From: an uncultured Eubacteriales bacterium
GTDB taxonomy: Bacteria > Bacillota > Clostridia > Peptostreptococcales > Anaerovoracaceae
DNA: 64,000 nucleotides
Assembly: GCA_902786855.1 (NCBI GenBank)
Contig: CADAEH010000013.1
Coordinates: 1-64,000, forward strand
Reading direction: 5' to 3'
The notes beneath the pieces are model-generated. The model was given only the letters and a program-made list of their open reading frames with translations, was not told the origin of the DNA and did no database searches. This document shows, one piece after another, positions 1-64,000 of this stretch. Position numbers and translations under genes: made by a program. How positions within the stretch are numbered: position 1 is the first letter of the stretch; every line of letters begins with the position of its first letter.

Positions 1-45
1 TGGCAAATCCGCCAGCCTTTTTGTAGTACAACAATTGCAAAAGAG

Positions 46-95
46 AAACCTGCTAGCGAATTCAAATGAGTACTTGATATTTGTTAGCAGGTTTT
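46..95. terminator. Long inverted repeat, possible terminator of an upstream gene
   Basis: Arms 46-61 and about 79-94 pair over some 16 bp (core AACCTGCTA with TTAGCAGGTT) and the 3' arm runs into TTTTA. It may end a gene that lies left of the window. Bases 1-30 hold a second small hairpin (TGGC/GCCA) followed by CTTTTT, which looks like the cut remainder of another terminator. No coding region is visible in 1-311. Confidence 0.5.
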
Positions 96-200
96 AGTGA
101 ACACGGAATGATATCAAATGTCGTAAAACCTGATCCTGACAGGCAAAATCAGAAATTTCAGATGGACAATACATGTTTACAGAAAAATTCAAGATAGAGG

Positions 201-229
201 TTGACCGCATGGTATATATTTGGTACTAT
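201..229 (+). promoter_or_regulatory. Sigma-70-type promoter of the amino-acid ABC operon
   Basis: TTGACC at 201-206, a 17-nt spacer and TACTAT at 224-229, with TGG just before the -10. The 5' untranslated region would be about 75 nt. The ribosome site AGGAAGG at 294-300 precedes the ATG at 312. Confidence 0.7.
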
Positions 230-311
230 GACTTTGTCGATTTATCGCTTTAGCACGTTAAAGTGATAGCAAACAAAAAACACTACATGAAATAGGAAGG
301 AACTGTATATT

Positions 312-1151
312 ATGAAAAAGAAACTGACAGTGCTTTTACTGGCATTCACAATGATCTTCACAATGCTGGCTTTCGCTGCATGCGGCGGCGGCTCAGATGC
401 TGACGAAGAAGCTGCAGCTACAGAAACAGAACAGTATGGTGAGGGCTATGTCTTCAAGCACGGATTTGACCTCGACTACCGTCCGTATTCTTACAGGGAT
501 GACAACGGTGAGATCGGCGGATTCGACGTTGAGATGGCTCAGGCTGTATGCGAACTCTATGGATGGGAATACGAAGCAGTTCCTTTCAACTGGGATGCTA
601 AGGATGCTGAGCTCAACGCAGGCAGCTGCGACTGCATCTGGTCCGGATTCACCATCAACGGCAGAGAAGATGACTATCTCTGGAGTATGCCATATTCTGA
701 CAACACTCAGAAGATCATGGTCCTGAAGGATTCCGGAATCGCCAGCCTTGCTGATCTTGCAGGCAAGAAGGTCGGCGTACAGACCGCGACATCCGCTTAT
801 GACCTCCTGAATGATGAAGAAGGTCAGAAAGAGCTTGCTGACACATTCGCATCACTCGATGTATATGAAACATATACTATTGCGATCACTGATCTGAAGG
901 CCGGTGCTGTTGACGCTCTCGCGATCGACGTTACAAGAGCTCAGGAAGCTATGGCAGCTGACGATACTCTGGTCTGCCTCGACGAAAACCTCGGAAGCGA
1001 GCAGTACGGCATAGGATTCCGCAAGGATGATACAGAACTCTGCGATAAGATCAATGAAGCTCTGAAGACTCTTGCTGCAGACGGCACAGTTGATAAGATC
1101 GCTGAGAACTATCCTGAGATCAAGGATTATCTGACCCTCAAGGCAGAGTGA
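312..1151 (+). CDS. Polar amino-acid ABC transporter substrate-binding lipoprotein
   Basis: Extracellular solute receptor that hands a polar amino acid to the permease and ATPase encoded next. The 279-residue product starts with a signal peptide and a lipobox ending in Cys24 (LAFAAC), so it should be lipid-anchored outside the membrane, followed by an acidic linker. The rest is a type II periplasmic-binding fold of SBP_bac_3 type (FDVEMAQAV early, VGVQTATSA in the middle, YGIGFRKDD late). ATG 312 is preceded by AGGAAGG at 294-300. The substrate (cystine, glutamine, basic or other) cannot be read from sequence. A strong hairpin separates this gene from the permease. Confidence 0.9.
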   Translation: MKKKLTVLLLAFTMIFTMLAFAACGGGSDADEEAAATETEQYGEGYVFKHGFDLDYRPYSYRDDNGEIGGFDVEMAQAVCELYGWEYEAVPFNWDAKDAELNAGSCDCIWSGFTINGREDDYLWSMPYSDNTQKIMVLKDSGIASLADLAGKKVGVQTATSAYDLLNDEEGQKELADTFASLDVYETYTIAITDLKAGAVDALAIDVTRAQEAMAADDTLVCLDENLGSEQYGIGFRKDDTELCDKINEALKTLAADGTVDKIAENYPEIKDYLTLKAE

Positions 1152-1218
1152 TCTGTTCAGACTGGCACTGATCCGGAAACAGGAAAACAGAACAGCTAAA
1201 AACGCTACTTAAGGCTGT

Positions 1219-1255
1219 GCGCGCCGGAAACACTTATCCGGCGCGCCGGCATTTT
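1219..1255 (+). other. Intercistronic GC-rich hairpin after the binding-protein gene
   Basis: Perfect 10-bp stem, 1219-1228 with 1237-1246, 8-nt loop, followed only by a short ATTTTC. Placement between binding protein and permease suggests a partial terminator or a 3' stabiliser for the upstream message. Confidence 0.65.
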
Positions 1256-1269
1256 CATGAGGTTATACA

Positions 1270-1917
1270 ATGACATTTGCAACAATGCTTTCAACCATGG
1301 CGGAAGGCATGCTGAAGACATTTCTGATCTTCACACTCACTCTCGTCGGGTCCCTGCCGCTGGGCATGATAGTGGCACTGCTCAGAAAATCAAGATTTGC
1401 TGTGGTGCGAGGTTTTATACGCGGCTACATTTCAATAATCCGCGGTACTCCGCTGATGCTACAGCTGCTCGTATGGTATTTCGGCCCGTATTATCTCTTT
1501 GGGATCAATATCGGGGGTTGGCGTTTTCCTGCGATCATTGTAGGATTTGTGGTCAACTACGCAGCATATTTTGCAGAGATATACCGCGGAGGTATAGAAT
1601 CCATCCCTGTTGGACAGTATGAGGCAGCAGAGGTGCTTGGATATACCAAAACGCAGACATTCATGCGCATAATACTGCCGCAGGTCATCAAGATCATCAT
1701 GCCGTCAGTGACCAATGAGGTCATCACTCTGGTCAAGGATACCTCGCTTGCGTTCACACTTGCTTATCAGGAAGTGTTCTCGCTTGCAAAACAGATAGCC
1801 GCTTCTCAGACATCGTTCATGCCTTTCGTGATCGCCGGAGTTTTTTACTTCGTGGCGAACTATATCGTTGAGATTGCCATGAACAGGATAGAGAAGTCGA
1901 TGGATTACTACAAGTAG
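1270..1917 (+). CDS. Polar amino-acid ABC transporter permease
   Basis: Membrane subunit of the importer, 215 residues, HisM/GlnP type with about five hydrophobic segments. The EAA-type cytoplasmic loop that docks on the ATPase is visible (YEAAEVLGYTKTQTFMRIIL near residues 117-136). ATG 1270 has a modest GAGG seven bases upstream. One permease gene is present, so a homodimer is expected. It is followed after 9 nt by the ATPase gene. Confidence 0.9.
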   Translation: MTFATMLSTMAEGMLKTFLIFTLTLVGSLPLGMIVALLRKSRFAVVRGFIRGYISIIRGTPLMLQLLVWYFGPYYLFGINIGGWRFPAIIVGFVVNYAAYFAEIYRGGIESIPVGQYEAAEVLGYTKTQTFMRIILPQVIKIIMPSVTNEVITLVKDTSLAFTLAYQEVFSLAKQIAASQTSFMPFVIAGVFYFVANYIVEIAMNRIEKSMDYYK

Positions 1918-1926
1918 GAGGGCGCC

Positions 1927-2685
1927 ATGATCTTAGAGATGAACAATATAGAAAAGCACTTCGGCGAACTTGAAGTGCTCAAAGATATAAGCTTTGGCGT
2001 AGACAGCGGCGAGGTCGTCAGCATCATCGGCCCTTCCGGCTCGGGTAAGTCTACCCTGCTCAGGTGTGCAACTTTCCTTGAGACCATTGATGGCGGCGAG
2101 ATCATTTACATGGGTGAAAAGGCAGCACATACAGATGCGAATGGGAACGCTGTGTATGTTTCTCATCAGGAGATGCGCAAATTCCGCAAATACTGCGGGC
2201 TTGTGTTCCAGCAGTTCAACCTCTTCCCGCACTACAGCATCCTCAAGAACATCATCGATGCGCCAATGCATGTGCAGCAGATAAGCAAGGACGAGGCAGA
2301 GGCGACTGCGATGGAGCTCCTCGGCAAAATGGGCATCGCAGATAAAGCGAATGCATATCCTTACCAGCTTTCGGGAGGTCAGCAGCAGCGTGTTGCGATC
2401 GCAAGAGCATTGGCGATGAAGCCGGAGATACTTTTCTTCGACGAGCCGACATCTGCTCTCGATCCTGAGCTGACAGGAGAGGTACTCAAAGTAATCCGTC
2501 AGCTTGCAGAAGAAAAGATGACAATGGTAGTCGTTACACATGAGATGCCATTTGCAAAAGCGGTCAGTAACAGAGTGCTCTTCATGGATGGGGGAGTCAT
2601 TGTTGAGCAAGGCGATCCACGGGACGTCTTCGATAATCCTAAAGAGGAGAGAACAAAACAGTTCCTTCGTGTATTCGAGAGATAA
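1927..2685 (+). CDS. Polar amino-acid ABC transporter ATP-binding protein
   Basis: Cytoplasmic ATPase that drives the importer, 252 residues, GlnQ/HisP type. Walker [10 protein letters not shown] is near residue 38, the signature [15 protein letters not shown] near 145, Walker [14 protein letters not shown] near 170 and the switch His in VVTHEMPFA near 205. ATG 1927 follows TAGGAGG closely. It is the last gene of the operon and is followed by a clear terminator. Confidence 0.95.
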
Positions 2686-2694
2686 ACTGATCCG

Positions 2695-2719
2695 GCAGGG
2701 CAGAAGCCCTGCTTTTTTT
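2695..2719 (+). terminator. Intrinsic terminator of the amino-acid ABC operon
   Basis: Seven-bp GC-rich stem (GCAGGGC at 2695-2701 with GCCCTGC at 2706-2712), AGAA loop, then seven T. Confidence 0.9.
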
Positions 2720-2789
2720 AAATACAGGAACAAAACCATAGAAACGGATAAATGTGCCAAAATAGAACCATTGGCTGCCGCACGCAAAA

Positions 2790-2818
2790 TTGACAGTGGC
2801 AGTTGATAATGTTACAAT
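2790..2818 (+). promoter_or_regulatory. Promoter of the acyl-CoA synthetase/racemase operon
   Basis: TTGACA at 2790-2795, a 17-nt spacer and TACAAT at 2813-2818, about 65 nt upstream of the ATG at 2883. Confidence 0.75.
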
Positions 2819-2882
2819 TTATCAGTTCGGGATGTACGAAGAAGTAACCCGCAAAACATAAAAAAGGAACAGACCAATATCG

Positions 2883-4772
2883 ATGAAAAATGATTATAAG
2901 GAAATTTTGCAAAAGTATGCTGCAGCTGAACTTGATGCCCTGACTGAAGAAGAATACCAGGAACTCAAGGCAGCTGAAATGGCGGACATGCAGAGCTATG
3001 TGGATGCTATTACTACCAGTAAAGTGCCTGAGGTAATGTACAGGATAGGCAGAGCTGTGCCTGAACTGAAGTACTTGCTTGAATCAAGTGCAGGTATCTG
3101 GGGAGACAAGGTGCTCTATCATCAGATAATGCCGGGCGATAAAGACTACACTGAGTTCACTTACAGTGAAGTGCTGAGAGATGTAAGAGGACTGGGAACA
3201 GCTCTTCTGGGACTTGGCCTTAAGGGAGCTCATATAGGTATAATAGGTGCTAACTGCTACGAGTGGGCAGAGTCCTACTGGGCGGTCACCGGCGGAGTCG
3301 GTGTCGTGGTACCTCTGGATAAAGAGCTTTCAAAAGAAGAACTCGAAACTCTCTGTGACATGGGAGATCTCGACGCAGTCATCTGCTGCCAGAACAAGTA
3401 CTACGAGATATTCAAGGATATCAAGGCATCAGGCAGAACAGGACTCAGATATGTAATAGGAGTAAACAAGGAATCCCACGAAAGTGAAGCGGATGGACTG
3501 TACTCCTGGAACCTTCTCAGATCTGAGGGTACGGCAAAAGTGGAAAATGGCGACAGGTCTTTCCTGGACGCAAGAGTAAGAGCCTCAGATATGGTATCCA
3601 TCCTTTTCACATCGGGTACCACCGGAGTCAGCAAGGGGGTAATGCTTTCCCACAGGAACCTGTGCACAGATATTCTCATAGCGCAGACATATCTGGAGGT
3701 ATGTCCTGAGGACATATTCTTCAGTGTGCTTCCTATTCATCACACATATGAATGTACCTGCACAATGCTTGAGGGCTGCTTTATGGGTGCCTCTATGGCA
3801 TTCTGCAGAGGACTTAAATACATCACCAAGGACATGCAGGCTGTCAGACCGACATTCCTGCTGGCTGTTCCGCTGATCTACGAGAAGTTCTATAACACCA
3901 TACAGAAGACACTTAAGAAGCAGGGGCAGGACAAGCTGGTCAATACGCTTTTTGCAATCAATAATGTTACAAGCAAAGTAGGCATTAACGTTGCGAAGCC
4001 GATAGCGAAGAAGATCATGGCGCAGTTCGGCGGACGCATAGACATGTTCATTGCCGGCGGTGCGAGAGTCGATCCTAAGGTGCTGGCTTTCTTCCGCAGC
4101 ATGGGTATACCGTGTCTTCAGGGCTACGGTCTCACCGAGACCTCACCTATGGTAGCTCTCAATCCTGACCAGTGGAAATACATGAGAAATGAAAGCGCCG
4201 GTAAGCTCTTCCAGTTCACAGAGTGCAAGATCGTGGACAAGGACGAGGACGGCAACGGCGAGATCTGTTTCAGAGGACCGATGGTCATGCTGGGCTACTA
4301 CAAGAATCCTGAAGCCACCGCAGCCTGCATGGAAAACGGATGGTTCCATACAGGAGATATCGGATATCTGGATAAGGACAACTATATATATATTACAGGC
4401 CGCAGAAAGAACGTCATCATCGCAGCCAATGGCAAAAACGTTTTCCCTGAAGAGCTCGAAGAAAAGATCTGCCGCAGCCCTTACGTTGAGGAATGTATGG
4501 TATGGGCTGATGAGAATAATGAAGACAGGATGCTCAGAGGCATATATGTCACTCTCAGACCTGATATGGAAAACGTCAGAGAGACGCTCGGTGACAAGGC
4601 CGAGGACGAGAGCGCTGTACTGGCACTTATCAGCAGCGAGATAGACAGGCTCAATGCAGTCTGGCCTGACTGGAAGAGGGTAAAGCATATCGTTCTCAAA
4701 AGAGGCGAGTTCAACAAGACGACCGGTATGAAGATCAGAAGGTTCGTCGAAGAAAACAAGCTTGCCGACTGA
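2883..4772 (+). CDS. AMP-dependent long-chain acyl-CoA synthetase
   Basis: Cytoplasmic enzyme that activates a carboxylic acid, probably a fatty acid, to an acyl-adenylate and then acyl-CoA. The 629-residue product has an N-terminal helical segment, the adenylation core with the phosphate loop FTSGTTGVSKGVMLSHRN near residues 239-256, GYGLTETSPM near 415, and WFHTGDIGYLD plus GRRKNVI in the C-terminal hinge region. The late catalytic Lys lies in FNKTTGMKIRRF close to the end. An AAGGA box precedes ATG 2883. It shares a transcript with a PLP racemase 40 nt downstream. A paralogue with a degraded loop lies at 51231-52892. The substrate is inferred only from family. Confidence 0.88.
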   Translation: MKNDYKEILQKYAAAELDALTEEEYQELKAAEMADMQSYVDAITTSKVPEVMYRIGRAVPELKYLLESSAGIWGDKVLYHQIMPGDKDYTEFTYSEVLRDVRGLGTALLGLGLKGAHIGIIGANCYEWAESYWAVTGGVGVVVPLDKELSKEELETLCDMGDLDAVICCQNKYYEIFKDIKASGRTGLRYVIGVNKESHESEADGLYSWNLLRSEGTAKVENGDRSFLDARVRASDMVSILFTSGTTGVSKGVMLSHRNLCTDILIAQTYLEVCPEDIFFSVLPIHHTYECTCTMLEGCFMGASMAFCRGLKYITKDMQAVRPTFLLAVPLIYEKFYNTIQKTLKKQGQDKLVNTLFAINNVTSKVGINVAKPIAKKIMAQFGGRIDMFIAGGARVDPKVLAFFRSMGIPCLQGYGLTETSPMVALNPDQWKYMRNESAGKLFQFTECKIVDKDEDGNGEICFRGPMVMLGYYKNPEATAACMENGWFHTGDIGYLDKDNYIYITGRRKNVIIAANGKNVFPEELEEKICRSPYVEECMVWADENNEDRMLRGIYVTLRPDMENVRETLGDKAEDESAVLALISSEIDRLNAVWPDWKRVKHIVLKRGEFNKTTGMKIRRFVEENKLAD

Positions 4773-4812
4773 TAAAACAATTATCTCCCCCTGATGAAGA
4801 GGAGGACAGTTT

Positions 4813-5928
4813 ATGAAAAAAAGACCGGCTCTCATATTTGATCACGAAAAGATCCGTGACAACATGAGGACTGTCGTAGGCTGGTGCAGCGAAGCTGGCA
4901 TCGATGTTGCGGGAGTAATCAAGGTTACAGGAGGTCTGGCCAGTGCAGCTCTTGACTATGAGGCATGCGGAGCAAAGTGGATAGCCAGTTCCAGGCTTGA
5001 GCAGCTTGCAAGAGCCAAGGAAGCCGGGGTCAAGATCCCAATGATGATGATCAGAGTTCCTATGCTCTCAGAGCTTGACGAGATGGTCAAGGTCTGTGAG
5101 TATAGCCTTCAGAGCGAATACACTACGCTCAGGGCTCTGGACGAAGCTGCTATCAGAGCAGGGAAGATACACAACGTTATACTGATGGCAGATCTGGGAG
5201 ACCTGAGAGAAGGCTTCTTCGATCCACAGGAACTTATAGATGTTGCCAAGTATACAGAAGAAGTACTTACAGGACTTCATCTTGCCGGAGTCGGCACCAA
5301 TCTGGGCTGCTACGGTTCGGTCATGCCTACAGAAGAAAAGATGAGACATCTTGTCAGATGTGCTGAGGCTGTAGAAAAGGTTATAGGCAGGCCGCTCGAG
5401 ATAATATCCGGCGGAGCGTCTTCGAGTATGATGCCGATGTTTGACGGAGTCATGCCTGAGAGAGTCAATATGCTCAGGATAGGTGCAGCATCTTTCCTCG
5501 GATCCAATGAAGAGACCTGCAGGATATACGGCAGAAAGGAGATGGATATTCTCCATGACGATGCTATAACACTCGAGGCTGAAGTCATCGAAGTCAGGAC
5601 CAAGCCTACACATCCGATCGGAAAGCTTGGGGTCAATGCTTTCGGCAAGAAGGCTGTATATAAGGACAGAGGCGATCGCAGACGTGCTCTGCTCGCTATC
5701 GGCGGAGCGGATTTTGGCGATTATAACGATCTGCTCCCTCAGCTGGAAGGCTCTTTTATCCTCGGATGCTCGGGAGATCACACGATACTTGACATCGAAG
5801 ACTGCAAAGAGAAGCTCAAAGTCGGCGATGTAGTACGCTTCAAACTGTATTACACAGCGATCCTGCACCTCGTATCGAGCGAGAATGTAGCAAAATACGA
5901 GCTTGGTGAGATAGGAGTTCTTTTATAG
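4813..5928 (+). CDS. Alanine/ornithine racemase-family PLP enzyme
   Basis: Likely racemises a free amino acid using pyridoxal phosphate. The 371-residue product has the alanine-racemase-type TIM barrel at the N-terminus with the PLP Lys in GVIKVTGG (K37), then AGVGTNLGCYG near 158, SGGASSSMMPMF near 198 and the C-terminal beta domain (GCSGDHTILD). It resembles ornithine racemase and YhfX-type proteins more than classical Alr. GAGGAGGA precedes ATG 4813. The gene follows the acyl-CoA synthetase by 40 nt. The amino-acid substrate is not determined. Confidence 0.75.
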   Translation: MKKRPALIFDHEKIRDNMRTVVGWCSEAGIDVAGVIKVTGGLASAALDYEACGAKWIASSRLEQLARAKEAGVKIPMMMIRVPMLSELDEMVKVCEYSLQSEYTTLRALDEAAIRAGKIHNVILMADLGDLREGFFDPQELIDVAKYTEEVLTGLHLAGVGTNLGCYGSVMPTEEKMRHLVRCAEAVEKVIGRPLEIISGGASSSMMPMFDGVMPERVNMLRIGAASFLGSNEETCRIYGRKEMDILHDDAITLEAEVIEVRTKPTHPIGKLGVNAFGKKAVYKDRGDRRRALLAIGGADFGDYNDLLPQLEGSFILGCSGDHTILDIEDCKEKLKVGDVVRFKLYYTAILHLVSSENVAKYELGEIGVLL

Positions 5929-6020
5929 GACTATATATGACATTTATTAAAACGGATATACACATCAATAACACATATTAAAGACAATATAAAAAGAAGA
6001 TCTAATCGAAAGGAAAAGAA

Positions 6021-6500
6021 ATGGCAGTCAACAATTCCCATGAAATGACCAGAGAAGGTTATGACAATCTGAACGCTGAACTCGAACAGCTTATCACTGT
6101 CACTCGTAAAGAAAATGCTGAGAGACTCAAAGAAGCGATCGCTCTCGGAGACATCAGCGAGAATGCTGAATACGATGCAGCCAAGAACGCACAGGCTGAG
6201 ACAGAAGAAAGGATATCCGAGATAGAAGAGATCCTCCGTACTGCAGTCATCGTTGACGAGACAGAAGAAGGCGACGACTCTGTACAGACAGGACGTACAG
6301 TAACTGTCAGAGATCTGGTGCTCGGCATTACTGCGACTTACAAGATCGTAGGAACCACTGAGGCAGATCCTCTTAACGGCAAGCTGTCCAACGCATCTCT
6401 CGTAGGAGAGCACCTTATCGGACTCAAGGCTGGTGATAAGACTGAATTTGCAGTTCCGGACGGGATCGCTAAGTATGAAGTACTGGAGGTCAGAAGATAA
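6021..6500 (+). CDS. greA: Transcription elongation factor GreA
   Basis: Rescues backtracked RNA polymerase by stimulating cleavage of the transcript 3' end. The 159-residue length is normal. The N-terminal antiparallel coiled coil is visible (MTREGYDNLNAELEQLI, then ISENAEYDAAK with the acidic tip residues), followed by the FKBP-like C-terminal domain (LIGLKAGDKTEFAVPDG). AAAGGA precedes the ATG. Its stop overlaps the lysS start by one base (TAATG), so the two are translationally coupled, an arrangement common in Bacillota. Confidence 0.95.
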   Translation: MAVNNSHEMTREGYDNLNAELEQLITVTRKENAERLKEAIALGDISENAEYDAAKNAQAETEERISEIEEILRTAVIVDETEEGDDSVQTGRTVTVRDLVLGITATYKIVGTTEADPLNGKLSNASLVGEHLIGLKAGDKTEFAVPDGIAKYEVLEVRR

Positions 6501-8446
6501 TGTCAGAAAAAAATGTGAACCAGGCACCTGCTCAGGCAGAAGAAAGAGAACTGACTGAAAAGGAAATAGGCGAACAGAGGCAGATCAAAAGAAAGAAGCT
6601 CGAAGAACTCCGCGCTATGGGCAGAGACCCGTATCTCGAGGAGACCTTTGATGTGTCAGCTCATTCCGGAGATATCAAGGACAATTTCGAAGCAATGGAA
6701 GACCAGGAAGTCAGAGTCGCAGGACGTATCATGGCTTTCCGCCGCATGGGCAAGGTCGCTTTTGTCGACATGCAGGACAAGCAGGGCAGGATCCAGATCT
6801 TCGTTGCAAGGGACAATATAGGACAGGAAGAGTACAACGTCTTCAAGACCTATGATGTGGGGGATATCATCGGTGTAAAAGGTATCGTTTTCAAGACCAA
6901 GACCGGTGAGATCAGTGTAAGAGCTATGGAGGTAAAACTCCTCTGCAAGTCGCTTCAGGTGCTTCCTAACAAGTGGCACGGTCTTAAGGACACTGACCTG
7001 AGATACCGCCAGAGATACGTCGACCTCATCATGAATGAAGATGTAAGAGACGTATTCCTCAAGAGAGCTAAGATCATCAGCACCATGCGCCGCGTACTTG
7101 AGGATGATTACGACCTGATCGAGGTCGAGACCCCTGTGCTCGGAAATATCGCGGGCGGAGCTGCTGCAAGGCCATTCCTGACACACCACAACACTCTCGA
7201 CATAGACATGACTCTCAGGATCTCACTCGAGCTCCATCTCAAGAGACTCATCGTAGGCGGACTTGACGGAGTGTATGAAATCGGCAAGGTCTTCAGAAAT
7301 GAGGGCATGGATAAGAACCACAGCCCTGAATTCACATCGATGGAGGCTTATAAGGCTTATGTTAACCTCGAGACGATGATGGATCTCATGGAGCAGGTCA
7401 CATATAAGTGCGCTATGGCCGTAAACGGTACGCCTATCATCAAGTACGGCGACAAGGAATTCGACGTGACTCCTCCTTGGCGCAAGATAGACATGACTCA
7501 GGCTGTTATCGATGCAACAGGAATTCCTTTCGACAAGATAGACAGTGATGAAGAGGCGATCGAGGCTGCCAAGAAGTACGGCATGACCTTCGAAAACGAA
7601 GCAGACTGGTCAAGGGGCAAGCTCATCGCTGAGATGTTCGAAGACTACTGCGAAGACATCCCTGGATTCCTCGACGGACCATGTTTTGTATGCGGACACC
7701 CGCTCGAAGTATCACCGCTTGCTAAGAAGGATCCTAAGGACCCTCGCATCACCAGGAGATTTGAATCATATATCAACGGTTGGGAACTCTCCAACGCTTT
7801 CTCAGAGCTGAACGATCCAATCGATCAGTATGAGAGATTCGCTGAGCAGCAGAGACAGCTCGACCTCGGCATCGATGACGAAGCTCATCCTATGGACACT
7901 GATTTCGTCAATGCTCTTGAAGTCGGAATGCCGCCTACAGGTGGTATCGGTATCGGAGTTGACAGACTCGTCATGCTCCTTACCGACAGTGCGACCATCA
8001 GAGACGTACAGCTCTTCCCGACAATGAAGCCGGAAGGCAAGGGCGGAGCCAAAAAAGAAAGAGTCGAGATCGACTTCAGCAAGGTCAAGGTAGAGCCGCT
8101 GTTCGAAGAAGTGGTCGACTTCGATACCTTCAGTAAGTCGGATTTCAGAGCAGTGAAGATCAAGAGCTGCGAAGAGGTCAAGAAGAGCGACAAGCTGCTG
8201 AAGTTCGTTCTGAACGATGGATCCGGCGAGGACAGAGTGATCCTCAGCGGTATCAAGAAATACTACGATCCTTCTGAACTCGTTGGAAAGACTGCGATAG
8301 CGATCGTCAATCTCCCACCGAGAAAGATGATGGGCGAGTACTCCAACGGAATGCTGATCAGCGCGGTCAACGAGTACGATGGAGAAGAGATGCTCAACCT
8401 CCTGCTCGTAGACGACAGGATCCCGGCAGGGGCTAAGCTGTACTAG
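6500..8446 (+). CDS. lysS: Lysyl-tRNA synthetase, class II, with C-terminal tRNA-binding extension
   Basis: Charges tRNA(Lys). It has an N-terminal basic helix, the OB-fold anticodon-binding domain (about 60-165), and the class II catalytic core with motif 2 VFRNEGMDKNHSPEF near 263 and motif 3 GGIGIGVDRLVMLLTDS near 480. At 648 residues it is about 150 longer than the usual enzyme. Residues from about 540 form a MetG/EMAP-II-like tRNA-binding domain (FRAVKIKSCEEVKKSDKLL, then PPRKMMGEYSNGM). This fusion is known from some clostridial synthetases. Start ATG overlaps the greA stop. A terminator follows. Confidence 0.95.
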   Translation: MSEKNVNQAPAQAEERELTEKEIGEQRQIKRKKLEELRAMGRDPYLEETFDVSAHSGDIKDNFEAMEDQEVRVAGRIMAFRRMGKVAFVDMQDKQGRIQIFVARDNIGQEEYNVFKTYDVGDIIGVKGIVFKTKTGEISVRAMEVKLLCKSLQVLPNKWHGLKDTDLRYRQRYVDLIMNEDVRDVFLKRAKIISTMRRVLEDDYDLIEVETPVLGNIAGGAAARPFLTHHNTLDIDMTLRISLELHLKRLIVGGLDGVYEIGKVFRNEGMDKNHSPEFTSMEAYKAYVNLETMMDLMEQVTYKCAMAVNGTPIIKYGDKEFDVTPPWRKIDMTQAVIDATGIPFDKIDSDEEAIEAAKKYGMTFENEADWSRGKLIAEMFEDYCEDIPGFLDGPCFVCGHPLEVSPLAKKDPKDPRITRRFESYINGWELSNAFSELNDPIDQYERFAEQQRQLDLGIDDEAHPMDTDFVNALEVGMPPTGGIGIGVDRLVMLLTDSATIRDVQLFPTMKPEGKGGAKKERVEIDFSKVKVEPLFEEVVDFDTFSKSDFRAVKIKSCEEVKKSDKLLKFVLNDGSGEDRVILSGIKKYYDPSELVGKTAIAIVNLPPRKMMGEYSNGMLISAVNEYDGEEMLNLLLVDDRIPAGAKLY

Positions 8447-8490
8447 GCTGTACGCATAAAACGAATATATCAAACGGACTATATCAGTAG

Positions 8491-8530
8491 AAAAACTCCC
8501 GTTGCCATTAATGGTGACGAGGAGTTTTTT
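8491..8530 (+). terminator. Intrinsic terminator after lysS
   Basis: AAAAACTCC at 8491-8499 pairs with GGAGTTTTT at 8521-8529. The interior also pairs almost fully, and six T end the structure. Confidence 0.9.
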
Positions 8531-8694
8531 CTATTTCAGGCATGAATTGAAAAAAAGAATATATATTTTTTGCATATAACAATTATGCACTATGCGTATA
8601 ACGATCAAAAGTGGACCGGTGATAGTATTAGTTAATATTGTTAATGATTTCAGTGATCATATATTTAAAGAGAAATAGTGCGGAGAAAAAAGAT

Positions 8695-9537
8695 ATGCAT
8701 AATAATGACATGAAAAAAAGAGAAGTCAGACCTCTCGGCGTCTTTGCCCTTATTATGGCAATTATTTATTCGATCCCGATCGTGCTGATGTTTTTCGTTG
8801 ATAATCCGGTGATTAAAATATTTGGATTTGCTGCAATACCGATCACTATAATCTCTTATGCTACTGCTAAGACGAACTTCTGGAAAACGCCTGCCACGAA
8901 TATCAGGATCTCTTACTATGGACACATGTGCTTTGGTCTGGACTGTGATGAGCAGACAGTGATCATAGATCCATATAAAGCCGGATCTGTGCCGGGGCTG
9001 AAACCGGTAAAGGGAAAGGCAAATAAAGTCCTTCTTACTGATGAAGATGGATCGGCTGCGGAATCGATCAGGCTTAAAAATTCAAGGAAAACGCTTCCTT
9101 TTGAGATAACAGAGTATATTCCTGCAAACGGCAAGGGAAAGATGTATATGCTGGATAATGGAGATCACAGAGTTGTTCATCTGGGAGCTCTCAGCTGCGA
9201 TCTGACAGATGAGCAAAAGGATATTTTCAGAGGTGCCGATGTACTCATGATACCGGTCGGGGGGAAATATACCATCGATGAAAAGGAAGCTGCAAAGCTG
9301 ACGCTGGAGCTTCTGCCTGAGTATGTCATGCCTATGCATTTCAAAGCAGCAAACTATGGATTGGAAGATATCGGTACCGGAGCGATGTTTGCCAGTGAAT
9401 TAAGGAAAGCATATCTTGAAGAAGAAGGCAATGAACATACACATTGCCCGACTACTGTCAGGCTTGCTGCAAGAAACGGCAAGGAAAAAGGACTTGCTTC
9501 TGTCGAAGTCAGAAATCGAGATGACAAACAGACATAA
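8695..9537 (+). CDS. Membrane-anchored UlaG-like beta-lactamase-fold protein with degenerate metal site
   Basis: Not a confident functional assignment. The product (about 280 residues from ATG 8695) begins with two hydrophobic segments, then a domain resembling UlaG/YtnP-type metallo-beta-lactamase proteins (RISYYGHMCFGLDCDEQTVI, IIDPYKAG, later MPVGGKYTIDEKEAA and MPMHFKAAN). The family's HxHxDH metal motif is expected where this protein reads LLTDEDGSAA, so the histidines are gone. The start is set at ATG 8695 because GGAG lies at 8682-8685. An upstream TTG at 8638 in the same frame has no ribosome site. It may be a catalytically dead relative. Confidence 0.6.
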   Translation: MHNNDMKKREVRPLGVFALIMAIIYSIPIVLMFFVDNPVIKIFGFAAIPITIISYATAKTNFWKTPATNIRISYYGHMCFGLDCDEQTVIIDPYKAGSVPGLKPVKGKANKVLLTDEDGSAAESIRLKNSRKTLPFEITEYIPANGKGKMYMLDNGDHRVVHLGALSCDLTDEQKDIFRGADVLMIPVGGKYTIDEKEAAKLTLELLPEYVMPMHFKAANYGLEDIGTGAMFASELRKAYLEEEGNEHTHCPTTVRLAARNGKEKGLASVEVRNRDDKQT

Positions 9538-9803
9538 AACCAATGGTCATTAAAAATATATATTTTATATATCAAAATAGCTATTCATTGCTTTTTTTTT
9601 AGTTATGTGAATATAGAATAACTCCGATGCAGAATCAGAATTTCTAATCTTTTCTTCCGGAAAATACAATTTATGTTATATAGGGCATCTGCTCTTTTAA
9701 TTCATAGATAGTCGGTTCTTTTTGGACCGATGAGAGGCGTAGTTGTATTGGAAGGAGGTAAAGATATGAACTCTCTTATAAGTGGCGACAACATAATGCT
9801 GGT

Positions 9804-10649
9804 ATGGATGGTTGTCGCATTCATAAGAACCTGTATTTCTTTTATTCCAGAGAAGAATCCGCATGGCGCTTCTGCCACAGGAAACTGCAGAAAACTAATC
9901 CTCATGCGCATTATAAACTGGTCAGCGGATATGGTCATGTGGGATACCCCGGAGAACATCCGGAGGAGTACTGCAAATGGCTTTCCGCACTGGCGCGGGG
10001 CGAAAAGCCGGAGGACTTTTTTCCGGCGGGTTATGTAACGGATGATAAGCAGAAATCAAAAGATTATTTCAACAGTCATTCCAGCACAATTATAAACAGA
10101 AATGGTTATTGGAGTTTTGACTACAGGATCACATCGAAGTTTCTTCTGAGACAAAATGTGAAAAAACTGATCGACATTGGCTGCGGGAATGGTGCATTTC
10201 TTGAGATGTTTCACAATGCAGCGCCGGATGTGCTGCTGTCCGGGATCGATCTTTCGCATGAAATGGTGGTGCAGAGCAGACTGCGGCTTCCTGAAGCAGA
10301 TATCGTGGAAGGTGATGCTGAAAACATGCCGTTTGAGACTGAATCCTTTGATGCGGTCAGCTGTCATATGAGTATCCATCATCATCCGCATCCGGAGAGA
10401 TTCATTTCAGAGATGTACCGTATTCTGGAAAAGGAAGGATGCATTGTTATAAATGAGCTGACAGGACCGGCTTTGCTGAGGAGATTTATGAACTGGTGGT
10501 TTACAAAGTGGCCTACAGGAGATCATGCGGTCTATTCCGGAGCAGAGATGGAAAAGATGCTTCGGAAAGCAGGATTTGAACACATCCACTCGAGACTGGT
10601 CACGCCATTTACCTATGTTTGTACCGCAAGAAAACCAGGGAGTAAATAG
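9804..10649 (+). CDS. Class I SAM-dependent methyltransferase, 5' end uncertain or frameshifted
   Basis: Likely transfers a methyl group from SAM to an unknown small molecule. The Rossmann motif I LIDIGCGNGAFLEMF lies near residue 118, then a Methyltransf_11 core (VEGDAENMPFETESFDAVSCH). Before this is an unusual 90-residue aromatic and His-rich region containing SGYGHVGYPGEHPEEYCKW, not part of a standard methyltransferase. The ATG at 9804 has no ribosome site. A near-perfect one (GGAAGGAGG at 9750-9758) precedes an ATG at 9766 that is in a different frame and matches only the first dozen codons before sense is lost. A one-base deletion between 9790 and 9804 would explain this. Confidence 0.65.
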   Translation: MDGCRIHKNLYFFYSREESAWRFCHRKLQKTNPHAHYKLVSGYGHVGYPGEHPEEYCKWLSALARGEKPEDFFPAGYVTDDKQKSKDYFNSHSSTIINRNGYWSFDYRITSKFLLRQNVKKLIDIGCGNGAFLEMFHNAAPDVLLSGIDLSHEMVVQSRLRLPEADIVEGDAENMPFETESFDAVSCHMSIHHHPHPERFISEMYRILEKEGCIVINELTGPALLRRFMNWWFTKWPTGDHAVYSGAEMEKMLRKAGFEHIHSRLVTPFTYVCTARKPGSK

Positions 10650-10759
10650 ATTGCCGGCAAGAGAAAAAACTATATCAGAGGAAGCGTCACGGTTTCAGAA
10701 AAGGGTGATGAGCCTTTAAAGGAAGATCTTTTGGATCACGCTTGTTTGCAAATCAGTAA

Positions 10760-10800
10760 GAACCGCAAGCTATCAGGCCTGCGGTTCATGCTTTTCTTTT
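10760..10800 (+). terminator. Terminator between convergent methyltransferase and MATE genes
   Basis: GAACCGCA at 10760-10767 pairs with TGCGGTTC at 10780-10787, followed by a T-rich run on the + strand (CTTTTCTTTTTC). It overlaps the last codon of the minus-strand MATE gene and may serve both directions. Confidence 0.65.
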
Positions 10801-12614
10801 TCTATGCGGATCAGAAGGTTGTTGAGGTTGAACATCGTGGTGTAGTTTACCTCGCTGGCTTCTGCCATAACCATCCTGATGCCGTAATTGCTTTCGGCAT
10901 TGCCATTCTCATAGATCTGTTCGTACTTCTTTCGCGGATCAAAACTCCTGCAGTTGTCACGCATTCGTATGATGAGCTCGTCCTCTTTGTGTACGATCCT
11001 GGCATTCAGCATGTGTTTCTTTTTATCCTGGGTGAATCCATGCTCAATTACATTCATGGCCATCTCCTCAACAGCCAGTGAAGTGAGATAGGAGATCCTT
11101 TCAGACTCTCCTCTGTCAGCACAAAACTGCCATGCCTGCTCAGAGAAATCCATAACTTCTTCCCGCGTCCTGATATCTGCAGATATCTCATCGCTTGCGG
11201 ACACTCCGAAATCCTTAGGGAACATCCACAGATGGTCTTTGCAGCCGTTCATCAGGTTTATTATAAGAACAAATACCGGCAGGATCAGCACCGCTATAAT
11301 ACTTCCTGCCGAAACACCCGCAAATATCCCTGCGGTAATATTGGTGCTTCTGAACATTGCTATAGTCCCGCCATATCCTGCCCCGAACAATACAAGCACT
11401 ACATTGGAGATGAAATACACTGTGGCAGATATGATATTGTGGCTGAAGCACGTTATGTAATTAGCAAATACCAGAATTATCATCTGGAAAAGCAACCCCA
11501 CCGTATACGCTCTCAGTGACTGCGAAGTTCCTTCTATGACGGCCCGACTTACGTTACCCAGATACAGACCGGCTATCACATCTGAAAGCAGCCACAGCAA
11601 TATGCTGCACGCTGCAGTGGTGATGAACTCGTATGTGACAACGTTTTTTATGATTTTCTTGAAATTCTTCTTATCCTGTTCGGCCGAGAACATTCCTGCC
11701 AGCAGGAACATTGCAGAGACCGCACTGCTCATCAGTGCATTTACAAAATAGTTGAGCTGGACAGTTGCGTTATAAGCCTGCAGACCAACAGATCCTGTGT
11801 TGAAAGTTGAGATCGCGGCATTGATCAGCTCAGCTTTCATCATGAGCGTGAGACTGTACCAGACACCTATGACCCCGGCGGCAAAACCGGTCTTGTTGAC
11901 CGAGATCATTTCCTTGAAAGTAGCCCCTTTGAATACAGGCTTTACGAGCGTGTCCCTGCGGAAATAGTAGTGCACAAGAACGGCGGCTCCTGCATAATAG
12001 CTGAAGGATGTGTCGAGCGTTATGCCGAAAACATCAAAATGAAGCAGATACAAACCTATCAGGTCCGACATTATGTTGACCACGAGCATAACCGCAACGG
12101 AAAGGAGCACTATATTGCGGTTGCCTTCTATATGCGCGCCTTTTGTAAAGATCGACATCGCCGTGATAGCCGGAAGGCCTATAACTGTACCTCTGAGATA
12201 GTCTACGCAAGGACCGAATTCAGCACTGTCCGGTGAAACGTGCAGTAAGGCTACGATCTGCGGGGTAAATACAAGTGTCAGGATCATGACAATGACTGAA
12301 AGACCGAGTCCCAGGATCAGTGCCTCTCCCAATGCTTTACCAGCACCCTCTCTATCGCCCCTGCTGAGACTTCTGATACACGTGACCTGAAAACCCACTG
12401 CGGCGGTAGTTCCGATCAAGGAGAACAGGATCACAGCGGGGGAAACAAAGCCGATCGCTGCGGCTGTAGCCTCGTCCATAGCATTGCTCGCAATAAAACT
12501 GTCTATCATCGTTCCAAGCACTGTCATGATGTTGGAGACGAAGAAAGACAGAACAATGTAGCGGAACATTTTGCCCGTCAATGTATAATCAATGTCCGGC
12601 ACCGATAGCCTCAA
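10773..12614 (-). CDS. MATE-family transporter fused to a C-terminal histidine-kinase-type ATPase domain
   Basis: Residues 1 to about 460 form a MATE exporter with about 12 hydrophobic segments. After a short linker the last 120 residues form an HATPase_c domain of the anti-sigma-factor/RsbW type: N box LAVEEMAMNVIEHG, G1 box MRDNCRSFDP, G2 box NYGIRMVM. The full length is 613 residues against about 450 for ordinary MATE proteins. It is the only minus-strand gene in this part and is divergent from the rhodanese lipoprotein. The transported compound and the role of the ATP-binding domain are unknown. It could let the exporter sense ATP or bind a regulatory partner. Confidence 0.85.
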   Translation of the reverse strand: MRLSVPDIDYTLTGKMFRYIVLSFFVSNIMTVLGTMIDSFIASNAMDEATAAAIGFVSPAVILFSLIGTTAAVGFQVTCIRSLSRGDREGAGKALGEALILGLGLSVIVMILTLVFTPQIVALLHVSPDSAEFGPCVDYLRGTVIGLPAITAMSIFTKGAHIEGNRNIVLLSVAVMLVVNIMSDLIGLYLLHFDVFGITLDTSFSYYAGAAVLVHYYFRRDTLVKPVFKGATFKEMISVNKTGFAAGVIGVWYSLTLMMKAELINAAISTFNTGSVGLQAYNATVQLNYFVNALMSSAVSAMFLLAGMFSAEQDKKNFKKIIKNVVTYEFITTAACSILLWLLSDVIAGLYLGNVSRAVIEGTSQSLRAYTVGLLFQMIILVFANYITCFSHNIISATVYFISNVVLVLFGAGYGGTIAMFRSTNITAGIFAGVSAGSIIAVLILPVFVLIINLMNGCKDHLWMFPKDFGVSASDEISADIRTREEVMDFSEQAWQFCADRGESERISYLTSLAVEEMAMNVIEHGFTQDKKKHMLNARIVHKEDELIIRMRDNCRSFDPRKKYEQIYENGNAESNYGIRMVMAEASEVNYTTMFNLNNLLIRIEKEKHEPQA

Positions 12615-12792
12615 ATCAGATATACCTCCTGCAGCCTGACCTTTTTTCCCAAAATGATTTTAACATGAGACATTATTTCTGCGCGAGATTAATCGGCATT
12701 TTATTTTTATCATAATAGTCGTTTTATAATCGTTCCTGTGAACCGGGCATCGTAGAGCAAATTACTCCATTAGATAGTATATAAACAATCTA

Positions 12793-12822
12793 TTGGAGCT
12801 TCTGATAATCAAACTGTACAAT
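12793..12822 (+). promoter_or_regulatory. Possible promoter of the rhodanese lipoprotein gene
   Basis: TTGGAG at 12793-12798, an 18-nt spacer and TACAAT at 12817-12822. The divergent 276-bp gap (12615-12890) is otherwise AT-rich and holds no gene I can see. Confidence 0.4.
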
Positions 12823-12890
12823 ACTTAATTAGCAGGCTCTTGAAAAGCCGGCATGGGAATGATTCGGGGGCGTAATACGAGGAGGTCGAA

Positions 12891-13844
12891 ATGAAGAAAA
12901 AGACAATAACCGCATTGCTGATGTGCCTTTTGATGATATTCATTATAGCTGCATGCTCAGGAAACAGCGAGCCTGCTGAGGATCAGACAGCAGGGGATGT
13001 GCAGAACGTTGAAGAGCAACCGGCTGTATTCACCGGGGATCTGATCATTTCTGCTGATGAAGCAGTCGCACTGATCGGTAATGAGGATGTCATATTCGTT
13101 GACTGTACCGGAGAAGCATCGAAAGGAACGGTCAAGGGTGCTGTTGCGACTTCATGGCAGGAACTGTGTACATGTTCAGATGAATACGGTGCTGCAGGTG
13201 ATGATACCTGGGGTAAGATCCCTGAACCTGCCGACCTGGCAGAAAGACTTGGAGCTCTTGGACTAGACAAGAACAAGGAGATCATTACACTTGGCCACAC
13301 TGTAGATGGATGGGGCGAGGATGCAAGGGTTGCCTGGGAACTCAGAGCAGCAGGTTACGAGAATGTCAGGATCGTAGACGGCGGTATCGATGCAGTTCTT
13401 GCTGCAGGTGCTGAAAAACAGTCCGGAGGGAGTGAACCGGTACCTTGTGAGGTCGCTATAGATGAGATCGATAAGACACATGTCATAGAGACTGCAGACC
13501 TGGTCAACAACTTTGATCAGTATAAGATAGTAGACGTAAGAACAGATGCTGAGTACAATGGAGCGACTAAATACGGAGAGGCTAAGGGCGGACACATTAA
13601 GGGCTCTGTATTTGTACCATACCTTGACTTATTTCAGAAAGACGGGACTCTCAAGTCCAACGAAGAGATCATAGCTATGTTCGAAGACGCGGGTGTTGAG
13701 AAAACTGACAAAGTCGTCGCATACTGTACAGGCGGTATTCGCTCTGCTTATGTTCAGATGGTTCTCGAGATGTGCGGATATGGGGAAACATATAACTATG
13801 ACCAGTCATACTGGAACTGGTGTGTTAATAATGAGGTCGAATAG
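12891..13844 (+). CDS. Tandem-rhodanese lipoprotein, thiosulfate sulfurtransferase-like
   Basis: Extracytoplasmic sulfur-transfer protein by family, 317 residues. A signal peptide ends in the lipobox IAAC, giving a lipid-anchored product with an acidic linker. Two rhodanese domains follow. The second (about 195-315) keeps the active Cys in AYCTGGIRSAY. The first (about 45-175) has TLGHTVDGWGEDAR in that position and no Cys, the usual active/inactive pairing of two-domain rhodaneses. GAGGAGG lies just before ATG 12891. The gene stands alone with its own terminator. The physiological sulfur acceptor is unknown. Confidence 0.88.
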   Translation: MKKKTITALLMCLLMIFIIAACSGNSEPAEDQTAGDVQNVEEQPAVFTGDLIISADEAVALIGNEDVIFVDCTGEASKGTVKGAVATSWQELCTCSDEYGAAGDDTWGKIPEPADLAERLGALGLDKNKEIITLGHTVDGWGEDARVAWELRAAGYENVRIVDGGIDAVLAAGAEKQSGGSEPVPCEVAIDEIDKTHVIETADLVNNFDQYKIVDVRTDAEYNGATKYGEAKGGHIKGSVFVPYLDLFQKDGTLKSNEEIIAMFEDAGVEKTDKVVAYCTGGIRSAYVQMVLEMCGYGETYNYDQSYWNWCVNNEVE

Positions 13845-13866
13845 ATCGTAGAGGGAGATGAAGTAA

Positions 13867-13910
13867 AAAACAGAGATGTTTTCCTTGCTGAAAACATCTC
13901 TGTTTTGCTT
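13867..13910 (+). terminator. Intrinsic terminator after the rhodanese gene
   Basis: Seventeen-bp perfect stem (13867-13883 with 13890-13906), six-nt loop. The 3' arm itself ends in TTTT. Confidence 0.9.
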
Positions 13911-13945
13911 TCCCTGATCCTTGCGTATGCAATGATTCTGCTGGC

Positions 13946-13974
13946 TTGACAACATATAACGGAACTAATATATT
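13946..13974 (+). promoter_or_regulatory. Promoter of the DUF1537 kinase gene
   Basis: Consensus TTGACA at 13946-13951, a 17-nt spacer and TATATT at 13969-13974. Between it and the start codon lies an uninterrupted run of eight G (14004-14011), four bases before ATG 14016, which must act as or sit in the ribosome site. Confidence 0.75.
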
Positions 13975-14015
13975 GAAACGGTACTTATATTTGCAAGGTA
14001 TCTGGGGGGGGTAAA

Positions 14016-15446
14016 ATGGAAAAGTTGAATGTATCCGTTTTGAACAGCTTTCCGGCTGTAGATGAGCAAGTACTCGATGAATTGCTCACAAAGGAGATTT
14101 CTGAAAATCCGATGAAGATCGTCGTCCTCGATGATGATCCGACCGGAGTGCAGACTGTTCATGACGTGTCGGTCTATACGGACTGGTCTGTAGAAAGTAT
14201 CAGAACCGGTTTTGCAGAAGATAATAAAGTGTTCTATATACTTACGAACTCGCGCGGAATGACTGTGCCGGAGACTGCAAGAGCACACCGCGAGATCGCA
14301 GAGCGCACAGCTGCTGTATCTGCAGAAACAGGTATCCCATATATCTATATGTCAAGAAGTGACTCTACACTGAGAGGTCACTATCCTCTGGAGACAGAAA
14401 TTCTCAAAGAGGGGATAGAAGCATCCGGCGGTCATGTTGACGGAGAGATCATGTGCCCGTTCTTCAAAGAAGGCGGCAGATTCACGATCGGGAACGTTCA
14501 TTACGTACGCCAGGGTGAAGACCTTGTGCCTGCGGCGGACACCGAGTTTGCTAAGGATAAAACTTTTGGCTACACTAAGTCGCTCATCCCTGAATATATT
14601 GAGGAGAAGACCGGAGGAAAATATAAAGCAGACAGCGTGACCTGCATCAGCCTGGACTCGCTCAGAAATATGGAGATCGATAAGATCGAAGAGCAGCTGG
14701 TGGCTGTAGAAGATTTTGGCAAAGTGTGCCTCAACGCTGTGGATTATTGTGACCTCAAGGTCTTCAGCATAGCATTTTACAGAGCTGTTTCGAAGGGCAA
14801 AACCTTCATGTTCCGCACGGCAGCAGGAGAGGTAAAAGTACTTGGCGGCATCTCTGATCAGCCACTCCTCACACGCAAAGATATGGTCGTAAAGGAGACT
14901 GATCTCGGCGGAGTCGTAGTAGTAGGAAGCCATACCAACAAAACTACAGCTCAGCTCAGAGAACTGCTCACGTTGGACTATGTAGTGCCTGTGGAGTTTG
15001 ATTCAAACAAAGTGCTCGAGGGTGATGAAGCCTTCTATGCCGAGGTCGACCGCTGCGTAGCAGAGGAGGAAAAGATCATAAGGACGGGAAAAACAGCAGT
15101 GTGCTATACATGCAGAACCCTGCTGACCCTTGAGAACGACACAAAAGAAAGCGCACTTCAGCGCAGCGTAAAGATCAGTGATGGAGTCCAGAGCCTTGTA
15201 GGCAGACTGCACCTGACACCGGCTTTTGTTATTGCAAAAGGCGGGATCACATCGAGCGACGTAGGAACGAAAGCTCTTGCGGTAAAAAGAGCTAATGTTA
15301 TGGGACAGATAAAACCAGGCATTCCTGTCTGGCAGACAGGTGATGAGAGCCGTTTTCCACAGACCCCTTACGTGATATTCCCCGGAAATACCGGTGATGA
15401 GACCACACTTCGCGAGGCGGTCGAGATCCTGATGGACAGAGATTGA
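14016..15446 (+). CDS. Four-carbon acid sugar kinase family protein (DUF1537)
   Basis: Family members phosphorylate C4 sugar acids such as threonate, erythronate or 3-oxo-tetronate. The 476-residue product has the N-terminal domain with LDDDPTGVQTVHDVSVYTD near residue 35 and MSRSDSTLRGHYPLET near 111, and the C-terminal nucleotide-binding domain with FVIAKGGITSSDVGTKAL near 405 and PGNTGDETTLREAV near the end. Usual partner genes (a dehydrogenase of the tetronate pathway, an aldolase or isomerase, a DeoR regulator) are not adjacent. A 2-hydroxyacid dehydrogenase lies 2 kb downstream. The substrate is therefore open. Confidence 0.82.
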   Translation: MEKLNVSVLNSFPAVDEQVLDELLTKEISENPMKIVVLDDDPTGVQTVHDVSVYTDWSVESIRTGFAEDNKVFYILTNSRGMTVPETARAHREIAERTAAVSAETGIPYIYMSRSDSTLRGHYPLETEILKEGIEASGGHVDGEIMCPFFKEGGRFTIGNVHYVRQGEDLVPAADTEFAKDKTFGYTKSLIPEYIEEKTGGKYKADSVTCISLDSLRNMEIDKIEEQLVAVEDFGKVCLNAVDYCDLKVFSIAFYRAVSKGKTFMFRTAAGEVKVLGGISDQPLLTRKDMVVKETDLGGVVVVGSHTNKTTAQLRELLTLDYVVPVEFDSNKVLEGDEAFYAEVDRCVAEEEKIIRTGKTAVCYTCRTLLTLENDTKESALQRSVKISDGVQSLVGRLHLTPAFVIAKGGITSSDVGTKALAVKRANVMGQIKPGIPVWQTGDESRFPQTPYVIFPGNTGDETTLREAVEILMDRD

Positions 15447-15463
15447 TTACAGGGGGAATACAA

Positions 15464-16096
15464 ATGCAGAAGAAAATAGTTGCTGTAAATGCCGGACCAA
15501 GGAAGGGCTGGAACACAGATACTCTGATAACAGAAGCTTCGCGCGGAGCAGAATCTGCCGGAGCTGTGATAGAACGGTTCGATCTGTTCAGGCTTGAAAG
15601 ATACACAGGATGCATTTCTTGTTTTGGATGCAAAAAGGAGAAATTCAAAGGACACTGCATATGCAGGGACGGTCTGACGCCGGTGCTCGATGCGATCAGG
15701 GAAGCAGACGGTCTTATCATCGGATCTCCTAATTACCTTTCAAATCTGACAGCATCTTTCAGAGCATTGTACGAAAGGCTCATATTCCAGAATCTGACTT
15801 ATGCTGTGGAGAACCCATGCTGCAATGAACATCCGATACCTGTTCTCCTGATCATGACGAGCAATGCTCCGGATACGATGTACGAAGAACTGGTGAACGG
15901 TTACAAGCAGGTCCTGAGCACTTTTGTGGGTCCGACAGAAGTCCTGATAAGCGGCGAGACACTGCAGCTCAAAGATTACAGCACTACGGATTGGCCGTGG
16001 ACGCTGTTTGATGCTGAAGCAAGAAAAACAAGGCATGAGAGCGTATTCCCTGAAGAGTGCAGGAAGGCATTCGAACTGGGCGCGAAGCTGTTTTGA
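15464..16096 (+). CDS. NAD(P)H-dependent flavoprotein reductase with iron-sulfur-type Cys motif
   Basis: Flavodoxin-like FMN protein, 210 residues, related to archaeal iron-sulfur flavoproteins. The FMN phosphate loop is in AVNAGPRKGWNTD at the N-terminus. A compact cysteine motif CX2CX2CX8C with a fifth Cys follows (CISCFGCKKEK, then CICRDG) near residues 46-62. GSPNYLSNLTASFRALYERL is the usual FMN-contact segment. ATG 15464 is chosen because GGGGGA precedes it. The in-frame ATG at 15443 would overlap the kinase gene. It follows the kinase by 17 nt and could be co-transcribed. Likely an electron carrier or reductase. Confidence 0.8.
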   Translation: MQKKIVAVNAGPRKGWNTDTLITEASRGAESAGAVIERFDLFRLERYTGCISCFGCKKEKFKGHCICRDGLTPVLDAIREADGLIIGSPNYLSNLTASFRALYERLIFQNLTYAVENPCCNEHPIPVLLIMTSNAPDTMYEELVNGYKQVLSTFVGPTEVLISGETLQLKDYSTTDWPWTLFDAEARKTRHESVFPEECRKAFELGAKLF

Positions 16097-16105
16097 TATA
16101 ATACG

Positions 16106-17008
16106 ATGCACGATATATGGAATCCGTGGCACGGCTGTGTCAAATGCAGTGAAGGCTGTGAAAACTGTTACATGTACTTCCTCGATGATATGAGGGATAA
16201 GAACGGCGCTGAGATATACCTTACCTCAAACGCCAGATATCCCCTGTCCAAAAATAGGAACGGAAGCTACAAGATACAGAGCGGAGAAAAGATCAGCGTC
16301 TGCATGACTTCGGATTTTTTTCTCGCAGAAGCTGATCAGTGGCGCAGCGCGGCATGGGACATCATGCGGATGAGGAGCGATGTTATATTCATCCTGGTGA
16401 CGAAGAGACCGCAGCGGATAGCCGAATGCCTTCCTGCGGACTGGGGCGATGGATGGGAAAATATATTTCTGAATGTGACGACAGAAAATCAGAAAAGAGC
16501 CGACGAACGGCTGCCTATATTGCTGGAATTACCATTCAGGCACAAAGGGATATATGTAGCACCGATCCTCGGACCGGTAAAACTGGGTAAGTACCTTGAC
16601 AGCGGACAGATAGAACAGGTCGTGTGCGGAGGAGAGAATTACGGCGGCAGAAGACCCTGCGATTTTGACTGGGTCAAATCACTGAGAGCAGAATGCGAGT
16701 CGAGAGACATAACGTTCTGTTTCATGGAGACGGGGACGACATTTATCAAGGATGGTAAACAGTATACGCTTAACGGCAAGCGCCTGCAGACCAGCCAGGC
16801 ACTGAAATCCGGCATGAATTATCAGGGCAAGCCTATGCACTTCGACCTTGTTGACACCTGGGGACTGCCTGTTCCTGAAGACAGGCTGTATGTGAAGCAC
16901 TATTGCAGCAACTGCAGGGAGTGTGCGATGAAACTTATATGCAACGGCTGCAGCGGCTGCGGACGATGCAAAAAGGACGGAAAAGGAGAGATTTCATATG
17001 AAGAATAA
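16106..17008 (+). CDS. DUF5131 (phage Gp37/Gp68-like) family protein with Cys-rich C-terminus
   Basis: Family of unknown function with radical-SAM-like features. The N-terminus carries CX2CX3CX2C (HGCVKCSEGCENCY), which contains the CX3CX2C spacing of radical SAM enzymes. Core motifs SVCMTSDFFLAEAD, FILVTKRPQRI and VCGGENYGGRRPCDFDWV are typical. The final 40 residues hold eight further cysteines in closely spaced pairs, suggesting an additional metal or Fe-S site. The start overlaps nothing and lies 9 nt after the flavoprotein stop. The 3' end overlaps the NUDIX gene by 11 nt. Confidence 0.78.
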   Translation: MHDIWNPWHGCVKCSEGCENCYMYFLDDMRDKNGAEIYLTSNARYPLSKNRNGSYKIQSGEKISVCMTSDFFLAEADQWRSAAWDIMRMRSDVIFILVTKRPQRIAECLPADWGDGWENIFLNVTTENQKRADERLPILLELPFRHKGIYVAPILGPVKLGKYLDSGQIEQVVCGGENYGGRRPCDFDWVKSLRAECESRDITFCFMETGTTFIKDGKQYTLNGKRLQTSQALKSGMNYQGKPMHFDLVDTWGLPVPEDRLYVKHYCSNCRECAMKLICNGCSGCGRCKKDGKGEISYEE

Positions 17009-17537
17009 GGATATAAGGGATGCGAAAGGACTCAATGAAGAGGAGTTTCTGGCACAATACAATGCTGATAAATATCCGAAGCCTTCTCTGACTGCGGATA
17101 TCGTTATATTCAGGCTGCATGACGATGACAGACTTCCTGACGCCCTCCTCATACGCAGAAAAGGCCATCCGTACATCGGATGTCTCGCTTTGCCGGGAGG
17201 ATTTGCCGAGAAGGGAGAGACCATAGAAACCACCGCGGCAAGAGAACTTGAAGAAGAGACTGGCGTGACCGGGCTTGAGATGAAGCTGGTCGGCATATAC
17301 AGCAAACCTGGCAGAGATCCAAGAGGATGGACTGTATCTGCTGCTTATACTGCAGTCGTAAAAGATGGCGAAATAAGACCGGTAGCAGGCGATGATGCCA
17401 GAGAGGTCTGCTGGGCGTCTGTACAGATATCGGACGGACAGCTTGCTGTATGCATCAACGGAGATTGTATCAATGATGAGCTTGCATTCGATCACTACGA
17501 TATATTGTCTGATGCGTACAGACTTGCAATTAAATAG
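16998..17537 (+). CDS. NUDIX hydrolase
   Basis: Cytoplasmic nucleoside-diphosphate-linked hydrolase, 179 residues. The NUDIX box is intact (GGFAEKGETIETTAARELEE followed by ETG, residues about 74-96). The fold resembles ADP-ribose or 8-oxo-dGTP type enzymes, but the substrate cannot be assigned. AAAAGGAGAG precedes ATG 16998, which lies inside the DUF5131 coding end, so coupling is likely. Confidence 0.88.
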   Translation: MKNKDIRDAKGLNEEEFLAQYNADKYPKPSLTADIVIFRLHDDDRLPDALLIRRKGHPYIGCLALPGGFAEKGETIETTAARELEEETGVTGLEMKLVGIYSKPGRDPRGWTVSAAYTAVVKDGEIRPVAGDDAREVCWASVQISDGQLAVCINGDCINDELAFDHYDILSDAYRLAIK

Positions 17538-17603
17538 AAACAGATAGTACAAAAGCCGGGCAAAAGATACACTCATAAAGTGGAATGATCGACCCCGATA
17601 TTA

Positions 17604-17609
17604 TATAAT
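17604..17609 (+). promoter_or_regulatory. Possible -10 element of the dehydrogenase gene
   Basis: TATAAT at 17604-17609 with a poor -35 (TGGAAT at 17581-17586, 17-nt spacer). Leader to ATG 17697 is about 80 nt. Confidence 0.35.
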
Positions 17610-17696
17610 GAACGCACAGTATGCATTATGTCAGACATATGAATTTAGTTAAGTAAGATCAGATTCATATAAACCGCAGAAAGGGAGGGATAGTTA

Positions 17697-18668
17697 ATGA
17701 AGATAGTTGTACTCGACGGATATACAGAGAACCCGGGTGATCTCAGCTGGGACGGACTGAAAGCATTCGGAGAAGTTAAAGTCTATGACAGAGTATCCTA
17801 TGAAGAATCACCGGTGATCGCAGAAACGATCGGTGATGCAGATGTAGCAATTACAAACAAGACACCTATCTCAAAAGAGACAATGGATAAGTGCCCTAAT
17901 CTGAAATTCATCGCAGTTCTTGCAACAGGATACAATGTAGTTGATATAGCCTATGCTAAGGAAAAGGGCATCCCTGTGTCGAACGTACCGGTATACGGCA
18001 CCCGTTCTGTAAGCCAGTTCGCCATAGCCCTGCTGCTTGAGGCATGCCATCACATCGGACATCACAGTGACAGCGTTTACCGTGGTGAGTGGGAAAACAA
18101 CGTAGACTGGTGCTACTGGGATTATCCTCTGGTAGAGCTTGCAGGCATGACATACGGTCTTCTCGGCTGCGGCAACATCGGTATCCATACTGCAGAGATT
18201 GCTAAGGCCCTCGGTATGAATGTCATCACATATGACGGCAGACAGACTGAGGCAGCACTGGCTCTGGGCGTCGAATATGTTGATCTCGACGAACTGTTTG
18301 CCCGCTCAGACGTCCTCGGACTCCAGATGCCTCTCTTCCCGTTCAATACCGGGATCATCAACAAGGAAAACATCGCTAAGATGAAAGATGGCGTCATCAT
18401 CATCAACAACAGCCGTGGACAGATGGTAGTAGAACAGGATCTGGCTGACGCTCTGAACAGCGGCAAGGTAGCCTGCGCTGCGCTGGATGTAGTATCAACA
18501 GAGCCGATCCGCGGAGATAACCCGCTCCTCAAGGCTAAGAACTGCATCATCACACCGCATATTTCATGGGCTGCAAAGGGCAGCCGCCAGCGCATAATGG
18601 ATACGACGGTAGACAATGTTGAAGCATTTGTAAAGGGCGCACCTATAAACGTTGTAAACGGTCTGTAA
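17697..18668 (+). CDS. D-isomer-specific 2-hydroxyacid dehydrogenase, glycerate-dehydrogenase-like
   Basis: NAD(P)-dependent reduction of a 2-ketoacid such as hydroxypyruvate. The 323-residue length is normal. The Rossmann loop is GLLGCGNIG near residue 155. Catalytic Arg is in NNSRGQMV near 239, Glu in VSTEPIRGDNP near 265 and His in TPHISWAAKGSR near 286. GGGAGGG precedes ATG 17697. It is monocistronic, with a terminator directly after. Closest by eye to hydroxypyruvate/glycerate dehydrogenases. Confidence 0.88.
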   Translation: MKIVVLDGYTENPGDLSWDGLKAFGEVKVYDRVSYEESPVIAETIGDADVAITNKTPISKETMDKCPNLKFIAVLATGYNVVDIAYAKEKGIPVSNVPVYGTRSVSQFAIALLLEACHHIGHHSDSVYRGEWENNVDWCYWDYPLVELAGMTYGLLGCGNIGIHTAEIAKALGMNVITYDGRQTEAALALGVEYVDLDELFARSDVLGLQMPLFPFNTGIINKENIAKMKDGVIIINNSRGQMVVEQDLADALNSGKVACAALDVVSTEPIRGDNPLLKAKNCIITPHISWAAKGSRQRIMDTTVDNVEAFVKGAPINVVNGL

Positions 18669-18712
18669 TATGCTTTGAATGTACGCAAGGTACATTGACA
18701 GAATTCAAATGA

Positions 18713-18750
18713 AAAGGCATGATCTGCAAAAGGCAGAGCATGCCTTTTTT
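18713..18750 (+). terminator. Intrinsic terminator after the dehydrogenase
   Basis: AAAGGCATG at 18713-18721 pairs with CATGCCTTT at 18739-18747, with an inner TCTGC/GCAGA stem, ending in six T. Confidence 0.9.
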
Positions 18751-18856
18751 GTGTATACCTATGGCGTCTGATAGGCTGAGCTGTATAATAAAGTTGGTGA
18801 TCAAGACAGATTGAAACAGCTTGCCGGAGCTTTGCTCCTGATTGGATGGCAGACAG

Positions 18857-19483
18857 ATGATAGACAAAAACAGGACGAGGAAAACTGTTAATATCTGCAT
18901 TATAATAATGGTAGCGGGTTCCTGGATTACGATGACTCTGTTCGGAAAGGGCACACTGTCACAGAACGGCTTCGGTAATATGAAGTACTTCACAGTCCTG
19001 TCGAACCTCCTGGAAGCGATCGCGTCGGCTGTATGGCTTTCAGAGATCCGCAAAAATGGTAAGGCGAGCGAATATGCCGAAACACTTAAGTACATAGCTG
19101 CCGCCTCGGTTGGCCTGACACTGACTACGGTCATGGTATTTCTCGGTCCATTGTATGGATATATCGCAATGCTCAAGGGAGCCAATCTGTTTTTCCACCT
19201 GATCACACCGGTCGTCTCGATAGCAGAGATAATTTTCCTCTCAGACCGCACTTATACGAAATGGGAGAACAACCTGACTGTGATACCACCGCTCGTATAT
19301 GGCGCTGCGTATCTCGGTAATATCTTGATCAACGGAATTGGTGAATGGCCGGACCGGAATGACTGGTACTCGTTCCTGATATGGGGATATCCGGCAGGCA
19401 TAATGATATTTGCTGTCATATGCCTGGTCACATGGCTGATCGGACTGCTTATGAGAAAACTGACTATGGTAAGGAACCGATAA
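18857..19483 (+). CDS. Multi-pass membrane protein, Pr6Pr-like
   Basis: About 208 residues with roughly six hydrophobic segments and the phrase NMKYFTVLSNLLEAIASAVW, which resembles Pr6Pr/FAR-17a-like membrane proteins of unknown function. It sits in the cytoplasmic membrane by prediction. The ATG at 18857 is used. An in-frame TTG at 18842 has a GGAG 12 nt upstream and is the alternative. It precedes the glyoxalase gene by 26 nt. Confidence 0.6.
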   Translation: MIDKNRTRKTVNICIIIMVAGSWITMTLFGKGTLSQNGFGNMKYFTVLSNLLEAIASAVWLSEIRKNGKASEYAETLKYIAAASVGLTLTTVMVFLGPLYGYIAMLKGANLFFHLITPVVSIAEIIFLSDRTYTKWENNLTVIPPLVYGAAYLGNILINGIGEWPDRNDWYSFLIWGYPAGIMIFAVICLVTWLIGLLMRKLTMVRNR

Positions 19484-19509
19484 AACCTGAATGTAAGGAA
19501 GGAATAATT

Positions 19510-19881
19510 ATGAAATTCAAAATGGTACATGAAAACTTTAATGTCAGTGACCTGGATGCATCACTGGCATTCTATGAAAAGGCTCTCGGTCTGACAGAAT
19601 GCAGAAGAAAGACTGCCGAGGACGGGTCTTTCATCATTGTATATCTGAGCAATGAATGCTCTTCATTTGAATTGGAACTGACATGGCTCGCAGAGCATCC
19701 TCAGAAGTATGACCTCGGCGAGGAAGAGTTCCACCTTGCTTTCCATACAGATGATTTCGAAGCTGCACATGAGCTGCATGAGAGCATGGGCTGCATCGCT
19801 TTCGAGAATCACGATATGGGCATATATTTTATAACAGATCCGGACGGATACTGGCTTGAGATTATCCCGGAAAAAAGATAA
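19510..19881 (+). CDS. gloA: Glyoxalase I-type VOC protein (lactoylglutathione lyase-like)
   Basis: Expected to isomerise the hemithioacetal of methylglyoxal and a thiol. The 123-residue single VOC domain has the metal ligands in place: His in KMVHENFNV, Glu in FELELT, His in FHLAFHTDD, Glu in YWLEIIP. The start at 19510 is fixed by AAGGAAGG and by the family's N-terminus. The longer upstream reading has no support. It lies just before a fructosamine-kinase gene, giving a two-gene carbonyl-damage module. The natural thiol in such an organism is unclear. Confidence 0.85.
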   Translation: MKFKMVHENFNVSDLDASLAFYEKALGLTECRRKTAEDGSFIIVYLSNECSSFELELTWLAEHPQKYDLGEEEFHLAFHTDDFEAAHELHESMGCIAFENHDMGIYFITDPDGYWLEIIPEKR

Positions 19882-19920
19882 TTTCCGCATCAAAGTGTTT
19901 TACAGAATGAGACAGTAAAT

Positions 19921-20799
19921 ATGGAACGTTTGGAAGATGTGATCACAAAAACTTATGGCAATGATGTCAGAGTCATAAAGCGTACACCTGTATCGGGCGG
20001 AGATATCAACCGTGCATATATGCTGGATCTTTCAGATGGTACTAAAGTATTCATGAAGTCGAACCGCAAAAGCAATGCGGACTTCTTCCGGGCAGAAGCA
20101 GAAGGACTGACGGTGATAAGGCAGACGGGCACCGCGAGAGTGCCGGAAGTTATAGCAAGAGGTGAGGACGGAAATGAAGCATTCCTGCTGCTTGAATATA
20201 TAGCCTCAGGTGCTCGCAGCCGGAGATCCTCTGAGGAACTCGGAACAGATCTCGGCCGGATGCATCTGGCAGAGACAGGAAGCCTGGTCAGAGGAGGACT
20301 TTACGGCTTTACGGATGATAATTATATCGGAGCGGGATATCAGGTAAATACGCCAAAGGATACCTGGACAGAATTCTTTACTGAATGCAGGCTGATACCT
20401 CAGTTCGAACGGGCGGCTGCATATTTTGGCGGGGGTGAGCGCAAAGCCATTGACGCCTTCCTGAACAGGGTCGACAGATATCTGGCCGAGCCTGAGCGGC
20501 CGTCACTTCTCCACGGAGATCTGTGGGGCGGTAACTATATGATCGACGTGCAGGGACATCCGTGGCTGATCGACCCCGCAGTATATGTTGGACATGCAGA
20601 GGCCGACCTAGCAATGACAGAGCTTTTCGGAGGCTTTGACAGGACGTTCTATGATGCATACAGAAGTACTGCAGGCATAGATCCGGATTACAGAGACAGA
20701 AAGGATCTGTATAATCTGTATCATTTGCTCAACCACCTGAATCTGTTCGGCGGAGGGTATCTGTACTCAGTTAAGTCTGTTATCAGTCGATACGTATAG
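19921..20799 (+). CDS. Fructosamine-3-kinase family protein
   Basis: Phosphorylates ketoamine (glycation) adducts so that they fall off proteins or amino acids. The 292-residue product has the aminoglycoside-phosphotransferase fold with KSNRKSNADFFRAEAEGL near the N-terminus, LLLEYI hinge near 86, catalytic HGDLWGGN near 198 and metal-binding DPAVYVGHAEADLAM near 217. The ribosome site is weak (GAG before ATG 19921). It is 39 nt downstream of the glyoxalase gene, which supports a role against sugar or methylglyoxal damage. Confidence 0.85.
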   Translation: MERLEDVITKTYGNDVRVIKRTPVSGGDINRAYMLDLSDGTKVFMKSNRKSNADFFRAEAEGLTVIRQTGTARVPEVIARGEDGNEAFLLLEYIASGARSRRSSEELGTDLGRMHLAETGSLVRGGLYGFTDDNYIGAGYQVNTPKDTWTEFFTECRLIPQFERAAAYFGGGERKAIDAFLNRVDRYLAEPERPSLLHGDLWGGNYMIDVQGHPWLIDPAVYVGHAEADLAMTELFGGFDRTFYDAYRSTAGIDPDYRDRKDLYNLYHLLNHLNLFGGGYLYSVKSVISRYV

Positions 20800-20880
20800 C
20801 AGTCAACAATACCCCCGGTCTATTAGGCGGCGGATGCCATCTGCAGGAAGACATTTCAAAAGGGAAGAGGAAATCAGATA

Positions 20881-21618
20881 ATGTTCAAATACGAAACTCA
20901 CTGCCATACATCACCGGTCAGCAGATGCGGGAAAGCTTCGGTCGCCGAGACTGTAGACTTTTATAAGCAGCTCGGTTATGACGGGGTCTTTATAACAAAT
21001 CATTTTCTGGACGGTAATATTGCTTCGGAAGCACGGGAGCTGCCTTACTGTGATCAGATAGATTATTATTTCTCTGATTATGAAAAAGCTGCCGGGCTTG
21101 GCCGGGATATCGGGATAAAAGTGCTGCCGGGTGTAGAACTTTCATATAAGGGAACGGACTTCCTGATCTACGGACTTGATAAGGAATGGTATAAAGCACA
21201 TCCTGAGATACTGGGCATGAGCAAGACTGAAGAACTTGCATTTATGATGGAAGAGGGAGCTTTTGTCATACAGGCGCACCCATACAGGGAAGCTCATTAT
21301 ATCGACCATATACGCCTGTTTCCGAGGTCAGTCCATGGAGCGGAGATAATCAACTCCAATCAGGCATGGGAGTCGAATGAGATGGCAGCGGTCTATGCTG
21401 ACAGATACGGTCTGCTGAAAACTGCAGGATCAGATAACCACTGGGGCGGCAATGTGTTTTCAAAGCTCAGAGAAAGAGGGTTCAGACCTGAGATAGCGGG
21501 AATGTGCAGCAGTACAGAACTGCTAAGTGTTCAGGACTACATAGATATGGTCAGGAGCGGTGAAATGAGCATTTTCCTCATTGACGAAAACGGCAAAACA
21601 GAAGTCTGTGAATATTGA
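20881..21618 (+). CDS. PHP-domain metal-dependent phosphoesterase-like protein
   Basis: Member of the polymerase/histidinol-phosphatase superfamily, 245 residues. N-terminal HxH motif in ETHCHTSPVSRCG, TNHF near 41, PGVELSY near 83, QAHPYRE near 128 and SDNHWGG near 178 supply the metal ligands. The start follows GAAGAGG. It is a stand-alone gene. The substrate is unknown. Confidence 0.78.
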   Translation: MFKYETHCHTSPVSRCGKASVAETVDFYKQLGYDGVFITNHFLDGNIASEARELPYCDQIDYYFSDYEKAAGLGRDIGIKVLPGVELSYKGTDFLIYGLDKEWYKAHPEILGMSKTEELAFMMEEGAFVIQAHPYREAHYIDHIRLFPRSVHGAEIINSNQAWESNEMAAVYADRYGLLKTAGSDNHWGGNVFSKLRERGFRPEIAGMCSSTELLSVQDYIDMVRSGEMSIFLIDENGKTEVCEY

Positions 21619-21701
21619 TACAATTACTCTAATATAGTAAGTGCAGCGCAATCTTTATGGTCGATAACTATTAGCTTGAGGGCTCAGATCAGAGGTAAAA
21701 A

Positions 21702-22487
21702 ATGAAACAGTATATAGTTGACGCATTTACAGATACTCCTTTTTCCGGCAACCCGGCAGCGGTATGTGTTATGGAAAGCTGGCCGACGGAAGAATACATG
21801 ATGAAGCTGGCGATGGAAAACAATCTTTCTGAAACAGCATATATCGTAAAAGAAGAACAGGGCTACCATCTGCGGTGGTTCACTCCGGGAACAGAAATAG
21901 AGTTGTGCGGTCATGCCACACTGGCATCAGCATTCGTGATACTCAATTATTATGAAACTGAGAGCGATGAGGTTCAGTTCAATACTTTAAGTGGCTTGCT
22001 TACAGTAAGGAGAAAAGAGAATCTCTACGAGATGGACTTTCCGACATATGAGTTAAAAGAGATACCTGTTACGGATGACATGGAAAAAGCATTCGGCGTC
22101 CGCCCGGTCAAGGCGGTGCTGGGGATGGATCTGATCTGCATCTTTGAATCAGAAGAACAGGTCAGGACCATGGATCCTGATCAGGGAATGCTTATGAAGA
22201 TAGAAGGCCGTCTGCAGAATGCCACAGCAACCGGAAAGGACGCAGACTGTGTATCCCGCAGCTTTGCACCTAAGGTCAATATCCCGGAGGATCCCGTATG
22301 CGGTTCAGCGCATTGCCAGATCGCTGATTACTGGTCTAAGGAACTTGGCAAAGCCGGGATACATGCCTATCAGGCTTCGAAGCGCGGCGGACATCTGTAT
22401 TGTGAGCTGCTTGGCAATGGGCGGATCGCGATCAGCGGCAAAGCGGTTCTGGTAGCTGTATCTGAGATCAAAGCGATACCTCAATAA
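21702..22487 (+). CDS. PhzF-family isomerase/epimerase
   Basis: PhzF proteins catalyse isomerisations of small hydroxy-acids without a cofactor. The 261-residue length is typical. MKQYIVDAFTDTPFSGNPAA at the N-terminus, the catalytic Glu in NNLSETAYIV near 44, the GHATLASAFV segment near 73 and DPVCGSAHCQI near 198 are all present. CAGAGG lies upstream of ATG 21702. Physiological role unknown, as for most family members. A terminator separates it from the metal importer. Confidence 0.87.
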   Translation: MKQYIVDAFTDTPFSGNPAAVCVMESWPTEEYMMKLAMENNLSETAYIVKEEQGYHLRWFTPGTEIELCGHATLASAFVILNYYETESDEVQFNTLSGLLTVRRKENLYEMDFPTYELKEIPVTDDMEKAFGVRPVKAVLGMDLICIFESEEQVRTMDPDQGMLMKIEGRLQNATATGKDADCVSRSFAPKVNIPEDPVCGSAHCQIADYWSKELGKAGIHAYQASKRGGHLYCELLGNGRIAISGKAVLVAVSEIKAIPQ

Positions 22488-22556
22488 CTTACGAGAATCT
22501 TTTACACACATATATCTGCAGGAGCAAAAGTCTGTAATAATAGAAACGGTCATCAG

Positions 22557-22579
22557 CCCGCGGCAACGCGGGTTTTTTT
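22557..22579 (+). terminator. Intrinsic terminator after the PhzF gene
   Basis: CCCGCG/CGCGGG stem with GCAA loop and seven T. Confidence 0.92.
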
Positions 22580-22634
22580 CTGAAAAAATAGCGTAAGATT
22601 GACCTTTTGGTAAAATTTCATCCCCTACGGGGGC

Positions 22635-22663
22635 TTGTGAGCGAAAAATCCTGACTTTATAAT
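22635..22663 (+). promoter_or_regulatory. Promoter of the cbiMQO operon
   Basis: TTGTGA at 22635-22640, a 17-nt spacer and TATAAT at 22658-22663, only 31 nt before ATG 22695. AGGAGGG is the ribosome site. An alternative extended -10 (TGGTAAAAT at 22608-22616) lies further up, followed by a small CCCC/GGGG hairpin at 22622-22632. No cobalamin-riboswitch consensus is visible. Confidence 0.6.
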
Positions 22664-22694
22664 TTCAGTAAGAACAATCAAGGAGGGCTTTTTT

Positions 22695-23750
22695 ATGCAT
22701 ATGGCAGATGCTTTACTGGCTCCTGCAGTGGCCGCGACAATGTATGTCGCATCCGCATCGGCAGCCGGCGTTTCGATACATCAACTGAAAAAAGATGATG
22801 AGCCGTCCAAGTTACCTGTTATGGCGGTAACTTCTGCGCTTGTGTTTGCAGGGCAGATGATCAACTATACCATTCCGGGGACAGGTTCTTCCGGTCATAT
22901 GTGCGGAGGAATGATGCTGTCAGCCCTGCTTGGGCCGTATGCAGGATTCCTGTCCATGATAGTGATACTTACGATACAATGTCTTTTCTTTGCCGACGGG
23001 GGATTGATGGCCCTGGGGGCCAACTGCTGGAACATGGCGTTTTACGGGTGCTTCGTCGGCTACTTCCTCATCTGGCGTCCGATAATGAACAGCAAATGGT
23101 TCGGAGAAGGCAAGTCAGCAGAAAGGGCTCGCATTATTGCATCTTCGATAATCGGCTGCATAGTCACCTTGCAGCTCGGAGCTTTTTCTGTAGTACTGGA
23201 GACGAGCCTGTCAGGAATAACGGAGCTGCCGTTCGGTGCATTTGTCGCTCTGATGCAGCCTATCCATCTGGCAATAGGTCTCGTTGAAGGTCTGATCACA
23301 TCTGCGGTCCTCGTGTTCGTACATGATTCCCGTCCGGAACTCCTGCAAGGGGTCGAACTCAGCGAAGGCGGGGAAGCGAAGCGCTCCCTCAAATCAGTCG
23401 TTGCGATACTTGCCGCTGTTGCTATCGTAGTGGGCGGAGGACTGAGCCTGCTGGCCAGCTCGAATCCTGACGGCCTTGAGTGGGCACTCTTCGGAAATGC
23501 AGACAAAGGATATTCAACCAATATGGGTCTCGATGAAGAAAATTTCGGAGTAGACAGCACCGCTGCTGAAAAGGCAGAGTCCATCCAGGAAAAAACATCA
23601 TTCCTTCCTGACTATGCATTCCCGGGCAGCGATTCTTCAGCAGGCACTACTGTATCAGGTATAGTCGGATCAGCCATTGTAGCAGGCGTTGCTATCATAA
23701 TATGTCTGATCGGAGGATTCTTCCGCAGGAGGAAGCTCAAAACTGAATAG
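22695..23750 (+). CDS. cbiM: CbiM-type substrate-specificity subunit of a nickel/cobalt ECF importer, with fused CbiN-like part
   Basis: Membrane protein that binds Co2+ or Ni2+ and passes it inward. It starts with MHMADALL, the family's N-terminal metal-binding signature, so ATG 22695 is firm. About six hydrophobic segments fill residues 1-215, including GSSGHMCGGMM near 64. A second part (about 230-351) carries one membrane segment, a PDGLE motif and a final membrane helix, matching the CbiN/NikN partner fused in frame. Cobalt versus nickel cannot be told by eye. A hairpin follows the gene. Confidence 0.92.
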   Translation: MHMADALLAPAVAATMYVASASAAGVSIHQLKKDDEPSKLPVMAVTSALVFAGQMINYTIPGTGSSGHMCGGMMLSALLGPYAGFLSMIVILTIQCLFFADGGLMALGANCWNMAFYGCFVGYFLIWRPIMNSKWFGEGKSAERARIIASSIIGCIVTLQLGAFSVVLETSLSGITELPFGAFVALMQPIHLAIGLVEGLITSAVLVFVHDSRPELLQGVELSEGGEAKRSLKSVVAILAAVAIVVGGGLSLLASSNPDGLEWALFGNADKGYSTNMGLDEENFGVDSTAAEKAESIQEKTSFLPDYAFPGSDSSAGTTVSGIVGSAIVAGVAIIICLIGGFFRRRKLKTE

Positions 23751-23804
23751 ACCATACTTCTATTTCTCTCTCTCAAAGAATATGGTATATATTATAAGGG
23801 GCAT

Positions 23805-23830
23805 CATGCGGTGCCCCTTATTAATGATTG
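23805..23830 (+). other. Intercistronic hairpin between cbiM and cbiQ
   Basis: Nine-bp stem TAAGGGGCA (23805-23813) with TGCCCCTTA (23822-23830), 8-nt loop, no T tract. It may reduce read-through into cbiQ or protect the cbiM message. Confidence 0.6.
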
Positions 23831-23846
23831 AACGCTTAAAAAATCT

Positions 23847-24650
23847 ATGAACAAAATGCAGAAAGCTTTGGCTGAGCTGTCTGAAATGGACGAGCTGGCG
23901 GCACGCCGCTCACCGATCCACAGACTGCATCCGGCTGCAAAGCTCCTCACCACAATTGCATATATACTTATCACATTGTCTTTTGATAAGTACGACCTCA
24001 GCGGTATTGTACCGATGGTGCTGTGGCCTGTTCTGATGTTTCAGATCAGCGGTGTTGAGGTGAGGACATGCTTCTATAAGCTGCGCATCGTGCTTCCGCT
24101 TGTTATGGCAGTGGGTCTGTTCAATCCGTTCTTCGACAGAGACATACTGTTTCACATCGGCAGCCTTGGAGTTTCCGGCGGTGTCGTTTCAATGATAACG
24201 CTGATGCTCAAGGGCGTGTTCTGCCTGATGGCATCGTTCCTGCTGATGGCAACAACTAAGATAGACAGCCTGTGTGCAGCGCTCCGGAAGCTTCACGTTC
24301 CGGCGATCCTGGTTTCTCTGCTGCAGCTTACATACCGCTATGTCGGCGTGATGACCGAGGAACTTGCGGTCATGACCGAAGCCTATCATCTGAGGGCGCC
24401 GGGACAGAAGGGTATACACATTTCAGCATGGGGTTCGTTCCTTGGACAGCTTCTGCTGCGCAGCATGGACCGGGCTCAGGAACTGTATTCCAGCATGCTG
24501 CTCCGTGGTTATCATGACCATTTTCATTATGCAGATATAGACAGGTTCAGTATAAAAGATGCATTATACATGGCAGGCTGCATCCTGTTTTTCCTGGTGC
24601 TCCGCTACGCAGATATAGCACAGCTCGTCGGCGGGCTGTTTGTGAGGTGA
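23847..24650 (+). CDS. cbiQ: Energy-coupling factor transmembrane protein CbiQ
   Basis: Transmembrane coupling subunit of the Ni/Co importer, 267 residues. It has several hydrophobic helices, and the cytoplasmic coupling segment HLRAPGQKG followed by RSMDRAQELYSSMLLRGY near 208-225 corresponds to the EcfT motifs that contact the ATPase. The ribosome site before ATG 23847 is poor, so translation may depend on the upstream hairpin region. It is 5 nt before cbiO. Confidence 0.88.
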   Translation: MNKMQKALAELSEMDELAARRSPIHRLHPAAKLLTTIAYILITLSFDKYDLSGIVPMVLWPVLMFQISGVEVRTCFYKLRIVLPLVMAVGLFNPFFDRDILFHIGSLGVSGGVVSMITLMLKGVFCLMASFLLMATTKIDSLCAALRKLHVPAILVSLLQLTYRYVGVMTEELAVMTEAYHLRAPGQKGIHISAWGSFLGQLLLRSMDRAQELYSSMLLRGYHDHFHYADIDRFSIKDALYMAGCILFFLVLRYADIAQLVGGLFVR

Positions 24651-24655
24651 TATAA

Positions 24656-25393
24656 ATGATCGAATTCCAGCACGTGAGTTTTGCATATGAAAAAAACAAA
24701 GACGTCCTGCACGACATGTCTTTCCGGATCGGTAAGGGGGAATCAGTAGGACTGATCGGTGCCAACGGCGCAGGAAAGTCCACGATCATGAAGCTCCTGC
24801 TCGGACTCCTTGAGGGTGAGGGCAAAGTGCTGATTGACGGCACTGAGGTGAAGAAGGAAACGCTTGGAGAGATCCGGGCAAAGCTCGGCTTTGTTCTTCA
24901 GAACTCGGACAATCAGATGTTCATGCCTACGGTGTACGAGGATATGATATTCGGACCGCTCAATTACGGTCTCAGCCGTGAAGTGGTCGACAAGCGCGTT
25001 GACGAAGTGCTCAGCAGGCTCCACCTTGAAGACCTCAAGCACCGTTACAACCATAAGATCTCAGGCGGAGAGAAGCGAATGGGAGCGATTGCCACGATAC
25101 TCGCCATGGAGCCTGCGGCAATCCTCATGGACGAGCCGACATCGGCTCTCGATCCATACAACCGCCGAATCGTGATAAACACGATTCGCGAGCTTGAGCA
25201 GACCAAGTTGATCGCTTCGCATGACCTCGATATGATACTTGATACCTGTGACAGGGTGATACTGATCTCAGGAGGGCGTATCGCGGCGGACGGACCGGCT
25301 GCAGAAATACTAAGTGACAGAGAGCTTCTTGAAGCCAACCGCATGGAACTTCCGCTCAGCATGAACGTGCATCCATATACATCAGGAGCATAG
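24656..25393 (+). CDS. cbiO: Energy-coupling factor ATPase CbiO
   Basis: ATPase of the Ni/Co importer, 245 residues. Walker A GANGAGKST near residue 36, Q-loop VLQNSDNQMFM, signature ISGGEKRMGAIA near 137, Walker [15 protein letters not shown] near 154 and switch His in IASHDLDM near 190. A single ATPase gene is present, so a homodimer is expected, as in other CbiMNQO systems. Confidence 0.93.
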   Translation: MIEFQHVSFAYEKNKDVLHDMSFRIGKGESVGLIGANGAGKSTIMKLLLGLLEGEGKVLIDGTEVKKETLGEIRAKLGFVLQNSDNQMFMPTVYEDMIFGPLNYGLSREVVDKRVDEVLSRLHLEDLKHRYNHKISGGEKRMGAIATILAMEPAAILMDEPTSALDPYNRRIVINTIRELEQTKLIASHDLDMILDTCDRVILISGGRIAADGPAAEILSDRELLEANRMELPLSMNVHPYTSGA

Positions 25394-25435
25394 AATGGTA
25401 ATATTATGTTAATATTATCAGGGAGATGGACTGAC

Positions 25436-25912
25436 ATGTATGAAGCAGAAAAGAGGTGCCGGGAATTCCTGCAGGCAAAAGGAATGTCTGAGCGCATCAT
25501 CGATTTCAAAAATACAGATATCACCGCAGAAAGCACTGCGCTGGCGCTTGACGTGGACATAGACAGGATCTGCAAGGGTCTTGCCTTCAAAGGCAAAAAC
25601 GGTATGGCTATCGTAATTATCGCTTCCGGGAACTCACGCGTGGACAACGCCAGGTTCAGGGACGTATTTGGTTTCCGGCCGAGCATGCTGCCGGCTGAGC
25701 TGACCGAAGAACTCATTGGCCATGTTCCGGGAACGATCAACCCGTTTTGCCTGAAAGACACAGCAAGACTGTATCTGGATATCTCGATCAGAAAGCACAT
25801 GAATGAGACCGTGTTTCCCGGCATAGGCGGAGAAGACTCAGTGGTGGAACTGACAGTAAAAGAACTGGAGAAACTGTCGGATCCTGTATGCTGGGTCGCG
25901 GTAACAAAATAG
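25436..25912 (+). CDS. YbaK/EbsC-type aminoacyl-tRNA deacylase
   Basis: Editing protein that hydrolyses mischarged tRNA, 158 residues. The family core is visible: VDIDRICKGLAFKGKNGMAI near 38-57, then SRVDNARFRDVFG and the late FPGIGGEDSVVELT segment. ATG 25436 is preferred because GGGAGA sits 8-9 nt upstream. An in-frame ATG at 25406 lacks a site. The gene follows cbiO by 42 nt and is probably read through from it. Confidence 0.82.
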   Translation: MYEAEKRCREFLQAKGMSERIIDFKNTDITAESTALALDVDIDRICKGLAFKGKNGMAIVIIASGNSRVDNARFRDVFGFRPSMLPAELTEELIGHVPGTINPFCLKDTARLYLDISIRKHMNETVFPGIGGEDSVVELTVKELEKLSDPVCWVAVTK

Positions 25913-25934
25913 TCAGAAAAAGGGAGTATCAGAG

Positions 25935-26159
25935 ATGGGGCTGTTCGGAAAGAAAAAGAAAGATTATGCAAGATTCCCGGAGGGCGACTTCGAGCCTGTG
26001 CTGAGGTGCAGCATCTGTACCGGAGAGCAGGTGCTTTGCGCCAGAGAGAGAAAGACCGGAAAACTCCTTGAGCTGACGCTGATCAGAAATCCGAGAGAGC
26101 TTGATGATTATTGCGATGCCAATGGACTTAACGCAAATGAGATAGAAAAGATCTACTGA
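25935..26159 (+). CDS. Small hypothetical protein, 74 residues
   Basis: I do not recognise a family. It starts with a basic GLFGKKKKD stretch and contains two cysteines in RCSICTGEQVLCAR plus one near the end. AAAAGGGAG precedes ATG 25935. It ends the run that starts at cbiM and is followed by a terminator. Codon use resembles its neighbours, so I take it as a real gene. Confidence 0.6.
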   Translation: MGLFGKKKKDYARFPEGDFEPVLRCSICTGEQVLCARERKTGKLLELTLIRNPRELDDYCDANGLNANEIEKIY

Positions 26160-26161
26160 AA

Positions 26162-26205
26162 AACGGGATCCGGAACTTATGCATTTTCCGGACCCCGTTT
26201 AATAA
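26162..26205. terminator. Terminator between convergent genes
   Basis: AAACGGG at 26162-26168 pairs with CCCGTTT at 26195-26201, with an inner TCCGGAA/TTTCCGGA stem. A-rich on the left and T-rich on the right, so it can act in both directions. Confidence 0.75.
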
Positions 26206-26256
26206 TTTCAGTCTTTGCTCAGCACTCCCCTGCAGAAAGGAGCAGGAGAGAAGGCG

Positions 26257-27477
26257 TTATCTGAAGAGTGCAGGTGTAACGATCTTAGCCTGCTCATCAA
26301 GCACGAATGTCGAGAATTCTCTGACATCTTCGATCGTATCACATAATGCTGTATACATCTGGTTGCCCATTGCCGCAGAGAAGATGTCAGGCATGCGCTC
26401 GCAGAGTACGATCCTGCCGCCAAAACGGTCGAGTATCTCATTGTGAGTGTGGGTGTGCGTGAAAGCATCCTTGCGGCTTGCAAAGACGCAATAGCGGTGA
26501 ACACCGTTGTCAGGCAGCCGGCGGCTGTTAGTGCATACCATATCAGCCCACAGGGTGTATACGTCTGTTGAGTGAGCAAAGTTCATCATATCCGGCGTGT
26601 AGCCTCCGGCAGGCCTCATATTGACCTCCAGACCGACAAAATCTCCTGCTTTACCGAGTCCTTTTCTTGCTTCGGTAAGACGGAAGAACTCAAAATGAGT
26701 GAACCTGTTTTTGACCTTAAAAGCTTTGAGCGCCTTGCGGCCGAGCGCTCTAAGCTGCTCAGGCACATCGGCTGTAACATAGTAGAGCACCTCTGTACCA
26801 TTGTTCACGGACTCTGCTACATTAGGGCATATGAAAGAGGATTCGAAAAGCGGGTCTCCGTTTGAGTCGCAGATCGCATCATATGAATAGATGTCGCCGG
26901 TGACAAATTCTTCTATCACATATGGGTAATCAGACTTTTCAATAAAGAATGCCTCGAGCTGTGCATCATTCTCTATTTTCCATGTGTCATCCGCTCCCAC
27001 TCCTGTGTCAGGCTTTGCGAAGAGCGGGTAGCCGCCGACTTCTTCAAGGAATTCCTTTGCTGCTGCCAGGTCTGTGACCTTGTGATTTCTTGCTGATGGT
27101 ATTCCGGCAGCCTTATATACAGGTTTCATTGCCGACTTGCTCTGCCAGAGCGCAAGGTCGTCAGGCTGTACGCCTGTTGTTATGTTGAAATCACGTCTGA
27201 GATGAGCATCCAGTCTGAGCCAGTGCTCATTGTTTGATTCAAGCCAGTCTATCTTTCCGTATTTGAAGGAGAAAAAACCTATTGCCCTGAATACTGCATC
27301 GTAGTCCTCAAGAGTGTCCACTTTATAATATTCTGTAAGCGATGCCTTCAGTTCGTCTGAAAGAAAGTCATATGGTGCATCGCCAACGCCAAGTACATTT
27401 ACTCCGTTATTTTTCAATCTGTCACAGAACTGCCAGAAGTTCTGCGGGAAATTAGGTGATATAAAAACAAAATTCAT
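26257..27477 (-). CDS. ATP-grasp domain carboxylate-amine ligase-like protein
   Basis: Probably joins a carboxylate to an amine or thiol at the cost of ATP. The 406-residue product has an N-terminal Rossmann-like part (MNFVFISPNFPQNFWQF), then an ATP-grasp fold with the Lys in YPLFAKPDTGVGADDT near 153, YVIEEFVTGDIYSYDA near 190 and the metal-binding FVGLEVNMRPAGG near 285. A HTHTHTH run lies near residue 345. It is divergent from the nitrogenase-like locus. The substrate is unknown. A link to that locus is possible but not shown. Confidence 0.72.
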   Translation of the reverse strand: MNFVFISPNFPQNFWQFCDRLKNNGVNVLGVGDAPYDFLSDELKASLTEYYKVDTLEDYDAVFRAIGFFSFKYGKIDWLESNNEHWLRLDAHLRRDFNITTGVQPDDLALWQSKSAMKPVYKAAGIPSARNHKVTDLAAAKEFLEEVGGYPLFAKPDTGVGADDTWKIENDAQLEAFFIEKSDYPYVIEEFVTGDIYSYDAICDSNGDPLFESSFICPNVAESVNNGTEVLYYVTADVPEQLRALGRKALKAFKVKNRFTHFEFFRLTEARKGLGKAGDFVGLEVNMRPAGGYTPDMMNFAHSTDVYTLWADMVCTNSRRLPDNGVHRYCVFASRKDAFTHTHTHNEILDRFGGRIVLCERMPDIFSAAMGNQMYTALCDTIEDVREFSTFVLDEQAKIVTPALFR

Positions 27478-27567
27478 TATTGATTCCCTCTTTGATTCTT
27501 ACTACAGCATGTAATATGTTTTTCATGATACACCTATTCTTTGTAAAAAACCACAAGAATATTGATA

Positions 27568-27700
27568 TAATTTGTTATTATTCACTGCAACAATGTGATT
27601 GACTTCCGGAATGCAGTGACATAGTATGTTCTCCGCGATACGGCTGCGGAAAGTGCCAGGTCGGAGTACCATGTGAGTTCCGGTCGCCGCTTTAGCTACT
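27568..27700. other. GC-rich non-coding segment with inverted repeats in the divergent gap
   Basis: The 285-bp gap between the ATP-grasp gene and the TM1266-like gene has no gene. Its middle contains several short inverted repeats, for example TCCGC/GCGGA around 27630-27650 and TCGGA/TTCCG around 27661-27682. A TATAAT lies at 27564-27569. I could not match it to a known riboswitch consensus by eye. Confidence 0.4.
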
Positions 27701-27701
27701 G

Positions 27702-27730
27702 TTGTCTGTAAATCCGCTCTATGATAGAAT
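27702..27730 (+). promoter_or_regulatory. Candidate promoter for the TM1266-like gene and nitrogenase-like locus
   Basis: TTGTCT at 27702-27707, a 17-nt spacer and TAGAAT at 27725-27730. AAAGGAG at 27748-27754 then precedes ATG 27763. Confidence 0.5.
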
Positions 27731-27762
27731 ACCAATACTAATTGAATAAAGGAGTGATATCG

Positions 27763-28008
27763 ATGGAAACAAGAGTTGCTGTTATAAGCATTATTGTTTC
27801 GAAGGCTGATCAGGTGGAAGTGCTGAATGACCTTCTCCATGAGTACTCAGAATACATCCTCGGCAGGATGGGGGTTCCTTATAGAGAGAAAGGGCTGAAC
27901 ATAATCAGCATCGCCATCGACGCACCAATGGATAAGATCAATTCTCTGACAGGTGCGCTCGGACGCCTCGAAGGCATTAATGCCAAGGTGACCTACGCTA
28001 AGGCCTGA
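27763..28008 (+). CDS. TM1266-family small regulator (iron-only hydrogenase system type)
   Basis: Eighty-one residues forming one ACT-like/NikR-C-like domain: RVAVISIIVSKADQVEVLND, EYILGRMGVPYREKGLNIIS and IDAPMDKINSLTGALGRLEG. TM1266-type proteins occur beside [FeFe]-hydrogenase genes and are thought to bind a small ligand or metal. Their exact role is not established. The start is placed at ATG 27763 (AAAGGAG eight bases upstream) rather than the in-frame TTG at 27742. It is the first gene before the nitrogenase-like reductase, and hydF lies 22 kb away. Confidence 0.78.
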   Translation: METRVAVISIIVSKADQVEVLNDLLHEYSEYILGRMGVPYREKGLNIISIAIDAPMDKINSLTGALGRLEGINAKVTYAKA

Positions 28009-28020
28009 TATCCTCACCAC

Positions 28021-28131
28021 CCACCGGATCAGTATGATCCGCATCCCCTGCGGCAGAATTACCGGGCATACTCATATGTAAGGAGGAATGCCTGGCTATG
28101 AAGCCTAAGCTCGATGTGACAAGGTATATTT
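28021..28131 (+). other. Structured leader upstream of the NifH-like gene
   Basis: Contains a hairpin GGATCA/TGATCC (28025-28039), an 8-bp stem CCGGGCAT (28062-28069) with ATGCCTGG (28088-28095) whose loop exposes AAGGAGG, and a small GGCT/AGCC stem. It ends directly at a strong terminator. The order, stems then terminator then operon, is that of an attenuator or riboswitch, but I recognise no class. Confidence 0.45.
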
Positions 28132-28169
28132 GCCTTGCTCCCGACAGGGGAGCAGGGCTTTTTTGGTGA
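28098..28169 (+). CDS. Candidate 23-codon leader peptide
   Basis: ATG 28098 lies 11 nt after AAGGAGG (28080-28086) and runs 23 codons (begins [10 protein letters not shown], ends GLFW) to TGA at 28167. The reading passes straight through the terminator hairpin at 28132-28164, so a translating ribosome would block the hairpin. It has no family I know. It could also be chance. Confidence 0.35.
28132..28164 (+). terminator. Intrinsic terminator (attenuator candidate) before the NifH-like gene
   Basis: Eleven-bp stem 28132-28142 with 28148-28158, loop GACAG, then six T. It lies 130 nt before the NifH-like start and would stop transcription coming from the TM1266-like gene unless relieved. Confidence 0.88.
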
Positions 28170-28293
28170 GTATATGGGACCGGAGACAGGGCATCTACTG
28201 CGCATTCGAAAAAGCATGGCGCAGATCATTAAAGTATGCGGCCGGCCTGATCACAGGGGGCAACCGGACGCAAAAGTGAAAGGACATAAAATT

Positions 28294-29058
28294 ATGGTTA
28301 AAATAGCAGTATACGGAAAGGGCGGTATCGGCAAGTCAACGACGGTATCCAATATTTCCGCTGCGCTTGCAGATATGGGATACAGGGTGATGCAGATAGG
28401 CTGCGATCCTAAGGCGGATTCGACGGCCAGCCTGCATGGTCTCGGAGAGATCACTACTGTGCTCGACCTCGTCAGGCAGCGCAAAAATGATTTTGCCCTT
28501 GAAGACATGGTGCGTGAAGGGTATGGCGGCGTCATATGTGTCGAGGCGGGCGGACCGACTCCGGGACTCGGCTGTGCAGGGCGCGGTATCATAGCAGCCC
28601 TTGAGAAACTCAAGGAAAAAGGTGCATATGATGTCTACAGGCCGGATGTAGTTATCTATGATGTTCTCGGCGATGTAGTATGCGGAGGATTCTCAATGCC
28701 GATGCGCGGCGGGTATGCCGATAAGGTATTTATCATCACTTCGGGAGAGAACATGGCCATCCATGCGGCAGCCAATATTGCTGTAGCACTTGACGGGTTC
28801 AAGGACAGAGGCTATGCGACTCTCGGCGGGATCATCCTCAACCACAGAGATGTCAGGTCCGAAGATGAGAAAGTCGAAGAGCTGGCACAGGATATACACT
28901 CAGAAATAATCGGGGAACTGACCAGAAGCGAAACGGTCACTGATGCAGAGGATCTGGGCAAGACCGTCATTGAGGCTTTCCCGCAAAGTGCTATGGCTGA
29001 AGAATACCGTACACTTGCAAAGAAACTGATAGAGATCTGCGGAGTAACAAAAGAATAA
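28294..29058 (+). CDS. NifH-like ATP-dependent reductase (nitrogenase-like Fe protein)
   Basis: Homodimeric ATPase that should carry a [4Fe-4S] cluster between subunits and pass electrons at low potential to the component-1-like pair encoded next. From ATG 28294 it has 254 residues, near but shorter than NifH. Walker [10 protein letters not shown] is at 8-16. Switch-type DPKADST follows at 38. Both cluster cysteines are present: C94 in GLGCAGRG and C130 in [18 protein letters not shown] nine bases upstream and the family N-terminus ([10 protein letters not shown]) set the start. An open reading back to 28135 crosses the terminator and is not used. The D-like gene is 7 nt downstream. Confidence 0.9.
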
Positions 29059-29065
29059 CGAAGAT

Positions 29066-30484
29066 ATGCTTAAAAGAATCAATGAAAAAACCGAATCAAC
29101 GGTCATCCCGGGCGTCAGGATAGCTGACGCAGCATTTCCTGCGCCGTTCAGATCAGGACTGGAGTATTCTTCACCTGCCCGCGGTACATGGAATATAGTC
29201 CATACGGGGATGCTGATCCCGGAAGCGCACCAGATCTATGTGTGCGGAGCGGGCTGCCTGCGTGGTGTCGTTCTGACAGCAGCAGAGATGGGTACGATGG
29301 ACAGATTCTCTACAGTTGCTATCAGGGAAAACAATCTTCTCGACGGCGACATGGAAGATCTCGTTATCGAGGGAGTATCTGATATAATCGGAAAGCTGCC
29401 GAAGAGACCTCCGGCAGTTCTTGTGTTCACAAGTTGTATCCATCACTTCACAGGTGTGGATCTTGATATGATCTATGCAAGGCTCAGGGAGAGATTCCCG
29501 GATATTGATTTTGCTGATTGTTACATGAATCCTATCATGAGAAAGAGCGGACTCACACCTGATCAGCTTATGCGGTCAAGACTGTATATGCCGCTTCATG
29601 AGCGTCCGATCAATTCCTCTTCGGTAGCTATAATAGGAAATGACCTTGCGGCACAGAGTGACAGCGACCTTGTCAGACTGCTGAAAGCGTCAGGCCTGCG
29701 CATCCATGAGATCACATCCTGCAAGACATATGAAGAGTATCAGGAAATGGCTGAAAGCTCAGTATACATTTCATATAATCCGGATGCTGTTCCGGGCGGC
29801 AATATGCTCTCAGACAGGCTCGGGGGCAGGCACCATTATCTGAAATTCAGCTTCGATCAGGGAGAGATCGATGAAGAATTCGATAAACTGGCAGAAACTC
29901 TCATAGCAAGCGGCCCGGCCGGTGAGGACTTTGCTGTACGCGTCAGGAATGCATTATCTGAGATCAGAGAGGAAGGAAGGTCTGCTGCGGAGCAGGCTGT
30001 AAAGGAAACATATGCGCTTATCGGCGATACTCCTGTAACTATCGATTATACATTTTGCCCGAGACCGCTTGGACTCGCGAGGTTCCTGCTGGATAACGGG
30101 TTCAATGTGAAAAAAGTCTATGTAGACGGTATCCCTGCCGCGGATAAACCGAGCTTTGATTATCTGCAGGAACATTATCCTGACCTGATGCTGCATCCGA
30201 CAGTACATGCTTCGATGAGATTCGCAGCTGCTGAGAATACTGCACATGCAGAAAGAAATGAAGCGCAAAGCTCCGGCAGAGCGCAGGTGCTGGCTATCGG
30301 ACAGAAGGCAGCATACTTTGAGAATACGAAGCATTTTGTGAATGTGGTCGAGGGCGGCGGTATGAACGGATACGAAGCCATCGTCCGCACCCTTGGACTC
30401 ATGAAAGAAGCTTATCTCGAAGAAAAGCCGATGCGTGACCTGGTCCAGGTAAAAGGCCTTGGATGCGAAGTGTGTGTGAGGTGA
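29066..30484 (+). CDS. Nitrogenase component 1-like protein, NifD-like
   Basis: One half of a catalytic heterotetramer by analogy with nitrogenase and dark-operative protochlorophyllide reductase, 472 residues. Three cysteines lie in likely cluster positions: C60 and C64 (YVCGAGCLRG) and C124 (FTSCIHHFTGVD). By eye the usual first P-cluster Cys is replaced (SSPARG), the FeMo-cofactor Cys aligns with Ser in YISYNPDA, and the cofactor His aligns with Asn in GGGMNGYEA near residue 435. A C-terminal CEVC pair is unusual. Residues near 390-405 form a charged insert. It is 4 nt before the K-like gene. Not a nitrogenase by these residues. The substrate is unknown. Confidence 0.82.
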   Translation: MLKRINEKTESTVIPGVRIADAAFPAPFRSGLEYSSPARGTWNIVHTGMLIPEAHQIYVCGAGCLRGVVLTAAEMGTMDRFSTVAIRENNLLDGDMEDLVIEGVSDIIGKLPKRPPAVLVFTSCIHHFTGVDLDMIYARLRERFPDIDFADCYMNPIMRKSGLTPDQLMRSRLYMPLHERPINSSSVAIIGNDLAAQSDSDLVRLLKASGLRIHEITSCKTYEEYQEMAESSVYISYNPDAVPGGNMLSDRLGGRHHYLKFSFDQGEIDEEFDKLAETLIASGPAGEDFAVRVRNALSEIREEGRSAAEQAVKETYALIGDTPVTIDYTFCPRPLGLARFLLDNGFNVKKVYVDGIPAADKPSFDYLQEHYPDLMLHPTVHASMRFAAAENTAHAERNEAQSSGRAQVLAIGQKAAYFENTKHFVNVVEGGGMNGYEAIVRTLGLMKEAYLEEKPMRDLVQVKGLGCEVCVR

Positions 30485-30488
30485 TGCT

Positions 30489-31775
30489 ATGAAACAGACT
30501 GCAAGAATAATATCCACATACTCTGCTGATGTAATGGGCGTATGCTCGGCTCTTTTCGAACTGGGCGGTATGACGGTCATGCATGACGCTTCGGGATGCA
30601 ACTCTACATACACTACACACGATGAACCACGCTGGTACGACATGGACAGTATGGTGTTTATTTCCGGGCTCAGTGAAATAGAAGCTATCATGGGCGATGA
30701 TGAAAAGCTGATAGGCGATATATGCGATGCTGCTTCCGAACTGCATCCGGAATTCATTGCCATAGCAGGTTCACCGATCTCAGCAATGACAGGTTTTGAC
30801 TACGAAGCTGTTGCCGAGGTCATCGAGCTGAGAACAGGCATCCCGGCATTCGGATTCCCGACGACGGGAATGAACACATATATCCATGGTGCTTCAATGG
30901 CACTGGCAGGCATAGCAAAGCGCTTTGTTGAGGAGCCGGAGCGTAAGAAGCAAGTGAATGATAGAGAGCAGGAAAGTGACTCCGGTGACAGGGGCGCTTC
31001 GGCACCGTACAAAGTAAACATACTAGGGCTGACTCCTCTTGATTTTTCAATAGTCGGCATGGACAGATCTATCGAGCACTGGCTCGAGGATAACGGATTT
31101 GAAGTAGTTTCAAAATGGGCGATGGGCAGCAGCCTTGATGAGATCAGGAGTGCTGCAGAAGCAGATGTGGATCTGGTAGTATCAGCATCGGGCATCGGAG
31201 CGGCCGAAGTGTTGTATGAAAGGTTCGGCATCCCGTATATAGTCGGAGTACCTATTGGCGATCAGCCTGCCGGGCAGAGCCCTAAAGCATTTCTGGCCAG
31301 CGTGCTGAAAAAATATGCCGGTAATAAGAGAAGGAAGGAGCGGGGTGAAGGATCAGATCTGTCAAATAAGTGCATGAATGTCATGACAGATGTGAGCCGC
31401 ATGTATCCACAGAATGAAGAAGCGATCGCGAAGGGAACTGTCGCTATAATAGGAGAGCCGGTAACTTCACTCGCTCTGGCAGCCGCGATAGAATCCGGAA
31501 CGGGAAGGAACACCAAGGTGCTCTGTGCAACAGAGACCATGGGCATAACGCTCAGACCTGAGGATCACGTGACACCTGATGAAGATGATATAATCCCTGA
31601 GCTCGCTGACGCGGCAGTAATAATCGCCGATCCGCTTTATCAGCCGATATGTCCTCCGGAAGCGAAGTTCATCGCTTTGCCGTCAGAAGCATTTTCGGGC
31701 AGGATATTCCGTACAGACATCCCGGATCTCATTACTGAGGAAGGGCTTGCTGCTATTTTGAACAAAGGAGTTTAA
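30489..31775 (+). CDS. Nitrogenase component 1-like protein, NifK-like
   Basis: Partner of the preceding protein, 428 residues. C19 (GVCSALFELGG) and C37 (DASGCNSTYTTHDEPRWY) match the first two P-cluster positions. The third is Ser95 (IAGSPISAMTGFD). With C60 or C64 and C124 of the D-like partner this leaves four cysteines at the interface, enough for one [4Fe-4S] cluster as in tetrapyrrole reductases rather than an eight-iron P-cluster. Residues about 150-172 form a charged, low-complexity insert (EPERKKQVNDREQ). Its stop is 3 nt before an alpha-glucosidase start, so the transcript probably continues into sugar genes. Confidence 0.82.
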   Translation: MKQTARIISTYSADVMGVCSALFELGGMTVMHDASGCNSTYTTHDEPRWYDMDSMVFISGLSEIEAIMGDDEKLIGDICDAASELHPEFIAIAGSPISAMTGFDYEAVAEVIELRTGIPAFGFPTTGMNTYIHGASMALAGIAKRFVEEPERKKQVNDREQESDSGDRGASAPYKVNILGLTPLDFSIVGMDRSIEHWLEDNGFEVVSKWAMGSSLDEIRSAAEADVDLVVSASGIGAAEVLYERFGIPYIVGVPIGDQPAGQSPKAFLASVLKKYAGNKRRKERGEGSDLSNKCMNVMTDVSRMYPQNEEAIAKGTVAIIGEPVTSLALAAAIESGTGRNTKVLCATETMGITLRPEDHVTPDEDDIIPELADAAVIIADPLYQPICPPEAKFIALPSEAFSGRIFRTDIPDLITEEGLAAILNKGV

Positions 31776-31778
31776 ATT

Positions 31779-33425
31779 ATGTTAAGCGATAAATATCGTG
31801 ATTTTACGAGACTGGTGATATATCAGATCTATCCGCGCAGCTTCATGGACACCAATGGTGACGGCATCGGTGATCTTCAGGGGATCATCAGCAAGCTCGA
31901 CTATATCAAAGACCTGGGAGCAAATGCGATCTGGCTCTGCCCATGCTTTAAGAGCCCTAACGATGACAACGGGTATGATGTATCGGATTATACTGACATC
32001 ATGGATGAATTCGGAACGATGGCTGATATGGACCGGCTGATAAGTGAAGCTCACAGCAGAGGAATTAAAGTGCTCCTCGATCTGGTTCCTAATCATACCT
32101 CGACTGAGCATATGTGGTTTCAGGAATCGCGCAAGGGAAAAGACAATCCTTACAGTGATTTCTATTACTGGTATGATGAGAAGCCTAATGACTGGCAGGC
32201 TGCATTCAAGGGAAGTGCCTGGGAATACGATGAGATGCGCAGGCAGTACTATCTGCATTCATTTGCAGTAAGCCAGGCTGATCTGAACTGGAATAACCCT
32301 GCAGTAGTAAAAGCCATGCAGGATGTGATCGACTTCTGGGTAGACAAGGGGATCGACGGTTTCCGTATAGATGTCGTAGACGGCATCGCCAAAGACATCC
32401 CTAACGGCATGAACGGATTGGGTCCTCGTCTGCATGAATACATACATGCCATGTTCGGGCGTGAGAAGACTTCGCACCTCTTTACTGTCGGAGAGAGCAG
32501 AGTGAAGAAGATCGAAGAGATGAAGCTCCACTGTGCTCAGGAACGCGGAGAACTCAGTTCTCTCTTCATTTTTGATCATATAGACAGCGGCAGGACTGCA
32601 AAATACGCTCTGCCTGATGAAAAGGCACATCGTGACGGCATGAAAACGATGAGAGATCTGCTGATACACTGGGAACATGAGACTGCAAAGCATGATCTTC
32701 TGTACAGCCTGTTCACCGACAATCATGATCAGCCGCAGATGATCTCCCGCATAGCCGATGACCGGGACCTGCGTTATGAATCTGCAACAGACGTAGCTGC
32801 AATGGTATATCTGTTAAAGGGTGTGCCTTTCATATATCAGGGGCAGGAGATCGGGATGCCTGCAGCACACTATGACAGCGTAGATGCTTTTGACGATGTA
32901 GAGAGCCTCGGCGCTTACCGTGAGCTCCTTGAAAAGGATACGCCTGAGACCGCTCTTGCCAAGATCAACTTCGGAAGCCGCGATAACGCCCGTCACCCGA
33001 TGGCTTGGGACGGAAGTGAAAAATGCGGATTTACTGACGGCGAACCTTGGATCATAACTCATTCAAGGAGTTCTGAAGTAAACGCTGCGTCAGATATCGC
33101 AGCTGACAAGTCAGTCTACAGATTCTATCAGGAACTCCTGAAACTTCGCGCTGAAAATGATGTATTCCTTGACGGTGATTTTGACGAAGTGTCGAAACCG
33201 GAAGATGATCATTTCATCTATACACGCTCGATCGGTGATGAGAAGTGGGTCATCGTCTGCAATTTCGGACAAAAGCAGGAGATAAAGCTGCCGTTTGAAT
33301 GCGAGACGCCTGCTCTTGCTAATCTGGGCAGGAAATCCGCTGAAGGCACGTATTCACCGTATGAGTGCTGCGCCGCAAAGGTGATCAGACACCTCGCGCG
33401 GGACCGGCAGGAACACGCCGTATGA
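31779..33425 (+). CDS. GH13 alpha-glucosidase / oligo-1,6-glucosidase
   Basis: Intracellular hydrolase of short alpha-glucosides, 548 residues with no signal peptide. The (beta/alpha)8 barrel has VVYQ-type opening (VIYQIYPRSFMDTNGDGIGD), LVPNHTS near 105, nucleophile Asp in GFRIDVVDGI near 197, acid Glu in FTVGESR near 247 and Asp in FTDNHDQPQM near 315. AAAGGAG overlaps the end of the K-like gene. A GH1 gene follows. Confidence 0.88.
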   Translation: MLSDKYRDFTRLVIYQIYPRSFMDTNGDGIGDLQGIISKLDYIKDLGANAIWLCPCFKSPNDDNGYDVSDYTDIMDEFGTMADMDRLISEAHSRGIKVLLDLVPNHTSTEHMWFQESRKGKDNPYSDFYYWYDEKPNDWQAAFKGSAWEYDEMRRQYYLHSFAVSQADLNWNNPAVVKAMQDVIDFWVDKGIDGFRIDVVDGIAKDIPNGMNGLGPRLHEYIHAMFGREKTSHLFTVGESRVKKIEEMKLHCAQERGELSSLFIFDHIDSGRTAKYALPDEKAHRDGMKTMRDLLIHWEHETAKHDLLYSLFTDNHDQPQMISRIADDRDLRYESATDVAAMVYLLKGVPFIYQGQEIGMPAAHYDSVDAFDDVESLGAYRELLEKDTPETALAKINFGSRDNARHPMAWDGSEKCGFTDGEPWIITHSRSSEVNAASDIAADKSVYRFYQELLKLRAENDVFLDGDFDEVSKPEDDHFIYTRSIGDEKWVIVCNFGQKQEIKLPFECETPALANLGRKSAEGTYSPYECCAAKVIRHLARDRQEHAV

Positions 33426-33485
33426 GTGCGTTGTAAGCAGATTGACAGTCGCTGAGTGTTGAAGCTTTACAAAGTGGAGGAAATT

Positions 33486-34817
33486 ATGGGATTCAGCAAG
33501 GAATTTATGTGGGGTGCCGCAAGTGCAGCGACACAGGTCGAAGGTGCATATAACGAAGACGGAAAGGGCCTGAGCATATGGGATGCGCTTTCCGAGGGCC
33601 ATGTGGCACATGATGAGGACTGTCACACGGCATGCGACCATTATCACAGATTCAAAGAGGACGTGGCTCTCATGAAGAAGCTGGGTCTTAAGGCATACCG
33701 CTTCTCTGTGAGCTGGCCGAGGGTGATGCCTCGTGAGGGAGAGATCAACGAGAAGGGTCTGGAGTTCTACAGCAACCTGGTTGATGAACTGCTGAGCGCC
33801 GGGATAGAGCCGCTCTGCACTCTGTACCACTGGGATCTGCCAATGTGGGAGCATGAGAAAGGCGGATGGCACTTTGATGGTATAAGCGATGACTTTGCGG
33901 AATATACTTCTGCGGTAGTTGATGCTCTTTCTGACAGGGTGCGATATTGGATGCCATTCAATGAAGCGACTTCGTTCGTCGGGGCAGGATATCTGCTTGG
34001 ATTCCATGCACCGTTTGAATCTGCTGAGCCTGATTCGGAGGAATGGGACAGCAGGCTCGCGGAACTCTCGCGCAATGTGCTGCTCGCAAACGGCAAGGCG
34101 AGTTCTGTTATACGCAACAGAGCAGTGCTCAAGCCAGAGATAGGCATCGCCACGGATGGCGATCTCTTTACTCCTGAGAGTGACAGCTGCGAGGAGATAT
34201 GTGCGGCCAGAAAGAAGACATTCTCTGAGGAAGCCGGTGTCAGAAAGATCCACTGGTGGCTGGACCCGGTAATGAAGGGGACTGTTCATCCTCTGCTTGA
34301 GACTGTACTGAAAGAGGGCGACATGGATGTGATCAATCAGCCATTCGATTATATCGGATGGAATTGTTACCTGACAAATGATTACAATGATGGAGCTGAC
34401 GGCAGGATGCTCAGAAAATGGCAGGGAATGCCGAGAACTAATATGGAATGGCCTGTCACTGCGGATGCTCTCTACTGGGGCGTCAGATTCATCAATGAGC
34501 GCTACGATGTGCCGGTGATCATCAGTGAGAACGGCATGGCAAACGTGGATTTTCTGATGGATGATGGCTGCGTTCATGACCCGCAGCGTATACAGTACAT
34601 GAAGTGGTATCTCAGAGGGCTTAAAAAGGCAGCTGAAGAAGGCTATCCGGTGCTGGGTTATATGGCCTGGTCCATTATGGATAATTTCGAGTGGGCACTT
34701 GGATACGACAAACGCTTCGGACTGGTATATGTAGATTATAATACGCAGAAGAGGATACCTAAGGACTCTGCGCTTTGGTATGCTGAAGTGATTAAAGCGA
34801 ACGGGGAGAATATTTAA
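33486..34817 (+). CDS. GH1 beta-glucosidase-family glycosidase
   Basis: Cytoplasmic beta-glycosidase, 443 residues. Family motifs are clear: FMWGAASAATQVEGAYNEDG at the N-terminus, LYHWDLPMWE, acid/base Glu in MPFNEATSF near 158 and nucleophile Glu in VIISENGMA near 345. The start is ATG 33486 after TGGAGG, not the GTG at 33456. It ends 2 nt before the hydrolase gene. There is no 6-phospho-glycosidase evidence or PTS gene nearby, so a non-phosphorylated substrate is likely. Confidence 0.9.
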   Translation: MGFSKEFMWGAASAATQVEGAYNEDGKGLSIWDALSEGHVAHDEDCHTACDHYHRFKEDVALMKKLGLKAYRFSVSWPRVMPREGEINEKGLEFYSNLVDELLSAGIEPLCTLYHWDLPMWEHEKGGWHFDGISDDFAEYTSAVVDALSDRVRYWMPFNEATSFVGAGYLLGFHAPFESAEPDSEEWDSRLAELSRNVLLANGKASSVIRNRAVLKPEIGIATDGDLFTPESDSCEEICAARKKTFSEEAGVRKIHWWLDPVMKGTVHPLLETVLKEGDMDVINQPFDYIGWNCYLTNDYNDGADGRMLRKWQGMPRTNMEWPVTADALYWGVRFINERYDVPVIISENGMANVDFLMDDGCVHDPQRIQYMKWYLRGLKKAAEEGYPVLGYMAWSIMDNFEWALGYDKRFGLVYVDYNTQKRIPKDSALWYAEVIKANGENI

Positions 34818-34819
34818 AG

Positions 34820-35575
34820 ATGAAAGAGTACTATATCACAGATGACGGGATAAAACTTCATGCAAAACTGGATATGCCGGAAGACTATACGGAAGGGCAG
34901 AAATGCCCGCTGGTCATCGTGATCCATGGTCTGACAGGTCACATGGAAGAACCCCATATCACAGCTTTGGCAAGGCTGTTCAATGAGATGGGGGCTGCAT
35001 CGCTTCGCGTCGAGATGTACGGGCACGGTAAAAGCGACGGTGCGTTCGGAAACCATAATCTCTTCAAATGGCTAAACAATGCTATGACGGTCACTGATTA
35101 TGCAAAGGCACTGCCTTTTGTTACAGATCTGTATGTTTGCGGCCACTCACAGGGCGGAGCAGCAACGATATTTCTTGCGGGAATGAAGCCGGAAGACTTC
35201 AAGGCTATCTTGCCGCTCTCACCTGCGACCATGATCCCTGAAGGTGCCAGAACAGGCCGCGAGTTTGGATATGATTTTGATCCTGACCATGTCCCTGATG
35301 AAGTACCTGTGAACACAGAGCAGAAGGTCAGCGGAAATTACATCAGGGCTGCTCAGATGCTTGACATGGACTGGGCGATACAGCATTACACAGGGCCGGT
35401 CCTGATACTCCATGGTGATGAGGATGAAGCGATCCCTGTTCATTATTCCCAGAAGGCTGCGGAAAAATACAGCGATGCCAGACTGGTGATCATTTCCGGG
35501 GATGACCACTGCTACAACTATCATTTAGATAAGGTGCTGGATGCAGTAAGAGAGTTCATGGCGAGATATCTGTGA
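34820..35575 (+). CDS. Alpha/beta hydrolase, cinnamoyl-esterase-like
   Basis: Serine esterase of 251 residues. VIVIHGLTGHMEEPHI forms the oxyanion region. The nucleophile Ser is in VCGHSQGGAAT near 109, Asp in HGDEDEAIPV near 201 and His in GDDHCYNYH near 228. The middle insert resembles cinnamoyl/feruloyl esterases of gut bacteria. It is coupled to the GH1 gene and followed by a terminator, so it may remove acyl groups from plant-derived glycosides. That use is inference. Confidence 0.75.
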   Translation: MKEYYITDDGIKLHAKLDMPEDYTEGQKCPLVIVIHGLTGHMEEPHITALARLFNEMGAASLRVEMYGHGKSDGAFGNHNLFKWLNNAMTVTDYAKALPFVTDLYVCGHSQGGAATIFLAGMKPEDFKAILPLSPATMIPEGARTGREFGYDFDPDHVPDEVPVNTEQKVSGNYIRAAQMLDMDWAIQHYTGPVLILHGDEDEAIPVHYSQKAAEKYSDARLVIISGDDHCYNYHLDKVLDAVREFMARYL

Positions 35576-35641
35576 ATTATTTTTTGAACATGATTTAAAA
35601 TCCGTTCAGAGTAAACAAATGAAAAAGGTGTTGAAATTTCA

Positions 35642-35672
35642 GAGAGCCTGCAGGTTGAGGCTCTCTTTTTTG
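35642..35672 (+). terminator. Intrinsic terminator after the esterase-like gene
   Basis: GAGAGCCT/AGGCTCTC stem (35642-35649 with 35658-35665), followed by six T. Confidence 0.92.
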
Positions 35673-35727
35673 TGGTTTTTTTGCGAAATTAGACGTGTGT
35701 ATAATTTTTGCCAATACATCATACTCT

Positions 35728-35757
35728 TTGACATATATAGCTTCTATCTGTTAAAAT
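35728..35757 (+). promoter_or_regulatory. Promoter of the alpha-galactosidase/sugar ABC operon
   Basis: TTGACA at 35728-35733, an 18-nt spacer and TAAAAT at 35752-35757, 58 nt before ATG 35815. No clear operator palindrome is visible. Confidence 0.65.
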
Positions 35758-35814
35758 TCGTTTGTTACAATTCAATACAAGTTTATCAGAACAAAGACAG
35801 GACAGACGCAGAAT

Positions 35815-37689
35815 ATGAGCGAAGCACATTTTTTGATTCGCAGGGATGGAACCACTGAAATCACTTCGGGGAATATAAGACTAGAGTGCATATCGCCATT
35901 AATAAACGAAACGCAGGTTCTGCCTTTTTCTTTTTCAGAGAGCGAAGACTCGGTCCTGTACAAAACCGGACAGGGCAGCATCAGACTTTCTTACAGAAAA
36001 GAGGGTGACGAGGTCATTTTACATACGGAAGCTGAAGGCTTCGGGCATGTACATGACATAGAGCCGACAGGAGCGGCTGTCCTGAGTGGTGCCGTAAAAG
36101 CGTACTTTCAGGGCTTTGGTATGGAAGGCCCGTCGGGCTATCTTCCGATAGGCAGTCAGTTGAGAAGATCCCATGGGATCATAGGTCTTGCAAACGAGGA
36201 TTCAGCTCTTGCAATATTCACAACCGACCATAGACGGTACAGTGCACAGTTCTCCGTAAGAAGGGAAGAAAAGCTGTTCGGCGACAGAGTTATCTTCGCC
36301 GCCGGGATCGATCTGGAAGGAACTGCTTCCGGCAAGATCGAGCTTCCCGAGATCCATTTTCTCGGCGGAAGTGATATTGAAGAGTGCATGCACAGAGCGG
36401 CTGAGATAATAGCTGATGAAATGCATGCCAGGACATCTGCAGAGCCTGGCTTTCACTGGTGCAGCTGGTACTATCATTATGAAAATATGAACCAGAAGAC
36501 TCTCGATGAGTTTCTGGCCGGTCTTGAGAAGGACCCTATAGACTTCAGATATATACAGCTTGATGCAGGCTATGTCGATCATATCGGTGACTGGAATAAT
36601 ATCAACCGCAGATATCCCGGCGGATTAAAGAAAGCCGCTGAAACGATCAGATCAGCAGGCTATGAGCCGGGCATCTGGATCGCGCCGTTCATGGTAGGCG
36701 ATCAGTCAGAGCTGTATCACAAGCATCCGGACTGGGTGATCCATGAGAAGGACGGCAGACCATATGTGAGGTTCCGGAGTTATACGGAACCTAAGATATG
36801 GGGAAACACAGATAACGACTACTATGTGCTGGATATGACTCATCCGGACGCGTACGCATATCTTAAGAATGTTTTTGAATCATACAGGAGCTGGGGATTC
36901 ACTCTGTTTAAAACAGACTTTCTGCTCTGGGGGATGCAGGACAGCTCCGAGGTCGTAAGATATGACAATTCGAAGACTTCTATTGAGATATTGCGCGCTA
37001 TGATGGCCATGATAAGAGATACCATAGGGGAGGAAAGCTTTCTCCTCGGCAGCATAGCTCCGTTCATGCCTTGCATTGGTTATACTGACGGTATGAGGAT
37101 AGCTTCCGATATGGGAGCACAGTGGACTGCAGGAGCTTTCGGGCCGTCAAATCTGCTTCAGGAGCTCCCATACGACAATTACTTCAACAATATATTCTGG
37201 CAGAACGATCCCGATGCAGTCATCCTCAGAGAATTCGGGACTCATCTGACAGAAGTAGAGACAAGGAGTCTGGCTTTGCTGCAGGCTCTTTCCGGCGGAA
37301 TAATAACAACTTCAGACCCGGTGCTGGATATTTCTCAAGAGAGAAGACAGCTTCTGGATTTCATAAAACCGCATGCTAAAGCATCAGCGAACTTCCCGCT
37401 TCTTACAGAGGACAGGGAGGAGATAGTTATTACTCATTATTTACCTGATTGGAATCTGTTTTATGTTCTGAACCCTACAGATCATTTGCTCAGGATCCAC
37501 TATGATCTGGCAGAGATGTTCGGAACTGAGACATTTCAATACCGATTCGACTGGGATGATGATGACCTGATCGTATCGGAGAAATGCAGCTGCTTCTCCG
37601 ACACACTGGCACCGCATGAGTCGGCACTTCTGTTCATTACGGAAGGTCCGATGACCGCTAAGCCATCGAACCTATGGAGTCGGGACTAA
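35815..37689 (+). CDS. GH36-type (clan GH-D) alpha-galactosidase, shorter form
   Basis: Intracellular alpha-galactosidase by family, 624 residues and no signal peptide. An N-terminal beta domain (1 to about 200) leads to the barrel with WCSWYYHYENM near 215, IQLDAGYVDHIGDW near 244 and GIWIAPFM near 285. The nucleophile is Asp368 in LFKTDFLLWG and the acid/base Asp432 in IASDMGAQW. It differs clearly from the 729-residue GH36 enzyme at 42831. Its product could favour small galactosides delivered by the ABC importer encoded just downstream. The ribosome site is weak. Confidence 0.8.
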   Translation: MSEAHFLIRRDGTTEITSGNIRLECISPLINETQVLPFSFSESEDSVLYKTGQGSIRLSYRKEGDEVILHTEAEGFGHVHDIEPTGAAVLSGAVKAYFQGFGMEGPSGYLPIGSQLRRSHGIIGLANEDSALAIFTTDHRRYSAQFSVRREEKLFGDRVIFAAGIDLEGTASGKIELPEIHFLGGSDIEECMHRAAEIIADEMHARTSAEPGFHWCSWYYHYENMNQKTLDEFLAGLEKDPIDFRYIQLDAGYVDHIGDWNNINRRYPGGLKKAAETIRSAGYEPGIWIAPFMVGDQSELYHKHPDWVIHEKDGRPYVRFRSYTEPKIWGNTDNDYYVLDMTHPDAYAYLKNVFESYRSWGFTLFKTDFLLWGMQDSSEVVRYDNSKTSIEILRAMMAMIRDTIGEESFLLGSIAPFMPCIGYTDGMRIASDMGAQWTAGAFGPSNLLQELPYDNYFNNIFWQNDPDAVILREFGTHLTEVETRSLALLQALSGGIITTSDPVLDISQERRQLLDFIKPHAKASANFPLLTEDREEIVITHYLPDWNLFYVLNPTDHLLRIHYDLAEMFGTETFQYRFDWDDDDLIVSEKCSCFSDTLAPHESALLFITEGPMTAKPSNLWSRD

Positions 37690-37721
37690 AAGTTATTTTT
37701 AAAAGTTTTAGGAGGAAAAAT

Positions 37722-39023
37722 ATGAAGAAAAGCAATTTTAAGAAGATGCTGGTTCTCGTGCTGTCATTTGCAATGGTACTTGCTTTCACAGCATGCGGCG
37801 GCGGTGGCGGCGGTGATGAAGGCGGATCCGGCGGTTCCGGAGACGGCAAATCCATCACACTGTTCAACTCCAAGAGTGAGATCCAGGAAGACTTCGAGAA
37901 CCTGGCAAAGGTTTACGAAGAGCAGACAGGTGTCCATGTAGAAGTTTACTATTCACAGGACACAGTATCGGCTCACCTTGCAACCAAGTATGCTTCCAAG
38001 GCACCTTATACCATCAACATGGTAGATGCTAAGGATATTTACTCACTTGGTAAGCAGTATGGCGCTGACATGAGCGACATGGCATGGGTCGGCGACACAG
38101 ATTACGCTATCAGTGTAGACGATAAGGTTCTCGGTTTCCCAACCTGCATCGAGTGCAGAGGAATCCTCTACAACGAAGCTGCAATCAAGGGCGCTCTCGG
38201 CGAAGACTTTGATCCTGCAAGCATCAAGACTCTTGACGATTTCAAGGCAATGTGCGACAAGCTGGTAGCAGCTGGAATGGATGCTCCTACAGCTATCCTC
38301 GGACCAGACTGGTCACTCGCTGCTCACTATCTGCAGCAGGTATACGAGGAGAGAGAAGATCCTGAAGCATTCGTTCAGTCCCTGTATAAAGGTGAGGCTG
38401 ATCTCATGAGCGATGCTAAGTTCAACGCTCTTATGGACACATTCGATGTCCTCAAGGAGTACAACCAGTTCAAGACTCAGGGCAGCAATGCTGAAGATGA
38501 ACTCGTACACCAGGCTATGTCCGAAGGTAAGGATGCATTCCAGTTCGGCGGATGCTGGGAGTGGAATGACCTGCTGACTTATGACTACAACGGACCTGTA
38601 GGCATCATGCCTGTTCCACAGAACCTCGAGGATGACTACACAGGTAAGCTCGTAGGCGGCGGTGCCAAGTACTTCTACGTTGATGGAAGTGAGTACACAT
38701 CAGAGGCTGACCAGGAAGCTGGTAAGGCATTCCTCGAGTGGCTCGCATCATCTGATGAAGGAAAGACATTCGTTTCCGACACATGCGGAATGGTTTCCCC
38801 ATTCAAGAGCAATACTGTTCCTTGCACAAACGATATCGGCAAAGTTGTTAAGGAATACGTAGATGCAGGACTGCTCGTTCCTAACTACGATTATGACCCT
38901 GATGACCACTATTCAAAGCTCGGTATCGAGATGAAGAAGTATCTTGATAACGCTTGCACTCGCGAAGAGCTCGCAAAGGCTATTCAGGACTACTGGGCAA
39001 GCACAACACCTGTAGAACACTAA
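37722..39023 (+). CDS. Carbohydrate ABC transporter substrate-binding lipoprotein
   Basis: Extracellular sugar receptor, 433 residues. Signal peptide and lipobox AFTAC, then a glycine- and acid-rich linker of about 20 residues, then a type I SBP_bac_1 fold (SITLFNSKSEIQEDF, later GGCWEWNDLL and FLEWLASSDEGKTF). TTTAGGAGG fixes ATG 37722. Its place after an alpha-galactosidase and within sucrose/raffinose genes suggests an alpha-galactoside ligand. Codon use is strongly biased, which fits high expression. A hairpin follows. Confidence 0.9.
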   Translation: MKKSNFKKMLVLVLSFAMVLAFTACGGGGGGDEGGSGGSGDGKSITLFNSKSEIQEDFENLAKVYEEQTGVHVEVYYSQDTVSAHLATKYASKAPYTINMVDAKDIYSLGKQYGADMSDMAWVGDTDYAISVDDKVLGFPTCIECRGILYNEAAIKGALGEDFDPASIKTLDDFKAMCDKLVAAGMDAPTAILGPDWSLAAHYLQQVYEEREDPEAFVQSLYKGEADLMSDAKFNALMDTFDVLKEYNQFKTQGSNAEDELVHQAMSEGKDAFQFGGCWEWNDLLTYDYNGPVGIMPVPQNLEDDYTGKLVGGGAKYFYVDGSEYTSEADQEAGKAFLEWLASSDEGKTFVSDTCGMVSPFKSNTVPCTNDIGKVVKEYVDAGLLVPNYDYDPDDHYSKLGIEMKKYLDNACTREELAKAIQDYWASTTPVEH

Positions 39024-39063
39024 TTTCTTGCTTTAATAAAGTAACAGTTGGTTGTTGATCACG

Positions 39064-39098
39064 GTAAGAGGCAGCTCTCTTAACAGGCTGCCTCTTAC
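39064..39098 (+). other. Intercistronic hairpin after the sugar-binding-protein gene
   Basis: Twelve-bp stem GTAAGAGGCAGC (39064-39075) with the complementary arm 39087-39098, loop of 11, no T tract. Same position as the hairpin in the amino-acid ABC operon. Confidence 0.7.
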
Positions 39099-39149
39099 GT
39101 GGTATCTGAAAGCCGGCTGTTATGGATTGTGACTAACAAGGGGACAATA

Positions 39150-40028
39150 ATGAAAAGGAACACATTAAGCTATAAGGTCAAACAGTATCTGATGTTTGGC
39201 GGTGTCGGAACGGCTCTGTTCTGTGCCGTCGTGATCGTTCCGTTCATCTATGGTATCTACCTGACATTCACCAGCTGGGACGGTGTATCTCCTAATAAGC
39301 CGTTTGTAGGAATTGCTAACTACGTAGCAGCTTTTGCTGACCACGACTACTGGCTGGCAATGGGCAGAACGGTTATTTACTCTGTATTTTCAGTAGTACT
39401 TATCAACGTTCTTGCCTTTGCTCTGGCATATCTTGTAACAAGCGGTGTTAAAGGACAGAACTTCTTCCGCGCAGGTTTCTTCATTCCTAACCTGATCGGC
39501 GGTATCGTACTTGGTTATGTATGGAAGTTCGTTTTCAACAGAGCATTTGTAGCGATCGGTACAGCAATTGCCGGACATGATGTTCCGTCACTGCTCGCGT
39601 CACCGAACGGAGCTATGTTCTGTCTGATACTGGCCTCAGTATGGCAATATGCAGGTTATATGATGCTGATCTATGTAGCAGGCTTCATGAGTGTATCTGA
39701 TTCACTCAAGGAAGCAGCTATGATCGATGGATGCACACCTTCACAGGCCATGCGCAACGTAACGATCCCATTGATGCGCTCATCATTTGTACAGTGCATC
39801 TTCCTGAGCATCACAAGATGCTTCGTAGTATACGATGTCAACCTGTCATTGACAAAAGGCGATCCGTACGGACAGTCGATCATGGCAGCTATGCACGTAT
39901 ACAACACAGCCTTCACATACAAGAACTATGGTATGGGTCAGGCTGAAGCGCTTATACTCTTCATAGTATGCGCTGTGATCGGTATCACTCAGGTTATGGT
40001 AGGTAAGAAAGGAGAGGTAGAAGCATAA
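39150..40028 (+). CDS. Carbohydrate ABC transporter permease, MalF/MsmF type
   Basis: Membrane subunit with about six segments, 292 residues. The EAA loop is KEAAMIDGCTPSQAMRNVTI near residues 188-207. The start is ATG 39150 (GGGGACA upstream) rather than the longer reading from 39099, which would cross the hairpin. Its stop overlaps the next start (TAATG). Confidence 0.92.
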   Translation: MKRNTLSYKVKQYLMFGGVGTALFCAVVIVPFIYGIYLTFTSWDGVSPNKPFVGIANYVAAFADHDYWLAMGRTVIYSVFSVVLINVLAFALAYLVTSGVKGQNFFRAGFFIPNLIGGIVLGYVWKFVFNRAFVAIGTAIAGHDVPSLLASPNGAMFCLILASVWQYAGYMMLIYVAGFMSVSDSLKEAAMIDGCTPSQAMRNVTIPLMRSSFVQCIFLSITRCFVVYDVNLSLTKGDPYGQSIMAAMHVYNTAFTYKNYGMGQAEALILFIVCAVIGITQVMVGKKGEVEA

Positions 40029-40891
40029 TGACTCAGAATGAAAAAGCTGCAGCAGCTAAGAAAAGAAATCATGCGATCATGATCACTGTGCTGATCCTGC
40101 TCTTCCTCTTCTTCATCATGCCGTTCATTCTGGTACTGATCAATGTATTCAAGGATAAAGCAGACATCGTAACAAGTCCGCTCGCTCTCATCGGAGCACA
40201 CGGATTCACACTGAAGAACTTCCCTGAAGCTATGGCTAAGATGGACTTCTTCAACGTGTTCAAGAACTCACTCATTATCACAATTTGTTCGACGATTCTT
40301 ACGATCCTGGTTTCGGCAATGACATCCTTCGTTATCGTTCGTAACGGTAAGTGGAAAATGTGCACAGCAGTATTCGCACTGATGGTCGCATCGATGGTCA
40401 TCCCGTTCCAGGTACTGATGGTTCCACTGGTATCTGTTTACGGCGGTATCTTCGGGATCCTCAACAGTCGTATCACGCTGATATTCATGCATGTGGGTTT
40501 CTCGGTCTCCATGGCTACATTCATGTTCCACGGAGCTATTCATACCAATATACCTCTTGAGCTCGAAGAAGCTGCTCTCATAGATGGCTGCACAAGATGG
40601 CAGACATTCTGGAAGATCGTCTTCCCGCTGCTCAAGCCGACAATCGCAACTGTAGCTATCATTGACGCTATGGCATTCTGGAACGACTACCTCCTGCCAA
40701 GCTTAGTGCTGACAGATAAGGCAATCTACACTATTCCAATTGCCACACAGCAGTTCTATGGTACATATTCCACAGATATCGGCCTCGTTATGGCTGCTCT
40801 CGTGCTTGCTATGCTGCCGATTCTCATCCTGTATCTCTTCCTGCAGAAATACATCGTTGCGGGAGTTACTTCAGGAGCTGTTAAGGGTTAA
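40028..40891 (+). CDS. Carbohydrate ABC transporter permease, MalG/MsmG type
   Basis: Second membrane subunit, 287 residues, about six segments. The EAA loop is LEEAALIDGCTRWQTFWKIV near 180-199. It is translationally coupled to the first permease. It forms a heterodimer with it and uses the ATPase at 41602. Confidence 0.92.
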   Translation: MTQNEKAAAAKKRNHAIMITVLILLFLFFIMPFILVLINVFKDKADIVTSPLALIGAHGFTLKNFPEAMAKMDFFNVFKNSLIITICSTILTILVSAMTSFVIVRNGKWKMCTAVFALMVASMVIPFQVLMVPLVSVYGGIFGILNSRITLIFMHVGFSVSMATFMFHGAIHTNIPLELEEAALIDGCTRWQTFWKIVFPLLKPTIATVAIIDAMAFWNDYLLPSLVLTDKAIYTIPIATQQFYGTYSTDIGLVMAALVLAMLPILILYLFLQKYIVAGVTSGAVKG

Positions 40892-40922
40892 TTTGTATTC
40901 GGTCAGAGTATATTGATAGCTA

Positions 40923-41543
40923 ATGGATAAATTCTTTGATTCTAACAATCCGGTAATGAGATTCCTCTCAAGGCTGGTGGATCTGGTCATACTCAATGTA
41001 GTGACCATAGTATATTCACTGCCTCTTATAACCGCAGGAGGAGCACTTACAGCAATGAATTATGTGCTACTGCATCTGCACAGAGGGGATGAAACATATA
41101 TTATCAGAATGTTCAGAAAGTCATTCAGGGAGAATTTCAGACAGGGCATCCCTGAGGGACTGCTGGTACTGGCAGCCGCCGCGATAACGGCGGTAGACAT
41201 GCTGGCACTGCACGGTTCAGAGTCCAGAACGGCGACGCTGATGATGATAGTCATCACCGTGATAGCTGTGATGATCTTCGTGACAAGCGTCTACATGTTC
41301 GCCCTGCAGTCAAGATATGAGAATACAGTGATCCAGACGATCATCAACGCAGCCCGGCTGGCGGTGACATATCTGCCGAGATCGGCGGGAATGGCTGCTA
41401 TCTGGCTGGTGTGGATACTGATGCTGGTATATCTCTACAAAGCGGCATCGCTGTTTTTCCTGATGTTTGGGCTTTCGCTCCCGGGATATCTGTGCACGAT
41501 GCTTTACAACAGGGTTTTCGAGGACCTTGAATCAGAAGAATAG
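40923..41543 (+). CDS. DUF624 (YesL-like) membrane protein
   Basis: Predicted inner-membrane protein of 206 residues with about five hydrophobic segments. YesL-like proteins of this type sit next to carbohydrate ABC genes across Bacillota, and their role is unknown. NPVMRFLSRLVDLVILNVV at the N-terminus is typical. It lies 31 nt after the permease gene and before the ATPase gene. Confidence 0.8.
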   Translation: MDKFFDSNNPVMRFLSRLVDLVILNVVTIVYSLPLITAGGALTAMNYVLLHLHRGDETYIIRMFRKSFRENFRQGIPEGLLVLAAAAITAVDMLALHGSESRTATLMMIVITVIAVMIFVTSVYMFALQSRYENTVIQTIINAARLAVTYLPRSAGMAAIWLVWILMLVYLYKAASLFFLMFGLSLPGYLCTMLYNRVFEDLESEE

Positions 41544-41601
41544 CTGTCGGTACAAAACCTGACCGATCAAGCGTGTATATTGGAATAAAGGAGAATAAAA
41601 C

Positions 41602-42708
41602 ATGGCAAGTTTATCATTGAAACATATTGAGAAGGTTTACGAGAATGGCTTCCATGCTGTTCACGATTTTAACCTCGAAGTAGAAGATAAAGAATTCATT
41701 ATCTTCGTCGGACCTTCCGGCTGCGGAAAGTCCACAACTCTGCGTATGATCGCCGGTCTTGAGGACATCTCAAGCGGAGAATTCAAGATCGACGGCGTTC
41801 TGATGAACGACGTAGAACCTAAGGACAGAGACATCGCGATGGTATTCCAGAGCTACGCTCTCTATCCTCACATGACAGTAAGAGACAACATGGGATTCGC
41901 GCTCAAGCTCAGAAACGTTCCTAAGGATGAGATCGATGCTAAGGTTGACGAAGTAGCTAAGATCCTCGACCTCGAGAAGCTCCTCGACAGAAAGCCTAAG
42001 GCTCTCTCCGGCGGACAGAGACAGCGTGTAGCTATGGGTCGTGCTATCGTAAGACAGCCTAAGGTATTCCTCATGGACGAGCCTCTTTCCAACCTGGATG
42101 CTAAGCTGAGAGTTCAGATGAGAACTGAGATCGCTAAGCTCCACGAGAGACTGGGAACAACCATCATCTACGTAACACATGACCAGACTGAGGCTATGAC
42201 ACTCGGTACACGTATCGTTGTTATGAAGGATGGTATCGTTCAGCAGATCAACTCACCTGAGCACCTCTACAACAAGCCTTGCAACCTCTTCGTAGCAGGC
42301 TTCATCGGTTCACCTCAGATGAACTTCCTCGATGCTCTTGTTGAGAAGAAGGGCGCTGATACATTCCTCGACATCGCAGGCTTCAAGATCAAGCTTCCGG
42401 CTGACAAGGCTGCAGCAGTTCAGGATTATGTAGGCAAGACTATTGTTGCAGGTATCAGACCTGAGCATCTCCTCGACGGAAGAGGTAAGGAAGATCAGTT
42501 CTGCACGATCACAGCTCCTATCGAAGTTCGTGAGCTCCTCGGTGCAGAGGCTTATCTGTACTTCACACTCGCAGGAAAGCAGTGCACAGCAAGAGTTGCA
42601 TCAGACGTTGACCTCTATGTAGGCATGGTAGGAACGATGGCACTCGACCTCAACAAGCTCCAGCTCTTCGACAAAGAAACAGAGCTCAGCTTGCTCTGGA
42701 CAGAATAA
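41602..42708 (+). CDS. msmK: MsmK/UgpC-type sugar ABC transporter ATP-binding protein
   Basis: ATPase for CUT1 sugar importers, 368 residues. Walker [10 protein letters not shown] near residue 38, signature [16 protein letters not shown] near 135, Walker [16 protein letters not shown] near 155, then the C-terminal TOBE regulatory region ([10 protein letters not shown] near 289). AAAGGAG precedes ATG 41602. In many Firmicutes one such ATPase serves several importers. Here it is encoded with its permeases. A terminator follows. Confidence 0.93.
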
Positions 42709-42723
42709 TCAGTCCATTTTTCT

Positions 42724-42765
42724 GCAGGGCTGCCACTTATTGTGGAAGCCCTGCATTTATTTTGG
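42724..42765 (+). terminator. Terminator after the sugar ABC operon
   Basis: GCAGGGCT at 42724-42731 pairs with AGCCCTGC at 42747-42754, inner CCAC/GTGG stem, then ATTTATTTT. Immediately after it TGGTATGAT (42763-42771) looks like an extended -10 for the next gene. Confidence 0.75.
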
Positions 42766-42830
42766 TATGATTAGAGTGAGGCGGTCATGAATGACCTCTG
42801 CCCAATATTTTTGACTTAGGAGTTTACTCA

Positions 42831-45020
42831 ATGAGCATACATTATGATGAGAAGACAAGGCAGCTGATACTGGAGACCAGAAATACCTGTTATCAGATGA
42901 GGATAGATGAAACGAGATATCTCAAGCATCTGTATTACGGACCAAAACTCGGACAGACCGACATGACATATCCGTTCCGAATATATGACCGCGGGTTCTC
43001 GGGCAACCCTTATGATATGCAGGATAACCGCGCATATTCACTTGACTCAATGCCTCAGGAGTACACATCTTACGGTGTAGGCGATTTTCGCATCAATACC
43101 ATCACCGCGTCTTATTCTGACGGAAGCCGCTGCGCAGAATACAGATATGTCAGTCACGAGATCACGGAAGGTAAGTATCGTATCCCCGGACTGCCATCTG
43201 TATATGATAACGGCGATAATGTGCATACTCTGACTGTTACTCTGGCTGACACTGCTTCGAATATAAGTGTCAGGCTGTATTATGGCGTGTTTGAAGATCT
43301 TGATATCATCACACGGACTGCCGAGATCATCAATGGCGGCGATGAGACAGTATGGCTTCGCAAAGCCGCTTCTGTATGCCTTGAGCTGCCTTTCGGAAAG
43401 TGGGATATGATCCATTTCCACGGGCGCCACTGCATGGAGCGCCAGCCTGAACGTGTTCCGCTCTTCCACGGCATCCACACGATCTCTTCAGGGCGCGGCA
43501 TGTCGAGCCATCAGCACAATCCTTTTATCGTACTGTGCGACAGAAAGGCCACTGAAGACAGCGGATCCTGCTATGGGATGATGATGATGTATTCGGGCAA
43601 TCATAAAACAGAAGTTGAGCTGGACCAGTTCGATGGAGTCAGAGCTGTAATGGGTCTCAATGATGAGAGGTTCCGCTGGGAACTCATGCCGGGCACTTCA
43701 TTCCATACGCCTGAGGTGATTCTTACATATGCTGAAGGGCTGACCCGGATGTCACATAATTATCACCGTGTTATAAATAACAACGTTGTCAGAGGTGAAT
43801 ATAAACTCAGTCACCGTCCGATCCTGGTCAACAACTGGGAAGCGACATATTTTGACTTTAATGAAGAAAAGCTGGTCGAGATCGCTGCAAAGGCCGCAGA
43901 GCTCGGTATGGAACTTTTTGTACTTGATGACGGTTGGTTCAGAAACAGAAATGATGATAAGGCCGGCCTCGGTGACTGGACACCGGATACACAGAAACTG
44001 CCGGATGGACTGGGACGCCTGATCAGGAAGATCAACGCTCTGGGACTTAAATTCGGTCTGTGGATCGAGCCGGAGATGGTGAGCGAAAATTCCGATCTGT
44101 ATCGCAGGCATCCTGACTGGGCGCTTACTGCTCCGGGACGTGCGCCTATGATGGCACGCAATCAGCTGGTCCTTGATATGTCACGCAAGGATGTACGCGA
44201 CTATCTTTTCGATGCTATTTCCGAGATCCTTAAAAACAACAACATAGATTATATAAAGTGGGATTTCAACAGACCGCTTTCTGATGTATACTCCAATTCA
44301 ACTCCGGCGGAGAAACAGGGAGAGGTGCCGCACAGGTATTATCTCGGATTCTATGAACTATATGAGCGGCTGACTGACGCATTCCCGCATGTCCTGTTTG
44401 AGGGCTGTGCCGGTGGCGGCGGCAGGTTTGATGCAGGGGTGCTTTACTATTCACCTCAGATATGGTGCTCTGACAACACAGACCCTATATCCAGGCTCAG
44501 GATACAGTACGGGACCTCGTTCGGCTATCCTCAGACGACGGTAGCCGCACATGTTAGCGCATCTCCTAACCATCAGACCGGACGGAGGACTCCTCTGTCT
44601 ACAAGGGCTGTGACTGCGATGACCGGAGCGTTCGGTTATGAACTCGACCTGACAAAGCTTTCTGAGGAAGAATGCGATGAGATAAAGGCTCAGATCAAGA
44701 GATATAAAGAGGTCGAGGATGTTATACGTGATGGCGATTTTTACAGGCTGAGTGATCTTGAAGACAGCAGCCGGTTTGTATGCTGGGAGCATGTGAGCCG
44801 GGATAAGAGCCGCTGTATGGTCAGTATAGTGGTGACTGATCCGCTTGCGAATGCAGCAACGGTCCATGTCAAGCTTAAGGGACTTGACCCCGAAGCTTTG
44901 TATTCAGTCGGCGGTGAGTTTGAATGCCTTGGCAGCGCACTTATGGAAAACGGATACACATTCATGCAGCTGCTGGGTGACTACCCTGCTCTGCAGCTGG
45001 ATATATGCAGAGTAAAATAA
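42831..45020 (+). CDS. agaA: GH36 alpha-galactosidase, long bacterial form
   Basis: Hydrolyses terminal alpha-1,6-galactose from melibiose, raffinose and stachyose. At 729 residues with nucleophile Asp478 (YIKWDFNRPLSD) and acid/base Asp548 (IWCSDNTDPISRLR) it matches the architecture of Geobacillus AgaA-type tetrameric enzymes. An N-terminal beta-supersandwich, central barrel (FVLDDGWFRNRNDD near 365) and C-terminal sheet are evident. CEGCAGGGGRFD-type loop (FEGCAGGGGRFD) precedes the acid/base. TTAGGAG precedes ATG 42831. No signal peptide, so it acts on imported sugar. The next gene, a sucrase, starts within or just after its 3' end. Confidence 0.93.
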   Translation: MSIHYDEKTRQLILETRNTCYQMRIDETRYLKHLYYGPKLGQTDMTYPFRIYDRGFSGNPYDMQDNRAYSLDSMPQEYTSYGVGDFRINTITASYSDGSRCAEYRYVSHEITEGKYRIPGLPSVYDNGDNVHTLTVTLADTASNISVRLYYGVFEDLDIITRTAEIINGGDETVWLRKAASVCLELPFGKWDMIHFHGRHCMERQPERVPLFHGIHTISSGRGMSSHQHNPFIVLCDRKATEDSGSCYGMMMMYSGNHKTEVELDQFDGVRAVMGLNDERFRWELMPGTSFHTPEVILTYAEGLTRMSHNYHRVINNNVVRGEYKLSHRPILVNNWEATYFDFNEEKLVEIAAKAAELGMELFVLDDGWFRNRNDDKAGLGDWTPDTQKLPDGLGRLIRKINALGLKFGLWIEPEMVSENSDLYRRHPDWALTAPGRAPMMARNQLVLDMSRKDVRDYLFDAISEILKNNNIDYIKWDFNRPLSDVYSNSTPAEKQGEVPHRYYLGFYELYERLTDAFPHVLFEGCAGGGGRFDAGVLYYSPQIWCSDNTDPISRLRIQYGTSFGYPQTTVAAHVSASPNHQTGRRTPLSTRAVTAMTGAFGYELDLTKLSEEECDEIKAQIKRYKEVEDVIRDGDFYRLSDLEDSSRFVCWEHVSRDKSRCMVSIVVTDPLANAATVHVKLKGLDPEALYSVGGEFECLGSALMENGYTFMQLLGDYPALQLDICRVK

Positions 45021-45058
45021 AAAACATGACACAAAAGTTATATCAGAGGTCATTTCAG

Positions 45059-46612
45059 ATGGAATACAGAATAAGCAATGAGCTTGCAAAAGCAAGAGAA
45101 TATGAAAAGGAACAGGAAGCACTTATAAAAGAAGAAGACCGTCCGGTCTATCACTTTACACCGCGCACGGGCTGGCTGAATGATCCGAACGGACTCTCTT
45201 ATTATGATGGGAAATATCACCTTTTTTATCAGTATCATCCGTATGATTCTCATTGGGGACCGATGCACTGGGGGCATGCTGTCAGCAAAGATATGATCCG
45301 GTGGAAATATCTGCCGTGCGCTCTCGCACCTGACACAGAATATGACGGATCCGGATGCTTTTCAGGTTCAGCTCTCGTGATGGATGACGGCAGCCATTTG
45401 CTTATGTATACCGGATGCGGAGACAGTTCAGCTGATCCGACAGGCAAAGGCAGATGGATCCAGTCGCAGAATATCGCTATTAAAAGCCCCGGCAGTGATG
45501 AGTATATAAAATACGGGAAAAACCCGGTCATCAAAGAAAAGGATTTGCCGGAAGGCGGAGATGCATATGAATTCAGAGATCCTTATCTGTGGAGAGCTGA
45601 GGACGGTACATTCAGAGTACTGGTAGCAAACGGCAGGACTGATGAGGAGACCGGCACACAGCTGACTATGTACCGCAGCGATGACGGCTTTAATTGGGGA
45701 AGCGGCAAGGTGCTCTTTGAAGATGAACGCAGGATAGGCGTTATGTGGGAGTGTCCTAACTTTTTTCCGCTTGGAGACAAGCATGTACTTATAGCAAGCC
45801 CCATGGATATGCAGGCTGAAGAAGAGGAAGCTGTTGGTTCGATCAGATTCCCGCAGGGCAACAATGTCTGCTATATTACAGGAAAATACGATAAGAAAAG
45901 CGAAGATTTTACTCCGGATTCGGATGATGCCGACACCGGTTACTATATATACGAGCCTGTCGATGGCGGTCTGGATTTCTATGCGCCTCAGGTCATGAAG
46001 ACTCCTGACGGAAGACGCGTGATGATCGGCTGGATGCAGGATCCGATGATGGGCAACCTTCATGATGTGAAAGATTTCAGGATATTCGGTCAGATGACTG
46101 TTCCGCGCGAGCTGAGCATGAAAAACGGCAGGCTTCATCAGTGGCCGGTGAGCGAGATCGAAGAATACAGAACGGATAAGGACATTTACAGCGGAGTTGC
46201 TTTCGGAAATGACTGGATACGCATCCCGTCGATATGTGGCAGAGCCATTGACCTGACTCTGGATATAAAGGCGGAAAGCACATGTGAAGAGCTTGGAATC
46301 AGGTTTGCTGCCGATAAAGAGCACCACGTAGAGCTGAGGTTTGATGTGGCCAGATCTGTATTGACAATAGACAGGAGCAATTCAGGTCAGCCGGATAATA
46401 TAACTAAAAAAAGATCTCTTAAAGTCAGAGACCGTAACGGGAAACTCAGTCTCAGACTTCTGATCGACAGATACAGCGCAGAGATATTCATAAACGACGG
46501 TGAACAGACCATGTCAGTCACCTACTATACAGATCCTTCAGCGCAGGATGTTTATTTCAAAGCGAACGGACCAGCATACATGGATATCGAAAAATACGAT
46601 CTGCAAAAATAA
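45059..46612 (+). CDS. GH32 sucrose hydrolase / beta-fructofuranosidase
   Basis: Splits sucrose, or sucrose released from raffinose, into glucose and fructose. Nucleophile Asp is in GWLNDPNGL, the stabiliser in EFRDPYLW and acid/base Glu in MWECPNFFP. A C-terminal beta-sandwich follows. No signal peptide. I choose ATG 45059 (518 residues) because AGAGGT lies eight bases upstream and the protein then begins as relatives do. In-frame ATGs at 45005 and 45026 exist, the first overlapping the alpha-galactosidase gene. Whether it prefers sucrose or sucrose-6-phosphate cannot be seen, but no PTS is present here. Confidence 0.9.
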   Translation: MEYRISNELAKAREYEKEQEALIKEEDRPVYHFTPRTGWLNDPNGLSYYDGKYHLFYQYHPYDSHWGPMHWGHAVSKDMIRWKYLPCALAPDTEYDGSGCFSGSALVMDDGSHLLMYTGCGDSSADPTGKGRWIQSQNIAIKSPGSDEYIKYGKNPVIKEKDLPEGGDAYEFRDPYLWRAEDGTFRVLVANGRTDEETGTQLTMYRSDDGFNWGSGKVLFEDERRIGVMWECPNFFPLGDKHVLIASPMDMQAEEEEAVGSIRFPQGNNVCYITGKYDKKSEDFTPDSDDADTGYYIYEPVDGGLDFYAPQVMKTPDGRRVMIGWMQDPMMGNLHDVKDFRIFGQMTVPRELSMKNGRLHQWPVSEIEEYRTDKDIYSGVAFGNDWIRIPSICGRAIDLTLDIKAESTCEELGIRFAADKEHHVELRFDVARSVLTIDRSNSGQPDNITKKRSLKVRDRNGKLSLRLLIDRYSAEIFINDGEQTMSVTYYTDPSAQDVYFKANGPAYMDIEKYDLQK

Positions 46613-46698
46613 CATGATAAACGACGCGGAATCAATGCGGAATGAGATAAAAAATATTCATATTAGGTCTGACTTAGTGTAAAATAATCTAGGGAAGA

Positions 46699-46728
46699 AG
46701 GGGGATCTTCAGATCTCCCTGTTCTTTT
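46699..46728 (+). terminator. Probable terminator after the sucrase gene
   Basis: About 9-bp stem (46699-46707 with 46712-46720), 4-nt loop, then GTTCTTTT. Confidence 0.6.
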
Positions 46729-46766
46729 CAATGCTTAAACGGAGCAGATCAATGCTTAAACAGAGC
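46728..46766 (+). repeat. Two direct repeats upstream of the fructokinase gene
   Basis: TCAATGCTTAAAC occurs at 46728-46740 and 46749-46761, each followed by RGAGC, with a 21-bp period. They end just before the ribosome site of the fructokinase gene. Could be a local duplication or an operator. Confidence 0.6.
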
Positions 46767-46779
46767 GGAGGATGAAAAA

Positions 46780-47733
46780 ATGACAGATATCCTGACTTTG
46801 GGAGAATTACTCGTAGATATGACTCAGACCGGCACAGATGTAGACGGGAATGCTGAGTTTACCGCATATCCGGGCGGAGCACCGGCCAACGTAGCAGTAG
46901 CTGCTGCAAGGCTCGGAGCGAAGACCGGGTTTATAGGCAAGGTCGGAAATGACGCGTTCGGGAGAAGCCTTTCAGAGACGCTCAGAAAGGAAAAAGTAGA
47001 TACATCCGGACTCTTCACATGCAATGATGTGCCAACGACCATGGCTCTGGTCTCGATAGATTATAAAGGGGAGAGAGAATTCTCATTCTACAGAAACCCG
47101 GGTGCTGATACGCAGCTGACGGCAGATGAGGCTGTTTCTTCTATTAAGGGAACAGGAGATGAGCTGCCGCATATACTGCATGTTGGTTCGCTTTCCATGA
47201 CGACGATGCCTGCGAGGGAAGCTTGTGAGTCTGCTGTACGTTTTGCCAGAGATAACGGAGTGCTGATCAGCTATGATCCTAACTATCGTGCCGCTCTCTG
47301 GGACAGCGAAGAGCATGCGATAGAGATGATGAAATCATTGCTGCCGTTTGCTGATATCCTCAAGGTCTCTGATGAGGAGATGCTGATGCTGACCGGCACC
47401 GGAGATTTTGCTGAGGGCAGCAGGATCCTCTCTGAGTACGGACCGACCCTGGTCCTGGTGACACTCGGAAGCAAGGGCGTTTTCGCAAGATACGGTGATT
47501 TCGCTGAAACAGTACCGGGATTCAGTGTCCGTGTAGCAGATACCAATGGTGCAGGAGATACGTTCTTCGGAGCGATGCTGGCTCAGATATCATGGAGGTA
47601 TGGACTGCTTAAGGATATCGGAGCAGAAGAACTTCGCGACATGGTAACATATGCGAATAAGGCAGCATCACTTACGTGCTCGAGACACGGGGCGATCCCG
47701 GCTATGCCTTATGCATATGAGATGGAAATATAA
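46780..47733 (+). CDS. PfkB-family fructokinase
   Basis: Phosphorylates the fructose released by the GH32 enzyme, 317 residues. Substrate region GGAPANVAVAAARLG near residue 31 and the ATP/catalytic motif DTNGAGDTFFGAML near 251 with the catalytic Asp. GCGGAGG precedes ATG 46780. Neighbours (sucrase before, amylosucrase-like enzyme after) make fructose the likely substrate over ribose or other sugars. Confidence 0.88.
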   Translation: MTDILTLGELLVDMTQTGTDVDGNAEFTAYPGGAPANVAVAAARLGAKTGFIGKVGNDAFGRSLSETLRKEKVDTSGLFTCNDVPTTMALVSIDYKGEREFSFYRNPGADTQLTADEAVSSIKGTGDELPHILHVGSLSMTTMPAREACESAVRFARDNGVLISYDPNYRAALWDSEEHAIEMMKSLLPFADILKVSDEEMLMLTGTGDFAEGSRILSEYGPTLVLVTLGSKGVFARYGDFAETVPGFSVRVADTNGAGDTFFGAMLAQISWRYGLLKDIGAEELRDMVTYANKAASLTCSRHGAIPAMPYAYEMEI

Positions 47734-47797
47734 CGCAATATAACGCAATAATAACACCGGCAGATGATCGATATTTAAGAAGAATTCGGGGTGGCTT

Positions 47798-49645
47798 ATG
47801 GCTAAGAGAAGAAACATTTTTCAGGAAAGACTGGACAAACATATTGAGGAACTGAGGGAGCTTTACCTCGGGCTTTATGATGATGAGCACGCCTTTGAGT
47901 ATTTCCTCGGTCAGCTCAAAAAAAGCTACACAGCAAGGAAGCAGTCACTTCGCAAGCTCGACGAAAAGCGCGAGGCTGATCCGGGCTTCTATAATTCCAA
48001 CAAGATGCTGGGCATGATGCTCTATACCGAGAATTTCGGCGGCGACCTCAACGGGGTCAGAGAAAAATTGCCATATCTGAAAGAGTGCGGGGTCAACTAC
48101 CTGCATCTGATGCCGTTGCTCGACTCACCGGAAGGAAAGAGTGACGGAGGCTATGCGGTATCGGATTTCCGCAAGGTGCGTCCTGATCTGGGAACGATGG
48201 ACGATCTGGAAGAACTGACCGGAGCATGCCACAGGCGCGGCATGATGGTGTGTCTGGATTTTGTTATGAACCACACAAGCGAAGAGCATGAGTGGGCTAA
48301 GGCTGCAAGATCCGGAGATATCGGTGCTCAGCAGAGATATTTCTTTTACGACGATTGGGATATTCCTAATGCGTATTCGAAGACACTGCCTGAGGTATTT
48401 CCTGAGACTGCACCGGGGAACTACACATATCTTGAGGACTGCAACAAGATCGTTATGACATCGTTCTACCCGTTCCAGTGGGATCTGAACTATGCTAATC
48501 CGATGGTCTTCAACGACATGACAGACAATCTTATGTATCTTGCCAACCGTGGTGTTGACGTCGTAAGGCTAGATGCAGTCCCGTATATCTGGAAGTCCCT
48601 TGGTACCAACTGCCGTAACCTCCCTGAGGTGCATGTTCTTGTGCGCATGATGAACCTCGCGTGCAGGATCGTCTGCCCGGGAGTCATACTTCTCGGTGAA
48701 GTCGTTATGGAGCCTAAGGAAGTAGTGCCGTATTTCGGAACTCCTGAAAAGCCTGAATGCGACATGCTGTACAATGTGACTACCATGTGCACGATCTGGC
48801 ATACTCTGGCAACAAGGGATGTCAAGCTGCTGCGCCATCAGATAGAGCAGATCGAACTGCTGCCAGCCAACTGTCTGTTCCAGAACTATCTGAGATGTCA
48901 CGACGATATTGGCTGGGGACTCGATTACGGATACCTGGGATGGTTCGGCATTACCGAAGCGCCTCACAAGAAGTATCTCAACGACTATTTTACCGGCAGA
49001 TGGCCTGGAAGTCCTGCCCGCGGTGAGCTTTATAATGACTCTGAGGTACTCAGAGATGCCAGGCTCTGCGGTACTACGGCTTCTCTCTGTGGAATTGAGG
49101 CTGCGATCTACGAGAGAAATGAAAACGCTCTTGTGCTTGGCGTTGCTGCAGATATCATGCTTCATGCGCTTATGTTCACACTTAAGGGTATCCCTGTTCT
49201 TTACAGCGGAGATGAGATAGGCATGCTCAATGATTACAGCTATCATGAGGATCCTAAAAAAGCTGATGACAGCAGATTCATTCACCGCGGCAAGTTCGAT
49301 TGGGAACTGTCGGAAGAGAGAAATACAGAAGGAACTGTTCAAAACATAGTATTCACCAGACTGTCTGAGCTTGAGGCGATCAGAAAGTCCAATGATGTGT
49401 TCCGTTCAGATGGAGATATGTTTTCTGTCAATGCCGGAAGCGATCAGATCCTTGGCATCGGACGCTCATATGGCGGGAAAACGCTGCTTGGGCTGTTCAA
49501 TTTCACTCCGGACTACAGCAAGGCGGTGATCGAGAACGCTGCCTGGGATGACCTGACAGAGCCTGACAGGGAGTTCACTCAGGGAGAAGGAACCATGACA
49601 GAGTACTGGCTGGAGCCATACGGATTCCGCTGGCTGCTTAAATAG
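47798..49645 (+). CDS. GH13 amylosucrase-like / sucrose hydrolase
   Basis: GH13_4-type enzyme that uses sucrose either to build alpha-glucan and free fructose or to hydrolyse it, 615 residues. The N-terminal helical domain (1 to about 85) is the amylosucrase type. DFVMNHTSEEHEWA near 150, nucleophile Asp in VRLDAVPYIW near 253, acid Glu in LLGEVVM near 299 and the GH13_4 signature RCHDDIGWG near 365 are present. No signal peptide. It follows the fructokinase by 64 nt and a terminator closes the island. Confidence 0.88.
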   Translation: MAKRRNIFQERLDKHIEELRELYLGLYDDEHAFEYFLGQLKKSYTARKQSLRKLDEKREADPGFYNSNKMLGMMLYTENFGGDLNGVREKLPYLKECGVNYLHLMPLLDSPEGKSDGGYAVSDFRKVRPDLGTMDDLEELTGACHRRGMMVCLDFVMNHTSEEHEWAKAARSGDIGAQQRYFFYDDWDIPNAYSKTLPEVFPETAPGNYTYLEDCNKIVMTSFYPFQWDLNYANPMVFNDMTDNLMYLANRGVDVVRLDAVPYIWKSLGTNCRNLPEVHVLVRMMNLACRIVCPGVILLGEVVMEPKEVVPYFGTPEKPECDMLYNVTTMCTIWHTLATRDVKLLRHQIEQIELLPANCLFQNYLRCHDDIGWGLDYGYLGWFGITEAPHKKYLNDYFTGRWPGSPARGELYNDSEVLRDARLCGTTASLCGIEAAIYERNENALVLGVAADIMLHALMFTLKGIPVLYSGDEIGMLNDYSYHEDPKKADDSRFIHRGKFDWELSEERNTEGTVQNIVFTRLSELEAIRKSNDVFRSDGDMFSVNAGSDQILGIGRSYGGKTLLGLFNFTPDYSKAVIENAAWDDLTEPDREFTQGEGTMTEYWLEPYGFRWLLK

Positions 49646-49668
49646 AAAATTCTTATTGAAAAACTCAG

Positions 49669-49711
49669 GCCCGCGGATCAGATGACAGAAGTTCATCACG
49701 CGGGCTTTTTT
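49669..49711 (+). terminator. Intrinsic terminator closing the sugar island
   Basis: GCCCGCG (49669-49675) with CGCGGGC (49699-49705), inner GATGAC/GTTCATC pairing, six T. Confidence 0.9.
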
Positions 49712-49727
49712 ACTAAAAGGAGACAGA

Positions 49728-50981
49728 ATGGCAGGAATGAATCAGACACCTACGGGTGAGAGAGTGCATATTGGATTCTTCGGACGCAGGAATGCGGGCA
49801 AGTCAAGTGTCGTAAATGCTGTGACCGGACAGGATCTCGCAGTAGTGTCCAATGTTCGCGGCACAACGACCGATCCTGTGAGCAAAGCGATGGAGCTGCT
49901 GCCTCTTGGCCCTGTAGTGATCATCGACACTCCGGGATTCGATGACGAGGGAGGTCTCGGCGAGCTTCGCGTACGAAAAACCAGACAGATACTGAACAAA
50001 ACCGATATCGCTGTTCTGGTCATAGATGCTACAGCAGGGCTGACAGAGAGCGACAGAGAGCTGGCAATGCTCTTTAAGGAAAAGAAGATTCCTTATCTCG
50101 TCGCATTCAATAAAAGTGATATCTTGGAAGATTCCGAGGAAGCGCAGCTGGATGCAAGCGAAGAAGCTCTCAGGCTGCAGACGGATATAGCAGGAGGCAG
50201 CTCCGGGATCATCCATGTGAGTGCTCTGACTGACGATGGCATAGATGAACTGAAAAACAGGATCGCAGCCATCAGACCTGCAGGAAGTGACAAAAGACTC
50301 GTAGCTGACAAGATCAATGAGGGGGACCTCATCATTCTCGTGGTCCCTATCGATAAGGCAGCGCCAAAGGGCAGGCTTATACTGCCTCAGCAGCAGGCTA
50401 TACGGGATATACTCGATACCGGAGCGATCTCAGTAGTATGCCGTGAGTCTGAACTTGCCGATACACTCAGCAAGATAGGGAGAAAGCCGGATCTGGTCAT
50501 CACAGACAGCCAGGTCTTCGGGAAGGTAGACAGCATCCTCCCGGATGATATTCCGCTGACATCATTCTCGATACTGATGGCACGATACAAGGGGCTACTC
50601 AATGATGCCATAAAAGGGGTAGCTGCCATAGACAGTCTGAAGGACGGTGACACCGTCCTGATAGCCGAGGGCTGTACACATCATCGCCAGTGCGGAGATA
50701 TAGGTACGGTCAAAATACCGAAGTGGCTGACTAAATACACAGGCAAAAGTATCAACTTTAAGACTGTAAGCGGAACAGAGTTCCCTGATGACCTCACACC
50801 TTATGCTCTTGTTATCCACTGCGGCGGATGCATGCTCAGCGAGAGAGAGGTCAGCTATAGAGCAAAAAATACGGTGGACCAGGGCGTTCCGATCACCAAC
50901 TACGGCACCATGATCGCGTTCGTACACGGGATACTGAAACGCAGTCTCGGTATATTTCCTGAACTTGAAAGACAACTGTGA
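49728..50981 (+). CDS. hydF: [FeFe]-hydrogenase H-cluster maturation GTPase HydF
   Basis: Scaffold and GTPase that carries the diiron subcluster and delivers it to [FeFe]-hydrogenase. The 417-residue protein has a G domain with G1 GRRNAGKSSVVNAV near 16, G3 DTPGFDDEG near 65 and G4 NKSD near 126, a dimerisation domain, and the C-terminal cluster domain with CTHHRQC and, about 48 residues later, HCGGC, the CxH...HCxxC signature of HydF. AAAAGGAGA precedes ATG 49728. HydE, HydG and the hydrogenase are not in the window. Confidence 0.96.
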   Translation: MAGMNQTPTGERVHIGFFGRRNAGKSSVVNAVTGQDLAVVSNVRGTTTDPVSKAMELLPLGPVVIIDTPGFDDEGGLGELRVRKTRQILNKTDIAVLVIDATAGLTESDRELAMLFKEKKIPYLVAFNKSDILEDSEEAQLDASEEALRLQTDIAGGSSGIIHVSALTDDGIDELKNRIAAIRPAGSDKRLVADKINEGDLIILVVPIDKAAPKGRLILPQQQAIRDILDTGAISVVCRESELADTLSKIGRKPDLVITDSQVFGKVDSILPDDIPLTSFSILMARYKGLLNDAIKGVAAIDSLKDGDTVLIAEGCTHHRQCGDIGTVKIPKWLTKYTGKSINFKTVSGTEFPDDLTPYALVIHCGGCMLSEREVSYRAKNTVDQGVPITNYGTMIAFVHGILKRSLGIFPELERQL

Positions 50982-50998
50982 TCTCACAGTTGTTTTTA
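50972..50998 (+). terminator. Intrinsic terminator overlapping the hydF stop
   Basis: ACAACTGTGA (50972-50981) pairs with TCACAGTTGT (50984-50993), then TTTTATT. The stop codon is inside the 5' arm. Confidence 0.8.
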
Positions 50999-51028
50999 TT
51001 GTGAATAGTATAGTCTTGACCAGGTGGA

Positions 51029-51230
51029 TTTGGTAAAATAAGGACAATATTCACGTACCTTGCTGCGGCAGACCCGCTGCAAGGTATAAAAGATGAGGTA
51101 TTACATATGAAGCGACGTTAGCCGGTATACGCATCCCATCGGATGCAGTGGCAGAAATACTGACTGGCACGCTGGTTTTCTTATGCAGCTATCACAATTG
51201 TGGATATTGTAAAAGAGAGAGGGATATCGT
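51029..51230 (+). other. Structured leader upstream of the second acyl-CoA synthetase gene
   Basis: An extended -10 (TGGTAAAAT, 51031-51039) opens a leader of about 190 nt with no gene. It contains a 12-bp stem with one mismatch (ACCTTGCTGCGG around 51056-51067 with CCGCTGCAAGGT), a perfect GCATCC/GGATGC hairpin near 51130-51145, and flanking GCCGGTAT/ATACTG...GGC pairing. No known riboswitch was recognised. Confidence 0.4.
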
Positions 51231-52892
51231 ATGAGAAAGTATAAGTGCAAATATGACATAGAGTTCCAGGACCTCAAGGAGATCATGGACTTTGTGGCGG
51301 ATAAGTACGGCAAAAATGTCGGTTTCATATATAAAAGTGCCGACAGGAAAACCAAGACCGAGATCACTTACCGCAAATTCAGAGAAGATCTGGATGCTGT
51401 GGGAGCATACTTGATCAGCAAAGGTCTCAAAGGCAAGAAGATCGTAGTCATCGGACCTAATTCATATCAGTGGCTGGTGGCATACTATGCTGTAGTTATC
51501 AACGTCGGAGTAGTGGTTCCGCTCGATAAGGGGCTTCCTGAAGATGAAATAGTCAATTCGCTTGTCAAGTGCAAAGCGGATGCTATCATCTATGATGACA
51601 GCCTCAAGATGGACTTCGAGAGCATCATCAAAAAGGAAGGCGTTACTGCAGAGATGCTCATTCCTATGAGCGATTTCACTCAGGAAAAGATGCCTGCACT
51701 TGCGGCTCTTATCAAGCAGTACAAGCCTGAGTTCAAGGTCATAGACAAGCATGCTGTTGATATCATCCTGTTCACATCAGGAACATCCGCAGATGCCAAG
51801 GCTGCACAACTGACACAGCGCAATATCGCATCTACTATCGCAGCGATGCGTAAAGTTGAGCCTATCTATGAAGACGATGTCGAAATGATATTGCTTCCGC
51901 TCCATCATGCATTCGGAAATCAGGGCGTTTTGATGTTCATCAGCAACGGCTGCACCAATGTTTTCTGCAGCGGACTTAAATACGTCCAGAAAGAGCTTAA
52001 GGAATACGGAGTCACCGCATTCTTCTGCGTACCTCTGATCATTGAGTCGATGATCAACAAGGTGCTCAAGACAGCTGAGAAAGAGGGAAAACTTGCCAAG
52101 CTCGAAACAGGTCGTAAGATCTCCAAAGCATTGATGAAGGTCGGCATAGATGTCAGACGTAAGATCTTCAAGGATGTTATCGACGGCCTCGGCGGCAAGC
52201 TGAGATTCCTCATAAGCGGTGCAGCAGGTCTCGATCTGAAGATCCTTGAGTACGCGACGGATTTCGGTATCCTTACAGTACAAGGGTACGGACTTACTGA
52301 GACCGCGCCGACTATCGCTTCTGAGAGCTATTTCTACCGCAAGCCTGGATCAGTCGGACATGCTATGCCGGGAGTTGAAGTCAAGATCAATAATCCTGAC
52401 GAAAACGGCATTGGTGAACTTTTCGCAAGAGGACCTAACATCATGACAGGATATCTTGATGATGAGGAAGCAAACAGAGAAGTGTTCGTTGACGGCTGGT
52501 TCAATACAGGCGATCTGGCGCGTATAGATGAAGAGGGATACATCTTCCTGACAGGCCGCAAGAAGAATGTCATCGTACTGAAAAACGGCAAGAACATCTA
52601 TCCTGAAGAGATAGAGTTCCTGATAGACAAGGTCCCTTATGTAGTTGAGAACGTCGTTATGGGTGAGGAAGAAGGCGATGATTACAGGCTGGTCGCTCAT
52701 GTCGTCTACGATCCTGAAGCCGAAGCGGTCAAGGGCAAGAGCGAGACGGAAGTCCAGGCTCTTATCGATGAGGATATAGAGAAGATCAACAACGACATGC
52801 CAAAGTATAAGCGTATTAAACAGGTATATCTCAGAACCGAGCCGTTTGAGAAGACTACTACACAGAAGATCAAGAGAAGAACAGTGAAATAG
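51231..52892 (+). CDS. AMP-binding (acyl-CoA synthetase-like) protein with altered phosphate loop
   Basis: Paralogue of the enzyme at 2883, 553 residues, same adenylate-forming fold: YQWLVAYYAVVINVGVVVPL near 82, LLPLHHAFGNQG near 223, GYGLTETAPT near 352, WFNTGDLARIDEEGY near 424, GRKKNVIVLKNGKNIYPEE near 445 and a C-terminal TTTQKIKRR Lys region. The phosphate loop reads FTSGTSADAKAAQLTQRN where the paralogue has FTSGTTGVSKGVMLSHRN, losing the Gly after Lys and the second Thr-Gly. Activity may be altered or lost. GAGAGAGGG precedes ATG 51231. Confidence 0.8.
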   Translation: MRKYKCKYDIEFQDLKEIMDFVADKYGKNVGFIYKSADRKTKTEITYRKFREDLDAVGAYLISKGLKGKKIVVIGPNSYQWLVAYYAVVINVGVVVPLDKGLPEDEIVNSLVKCKADAIIYDDSLKMDFESIIKKEGVTAEMLIPMSDFTQEKMPALAALIKQYKPEFKVIDKHAVDIILFTSGTSADAKAAQLTQRNIASTIAAMRKVEPIYEDDVEMILLPLHHAFGNQGVLMFISNGCTNVFCSGLKYVQKELKEYGVTAFFCVPLIIESMINKVLKTAEKEGKLAKLETGRKISKALMKVGIDVRRKIFKDVIDGLGGKLRFLISGAAGLDLKILEYATDFGILTVQGYGLTETAPTIASESYFYRKPGSVGHAMPGVEVKINNPDENGIGELFARGPNIMTGYLDDEEANREVFVDGWFNTGDLARIDEEGYIFLTGRKKNVIVLKNGKNIYPEEIEFLIDKVPYVVENVVMGEEEGDDYRLVAHVVYDPEAEAVKGKSETEVQALIDEDIEKINNDMPKYKRIKQVYLRTEPFEKTTTQKIKRRTVK

Positions 52893-52942
52893 TTTTCCTG
52901 CAGATCGTTATTGGCGAGCTTTATTGACCGGGAGGAAAAAGA

Positions 52943-53611
52943 GTGAAAAAGAGTGTAAGAAGTCTAGTGATCATTCTGCTGGTTATGGCAGCTATGATAG
53001 TCTCAGCAGGATGCGGCCCTAAAAAGCCGACTGCGGATGATGCGAAGGATTATGTTAAGGCCGTTCTCGATGTAATGTGCACCGGAGACTATGATCACTC
53101 CGTGACGCTCGCAGATATCGAGGAAGGAAAAGAATCTGAAGTACTCGACGAAGCGATTCAGGCGGTACTGGATTCACTGGAATTCAAAGATCAGCTGTCT
53201 GAAGAAGTAAAAGCCAATCTCAGTGATTGCCTGGCCAATGCGTTTTCAAAAGCAAAATACGAGGTCAAGGACGCGGTCGAGACAGAAGACGGTGGATATG
53301 ATGTTACTGTCACTATCGAACCGCTGGACCTTTTCGCTCCTCTTGGTGGTCCTGAAATGGAGATCCTTCAGGAAAGACTTATGGAGAATGCCGGTCAGTA
53401 TCTGACAATGTCAGAAGATGAAATGATGAACAGTATGTTCACACTGATGATTGATATGCTTAACGAAGGTCTCGAGAATCCTCAGTATACTGAGCCTGTG
53501 GATGTCACCGTACACTACGGACTTTTGGATGAGGAGAATAATCTGTACGGATGCGATGAGGCAGAAGGAAAGAAGCTCGGAGAGAAGATATTCTACGTTG
53601 CTGAAAATTGA
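52943..53611 (+). CDS. Lipoprotein of unknown function
   Basis: Lipid-anchored extracytoplasmic protein of 222 residues starting at GTG 52943, with GGGAGGA upstream. Lipobox SAGC follows a hydrophobic signal. The mature part is strongly acidic and has a cystatin/NTF2-like alternation (AKDYVKAVLDVMCTGDYD near 36, then VTVTIEPLDLF near 112) seen in DUF5105-type clostridial lipoproteins. Function unknown. Confidence 0.75.
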   Translation: MKKSVRSLVIILLVMAAMIVSAGCGPKKPTADDAKDYVKAVLDVMCTGDYDHSVTLADIEEGKESEVLDEAIQAVLDSLEFKDQLSEEVKANLSDCLANAFSKAKYEVKDAVETEDGGYDVTVTIEPLDLFAPLGGPEMEILQERLMENAGQYLTMSEDEMMNSMFTLMIDMLNEGLENPQYTEPVDVTVHYGLLDEENNLYGCDEAEGKKLGEKIFYVAEN

Positions 53612-53699
53612 TATATAAAATACTTCAACTCAAAAGATAAAGGTCGGTAATAATTAAAACATGTAGAAAAATAAAAATACAGGTTTAGGAAGGGATAAA

Positions 53700-54113
53700 A
53701 TGAAGAAGAAATTATTAGTTTTCATGGTAATCACAACTTTACTGATCATGGCCGGATGCAGCAGTACTCCGGCTGAAGATCAGACAACGGATGATCAGCA
53801 GGCGACAGCAACTGAGGAGGTACAGGAAGATACTGCAGCTGATACGACTCAGGCAGAACCTGCTGCTGATGCAACTCAGGCAGATGCAGCTTCAGAGGGC
53901 ATAAGCGAACAGGAAGCGAAAGAGATCGCACTGAAACATGCAGGATTTAAAGAGAGTGATGTAGAATTCACCAAAGTCAATAAAGAAATGGATGACGGCG
54001 TCTGGCAGTATGAGATCGAATTCATCGCAGGCGAGATGGAGTATGATTATGATATCAACGCGGAAACCGGAGATGTCATGAGCTTTGACTCTGAAAGTGT
54101 TTATGACGACTGA
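53700..54113 (+). CDS. PepSY-domain lipoprotein
   Basis: Signal peptide with lipobox MAGC, an acidic Ala/Thr/Gln-rich linker with imperfect repeats (residues about 20-75), then one PepSY domain (ISEQEAKEIALKHAG, WQYEIEF, YDYDINAETGDVM) to residue 137. PepSY domains are thought to inhibit extracellular peptidases or bind envelope partners. TTAGGAAGG precedes ATG 53700. A terminator follows. Confidence 0.85.
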   Translation: MKKKLLVFMVITTLLIMAGCSSTPAEDQTTDDQQATATEEVQEDTAADTTQAEPAADATQADAASEGISEQEAKEIALKHAGFKESDVEFTKVNKEMDDGVWQYEIEFIAGEMEYDYDINAETGDVMSFDSESVYDD

Positions 54114-54158
54114 TCAGCAGAAAAACAGTCAGAAAAGAAAAGCAACTATACTATAAAG

Positions 54159-54196
54159 AAAGGGGTTTCAGCTAATCTGAAGCCTCTTTTGAATTG
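54159..54196 (+). terminator. Terminator after the PepSY lipoprotein
   Basis: Thirteen-bp stem including G-T pairs (54159-54171 with 54177-54189), ending in TTTT. Confidence 0.75.
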
Positions 54197-54235
54197 TCAT
54201 AAGTATGAGTATTCCATTCAAAAGGAGGTACATCC

Positions 54236-54283
54236 ATGGTGTGTTTTCCCGAAAGCCGGACCGTAAAAACACATGTTGTATAG
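54236..54283 (+). CDS. Candidate 15-codon peptide in the gap before the double-cubane reductase
   Basis: ATG 54236 lies seven bases after a perfect AAGGAGGT (54222-54229) and reads 15 codons (MVCFPESRTVKTHVV) to TAG. An 8-bp hairpin (54240-54247 with 54266-54273) occupies most of it. No family is recognisable. It may be a leader peptide or a relic. The rest of 54114-54465 holds a GATAAAC/GTTTATC inverted repeat (54316-54353) and the promoter of the next gene. Confidence 0.3.
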   Translation: MVCFPESRTVKTHVV

Positions 54284-54357
54284 CATCTTTGAATCAAAAG
54301 AGAGGCGACCATTGAGATAAACTATATTTGAATGTAACTAGATAAAGTTTATCAATT

Positions 54358-54385
54358 TTGATGGATTCCCGGCTGATAGTACAAT
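54358..54385 (+). promoter_or_regulatory. Promoter of the double-cubane reductase gene
   Basis: TTGATG at 54358-54363, a 16-nt spacer and TACAAT at 54380-54385. The predicted message would begin about ten bases before a 9-bp hairpin (54404-54412 with 54421-54429), which could protect the 5' end. AGGGAGA then precedes ATG 54466. Confidence 0.55.
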
Positions 54386-54465
54386 TTGTAATGTAGGGAG
54401 ATGTTTTGGTACGCTTTTTTGTGCCAAAAACCACACTTAAATGAAATAATAAGGGAGAAAGAATT

Positions 54466-55734
54466 ATGGCAGACAATCAAAAAATGTGGGCTGATCTTGG
54501 AATGAACCTCGAGATGCACGATATGCTGTGCGCAGTACTTCCGGGAGCTATCGGCGACGTATTCATGTCACAGGAGAACAGACCTGAAGCTATGGATTAT
54601 TTTGACATGGTCCTCGCTGATGTCCACGGACTAAGACCGGCTGAGCTCGTTGAGTTCAGAAAGAACGGCGGCAAGGTATTCGGCACATTCTGCGCTTATG
54701 TACCTGACGAAGTCATCGTAGCAGCAGGAGCTATTGCTACAGGTCTCTGCGCAGGTTCACAGTTCTGGGTACCTGGCGGTGAGAGATATCTTCCAGCCAA
54801 CACTTGCCCTCTGATCAAGGCTATGCTCGGCGCAAGATTCGACAAGACCTGCCCGTTCTACAGACTGGCTGACGTATATATCGGTGAGACTACTTGCGAC
54901 GGCAAGAAGAAAGCATATGAGATCCTCGGCACTGATGTACCTATGCACATCATGGATCTGCCTCAGATGAAGAGAGAAAAAGATTATCTGAAGTGGGCTG
55001 ATGAGATCAAGGATCTCAAGGACCTCGTCGAAAAGGAGACCGGAACAGTTGTTACAGAGGAGAAGCTGGCTGCAGCTATCAAGCTGATCAATGCTAAGAG
55101 AGGCGCTCTTGAGAGACTGTATGCTCTTCGCCGCAATGCTAACGTTCCTATCTCCGGAACAGATACACTGCTGATCAGCCAGATCGCATACTACGATGAC
55201 CCTGCAAGATTCACTGCAATGGTCAACAAGCTGTGCGATGAACTCGAGAAGAGAATCGCTGACGGTGTAAATCTTGCAGAAGGCAAGAAGAGGATCCTCA
55301 TCACAGGAACACCTATGGCTATTCCTAACTGGAAGCTGCATAACCTCGTTGAGACAAGCGGCGGTATAGTAGTATGTGAAGAGACCTGCACAGGTACAAG
55401 ATACTTTGAGAACCAGGTAGACGAGAGCGGTGCGACACTCGACGAGATGATCCAGAACATCGCAAACAGATACATGAGCATCAACTGCGCATGCTTCACT
55501 CCTAATACAGCAAGAGCTGATGATGTCATCAGACTGGCTAAGGAAAGCAAGGCTGACGGAGTCATCGACGTCAACCTCATGTTCTGCCAGACATATGACA
55601 TCGAGGGAAGAAGCCTCGAAGAGAGATGCAAGGCAGAAGGCATCCCATTCCTCGGCATCGAGACAGACTACACTGACAACGATGCTCAGCAGCTCAAGAC
55701 AAGGATCGGAGCATTCATCGAGCTCCTCGGCTAA
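54466..55734 (+). CDS. Double-cubane-cluster anaerobic reductase (2-hydroxyacyl-CoA dehydratase-like)
   Basis: Low-potential reductase of the HgdB/BcrC superfamily, 422 residues. Many conserved-looking cysteines: C22, C76 (FCAYVP), C95, C114 (NTCPLIKA), C129, C144, then CEETCTG, NCACF and MFCQTY in the C-terminal half. A classical dehydratase needs two such subunits. Only one gene is present here with its activator, which matches the double-cubane cluster proteins that carry an [8Fe-9S] cluster and reduce small substrates. Codon bias suggests high expression. A 2-hydroxyacyl-CoA dehydratase subunit is the alternative reading. Confidence 0.8.
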   Translation: MADNQKMWADLGMNLEMHDMLCAVLPGAIGDVFMSQENRPEAMDYFDMVLADVHGLRPAELVEFRKNGGKVFGTFCAYVPDEVIVAAGAIATGLCAGSQFWVPGGERYLPANTCPLIKAMLGARFDKTCPFYRLADVYIGETTCDGKKKAYEILGTDVPMHIMDLPQMKREKDYLKWADEIKDLKDLVEKETGTVVTEEKLAAAIKLINAKRGALERLYALRRNANVPISGTDTLLISQIAYYDDPARFTAMVNKLCDELEKRIADGVNLAEGKKRILITGTPMAIPNWKLHNLVETSGGIVVCEETCTGTRYFENQVDESGATLDEMIQNIANRYMSINCACFTPNTARADDVIRLAKESKADGVIDVNLMFCQTYDIEGRSLEERCKAEGIPFLGIETDYTDNDAQQLKTRIGAFIELLG

Positions 55735-55768
55735 TCAAGCCATTTACAACTTAAGCTGATAATGCTAA

Positions 55769-55796
55769 TATGGGGCGGGAGTCATTCCGCCCCATA
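55769..55796 (+). other. Intercistronic hairpin after the double-cubane reductase gene
   Basis: Ten-bp stem, 55769-55778 with 55787-55796, 8-nt loop, followed by AATTTC but no T tract. It would let the reductase exceed its activator. Confidence 0.7.
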
Positions 55797-55818
55797 ATTT
55801 CGCAGAAAACAGGTATTT

Positions 55819-56082
55819 ATGGCAGAATATCTACATTACTACATTTTATTTCAGAATCATACAGACGCGACAGCGATGTACCGCACTCTCAAGAGCAGCG
55901 GCATCTATGCTCAGATAAGTCCGACACCCAGAGAACTAAGTGTCTGCTGCGGCGTTTCTCTTCTGATACATGGTGAAGACGTCGAGCATATCAAAGAAAT
56001 AGCTGCTGATAAAAAGCTTAATTACCTTTCAATAGACGGACTCAATAACACATTCGACAACACGAGGCACAAATATGGCTAA
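55819..56082 (+). CDS. DUF3343 small protein
   Basis: Eighty-seven residues. The family core is PTPRELSVCCGVSL with a vicinal Cys pair (near residues 36-49), preceded by YYILFQNHTDATAMYRTLK. DUF3343 proteins accompany anaerobic reductases and selenium or Fe-S genes, with no proven function. The vicinal cysteines suggest redox or metal transfer. The 3' end overlaps the activator gene by 8 nt. Confidence 0.85.
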   Translation: MAEYLHYYILFQNHTDATAMYRTLKSSGIYAQISPTPRELSVCCGVSLLIHGEDVEHIKEIAADKKLNYLSIDGLNNTFDNTRHKYG

Positions 56083-56854
56083 GAAATACATAGGAATCGA
56101 CATAGGATCAACTGCATCAAAGGTATGCGTTCTTGAAGATGGGCAGGAGCCGGTCTTTGAAGTCCTCCCTACAGGATGGAACAGCAAGATAACTGCGGGG
56201 ATCATCAAGGAAGATCTTGAGAAGAGATATGGCGCGATAGAAGAAGATTCTCAGGTAGTGGCTACAGGCTACGGCAGGATAAGTGTCGATTACGCGGATC
56301 ATGTCATTACCGAGATCAGCTGCCACGGCAGAGGCGGTTACGAAATGATCGGTCGTGACTGCACCATTATTGATATCGGCGGCCAGGACACCAAGTATAT
56401 CAATGTAGTGGGCGGCAGACCTGTTGATTTCCTGATGAACGATAAATGTGCTGCCGGTACCGGCAAATTCATCGAGGTCATGGCCAACAGGCTCGGCCTG
56501 ACCATAGAAGAGCTCTTTGAGCTTGCCGAGATAGGAAATCCTATTTCGATAAGTTCTCTCTGCACGGTCTTTGCTGAGTCTGAAGTCATCAACTATATGG
56601 GTGAGGGAAGAAGCCGCGAAGATTTGTCCGCAGGTGTTATAGATTCTGTAGCGCTCAAGGTGGCGACACTTGTTCAGCGCAAAGAACTGCAGGATACGAT
56701 CATTATTACCGGCGGATTCAGCAACAATGAATTTTTCGCCGGACTCCTGAGCAAAAAGCTTGGAAAGACGGCTCTGGCAATGCCGCTCGGAAGATATGCC
56801 GGAGCATACGGAGCTGCTCTTCTTGCCAAAGAAAAATCCAGAAAGAACAGCTGA
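56075..56854 (+). CDS. ATP-dependent activator (reductase) of the double-cubane protein
   Basis: ASKHA-fold ATPase that donates single electrons at very low potential, 259 residues, HgdC/BadF type. GIDIGSTASKVCV is the phosphate-binding loop near residue 7. The bridging [4Fe-4S] cluster of the dimer is held by C125 (NDKCAAGTGKF) and C163 (SSLCTVFAESEV), both present. IIDIGGQDTKYI near 98 and IIITGGFSNN near 210 complete the ATP site. It overlaps the DUF3343 gene and ends the operon at a terminator. Confidence 0.92.
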   Translation: MAKKYIGIDIGSTASKVCVLEDGQEPVFEVLPTGWNSKITAGIIKEDLEKRYGAIEEDSQVVATGYGRISVDYADHVITEISCHGRGGYEMIGRDCTIIDIGGQDTKYINVVGGRPVDFLMNDKCAAGTGKFIEVMANRLGLTIEELFELAEIGNPISISSLCTVFAESEVINYMGEGRSREDLSAGVIDSVALKVATLVQRKELQDTIIITGGFSNNEFFAGLLSKKLGKTALAMPLGRYAGAYGAALLAKEKSRKNS

Positions 56855-56877
56855 TACCTAATGAAAAACTGAAGCAT

Positions 56878-56916
56878 ACGCCGCCAGACCACTGACATGG
56901 GTGACGGCGTTTTTTG
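56878..56916 (+). terminator. Intrinsic terminator after the activator gene
   Basis: ACGCCG at 56878-56883 pairs with CGGCGT at 56905-56910, extended by CA/TG, then six T. Confidence 0.85.
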
Positions 56917-56961
56917 TTGGCTTTTGGCATGTTTTCTGTACAGATATTGGTGCTTCATAAA

Positions 56962-56991
56962 TTGTAAACGCGTGGCACAGTGTGTTATCAT
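56962..56991 (+). promoter_or_regulatory. Possible promoter of the AI-2E/murB/rapZ/whiA cluster
   Basis: TTGTAA at 56962-56967, an 18-nt spacer and TATCAT at 56986-56991, 39 nt before ATG 57031. Confidence 0.45.
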
Positions 56992-57030
56992 TAAAACAGA
57001 TATAAGAATCGTTATTCCGGAGGATCATCT

Positions 57031-58491
57031 ATGTTCAGAAAAATGAAGGACAGCCCATATTTCAAGGCAGCAATGGTATTGCTGATCAGTGGCGGCATCC
57101 TTATAGTCTTTTATAATCTGGTGGTCAACACCAAGATCTCGGTCGGCTTTGAGACTCTGAACAAAACACTGGCTCCTGTTTATATAGGAGGTATTTTTGC
57201 ATTCATCCTCTGCCCGGTTTACAACGCCTGCGTCAAAGCAGGTTACAGAAAGATGCTTGAGGGGGCTTCAAAAAAAGGCTTTTCGTTCGGTTCGATGATC
57301 ATCCATGACGATGGGACAAGCATCGTAGTAGATAAAGAGGAAAAACGCAGAATATTGACGATGGCAAGAGCTTTTGCTTCACTCGTATGCGTCATAATAG
57401 TTGTCGGTCTCGTCGGACTGTTCATATATTTTGTTGTTCCTCAGGTGGTGGCAAGCGGTGTCAACCTTATAAATACCATGCCTGAGAGACTGGATTTCCT
57501 GTCCGGGTGGTGTTCAGTACATCTTGCACATTTCCCTATGGTAGCTACATGGGTAGACAATGTTGCAAATGCAGGCAACACAGAGATACTCAACTGGGTA
57601 CAGGAACATATCCTGTCAGGCAATGCAGTCAGCATAGCGACAATGATATCTACCGGTGTCATCACTGCAGTCAAGTATGTTGCCAACGCATTTATCGGTC
57701 TGCTGATCATGGTCTATCTTCTCAACTATAAGGAGAGACTTTTCGCCATTATGCGCAAGATCGTCAACGCTACATGCAGCACCAAGAGAAAAGCCACACT
57801 TTATGAATTCGCGAGTATACTCAACGAAACGTTTATCGGCTTTATCGTAGGACGTATCATAGACTCATTCATTATCGGAGTACTGTGCTACATTGTACTG
57901 AAGATATGCGCTATACCTTTTGCACTGATGATCAGCGTGATAGTCGGAATAACGAATATTATTCCTTTCTTCGGACCGTTCATCGGAGCGATTCCTTCGG
58001 TTTTCATACTGATGCTTGAAGAGCCGATAGATGCCCTGTATTTCATTATCATCATAGTGATCATCCAGCAGATCGACGGCAATATCATCGGACCTAATAT
58101 CGTTGGGAACGCGATCGGCATCAGCAGTTTCTGGATACTGATATCTGTGCTCATCGGCGGTGGTCTGTTCGGGTTCCCGGGTATGGCGCTCGGCGTACCG
58201 GTATTTGCTGTGTTCTACAGATATGCTGACAAGCTGACAATGGCCAGCCTGAGACGGAAGGATAAAGACACGACAACAGCATACTACTTCAGCCTTGAAC
58301 CTTACGGGATAGAGGATGATGAGGTGGCTCTCGATACCGACAGCGTCAAGAAATCATCTCTCTTTGACAAGCTAAAACCGAAGAAAGGTACGAAAGACAA
58401 TAAATACATATATGATCAGAAGGACTCCATCATAGACGGCAATGCCGAGGAGATCCGCAGACTTATAGAACGGGAGAAAAACAGAGAATGA
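57031..58491 (+). CDS. AI-2E family (TqsA/YdiK-type) membrane transporter
   Basis: Integral membrane protein of 486 residues with about eight hydrophobic segments. The family's conserved part is RIIDSFIIGVLCYIVLK followed by GITNIIPFFGPFIGAIPS near 275-330 and DGNIIGPNIVGNAIGIS near 350. A charged cytoplasmic tail of about 75 residues closes it. Members export small molecules or exchange Na+/H+, and the substrate here is unknown. GGAGG precedes ATG 57031. Its stop overlaps the murB start (ATGA). Confidence 0.85.
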   Translation: MFRKMKDSPYFKAAMVLLISGGILIVFYNLVVNTKISVGFETLNKTLAPVYIGGIFAFILCPVYNACVKAGYRKMLEGASKKGFSFGSMIIHDDGTSIVVDKEEKRRILTMARAFASLVCVIIVVGLVGLFIYFVVPQVVASGVNLINTMPERLDFLSGWCSVHLAHFPMVATWVDNVANAGNTEILNWVQEHILSGNAVSIATMISTGVITAVKYVANAFIGLLIMVYLLNYKERLFAIMRKIVNATCSTKRKATLYEFASILNETFIGFIVGRIIDSFIIGVLCYIVLKICAIPFALMISVIVGITNIIPFFGPFIGAIPSVFILMLEEPIDALYFIIIIVIIQQIDGNIIGPNIVGNAIGISSFWILISVLIGGGLFGFPGMALGVPVFAVFYRYADKLTMASLRRKDKDTTTAYYFSLEPYGIEDDEVALDTDSVKKSSLFDKLKPKKGTKDNKYIYDQKDSIIDGNAEEIRRLIEREKNRE

Positions 58492-59456
58492 CCGGCAACG
58501 GACTATCAATAAAAGAAACAACAGCTAAGGTTATAGAAGAGATAAGAAGAGTCATTCCGGCAGACCGAGTGCTGAAAGATGAGCTCATGTCTGCTCATAC
58601 ATCATTCAGGATCGGCGGACCGGCTGATGCTCTGGTTATATGCAGTACTGAAGAGGAGCTGGCGGCGGTTCTGGGTATATGCACATCACATCCGGATGCA
58701 GAGCATATGCTGATCGGCAACGGTTCCAATTTTCTTGTATCTGATGACGGATACCCCGGGATCATGATAAAGCTCGGTGGAGATTTTGACAGTATTTCTA
58801 TCGTAGGAGATGCCGATGACGGTGATGTTATGGTCAGAGCCGGTGCAGCAAAATTCCTCTCGGGAGTAAGTGCATATCTGACGGAGCATGGTCTCAGCGG
58901 GATGGAGTTTGCAAGTGGGATCCCGGGCAGTATCGGCGGCGCGGTATTCATGAATGCAGGAGCATATGGCGGAGAGATGAAGGACGTAGTCAGCTCAGTG
59001 AGGCTCATGAGACCTGATGGCTCTGAGATACTTGAGATGTCTGCCGATGAAATGGACTTCGGATACAGGCACAGCATGGTCGAGGAAAGCGGGCTGATTG
59101 TCGTATCGGTATTGCTTAAACTAAGCAGAGATGACCCCGCCGAGATCGTTGCGAGGGTCCATGAACTGCAGGAAAGAAGAAACTCCAAGCAGCCTGTGAA
59201 TTATCCAAGTGCAGGGAGCACTTTCAAGAGGCCTGTTGGCGGTTTTGCTGCTGCGCTTATCGATGAGGCAGGCCTGAAGGGGTACAGATGCGGAGGCGCG
59301 ATGGTATCTGAAAAGCATGCCGGATTCGTGATCAATGCAGGTGGTGCTACAGCAGAGGACGTCCTGAGTGTAATGAGACATGTCAGGGAGAAAGTATACG
59401 AGAACAGCGGCATAATACTGGAGCCTGAAGTCAGACTTATCAACTGTAAATTGTAA
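58488..59456 (+). CDS. murB: UDP-N-acetylmuramate dehydrogenase MurB
   Basis: FAD enzyme that reduces UDP-GlcNAc-enolpyruvate to UDP-MurNAc in peptidoglycan synthesis. The 322-residue length is that of the short type IIa form. HTSFRIGGPADALVI near 36, NGSNFLVSDDGYPG near 75, ASGIPGSIGGAVFMNAGAYG near 138, the catalytic Ser in PSAGSTFKRP near 241 and FVINAGGATAEDVL near 281 are all present. It overlaps the transporter gene by 4 nt and leads into a PHP, rapZ, whiA run. Confidence 0.96.
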   Translation: MTGNGLSIKETTAKVIEEIRRVIPADRVLKDELMSAHTSFRIGGPADALVICSTEEELAAVLGICTSHPDAEHMLIGNGSNFLVSDDGYPGIMIKLGGDFDSISIVGDADDGDVMVRAGAAKFLSGVSAYLTEHGLSGMEFASGIPGSIGGAVFMNAGAYGGEMKDVVSSVRLMRPDGSEILEMSADEMDFGYRHSMVEESGLIVVSVLLKLSRDDPAEIVARVHELQERRNSKQPVNYPSAGSTFKRPVGGFAAALIDEAGLKGYRCGGAMVSEKHAGFVINAGGATAEDVLSVMRHVREKVYENSGIILEPEVRLINCKL

Positions 59457-59467
59457 TTATTAATAAT

Positions 59468-60235
59468 ATGGATATCGAAAAAATAAAAGAAAAATTCAAA
59501 ATAACAGGTGACTTTCACACACATTCGGTCCACTCAAAAGTAGGCCCGTATATACATGGCAAAGGCAAGATCATTGAGAATGTGGCGGCAGCTGCATTTA
59601 AGGGGCTTAAGGAGGTGGCGATTACCGACCACGGTCCGGCAGACTTTTATGGACTGTCGCTTAAAAAAATACCTGAAATGCGTGCAGACATAGCTGAAGC
59701 GATCAAAGCATTCCCGCGTGTTAAAGTATATCTGGGAGTTGAGGCTGACATCGTCGATACACCTAATGGACTCGACATATCAAAAGAGGACTTTGCTCTT
59801 TTCGATTTTGTCAATGCCGGATATCACTACGTGCCTAACTGCCATATGATCAAGAACTGGCTGGCATTCAGGTTCCCCTGCCCGTCCGGGATAAAGGAAT
59901 CGCTCAGAAAGCAGAATACAGAGCGTATCATCAAGGCGCTTACTTGCAATGATATCCGGATACTTACGCATCCGGGGGACAAAGCATATATAGATACTCA
60001 TGCAGTAGCGAAGGCGTGCGAGGAAACCAATACTCTCGTAGAGGTAAATGCAAGACACAGACATCCTAATTGTGAGGAACTCAGGATATACGCCGGATAC
60101 GATGTAAAGTTCGTCATAAGCAGCGATGCACACAGTCCTGAAAAGGTCGGTCGATATGCAAAGAGCATGCAGCTTGCACTTTCAGCAGGTATCACTCCGG
60201 ACAGGATCGTGAATATAGAAGAAACGGGTAAGTAA
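59468..60235 (+). CDS. PHP-domain phosphatase-like protein, YcdX type
   Basis: Metal-dependent phosphoesterase, 255 residues. Metal-binding motifs are DFHTHSVHS near residue 16, ITDHGPADF near 52, LGVEADI near 89, NAGYHY, RILTHPGD near 161 and SSDAHSPEKVG near 216. No good ribosome site is seen before ATG 59468. It ends one base before rapZ. The position between murB and rapZ is common in clostridia. The substrate is unknown. Confidence 0.85.
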   Translation: MDIEKIKEKFKITGDFHTHSVHSKVGPYIHGKGKIIENVAAAAFKGLKEVAITDHGPADFYGLSLKKIPEMRADIAEAIKAFPRVKVYLGVEADIVDTPNGLDISKEDFALFDFVNAGYHYVPNCHMIKNWLAFRFPCPSGIKESLRKQNTERIIKALTCNDIRILTHPGDKAYIDTHAVAKACEETNTLVEVNARHRHPNCEELRIYAGYDVKFVISSDAHSPEKVGRYAKSMQLALSAGITPDRIVNIEETGK

Positions 60236-60236
60236 A

Positions 60237-61109
60237 ATGAAAGTCGTGATCATAACAGGGATGTCGGGCGCCGGCAGGAGCAGAGCAGCTGACTGGCTTG
60301 AGGACCAGGGGTATTATTGTGTCGATAATATGCCTCCCGCTCTGATAGACCGTTTTCTTGAAATGACTGCTGCAGACACCAATCGCATCGATAAAGTAGC
60401 ATTTGTTACAGACCTCCGGGGCAGAAGCTTCTTTGATCAGCTCTCCAAGGTCATAGATGATCTCAGAAAGAGAAAAGGCATTGATTTGACGGTGCTCTAC
60501 ATGGAAGCTGCACCTAAAGAGATAGTCCGCAGATACAACGAGGTCAGAAGGAACCATCCTCTCAGCGGTGCTGAGGCAAGCCTCGAAGTCATAGAAGAAG
60601 AAACAAGGAGACTCAAAGAGATCCGCGGAAAGGCAGACCTGATACTCGATACCACCAATCTCAAGGTCGCAGAACTCAATTCCGAGCTTGATAAGATGAT
60701 ATTCGGCGGCTCCGGATCATCGAATTTTGCAGTCAATATCAGTTCATTCGGGTTTAAATATGGTATCCCAAGTGAGGCTGATATCATGTTCGATGTAAGA
60801 TTCGTGCCCAATCCGTATTGGGTGCCAAGTCTGAGGAAACTGACAGGAAATAATAAGAAAGTTGTCGATTTTATCTTCCGGAACGAGATAGCTGGGCAGT
60901 TTGTTGAATCGACTCATGCATTGATCATGACCATGGTACCCGGTTACATAAATGAGGGAAAGTATCATCTGAATATCGCTTTCGGATGTACCGGCGGCCA
61001 TCACAGATCAGTCGCTATAGCCAATGCAATGGCGGAAAAGTTCAAAGAGGACGGGATGCGTGTCAGAGTAAATCACCGTGATCTCGACCTGCAGAACAAG
61101 AAACGATAG
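60237..61109 (+). CDS. rapZ: RNase adapter / nucleotide-binding protein RapZ (YvcJ)
   Basis: P-loop protein linked to control of amino-sugar synthesis and RNA turnover, 290 residues. The Walker A loop is GMSGAGRSRAA, with Arg where most members have Lys. YYCVDNMPPALIDRFLE near 30 and the C-terminal FGCTGGHHRSVAIAN near 246 are highly conserved family blocks. It starts one codon after the PHP gene and is 6 nt before whiA. The glmR gene that usually stands between rapZ and whiA is missing here. Confidence 0.94.
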   Translation: MKVVIITGMSGAGRSRAADWLEDQGYYCVDNMPPALIDRFLEMTAADTNRIDKVAFVTDLRGRSFFDQLSKVIDDLRKRKGIDLTVLYMEAAPKEIVRRYNEVRRNHPLSGAEASLEVIEEETRRLKEIRGKADLILDTTNLKVAELNSELDKMIFGGSGSSNFAVNISSFGFKYGIPSEADIMFDVRFVPNPYWVPSLRKLTGNNKKVVDFIFRNEIAGQFVESTHALIMTMVPGYINEGKYHLNIAFGCTGGHHRSVAIANAMAEKFKEDGMRVRVNHRDLDLQNKKR

Positions 61110-61115
61110 GTACCG

Positions 61116-62129
61116 ATGTCTTTTTCATCAGATGTAAAGGGCGAACTCGCCAGACTCGAGAATAAGAAACAATGCTGCAAGCTGGCGGAGACCGCCGGCT
61201 TTCTTCGAGTGTCAAGTTCCATCAGACTGGCGGGAGGAGGGAAGCTGGGGATAGTAGCAACTACTGAGAATGCAGCTATCGCCAGACATTACAAAAAAAT
61301 GATAAAGGACTATTTCGGAAGCAATGCCAGGCTCAAAGTCGGAGACTCTCAGATGCCGGGTACTAATCGCCGAAAGAGCCGCAACCGCTATTATCTTGAT
61401 ATCAGTCCGGAGCAGAAATCGATGCAGATACTGAGAGAGACCGGCATGATGCTGATCCGTGCAGGTGACGACTATTTCAGCGATGGAATATATCAGCCGA
61501 TCGTAAAGTCGAAATGCTGCCGCAAAGCATATCTGCGCGGGATGTTTCTGAGCTGCGGTACGATATCCGATCCGAGAAAAGGCTATCACCTTGAGTTCGT
61601 GCTTGATAAAGAACAGACAGCAAACGATCTGAAAAAGCTGATCGGCACATTCGTTGATCTTTCAGCCAATATCAGCAGGAGGGGCGACAGTCATATAGTA
61701 TATATAAAAAAGGCACAGTACATCAGCGACCTGCTTGGCATCATGGGAGCAGACAATGCTGTGCTTGAATTTGAGAACATACGGATCAGCAGGAGCCTTC
61801 ACGGAGATGTCCAGAGAATGCTTAACTGCGACACTGCCAATGTTGACAGGACACTCGCTGCAGCAGAAGAGCAGCGCGGCTGGATACGTGCGATAGCCGA
61901 GAAAGAACTTGGCAGAGCCGGGACTCCTGAGGAAATCGCTGACACTGGTTCTTCATTCTGGACTGATGGGCTCAGGCATCTCTCACCGCAGCTCAAGGAA
62001 GTCGTTTTTCTGCGATTATATAAACCGGATGCCAGTCTCGCAGATATAGGCGAGTCTCTTGTACCGCCGATCGGAAAGGCAGCAGTCAGTAAACGTTTTG
62101 CAAAAGTGAAGTCTCTCGCAGAACAATAA
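61116..62129 (+). CDS. whiA: DNA-binding protein WhiA
   Basis: Conserved Gram-positive regulator linked to cell division and chromosome segregation, 337 residues. The N-terminal LAGLIDADG-homing-endonuclease-like domain (AYLRGMFLSCGTISDPRKGYH near 131) is followed by a C-terminal helix-turn-helix (LSPQLKEVVFLRLYKPDASL near 290, then PIGKAAVSKRF). It follows rapZ directly. Confidence 0.94.
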   Translation: MSFSSDVKGELARLENKKQCCKLAETAGFLRVSSSIRLAGGGKLGIVATTENAAIARHYKKMIKDYFGSNARLKVGDSQMPGTNRRKSRNRYYLDISPEQKSMQILRETGMMLIRAGDDYFSDGIYQPIVKSKCCRKAYLRGMFLSCGTISDPRKGYHLEFVLDKEQTANDLKKLIGTFVDLSANISRRGDSHIVYIKKAQYISDLLGIMGADNAVLEFENIRISRSLHGDVQRMLNCDTANVDRTLAAAEEQRGWIRAIAEKELGRAGTPEEIADTGSSFWTDGLRHLSPQLKEVVFLRLYKPDASLADIGESLVPPIGKAAVSKRFAKVKSLAEQ

Positions 62130-62150
62130 AACTAACAGGAAACAGGAAAA

Positions 62151-63632
62151 ATGGAAAAGAACCAGACGATCGAACTGACGATAGAAGATATGCTTGATGA
62201 CGGCAGAGCTTTCGGAAGAAACGAGGGCTGTGCTGTTTTTGTATCAGGTGGCTGCAGTATAGGTAAAGGCCACAGGGCAGCAGGAGCAGTACCAGGCGAC
62301 AGGGTCAATGCTAAGGTGACCAAAGCTAAGAAATCATCAGCAGAAGCCATACTTACAGCCGTCCTTGATGCATCACCTGACAGGATCACTGCAGAATGCC
62401 CGTTTTTTGAGGAATGCGGGGGATGCACTTTGCAGGAACTCTCTTATGATGCTCAAAAAAAACTCAAGACCGATCAGGTCAGATCCAAGCTGTCAAGACT
62501 GGGAGGACTCACAGATCCTACGGTCAGAGATATTATTGGGGCGGATACTCTGAAATATTATCGCAATAAGGCTGTATTCGCTGTCGGTCCGCATGGTGAA
62601 GTAGGATTCAAAAAGGGCAAGAGCCACTTTGTGATCGATATAGAAGACTGCATGCTCCAGACAGATGCGGCTATGGTATGCGCAGATGCACTCAGACATT
62701 TTCTGCGCTCCTCAGGGCTGAAATGTATCACGCAGATGACTGTCAGAACAGCATTTGGCACAGGCGAGGTTATGGTTGTGCTCGAAACTGAGAAGAAAGA
62801 GATATCGGGACTGGAAAAGCTGATCGGTATGCTCGATGATGCCGTCTACAGCCTTAGCTGCGATGAGGAAGGGCAGCCTGTGAATGATGAGCAGGCATTT
62901 AGCCTTGAATCAGTAGCTGTGATACACAAGGGCAAATCACGCATAGCCGCCGGCAAGCCATCCATAACAGAAGAGATAATAGCTGACGACGGTCGCACTG
63001 TCCGATTTGAGATAAGCCCGCAGTCATTTTTCCAGGTGAACCCTGAGCAGATGATCAGGCTATATGACAAAGCAGCGGAATATGCCGCTTTGCAGGGCGG
63101 AGAAACTATTCTCGACCTATACTGCGGAGCAGGCACCATCGGTCTCTGGCTTCTTGACGAGCTCAGAAACAGAGACGAGGAGGCATTCAGCAATACTAAA
63201 GTGATCGGAATAGAATCCGTAAAACCTGCAGTTATAGATGCCAACAGAAACTCTGTCATAAATGAAGTCGTCAATACGAGGTACTTCTGCGGCAAGGCAG
63301 AGGAAGAACTGCCGGGAATGATGGGTCTGGCAAAACTGTACAAATGGAATGAGGTCAATGAACGTGTTGAACGAAAGCCTGAGATCACATTGGACCATGC
63401 TGATGTTGTGATTCTTGATCCGCCGCGCGCCGGCTGTGAAGAAGCCCTTCTTGATGCAGTGATCAAGGCAATGACGGAACGCATTGTTTATGTATCATGC
63501 GATCCGGGTACACTGGCAAGAGATATAAAATATCTTACCGCGAATGGATATGAATTTATAGAAGCTACGCCTGTCGACCAGTTTCCATGGACATCACACA
63601 TCGAGGTAGTCGCGAAAATACAACGCAGGTAA
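62151..63632 (+). CDS. rlmD: 23S rRNA (uracil-5-)-methyltransferase, RlmCD/RlmD type
   Basis: SAM-dependent RNA uracil C5 methylase of the TrmA superfamily, 493 residues. N-terminal TRAM domain (about 1-70), [4Fe-4S] Cys set CPFFEECGGCTLQ near 83 with a further Cys in EDCML near 166, SAM motif ILDLYCGAGTIGLW near 321, and catalytic Cys in VYVSCDPGTLARD near 448. PRAG region VILDPPRAGC precedes it. The start has AACAGGAA upstream. Gram-positive members often modify two uridines (RlmCD). Confidence 0.9.
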   Translation: MEKNQTIELTIEDMLDDGRAFGRNEGCAVFVSGGCSIGKGHRAAGAVPGDRVNAKVTKAKKSSAEAILTAVLDASPDRITAECPFFEECGGCTLQELSYDAQKKLKTDQVRSKLSRLGGLTDPTVRDIIGADTLKYYRNKAVFAVGPHGEVGFKKGKSHFVIDIEDCMLQTDAAMVCADALRHFLRSSGLKCITQMTVRTAFGTGEVMVVLETEKKEISGLEKLIGMLDDAVYSLSCDEEGQPVNDEQAFSLESVAVIHKGKSRIAAGKPSITEEIIADDGRTVRFEISPQSFFQVNPEQMIRLYDKAAEYAALQGGETILDLYCGAGTIGLWLLDELRNRDEEAFSNTKVIGIESVKPAVIDANRNSVINEVVNTRYFCGKAEEELPGMMGLAKLYKWNEVNERVERKPEITLDHADVVILDPPRAGCEEALLDAVIKAMTERIVYVSCDPGTLARDIKYLTANGYEFIEATPVDQFPWTSHIEVVAKIQRR

Positions 63633-64000
63633 CGCTCAAAACCCTTGAAAATCAAGGCTTTCAGGATTTGGCGGTTTTTGCAGATTTTAGCAGGAAATAC
63701 ATCAACAGGCGTAGTTCCGAAAAAATGGCAGATTTCTAAAACCCTTGCAATTACTGCATTATACAGCCTTATTCATTCATTATTCATGTATTCTCACGCG
63801 GGGTAGTTCATACAATGGAAAAAATACACGGCTCTGTGTATACTCTTTATTCATTTTATGCATTTTTATGCATAATTGCTGCCAACCCTTGAAATTCAGC
63901 TTGTTTGCAGACTTTCGGAGCTGCTGAAAGCTCGCACAGTTGCGGGTGAATATTGATCGAATTATAGTAAGCATAGGTGAACACCGGTGTAATCAATTCC
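63633..64000. other. Non-coding right end with short interspersed repeats
   Basis: No gene is visible in the last 368 bases. ACCCTTGNAA occurs at 63641-63650, 63741-63750 (exactly 100 bp later) and 63885-63894. GCAGATTT-like words follow, and GTAGTTC occurs at 63711-63717 and 63803-63809, each followed by an A-rich GAAAAAAT-like word. The first copy contains a CCTTGA/TCAAGG palindrome (63643-63657), which may also end transcription of the methyltransferase gene. Confidence 0.45.

Follow-up and report, generated by a model that had tools for sequence, protein, structure and literature searches.

What a nitrogenase-like gene set does when it appears to have no ligands for the nitrogenase cofactor is the question raised by a locus in an uncultured Eubacteriales bacterium, analysed here as a stretch of 64,000 nucleotides (the window). 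The initial annotation described a complete H-D-K set and proposed a substrate-specific reductase, with the enzymes that act on tetrapyrroles or thioethers as comparison. The set is real, and consists of three genes that lie downstream of a gene for a TM1266-family protein:

27763..28008, + strand: TM1266-family small protein, 81 aa (NCBIfam TIGR03959, 107 bits, cut-off 60.8; Pfam PF21699, 103.4 bits)
28294..29058, + strand: H, NifH-like ATPase, reductase component, 254 aa (Pfam Fer4_NifH, 295.8 bits; cluster cysteines C94 and C130)
29066..30484, + strand: D1, NifD/E-type component-1 subunit, 472 aa (invariant C60, C64, C124 and C152)
30489..31775, + strand: K1, NifK/N/BchB-type component-1 subunit, 428 aa (invariant C37)

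Family assignment was based on NCBIfam curated cut-offs and Pfam gathering cut-offs. The Fer4_NifH and Oxidored_nitro domains score over the latter, nitrogenase families are the sole or the top matches of H, D and K, and the predicted folds of the single D and K chains are those of the nitrogenase-like component-1 superfamily. Within this superfamily, H was correctly left without a family, as it scores below the curated cut-offs for NifH (TIGR01287, 320.5 versus 394.35 bits), CfbC (NF033200, 312.5 versus 402), BchL (200.8 versus 345.15) and BchX (162.2 versus 331.2), and these four assignments were rejected. Likewise, K reaches 41.9 bits with the BchB model (cut-off 490.35), and the CfbD-type subunit model (TIGR03282, cut-off 268.4) gives no match for D and 22.3 bits for K; moreover, CfbCD has a single CfbD-type catalytic subunit, whereas the window set has two different ones. 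NifEN shares its cluster cysteines with D-K, and its role in cofactor assembly is put forward here as an analogy. Its NifE subunit is the best NCBIfam match of K1 (62.9 bits) and of D2, from the second D-K pair discussed below (70.9 bits), but both scores are far under the NifE cut-off of 505 bits, and the window D-K shows no cofactor cysteine in the alignment. In a tree with NifD, E, K and N of genome G049 as references, the D-K proteins form a clade apart from these.

An interface [4Fe-4S] cluster between D and K, as initially proposed, is probable. Of its candidate ligands, C60, C64 and C124 of D and C37 of K are invariant in the alignments (A3 and A4, 57/71 D and 54/66 K non-redundant sequences), whereas C19 of K is not conserved; C60 would be a ligand peculiar to this clade. 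Cys37 of K presumably sits where BchB of DPOR has its Asp ligand. The predicted absence of FeMo-co ligands from D also stood, as far as sequence can tell, with Asn (or Tyr) in the Cys column and Asn426 in the His region. The alignment does not place the Cys and His of nitrogenase in D, with the reservation that, as MarD illustrates, the loop that bears a His ligand can differ (PMC12552129). MarBHDK (methylthio-alkane reductase) and IsrBHDK (isethionate reductase) resemble the window set as nitrogenase-like H-D-K operons outside nitrogen fixation, but MarD keeps Cys270 and His429 (PMC12552129), and the window D is aligned without a Cys at the large-cluster site. Nitrogen fixation was rejected as a function, since the window's genome has just four component-1 matches, making up two D-K pairs, and the window pair has no cofactor Cys in the alignment.

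The genes that accompany D1 in other genomes relate the set to [FeFe] hydrogenases. TIGR03959 bears the family title 'iron-only hydrogenase system putative regulator', and the TM1266 family is named for these enzymes. In the window itself TM1266 is the sole hyd-linked neighbour, HydE of the same genome lying on another contig, and TM1266 is found at most 7 kb from D in 24 of the 28 loci tested, window included. Around D1 in 80 fetched loci, TM1266 was present in 65, HydE in 31, HydF in 24, HydE or HydF in 43, and any of the three in 73; in the 46 long-flank loci among them the corresponding numbers were 44 (TM1266), 15 (HydE), 15 (HydF) and 23 (HydE or HydF). In Clostridia of the gut and rumen, the nitrogenase-like genes are often found in one operon with TM1266 and with HydE and HydF, both maturases of the H-cluster, and HydG was near D1 in none of the loci (0/80 and 0/46). 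Hydrogenase structural genes were near D1 in none of the 80 loci, which weighs against a role in maturation, and in one class-sample locus (L194, genome G265), with the order HydA-H-D2-K2-HypF-HypC-HypD-HypE-TM1266-D1-K1-HydF-HydE and all eight Hyd, Hyp and TM1266 genes over NCBIfam cut-offs. In addition, one scanned importer ATPase bears a TM1266 domain.

The operon occurs in two forms, the first of which adds a FecBCD-type importer and the second a second D-K pair together with HypF-HypC-HypD-HypE. Among 16 Hyp-type loci just one has the importer close to D1, versus all 19 of the other loci. HypD is absent from 17 of the 18 importer-form genomes among the relatives, and these 17 are therefore left with no other known cyanide source among those looked for. 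The window's genome has the second form, dispersed. HypF, HypC, HypD and HypE score over curated cut-offs in this form, the window's own genome included; their pathway serves [NiFe] hydrogenase, but here the genes stand among HydE, HydF and D-K genes in several genomes, and a [NiFe] large subunit was found in none of the 17 genomes that carry Hyp genes and the second D-K pair, versus 3/3 other genomes with HypD.

Distribution was scored in 61 genomes (the window's own and its relatives) and in 245 Clostridia, G000 and G047 being in both samples; many of these genomes are incomplete MAGs, the counts ignore kinship, and the genome sets of the class sample were tallied by eye from result tables. 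A D match of at least 480 bits defined the strict D1 family. HydE was over cut-off in 47 of the 61 genomes, of which 17 had HydG, 29 had D1 without HydG, and one (79% complete) had a component-1 fragment alone; three D1 genomes (77-82% complete) had no HydE over cut-off. HydG and this D type occurred together in none of the 61 genomes (0 of 32 with D1). HydE without HydG was found in 30 of the 47 HydE genomes of the first sample and in 16 of 167 in the class sample, where strict D1 was present in 10 of the 16 HydE+HydG- genomes versus 0 of the 151 HydE+HydG+ genomes (Fisher p 2e-12, kinship ignored), and HydG in none of the 10 strict D1 genomes. The other six HydE+HydG- genomes include two that are 99% complete (G175, with HydE at a contig end, and G267). 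Both arrangements occur within single genera: G031, of the window's genus, lacks D1 and carries a HydA-HydF-HydE-HydG operon, and genus g75 holds four D1+HydG- and two D1-HydG+ genomes. The window's genome encodes an [FeFe] hydrogenase of group A6 (877 bits against a cut-off of 765) and HydE (550.6 bits, cut-off 254.6), and gave no match over cut-off with the HydG model TIGR03955, which does detect HydG in the Thermotoga control. A comparison of HydE from 22 HydG-less genomes with five HydG-partnered HydE proteins yielded no fixed difference.

The separation from HydG is nearly but not fully exclusive. Of 50 genomes reached via D1 loci, five have HydG alongside D1, among them two of Intestinibacter bartlettii, in which HydE, HydF and TM1266 do not adjoin D1. 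Where the D protein is more remote but the importer is the same (G181, G249, G255 and G286), hyd genes are absent from its surroundings and three of the four genomes have HydG, and weaker D matches in G040 and G051 are accompanied by HydG; the module can therefore serve another function as well.

HydG normally cleaves tyrosine to yield CO and cyanide and delivers an Fe(CO)2(CN)(cysteine) unit to HydE, and HypF-C-D-E derive cyanide from carbamoyl phosphate and assemble Fe(CN)2CO on HypCD. HydG is the accepted source of the CO and cyanide of [FeFe] hydrogenase (PMC12752695). The link of the H-D-K genes to hydrogenase maturation is strong: because of the conserved neighbours TM1266, HydE and HydF, joined in one form by HypF-C-D-E, and the near-exclusive split with HydG, a role in H-cluster assembly is to be preferred over the reductase proposed at the outset. 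With a probability of roughly 70%, the window H-D-K is an [FeFe]-hydrogenase maturase that replaces HydG and allows the [2Fe] cluster to be built without it. D-K would fill the missing step of HydG, with which it has HydE and hydrogenase as genomic partners in common, and from which it differs in kind, HydG being a radical SAM tyrosine lyase and D-K an unrelated, ATP-driven nitrogenase-like reductase. With HydG gone and HydE and hydrogenase retained, electrons driven by ATP would flow from the H protein through the interface [4Fe-4S] to D-K, which would make or finish an iron-CO-cyanide unit to be dimerised by HydE. In the Hyp form, HypF-C-D-E and the second D-K pair would together supply the precursor; in the other form the FecBCD-type importer would take the place of the Hyp part, and a precursor iron complex is perhaps its cargo. 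A wider reading has somewhat less than even odds, namely that D-K with repurposed HypF-C-D-E, or with uptake of a ready iron-CO-cyanide complex, constitutes a second complete H-cluster pathway that replaces HydG. The cofactor pathways of [NiFe] and [FeFe] hydrogenases, so far separate, would then come together in a single operon, and gut microbes would exchange a free organometallic iron complex.

The same operons and distribution also speak for H-D-K as a reductive helper, which would use ATP to feed electrons of very low potential to HydE, HypD, HydF or hydrogenase, with CO and cyanide coming from HypF-C-D-E, free CO or uptake. A model for such a helper is the ATP-driven complex that activates methyl-coenzyme M reductase (PMC12176620), and HydE and HydF alone are reported to give about 1% activation, doubled by added CO or cyanide (PMC9431212). 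The genes, however, follow the absence of HydG and not the presence of hydrogenase, relatives with HydG, HydE and hydrogenase being without this D type, and the 17 importer-form relatives without HypD also count against such a helper, which we consider unlikely. Slightly less probable still is a metal-chelate or tetrapyrrole reductase comparable to DPOR, whose substrate, be it heme, a corrinoid or some other iron chelate, would enter by the importer, and which would be tied to hydrogenase through the supply of iron or heme-derived CO. Of 16 genomes that have Hyp genes and the second D-K pair, however, 15 lack the importer beside D1, a pattern that agrees less well with heme than with cyanide or iron-cyanide chemistry, and iron supply alone leaves the loss of HydG unexplained.

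Known nitrogenase-like enzymes are diverse in substrate (PMC11423573 and PMC12552129), and D1 could be an independent reductase for a sulfonate, a thioether or something else, with its genes merely lying in a fermentation region. The five D1 genomes that kept HydG and the lack of hydrogenase structural genes near D1 in all 80 fetched loci agree with this, but the hyd-linked neighbours in 73 of them, the importer ATPase with its TM1266 domain, and the 10/16 versus 0/151 split of strict D1 make it very improbable.

Replacement of HydG would bear on a gap in acetogens, of which just three out of eight had an identified hydG; for the others PMC9431212 gives no straightforward explanation and suggests either unusual motifs or a supply of free CO and cyanide. 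Many gut bacteria that have [FeFe] hydrogenase without HydG carry nitrogenase relatives instead, which points to a putative second H-cluster route. If so, the nitrogenase family would gain a new function, H-cluster CO and cyanide a second origin, and HypCDEF a tie to [FeFe] hydrogenase; the bacteria concerned live in the rumen and gut, where the hydrogen they release could be used to form methane, and a new laboratory means of maturing hydrogenases might follow. In the open-licence literature searched, no nitrogenase-like genes were described as linked to H-cluster assembly, and within the same literature the suspicion that the role of this system is undescribed held.

Two other neighbourhoods in the window were considered as partners and set aside: the sugar-metabolism genes downstream, some of which also lie 3' of D1 in L035, L036, L040 and L043 and are absent from most other loci, and the ECF-type transporter upstream, whose genes clustered with no other locus. 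Rfam gave no match, either for the window or for positions 27400-28400, and alignment of the leader upstream of TM1266 from 22 loci, the window included, gave no common RNA structure; a -10-like box alone is conserved in this leader.

The initial annotation had described a NifH-like ATPase followed at 7 and 4 nt by two component-1-like subunits, with C94 and C130 seen in the ATPase, and these reading frames were confirmed; the first base of the feature (27763) proved to be where a fourth gene, TM1266, begins:

27763-28008, TM1266 gene; NCBIfam 'iron-only hydrogenase system putative regulator', 107 bits against a cut-off of 60.8
28294-29058, NifH-like protein (H); C94 and C130 present
29066-30484, D-like protein (D1)
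30489-31775, K-like protein (K1)

Pfam assigned H to Fer4_NifH, and D and K to Oxidored_nitro. H scored under the curated NCBIfam cut-offs for NifH, CfbC, BchL, and BchX, K stayed under the cut-off of every component-1 NCBIfam model that it matched, and D had no match among the NCBIfam models. Inspection by eye revealed a terminator-like hairpin with a T-run (28137-28164) between TM1266 and the NifH-like gene, suggesting that attenuation may govern the H-D-K genes. Translations of 22695-25393, approximately 2.4 kb upstream of TM1266, resemble a cobalt/nickel ECF transporter of the CbiM-CbiQ-CbiO type, which was not kept beside D1 in the compared loci.

Genes for HydE and HydF, two [FeFe]-hydrogenase maturases, recur around D1. 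A genome-collection scan yielded 324 relatives at E 1e-3, of which the best 80 loci, in part the same records as in the 61-genome set described below, were mainly derived from MAGs of rumen and gut origin, with titles such as Mogibacterium, Clostridiales, Lachnospiraceae, Oscillospiraceae, and Blautia; two came from Intestinibacter bartlettii. Within at most 10 kb of D, or up to the contig end, these 80 loci contained TM1266 (65), the importer components FecCD permease (63), ATPase (63), and binding protein (66), and HydE (31) or HydF (24), either maturase being present in 43 and at least one of TM1266, HydE, and HydF in 73; HydG, HydA, and Hyp genes were each found in 0 of the 80 within the same distance. 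The most complete operon comprised TM1266, FecC, FecD, HydE, H, D, K, binding protein, and HydF. In one scanned importer ATPase, residues 288-357 match the TM1266 domain at 55.5 bits (cut-off 27). The contig of one D1 locus (L126) bears the title Actinomycetaceae, perhaps through a mistake in binning or naming.

A second operon form combines D1 with a further H-D-K set (D2, K2) followed by HypF, HypC, HypD, and HypE. In the window's genome each of the four Hyp proteins exceeds its curated cut-off; this block adjoins D1 in other families. A single run in G265 contains HydA, H, D2, K2, HypF, HypC, HypD, HypE, TM1266, D1, K1, HydF, and HydE, and G317 has the same set minus HydA. The run includes HydF and TM1266 in G168, G243, and G307, with HydE elsewhere, while G230 has the block and D1 with no hyd genes near. 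A HypC-like frame was located between HypF and HypD in all eight inspected loci (profile test on two). According to PMC6802093, HypCDEF usually assemble Fe(CN)2CO for [NiFe] hydrogenase, taking the cyanide from carbamoyl phosphate; however, a [NiFe] large subunit was matched in 0 of the 17 D2 genomes (7 of them <90% complete), whereas it was matched in all three other HypD-bearing genomes. Of 16 Hyp-type loci, one (G027) had the importer close to D1, versus 19 of 19 other loci, counting G035 as Hyp-type by its local HypF, omitting G007 (cut contig), and entering G334 and G250 without a genome-wide HypD search; hence, the two, importer and Hyp block, look like alternatives. The window's genome (87% complete) has a group A6 [FeFe] hydrogenase adjoining a NuoF-like subunit, while HydE and the Hyp block lie on two further contigs; two D-K sets are present, and no HydG match exceeded the cut-off. 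It therefore represents the second form with dispersed genes.

Distribution was compared in the window's genome and 60 relatives, with counts that are raw as to kinship and include many incomplete genomes. Window-type D was present in 32 of the 61, 31 of which belong to the window's genus (37 genomes), and three more had weaker D matches. HydG exceeded its cut-off in 17 genomes, HydE in 47, and an [FeFe]-hydrogenase domain was found in 60; of the 47 HydE genomes, HydG is present in 17 and D1 in 29, and the remaining one (G002, 79% complete) has just a component-1 fragment. D1 occurred without HydE over cut-off in G007, G029, and G035 (77-82% complete), HydG was present in G040 and G051, both with weaker D matches, and G031, a member of the window's genus, has a HydA-HydF-HydE-HydG operon and lacks D1.

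An evenly drawn sample of Clostridia (245 genomes), overlapping the 61 in G000, G047, and a few others, contained HydE over cut-off in 167. Strict D1 (≥480 bits) was found in 0 of the 151 genomes with HydE and HydG and in 10 of the 16 with HydE only; all ten strict-D1 genomes had HydE and none had HydG. Within one genus, g75, four genomes carry D1 but no HydG, and two carry HydG but no D1. Four genomes with weaker D (G286, G181, G249, and G255; 309-338 bits; L187-L190) carry H-D-K and a FecBCD-type importer with no hyd genes near, an arrangement read as an older module, and three of them have HydG. D1 and HydG co-occurred in 5 of the 50 genomes reached via 50 of the 80 loci, picked to omit most loci near the window's genus. 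One of these 50, G104 (L165), has a broken HydG (contig C26, 17349-17944) matching only profile positions 1-38 and 306-470, which is perhaps decaying. The cultured gut species Intestinibacter bartlettii (L167, L168) has both importer-linked H-D1-K1 and HydG. G267 (99% complete) carries TM1266-HydE-HydF (L191, from 9047) with no HydG over cut-off and no D1 match, and is a third case.

HydG converts tyrosine to CO and cyanide, and a mononuclear Fe(CN)(CO)2(cysteine) unit is handed to HydE (PMC12752695). Comparison of HydE from 22 HydG-less genomes with five HydG-partnered HydE revealed no fixed differences, and HydE is kept without HydG; a similar unit is therefore probably still delivered to it. 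Because D1-K1 is the constant newcomer in the importer and Hyp forms alike, with HydG gone and HydE staying, we hold it to be a maturase, which would supply or complete the Fe(CN)(CO)2(cysteine)-like unit for HydE, while the cyanide-bearing iron source would be the Hyp block in one form and an imported complex in the other. Association of D1-K1 with H-cluster assembly is well supported, and its replacement of HydG is likely. A rival explanation is that the H-D-K set donates electrons to other maturases. A second rival, a role of D-K as chelate or tetrapyrrole reductase, is kept alive by the BchB-like fold of K and the presence of the importer. Cofactor-site sequence alignments can mislead, as exemplified by MarD (PMC12552129).

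D1 and K1 are fused into proteins of approximately 840 aa in three genus members (L052, 8300-10828; L054, from 400; L055, from 6595), and such natural fusions are useful in structural work.
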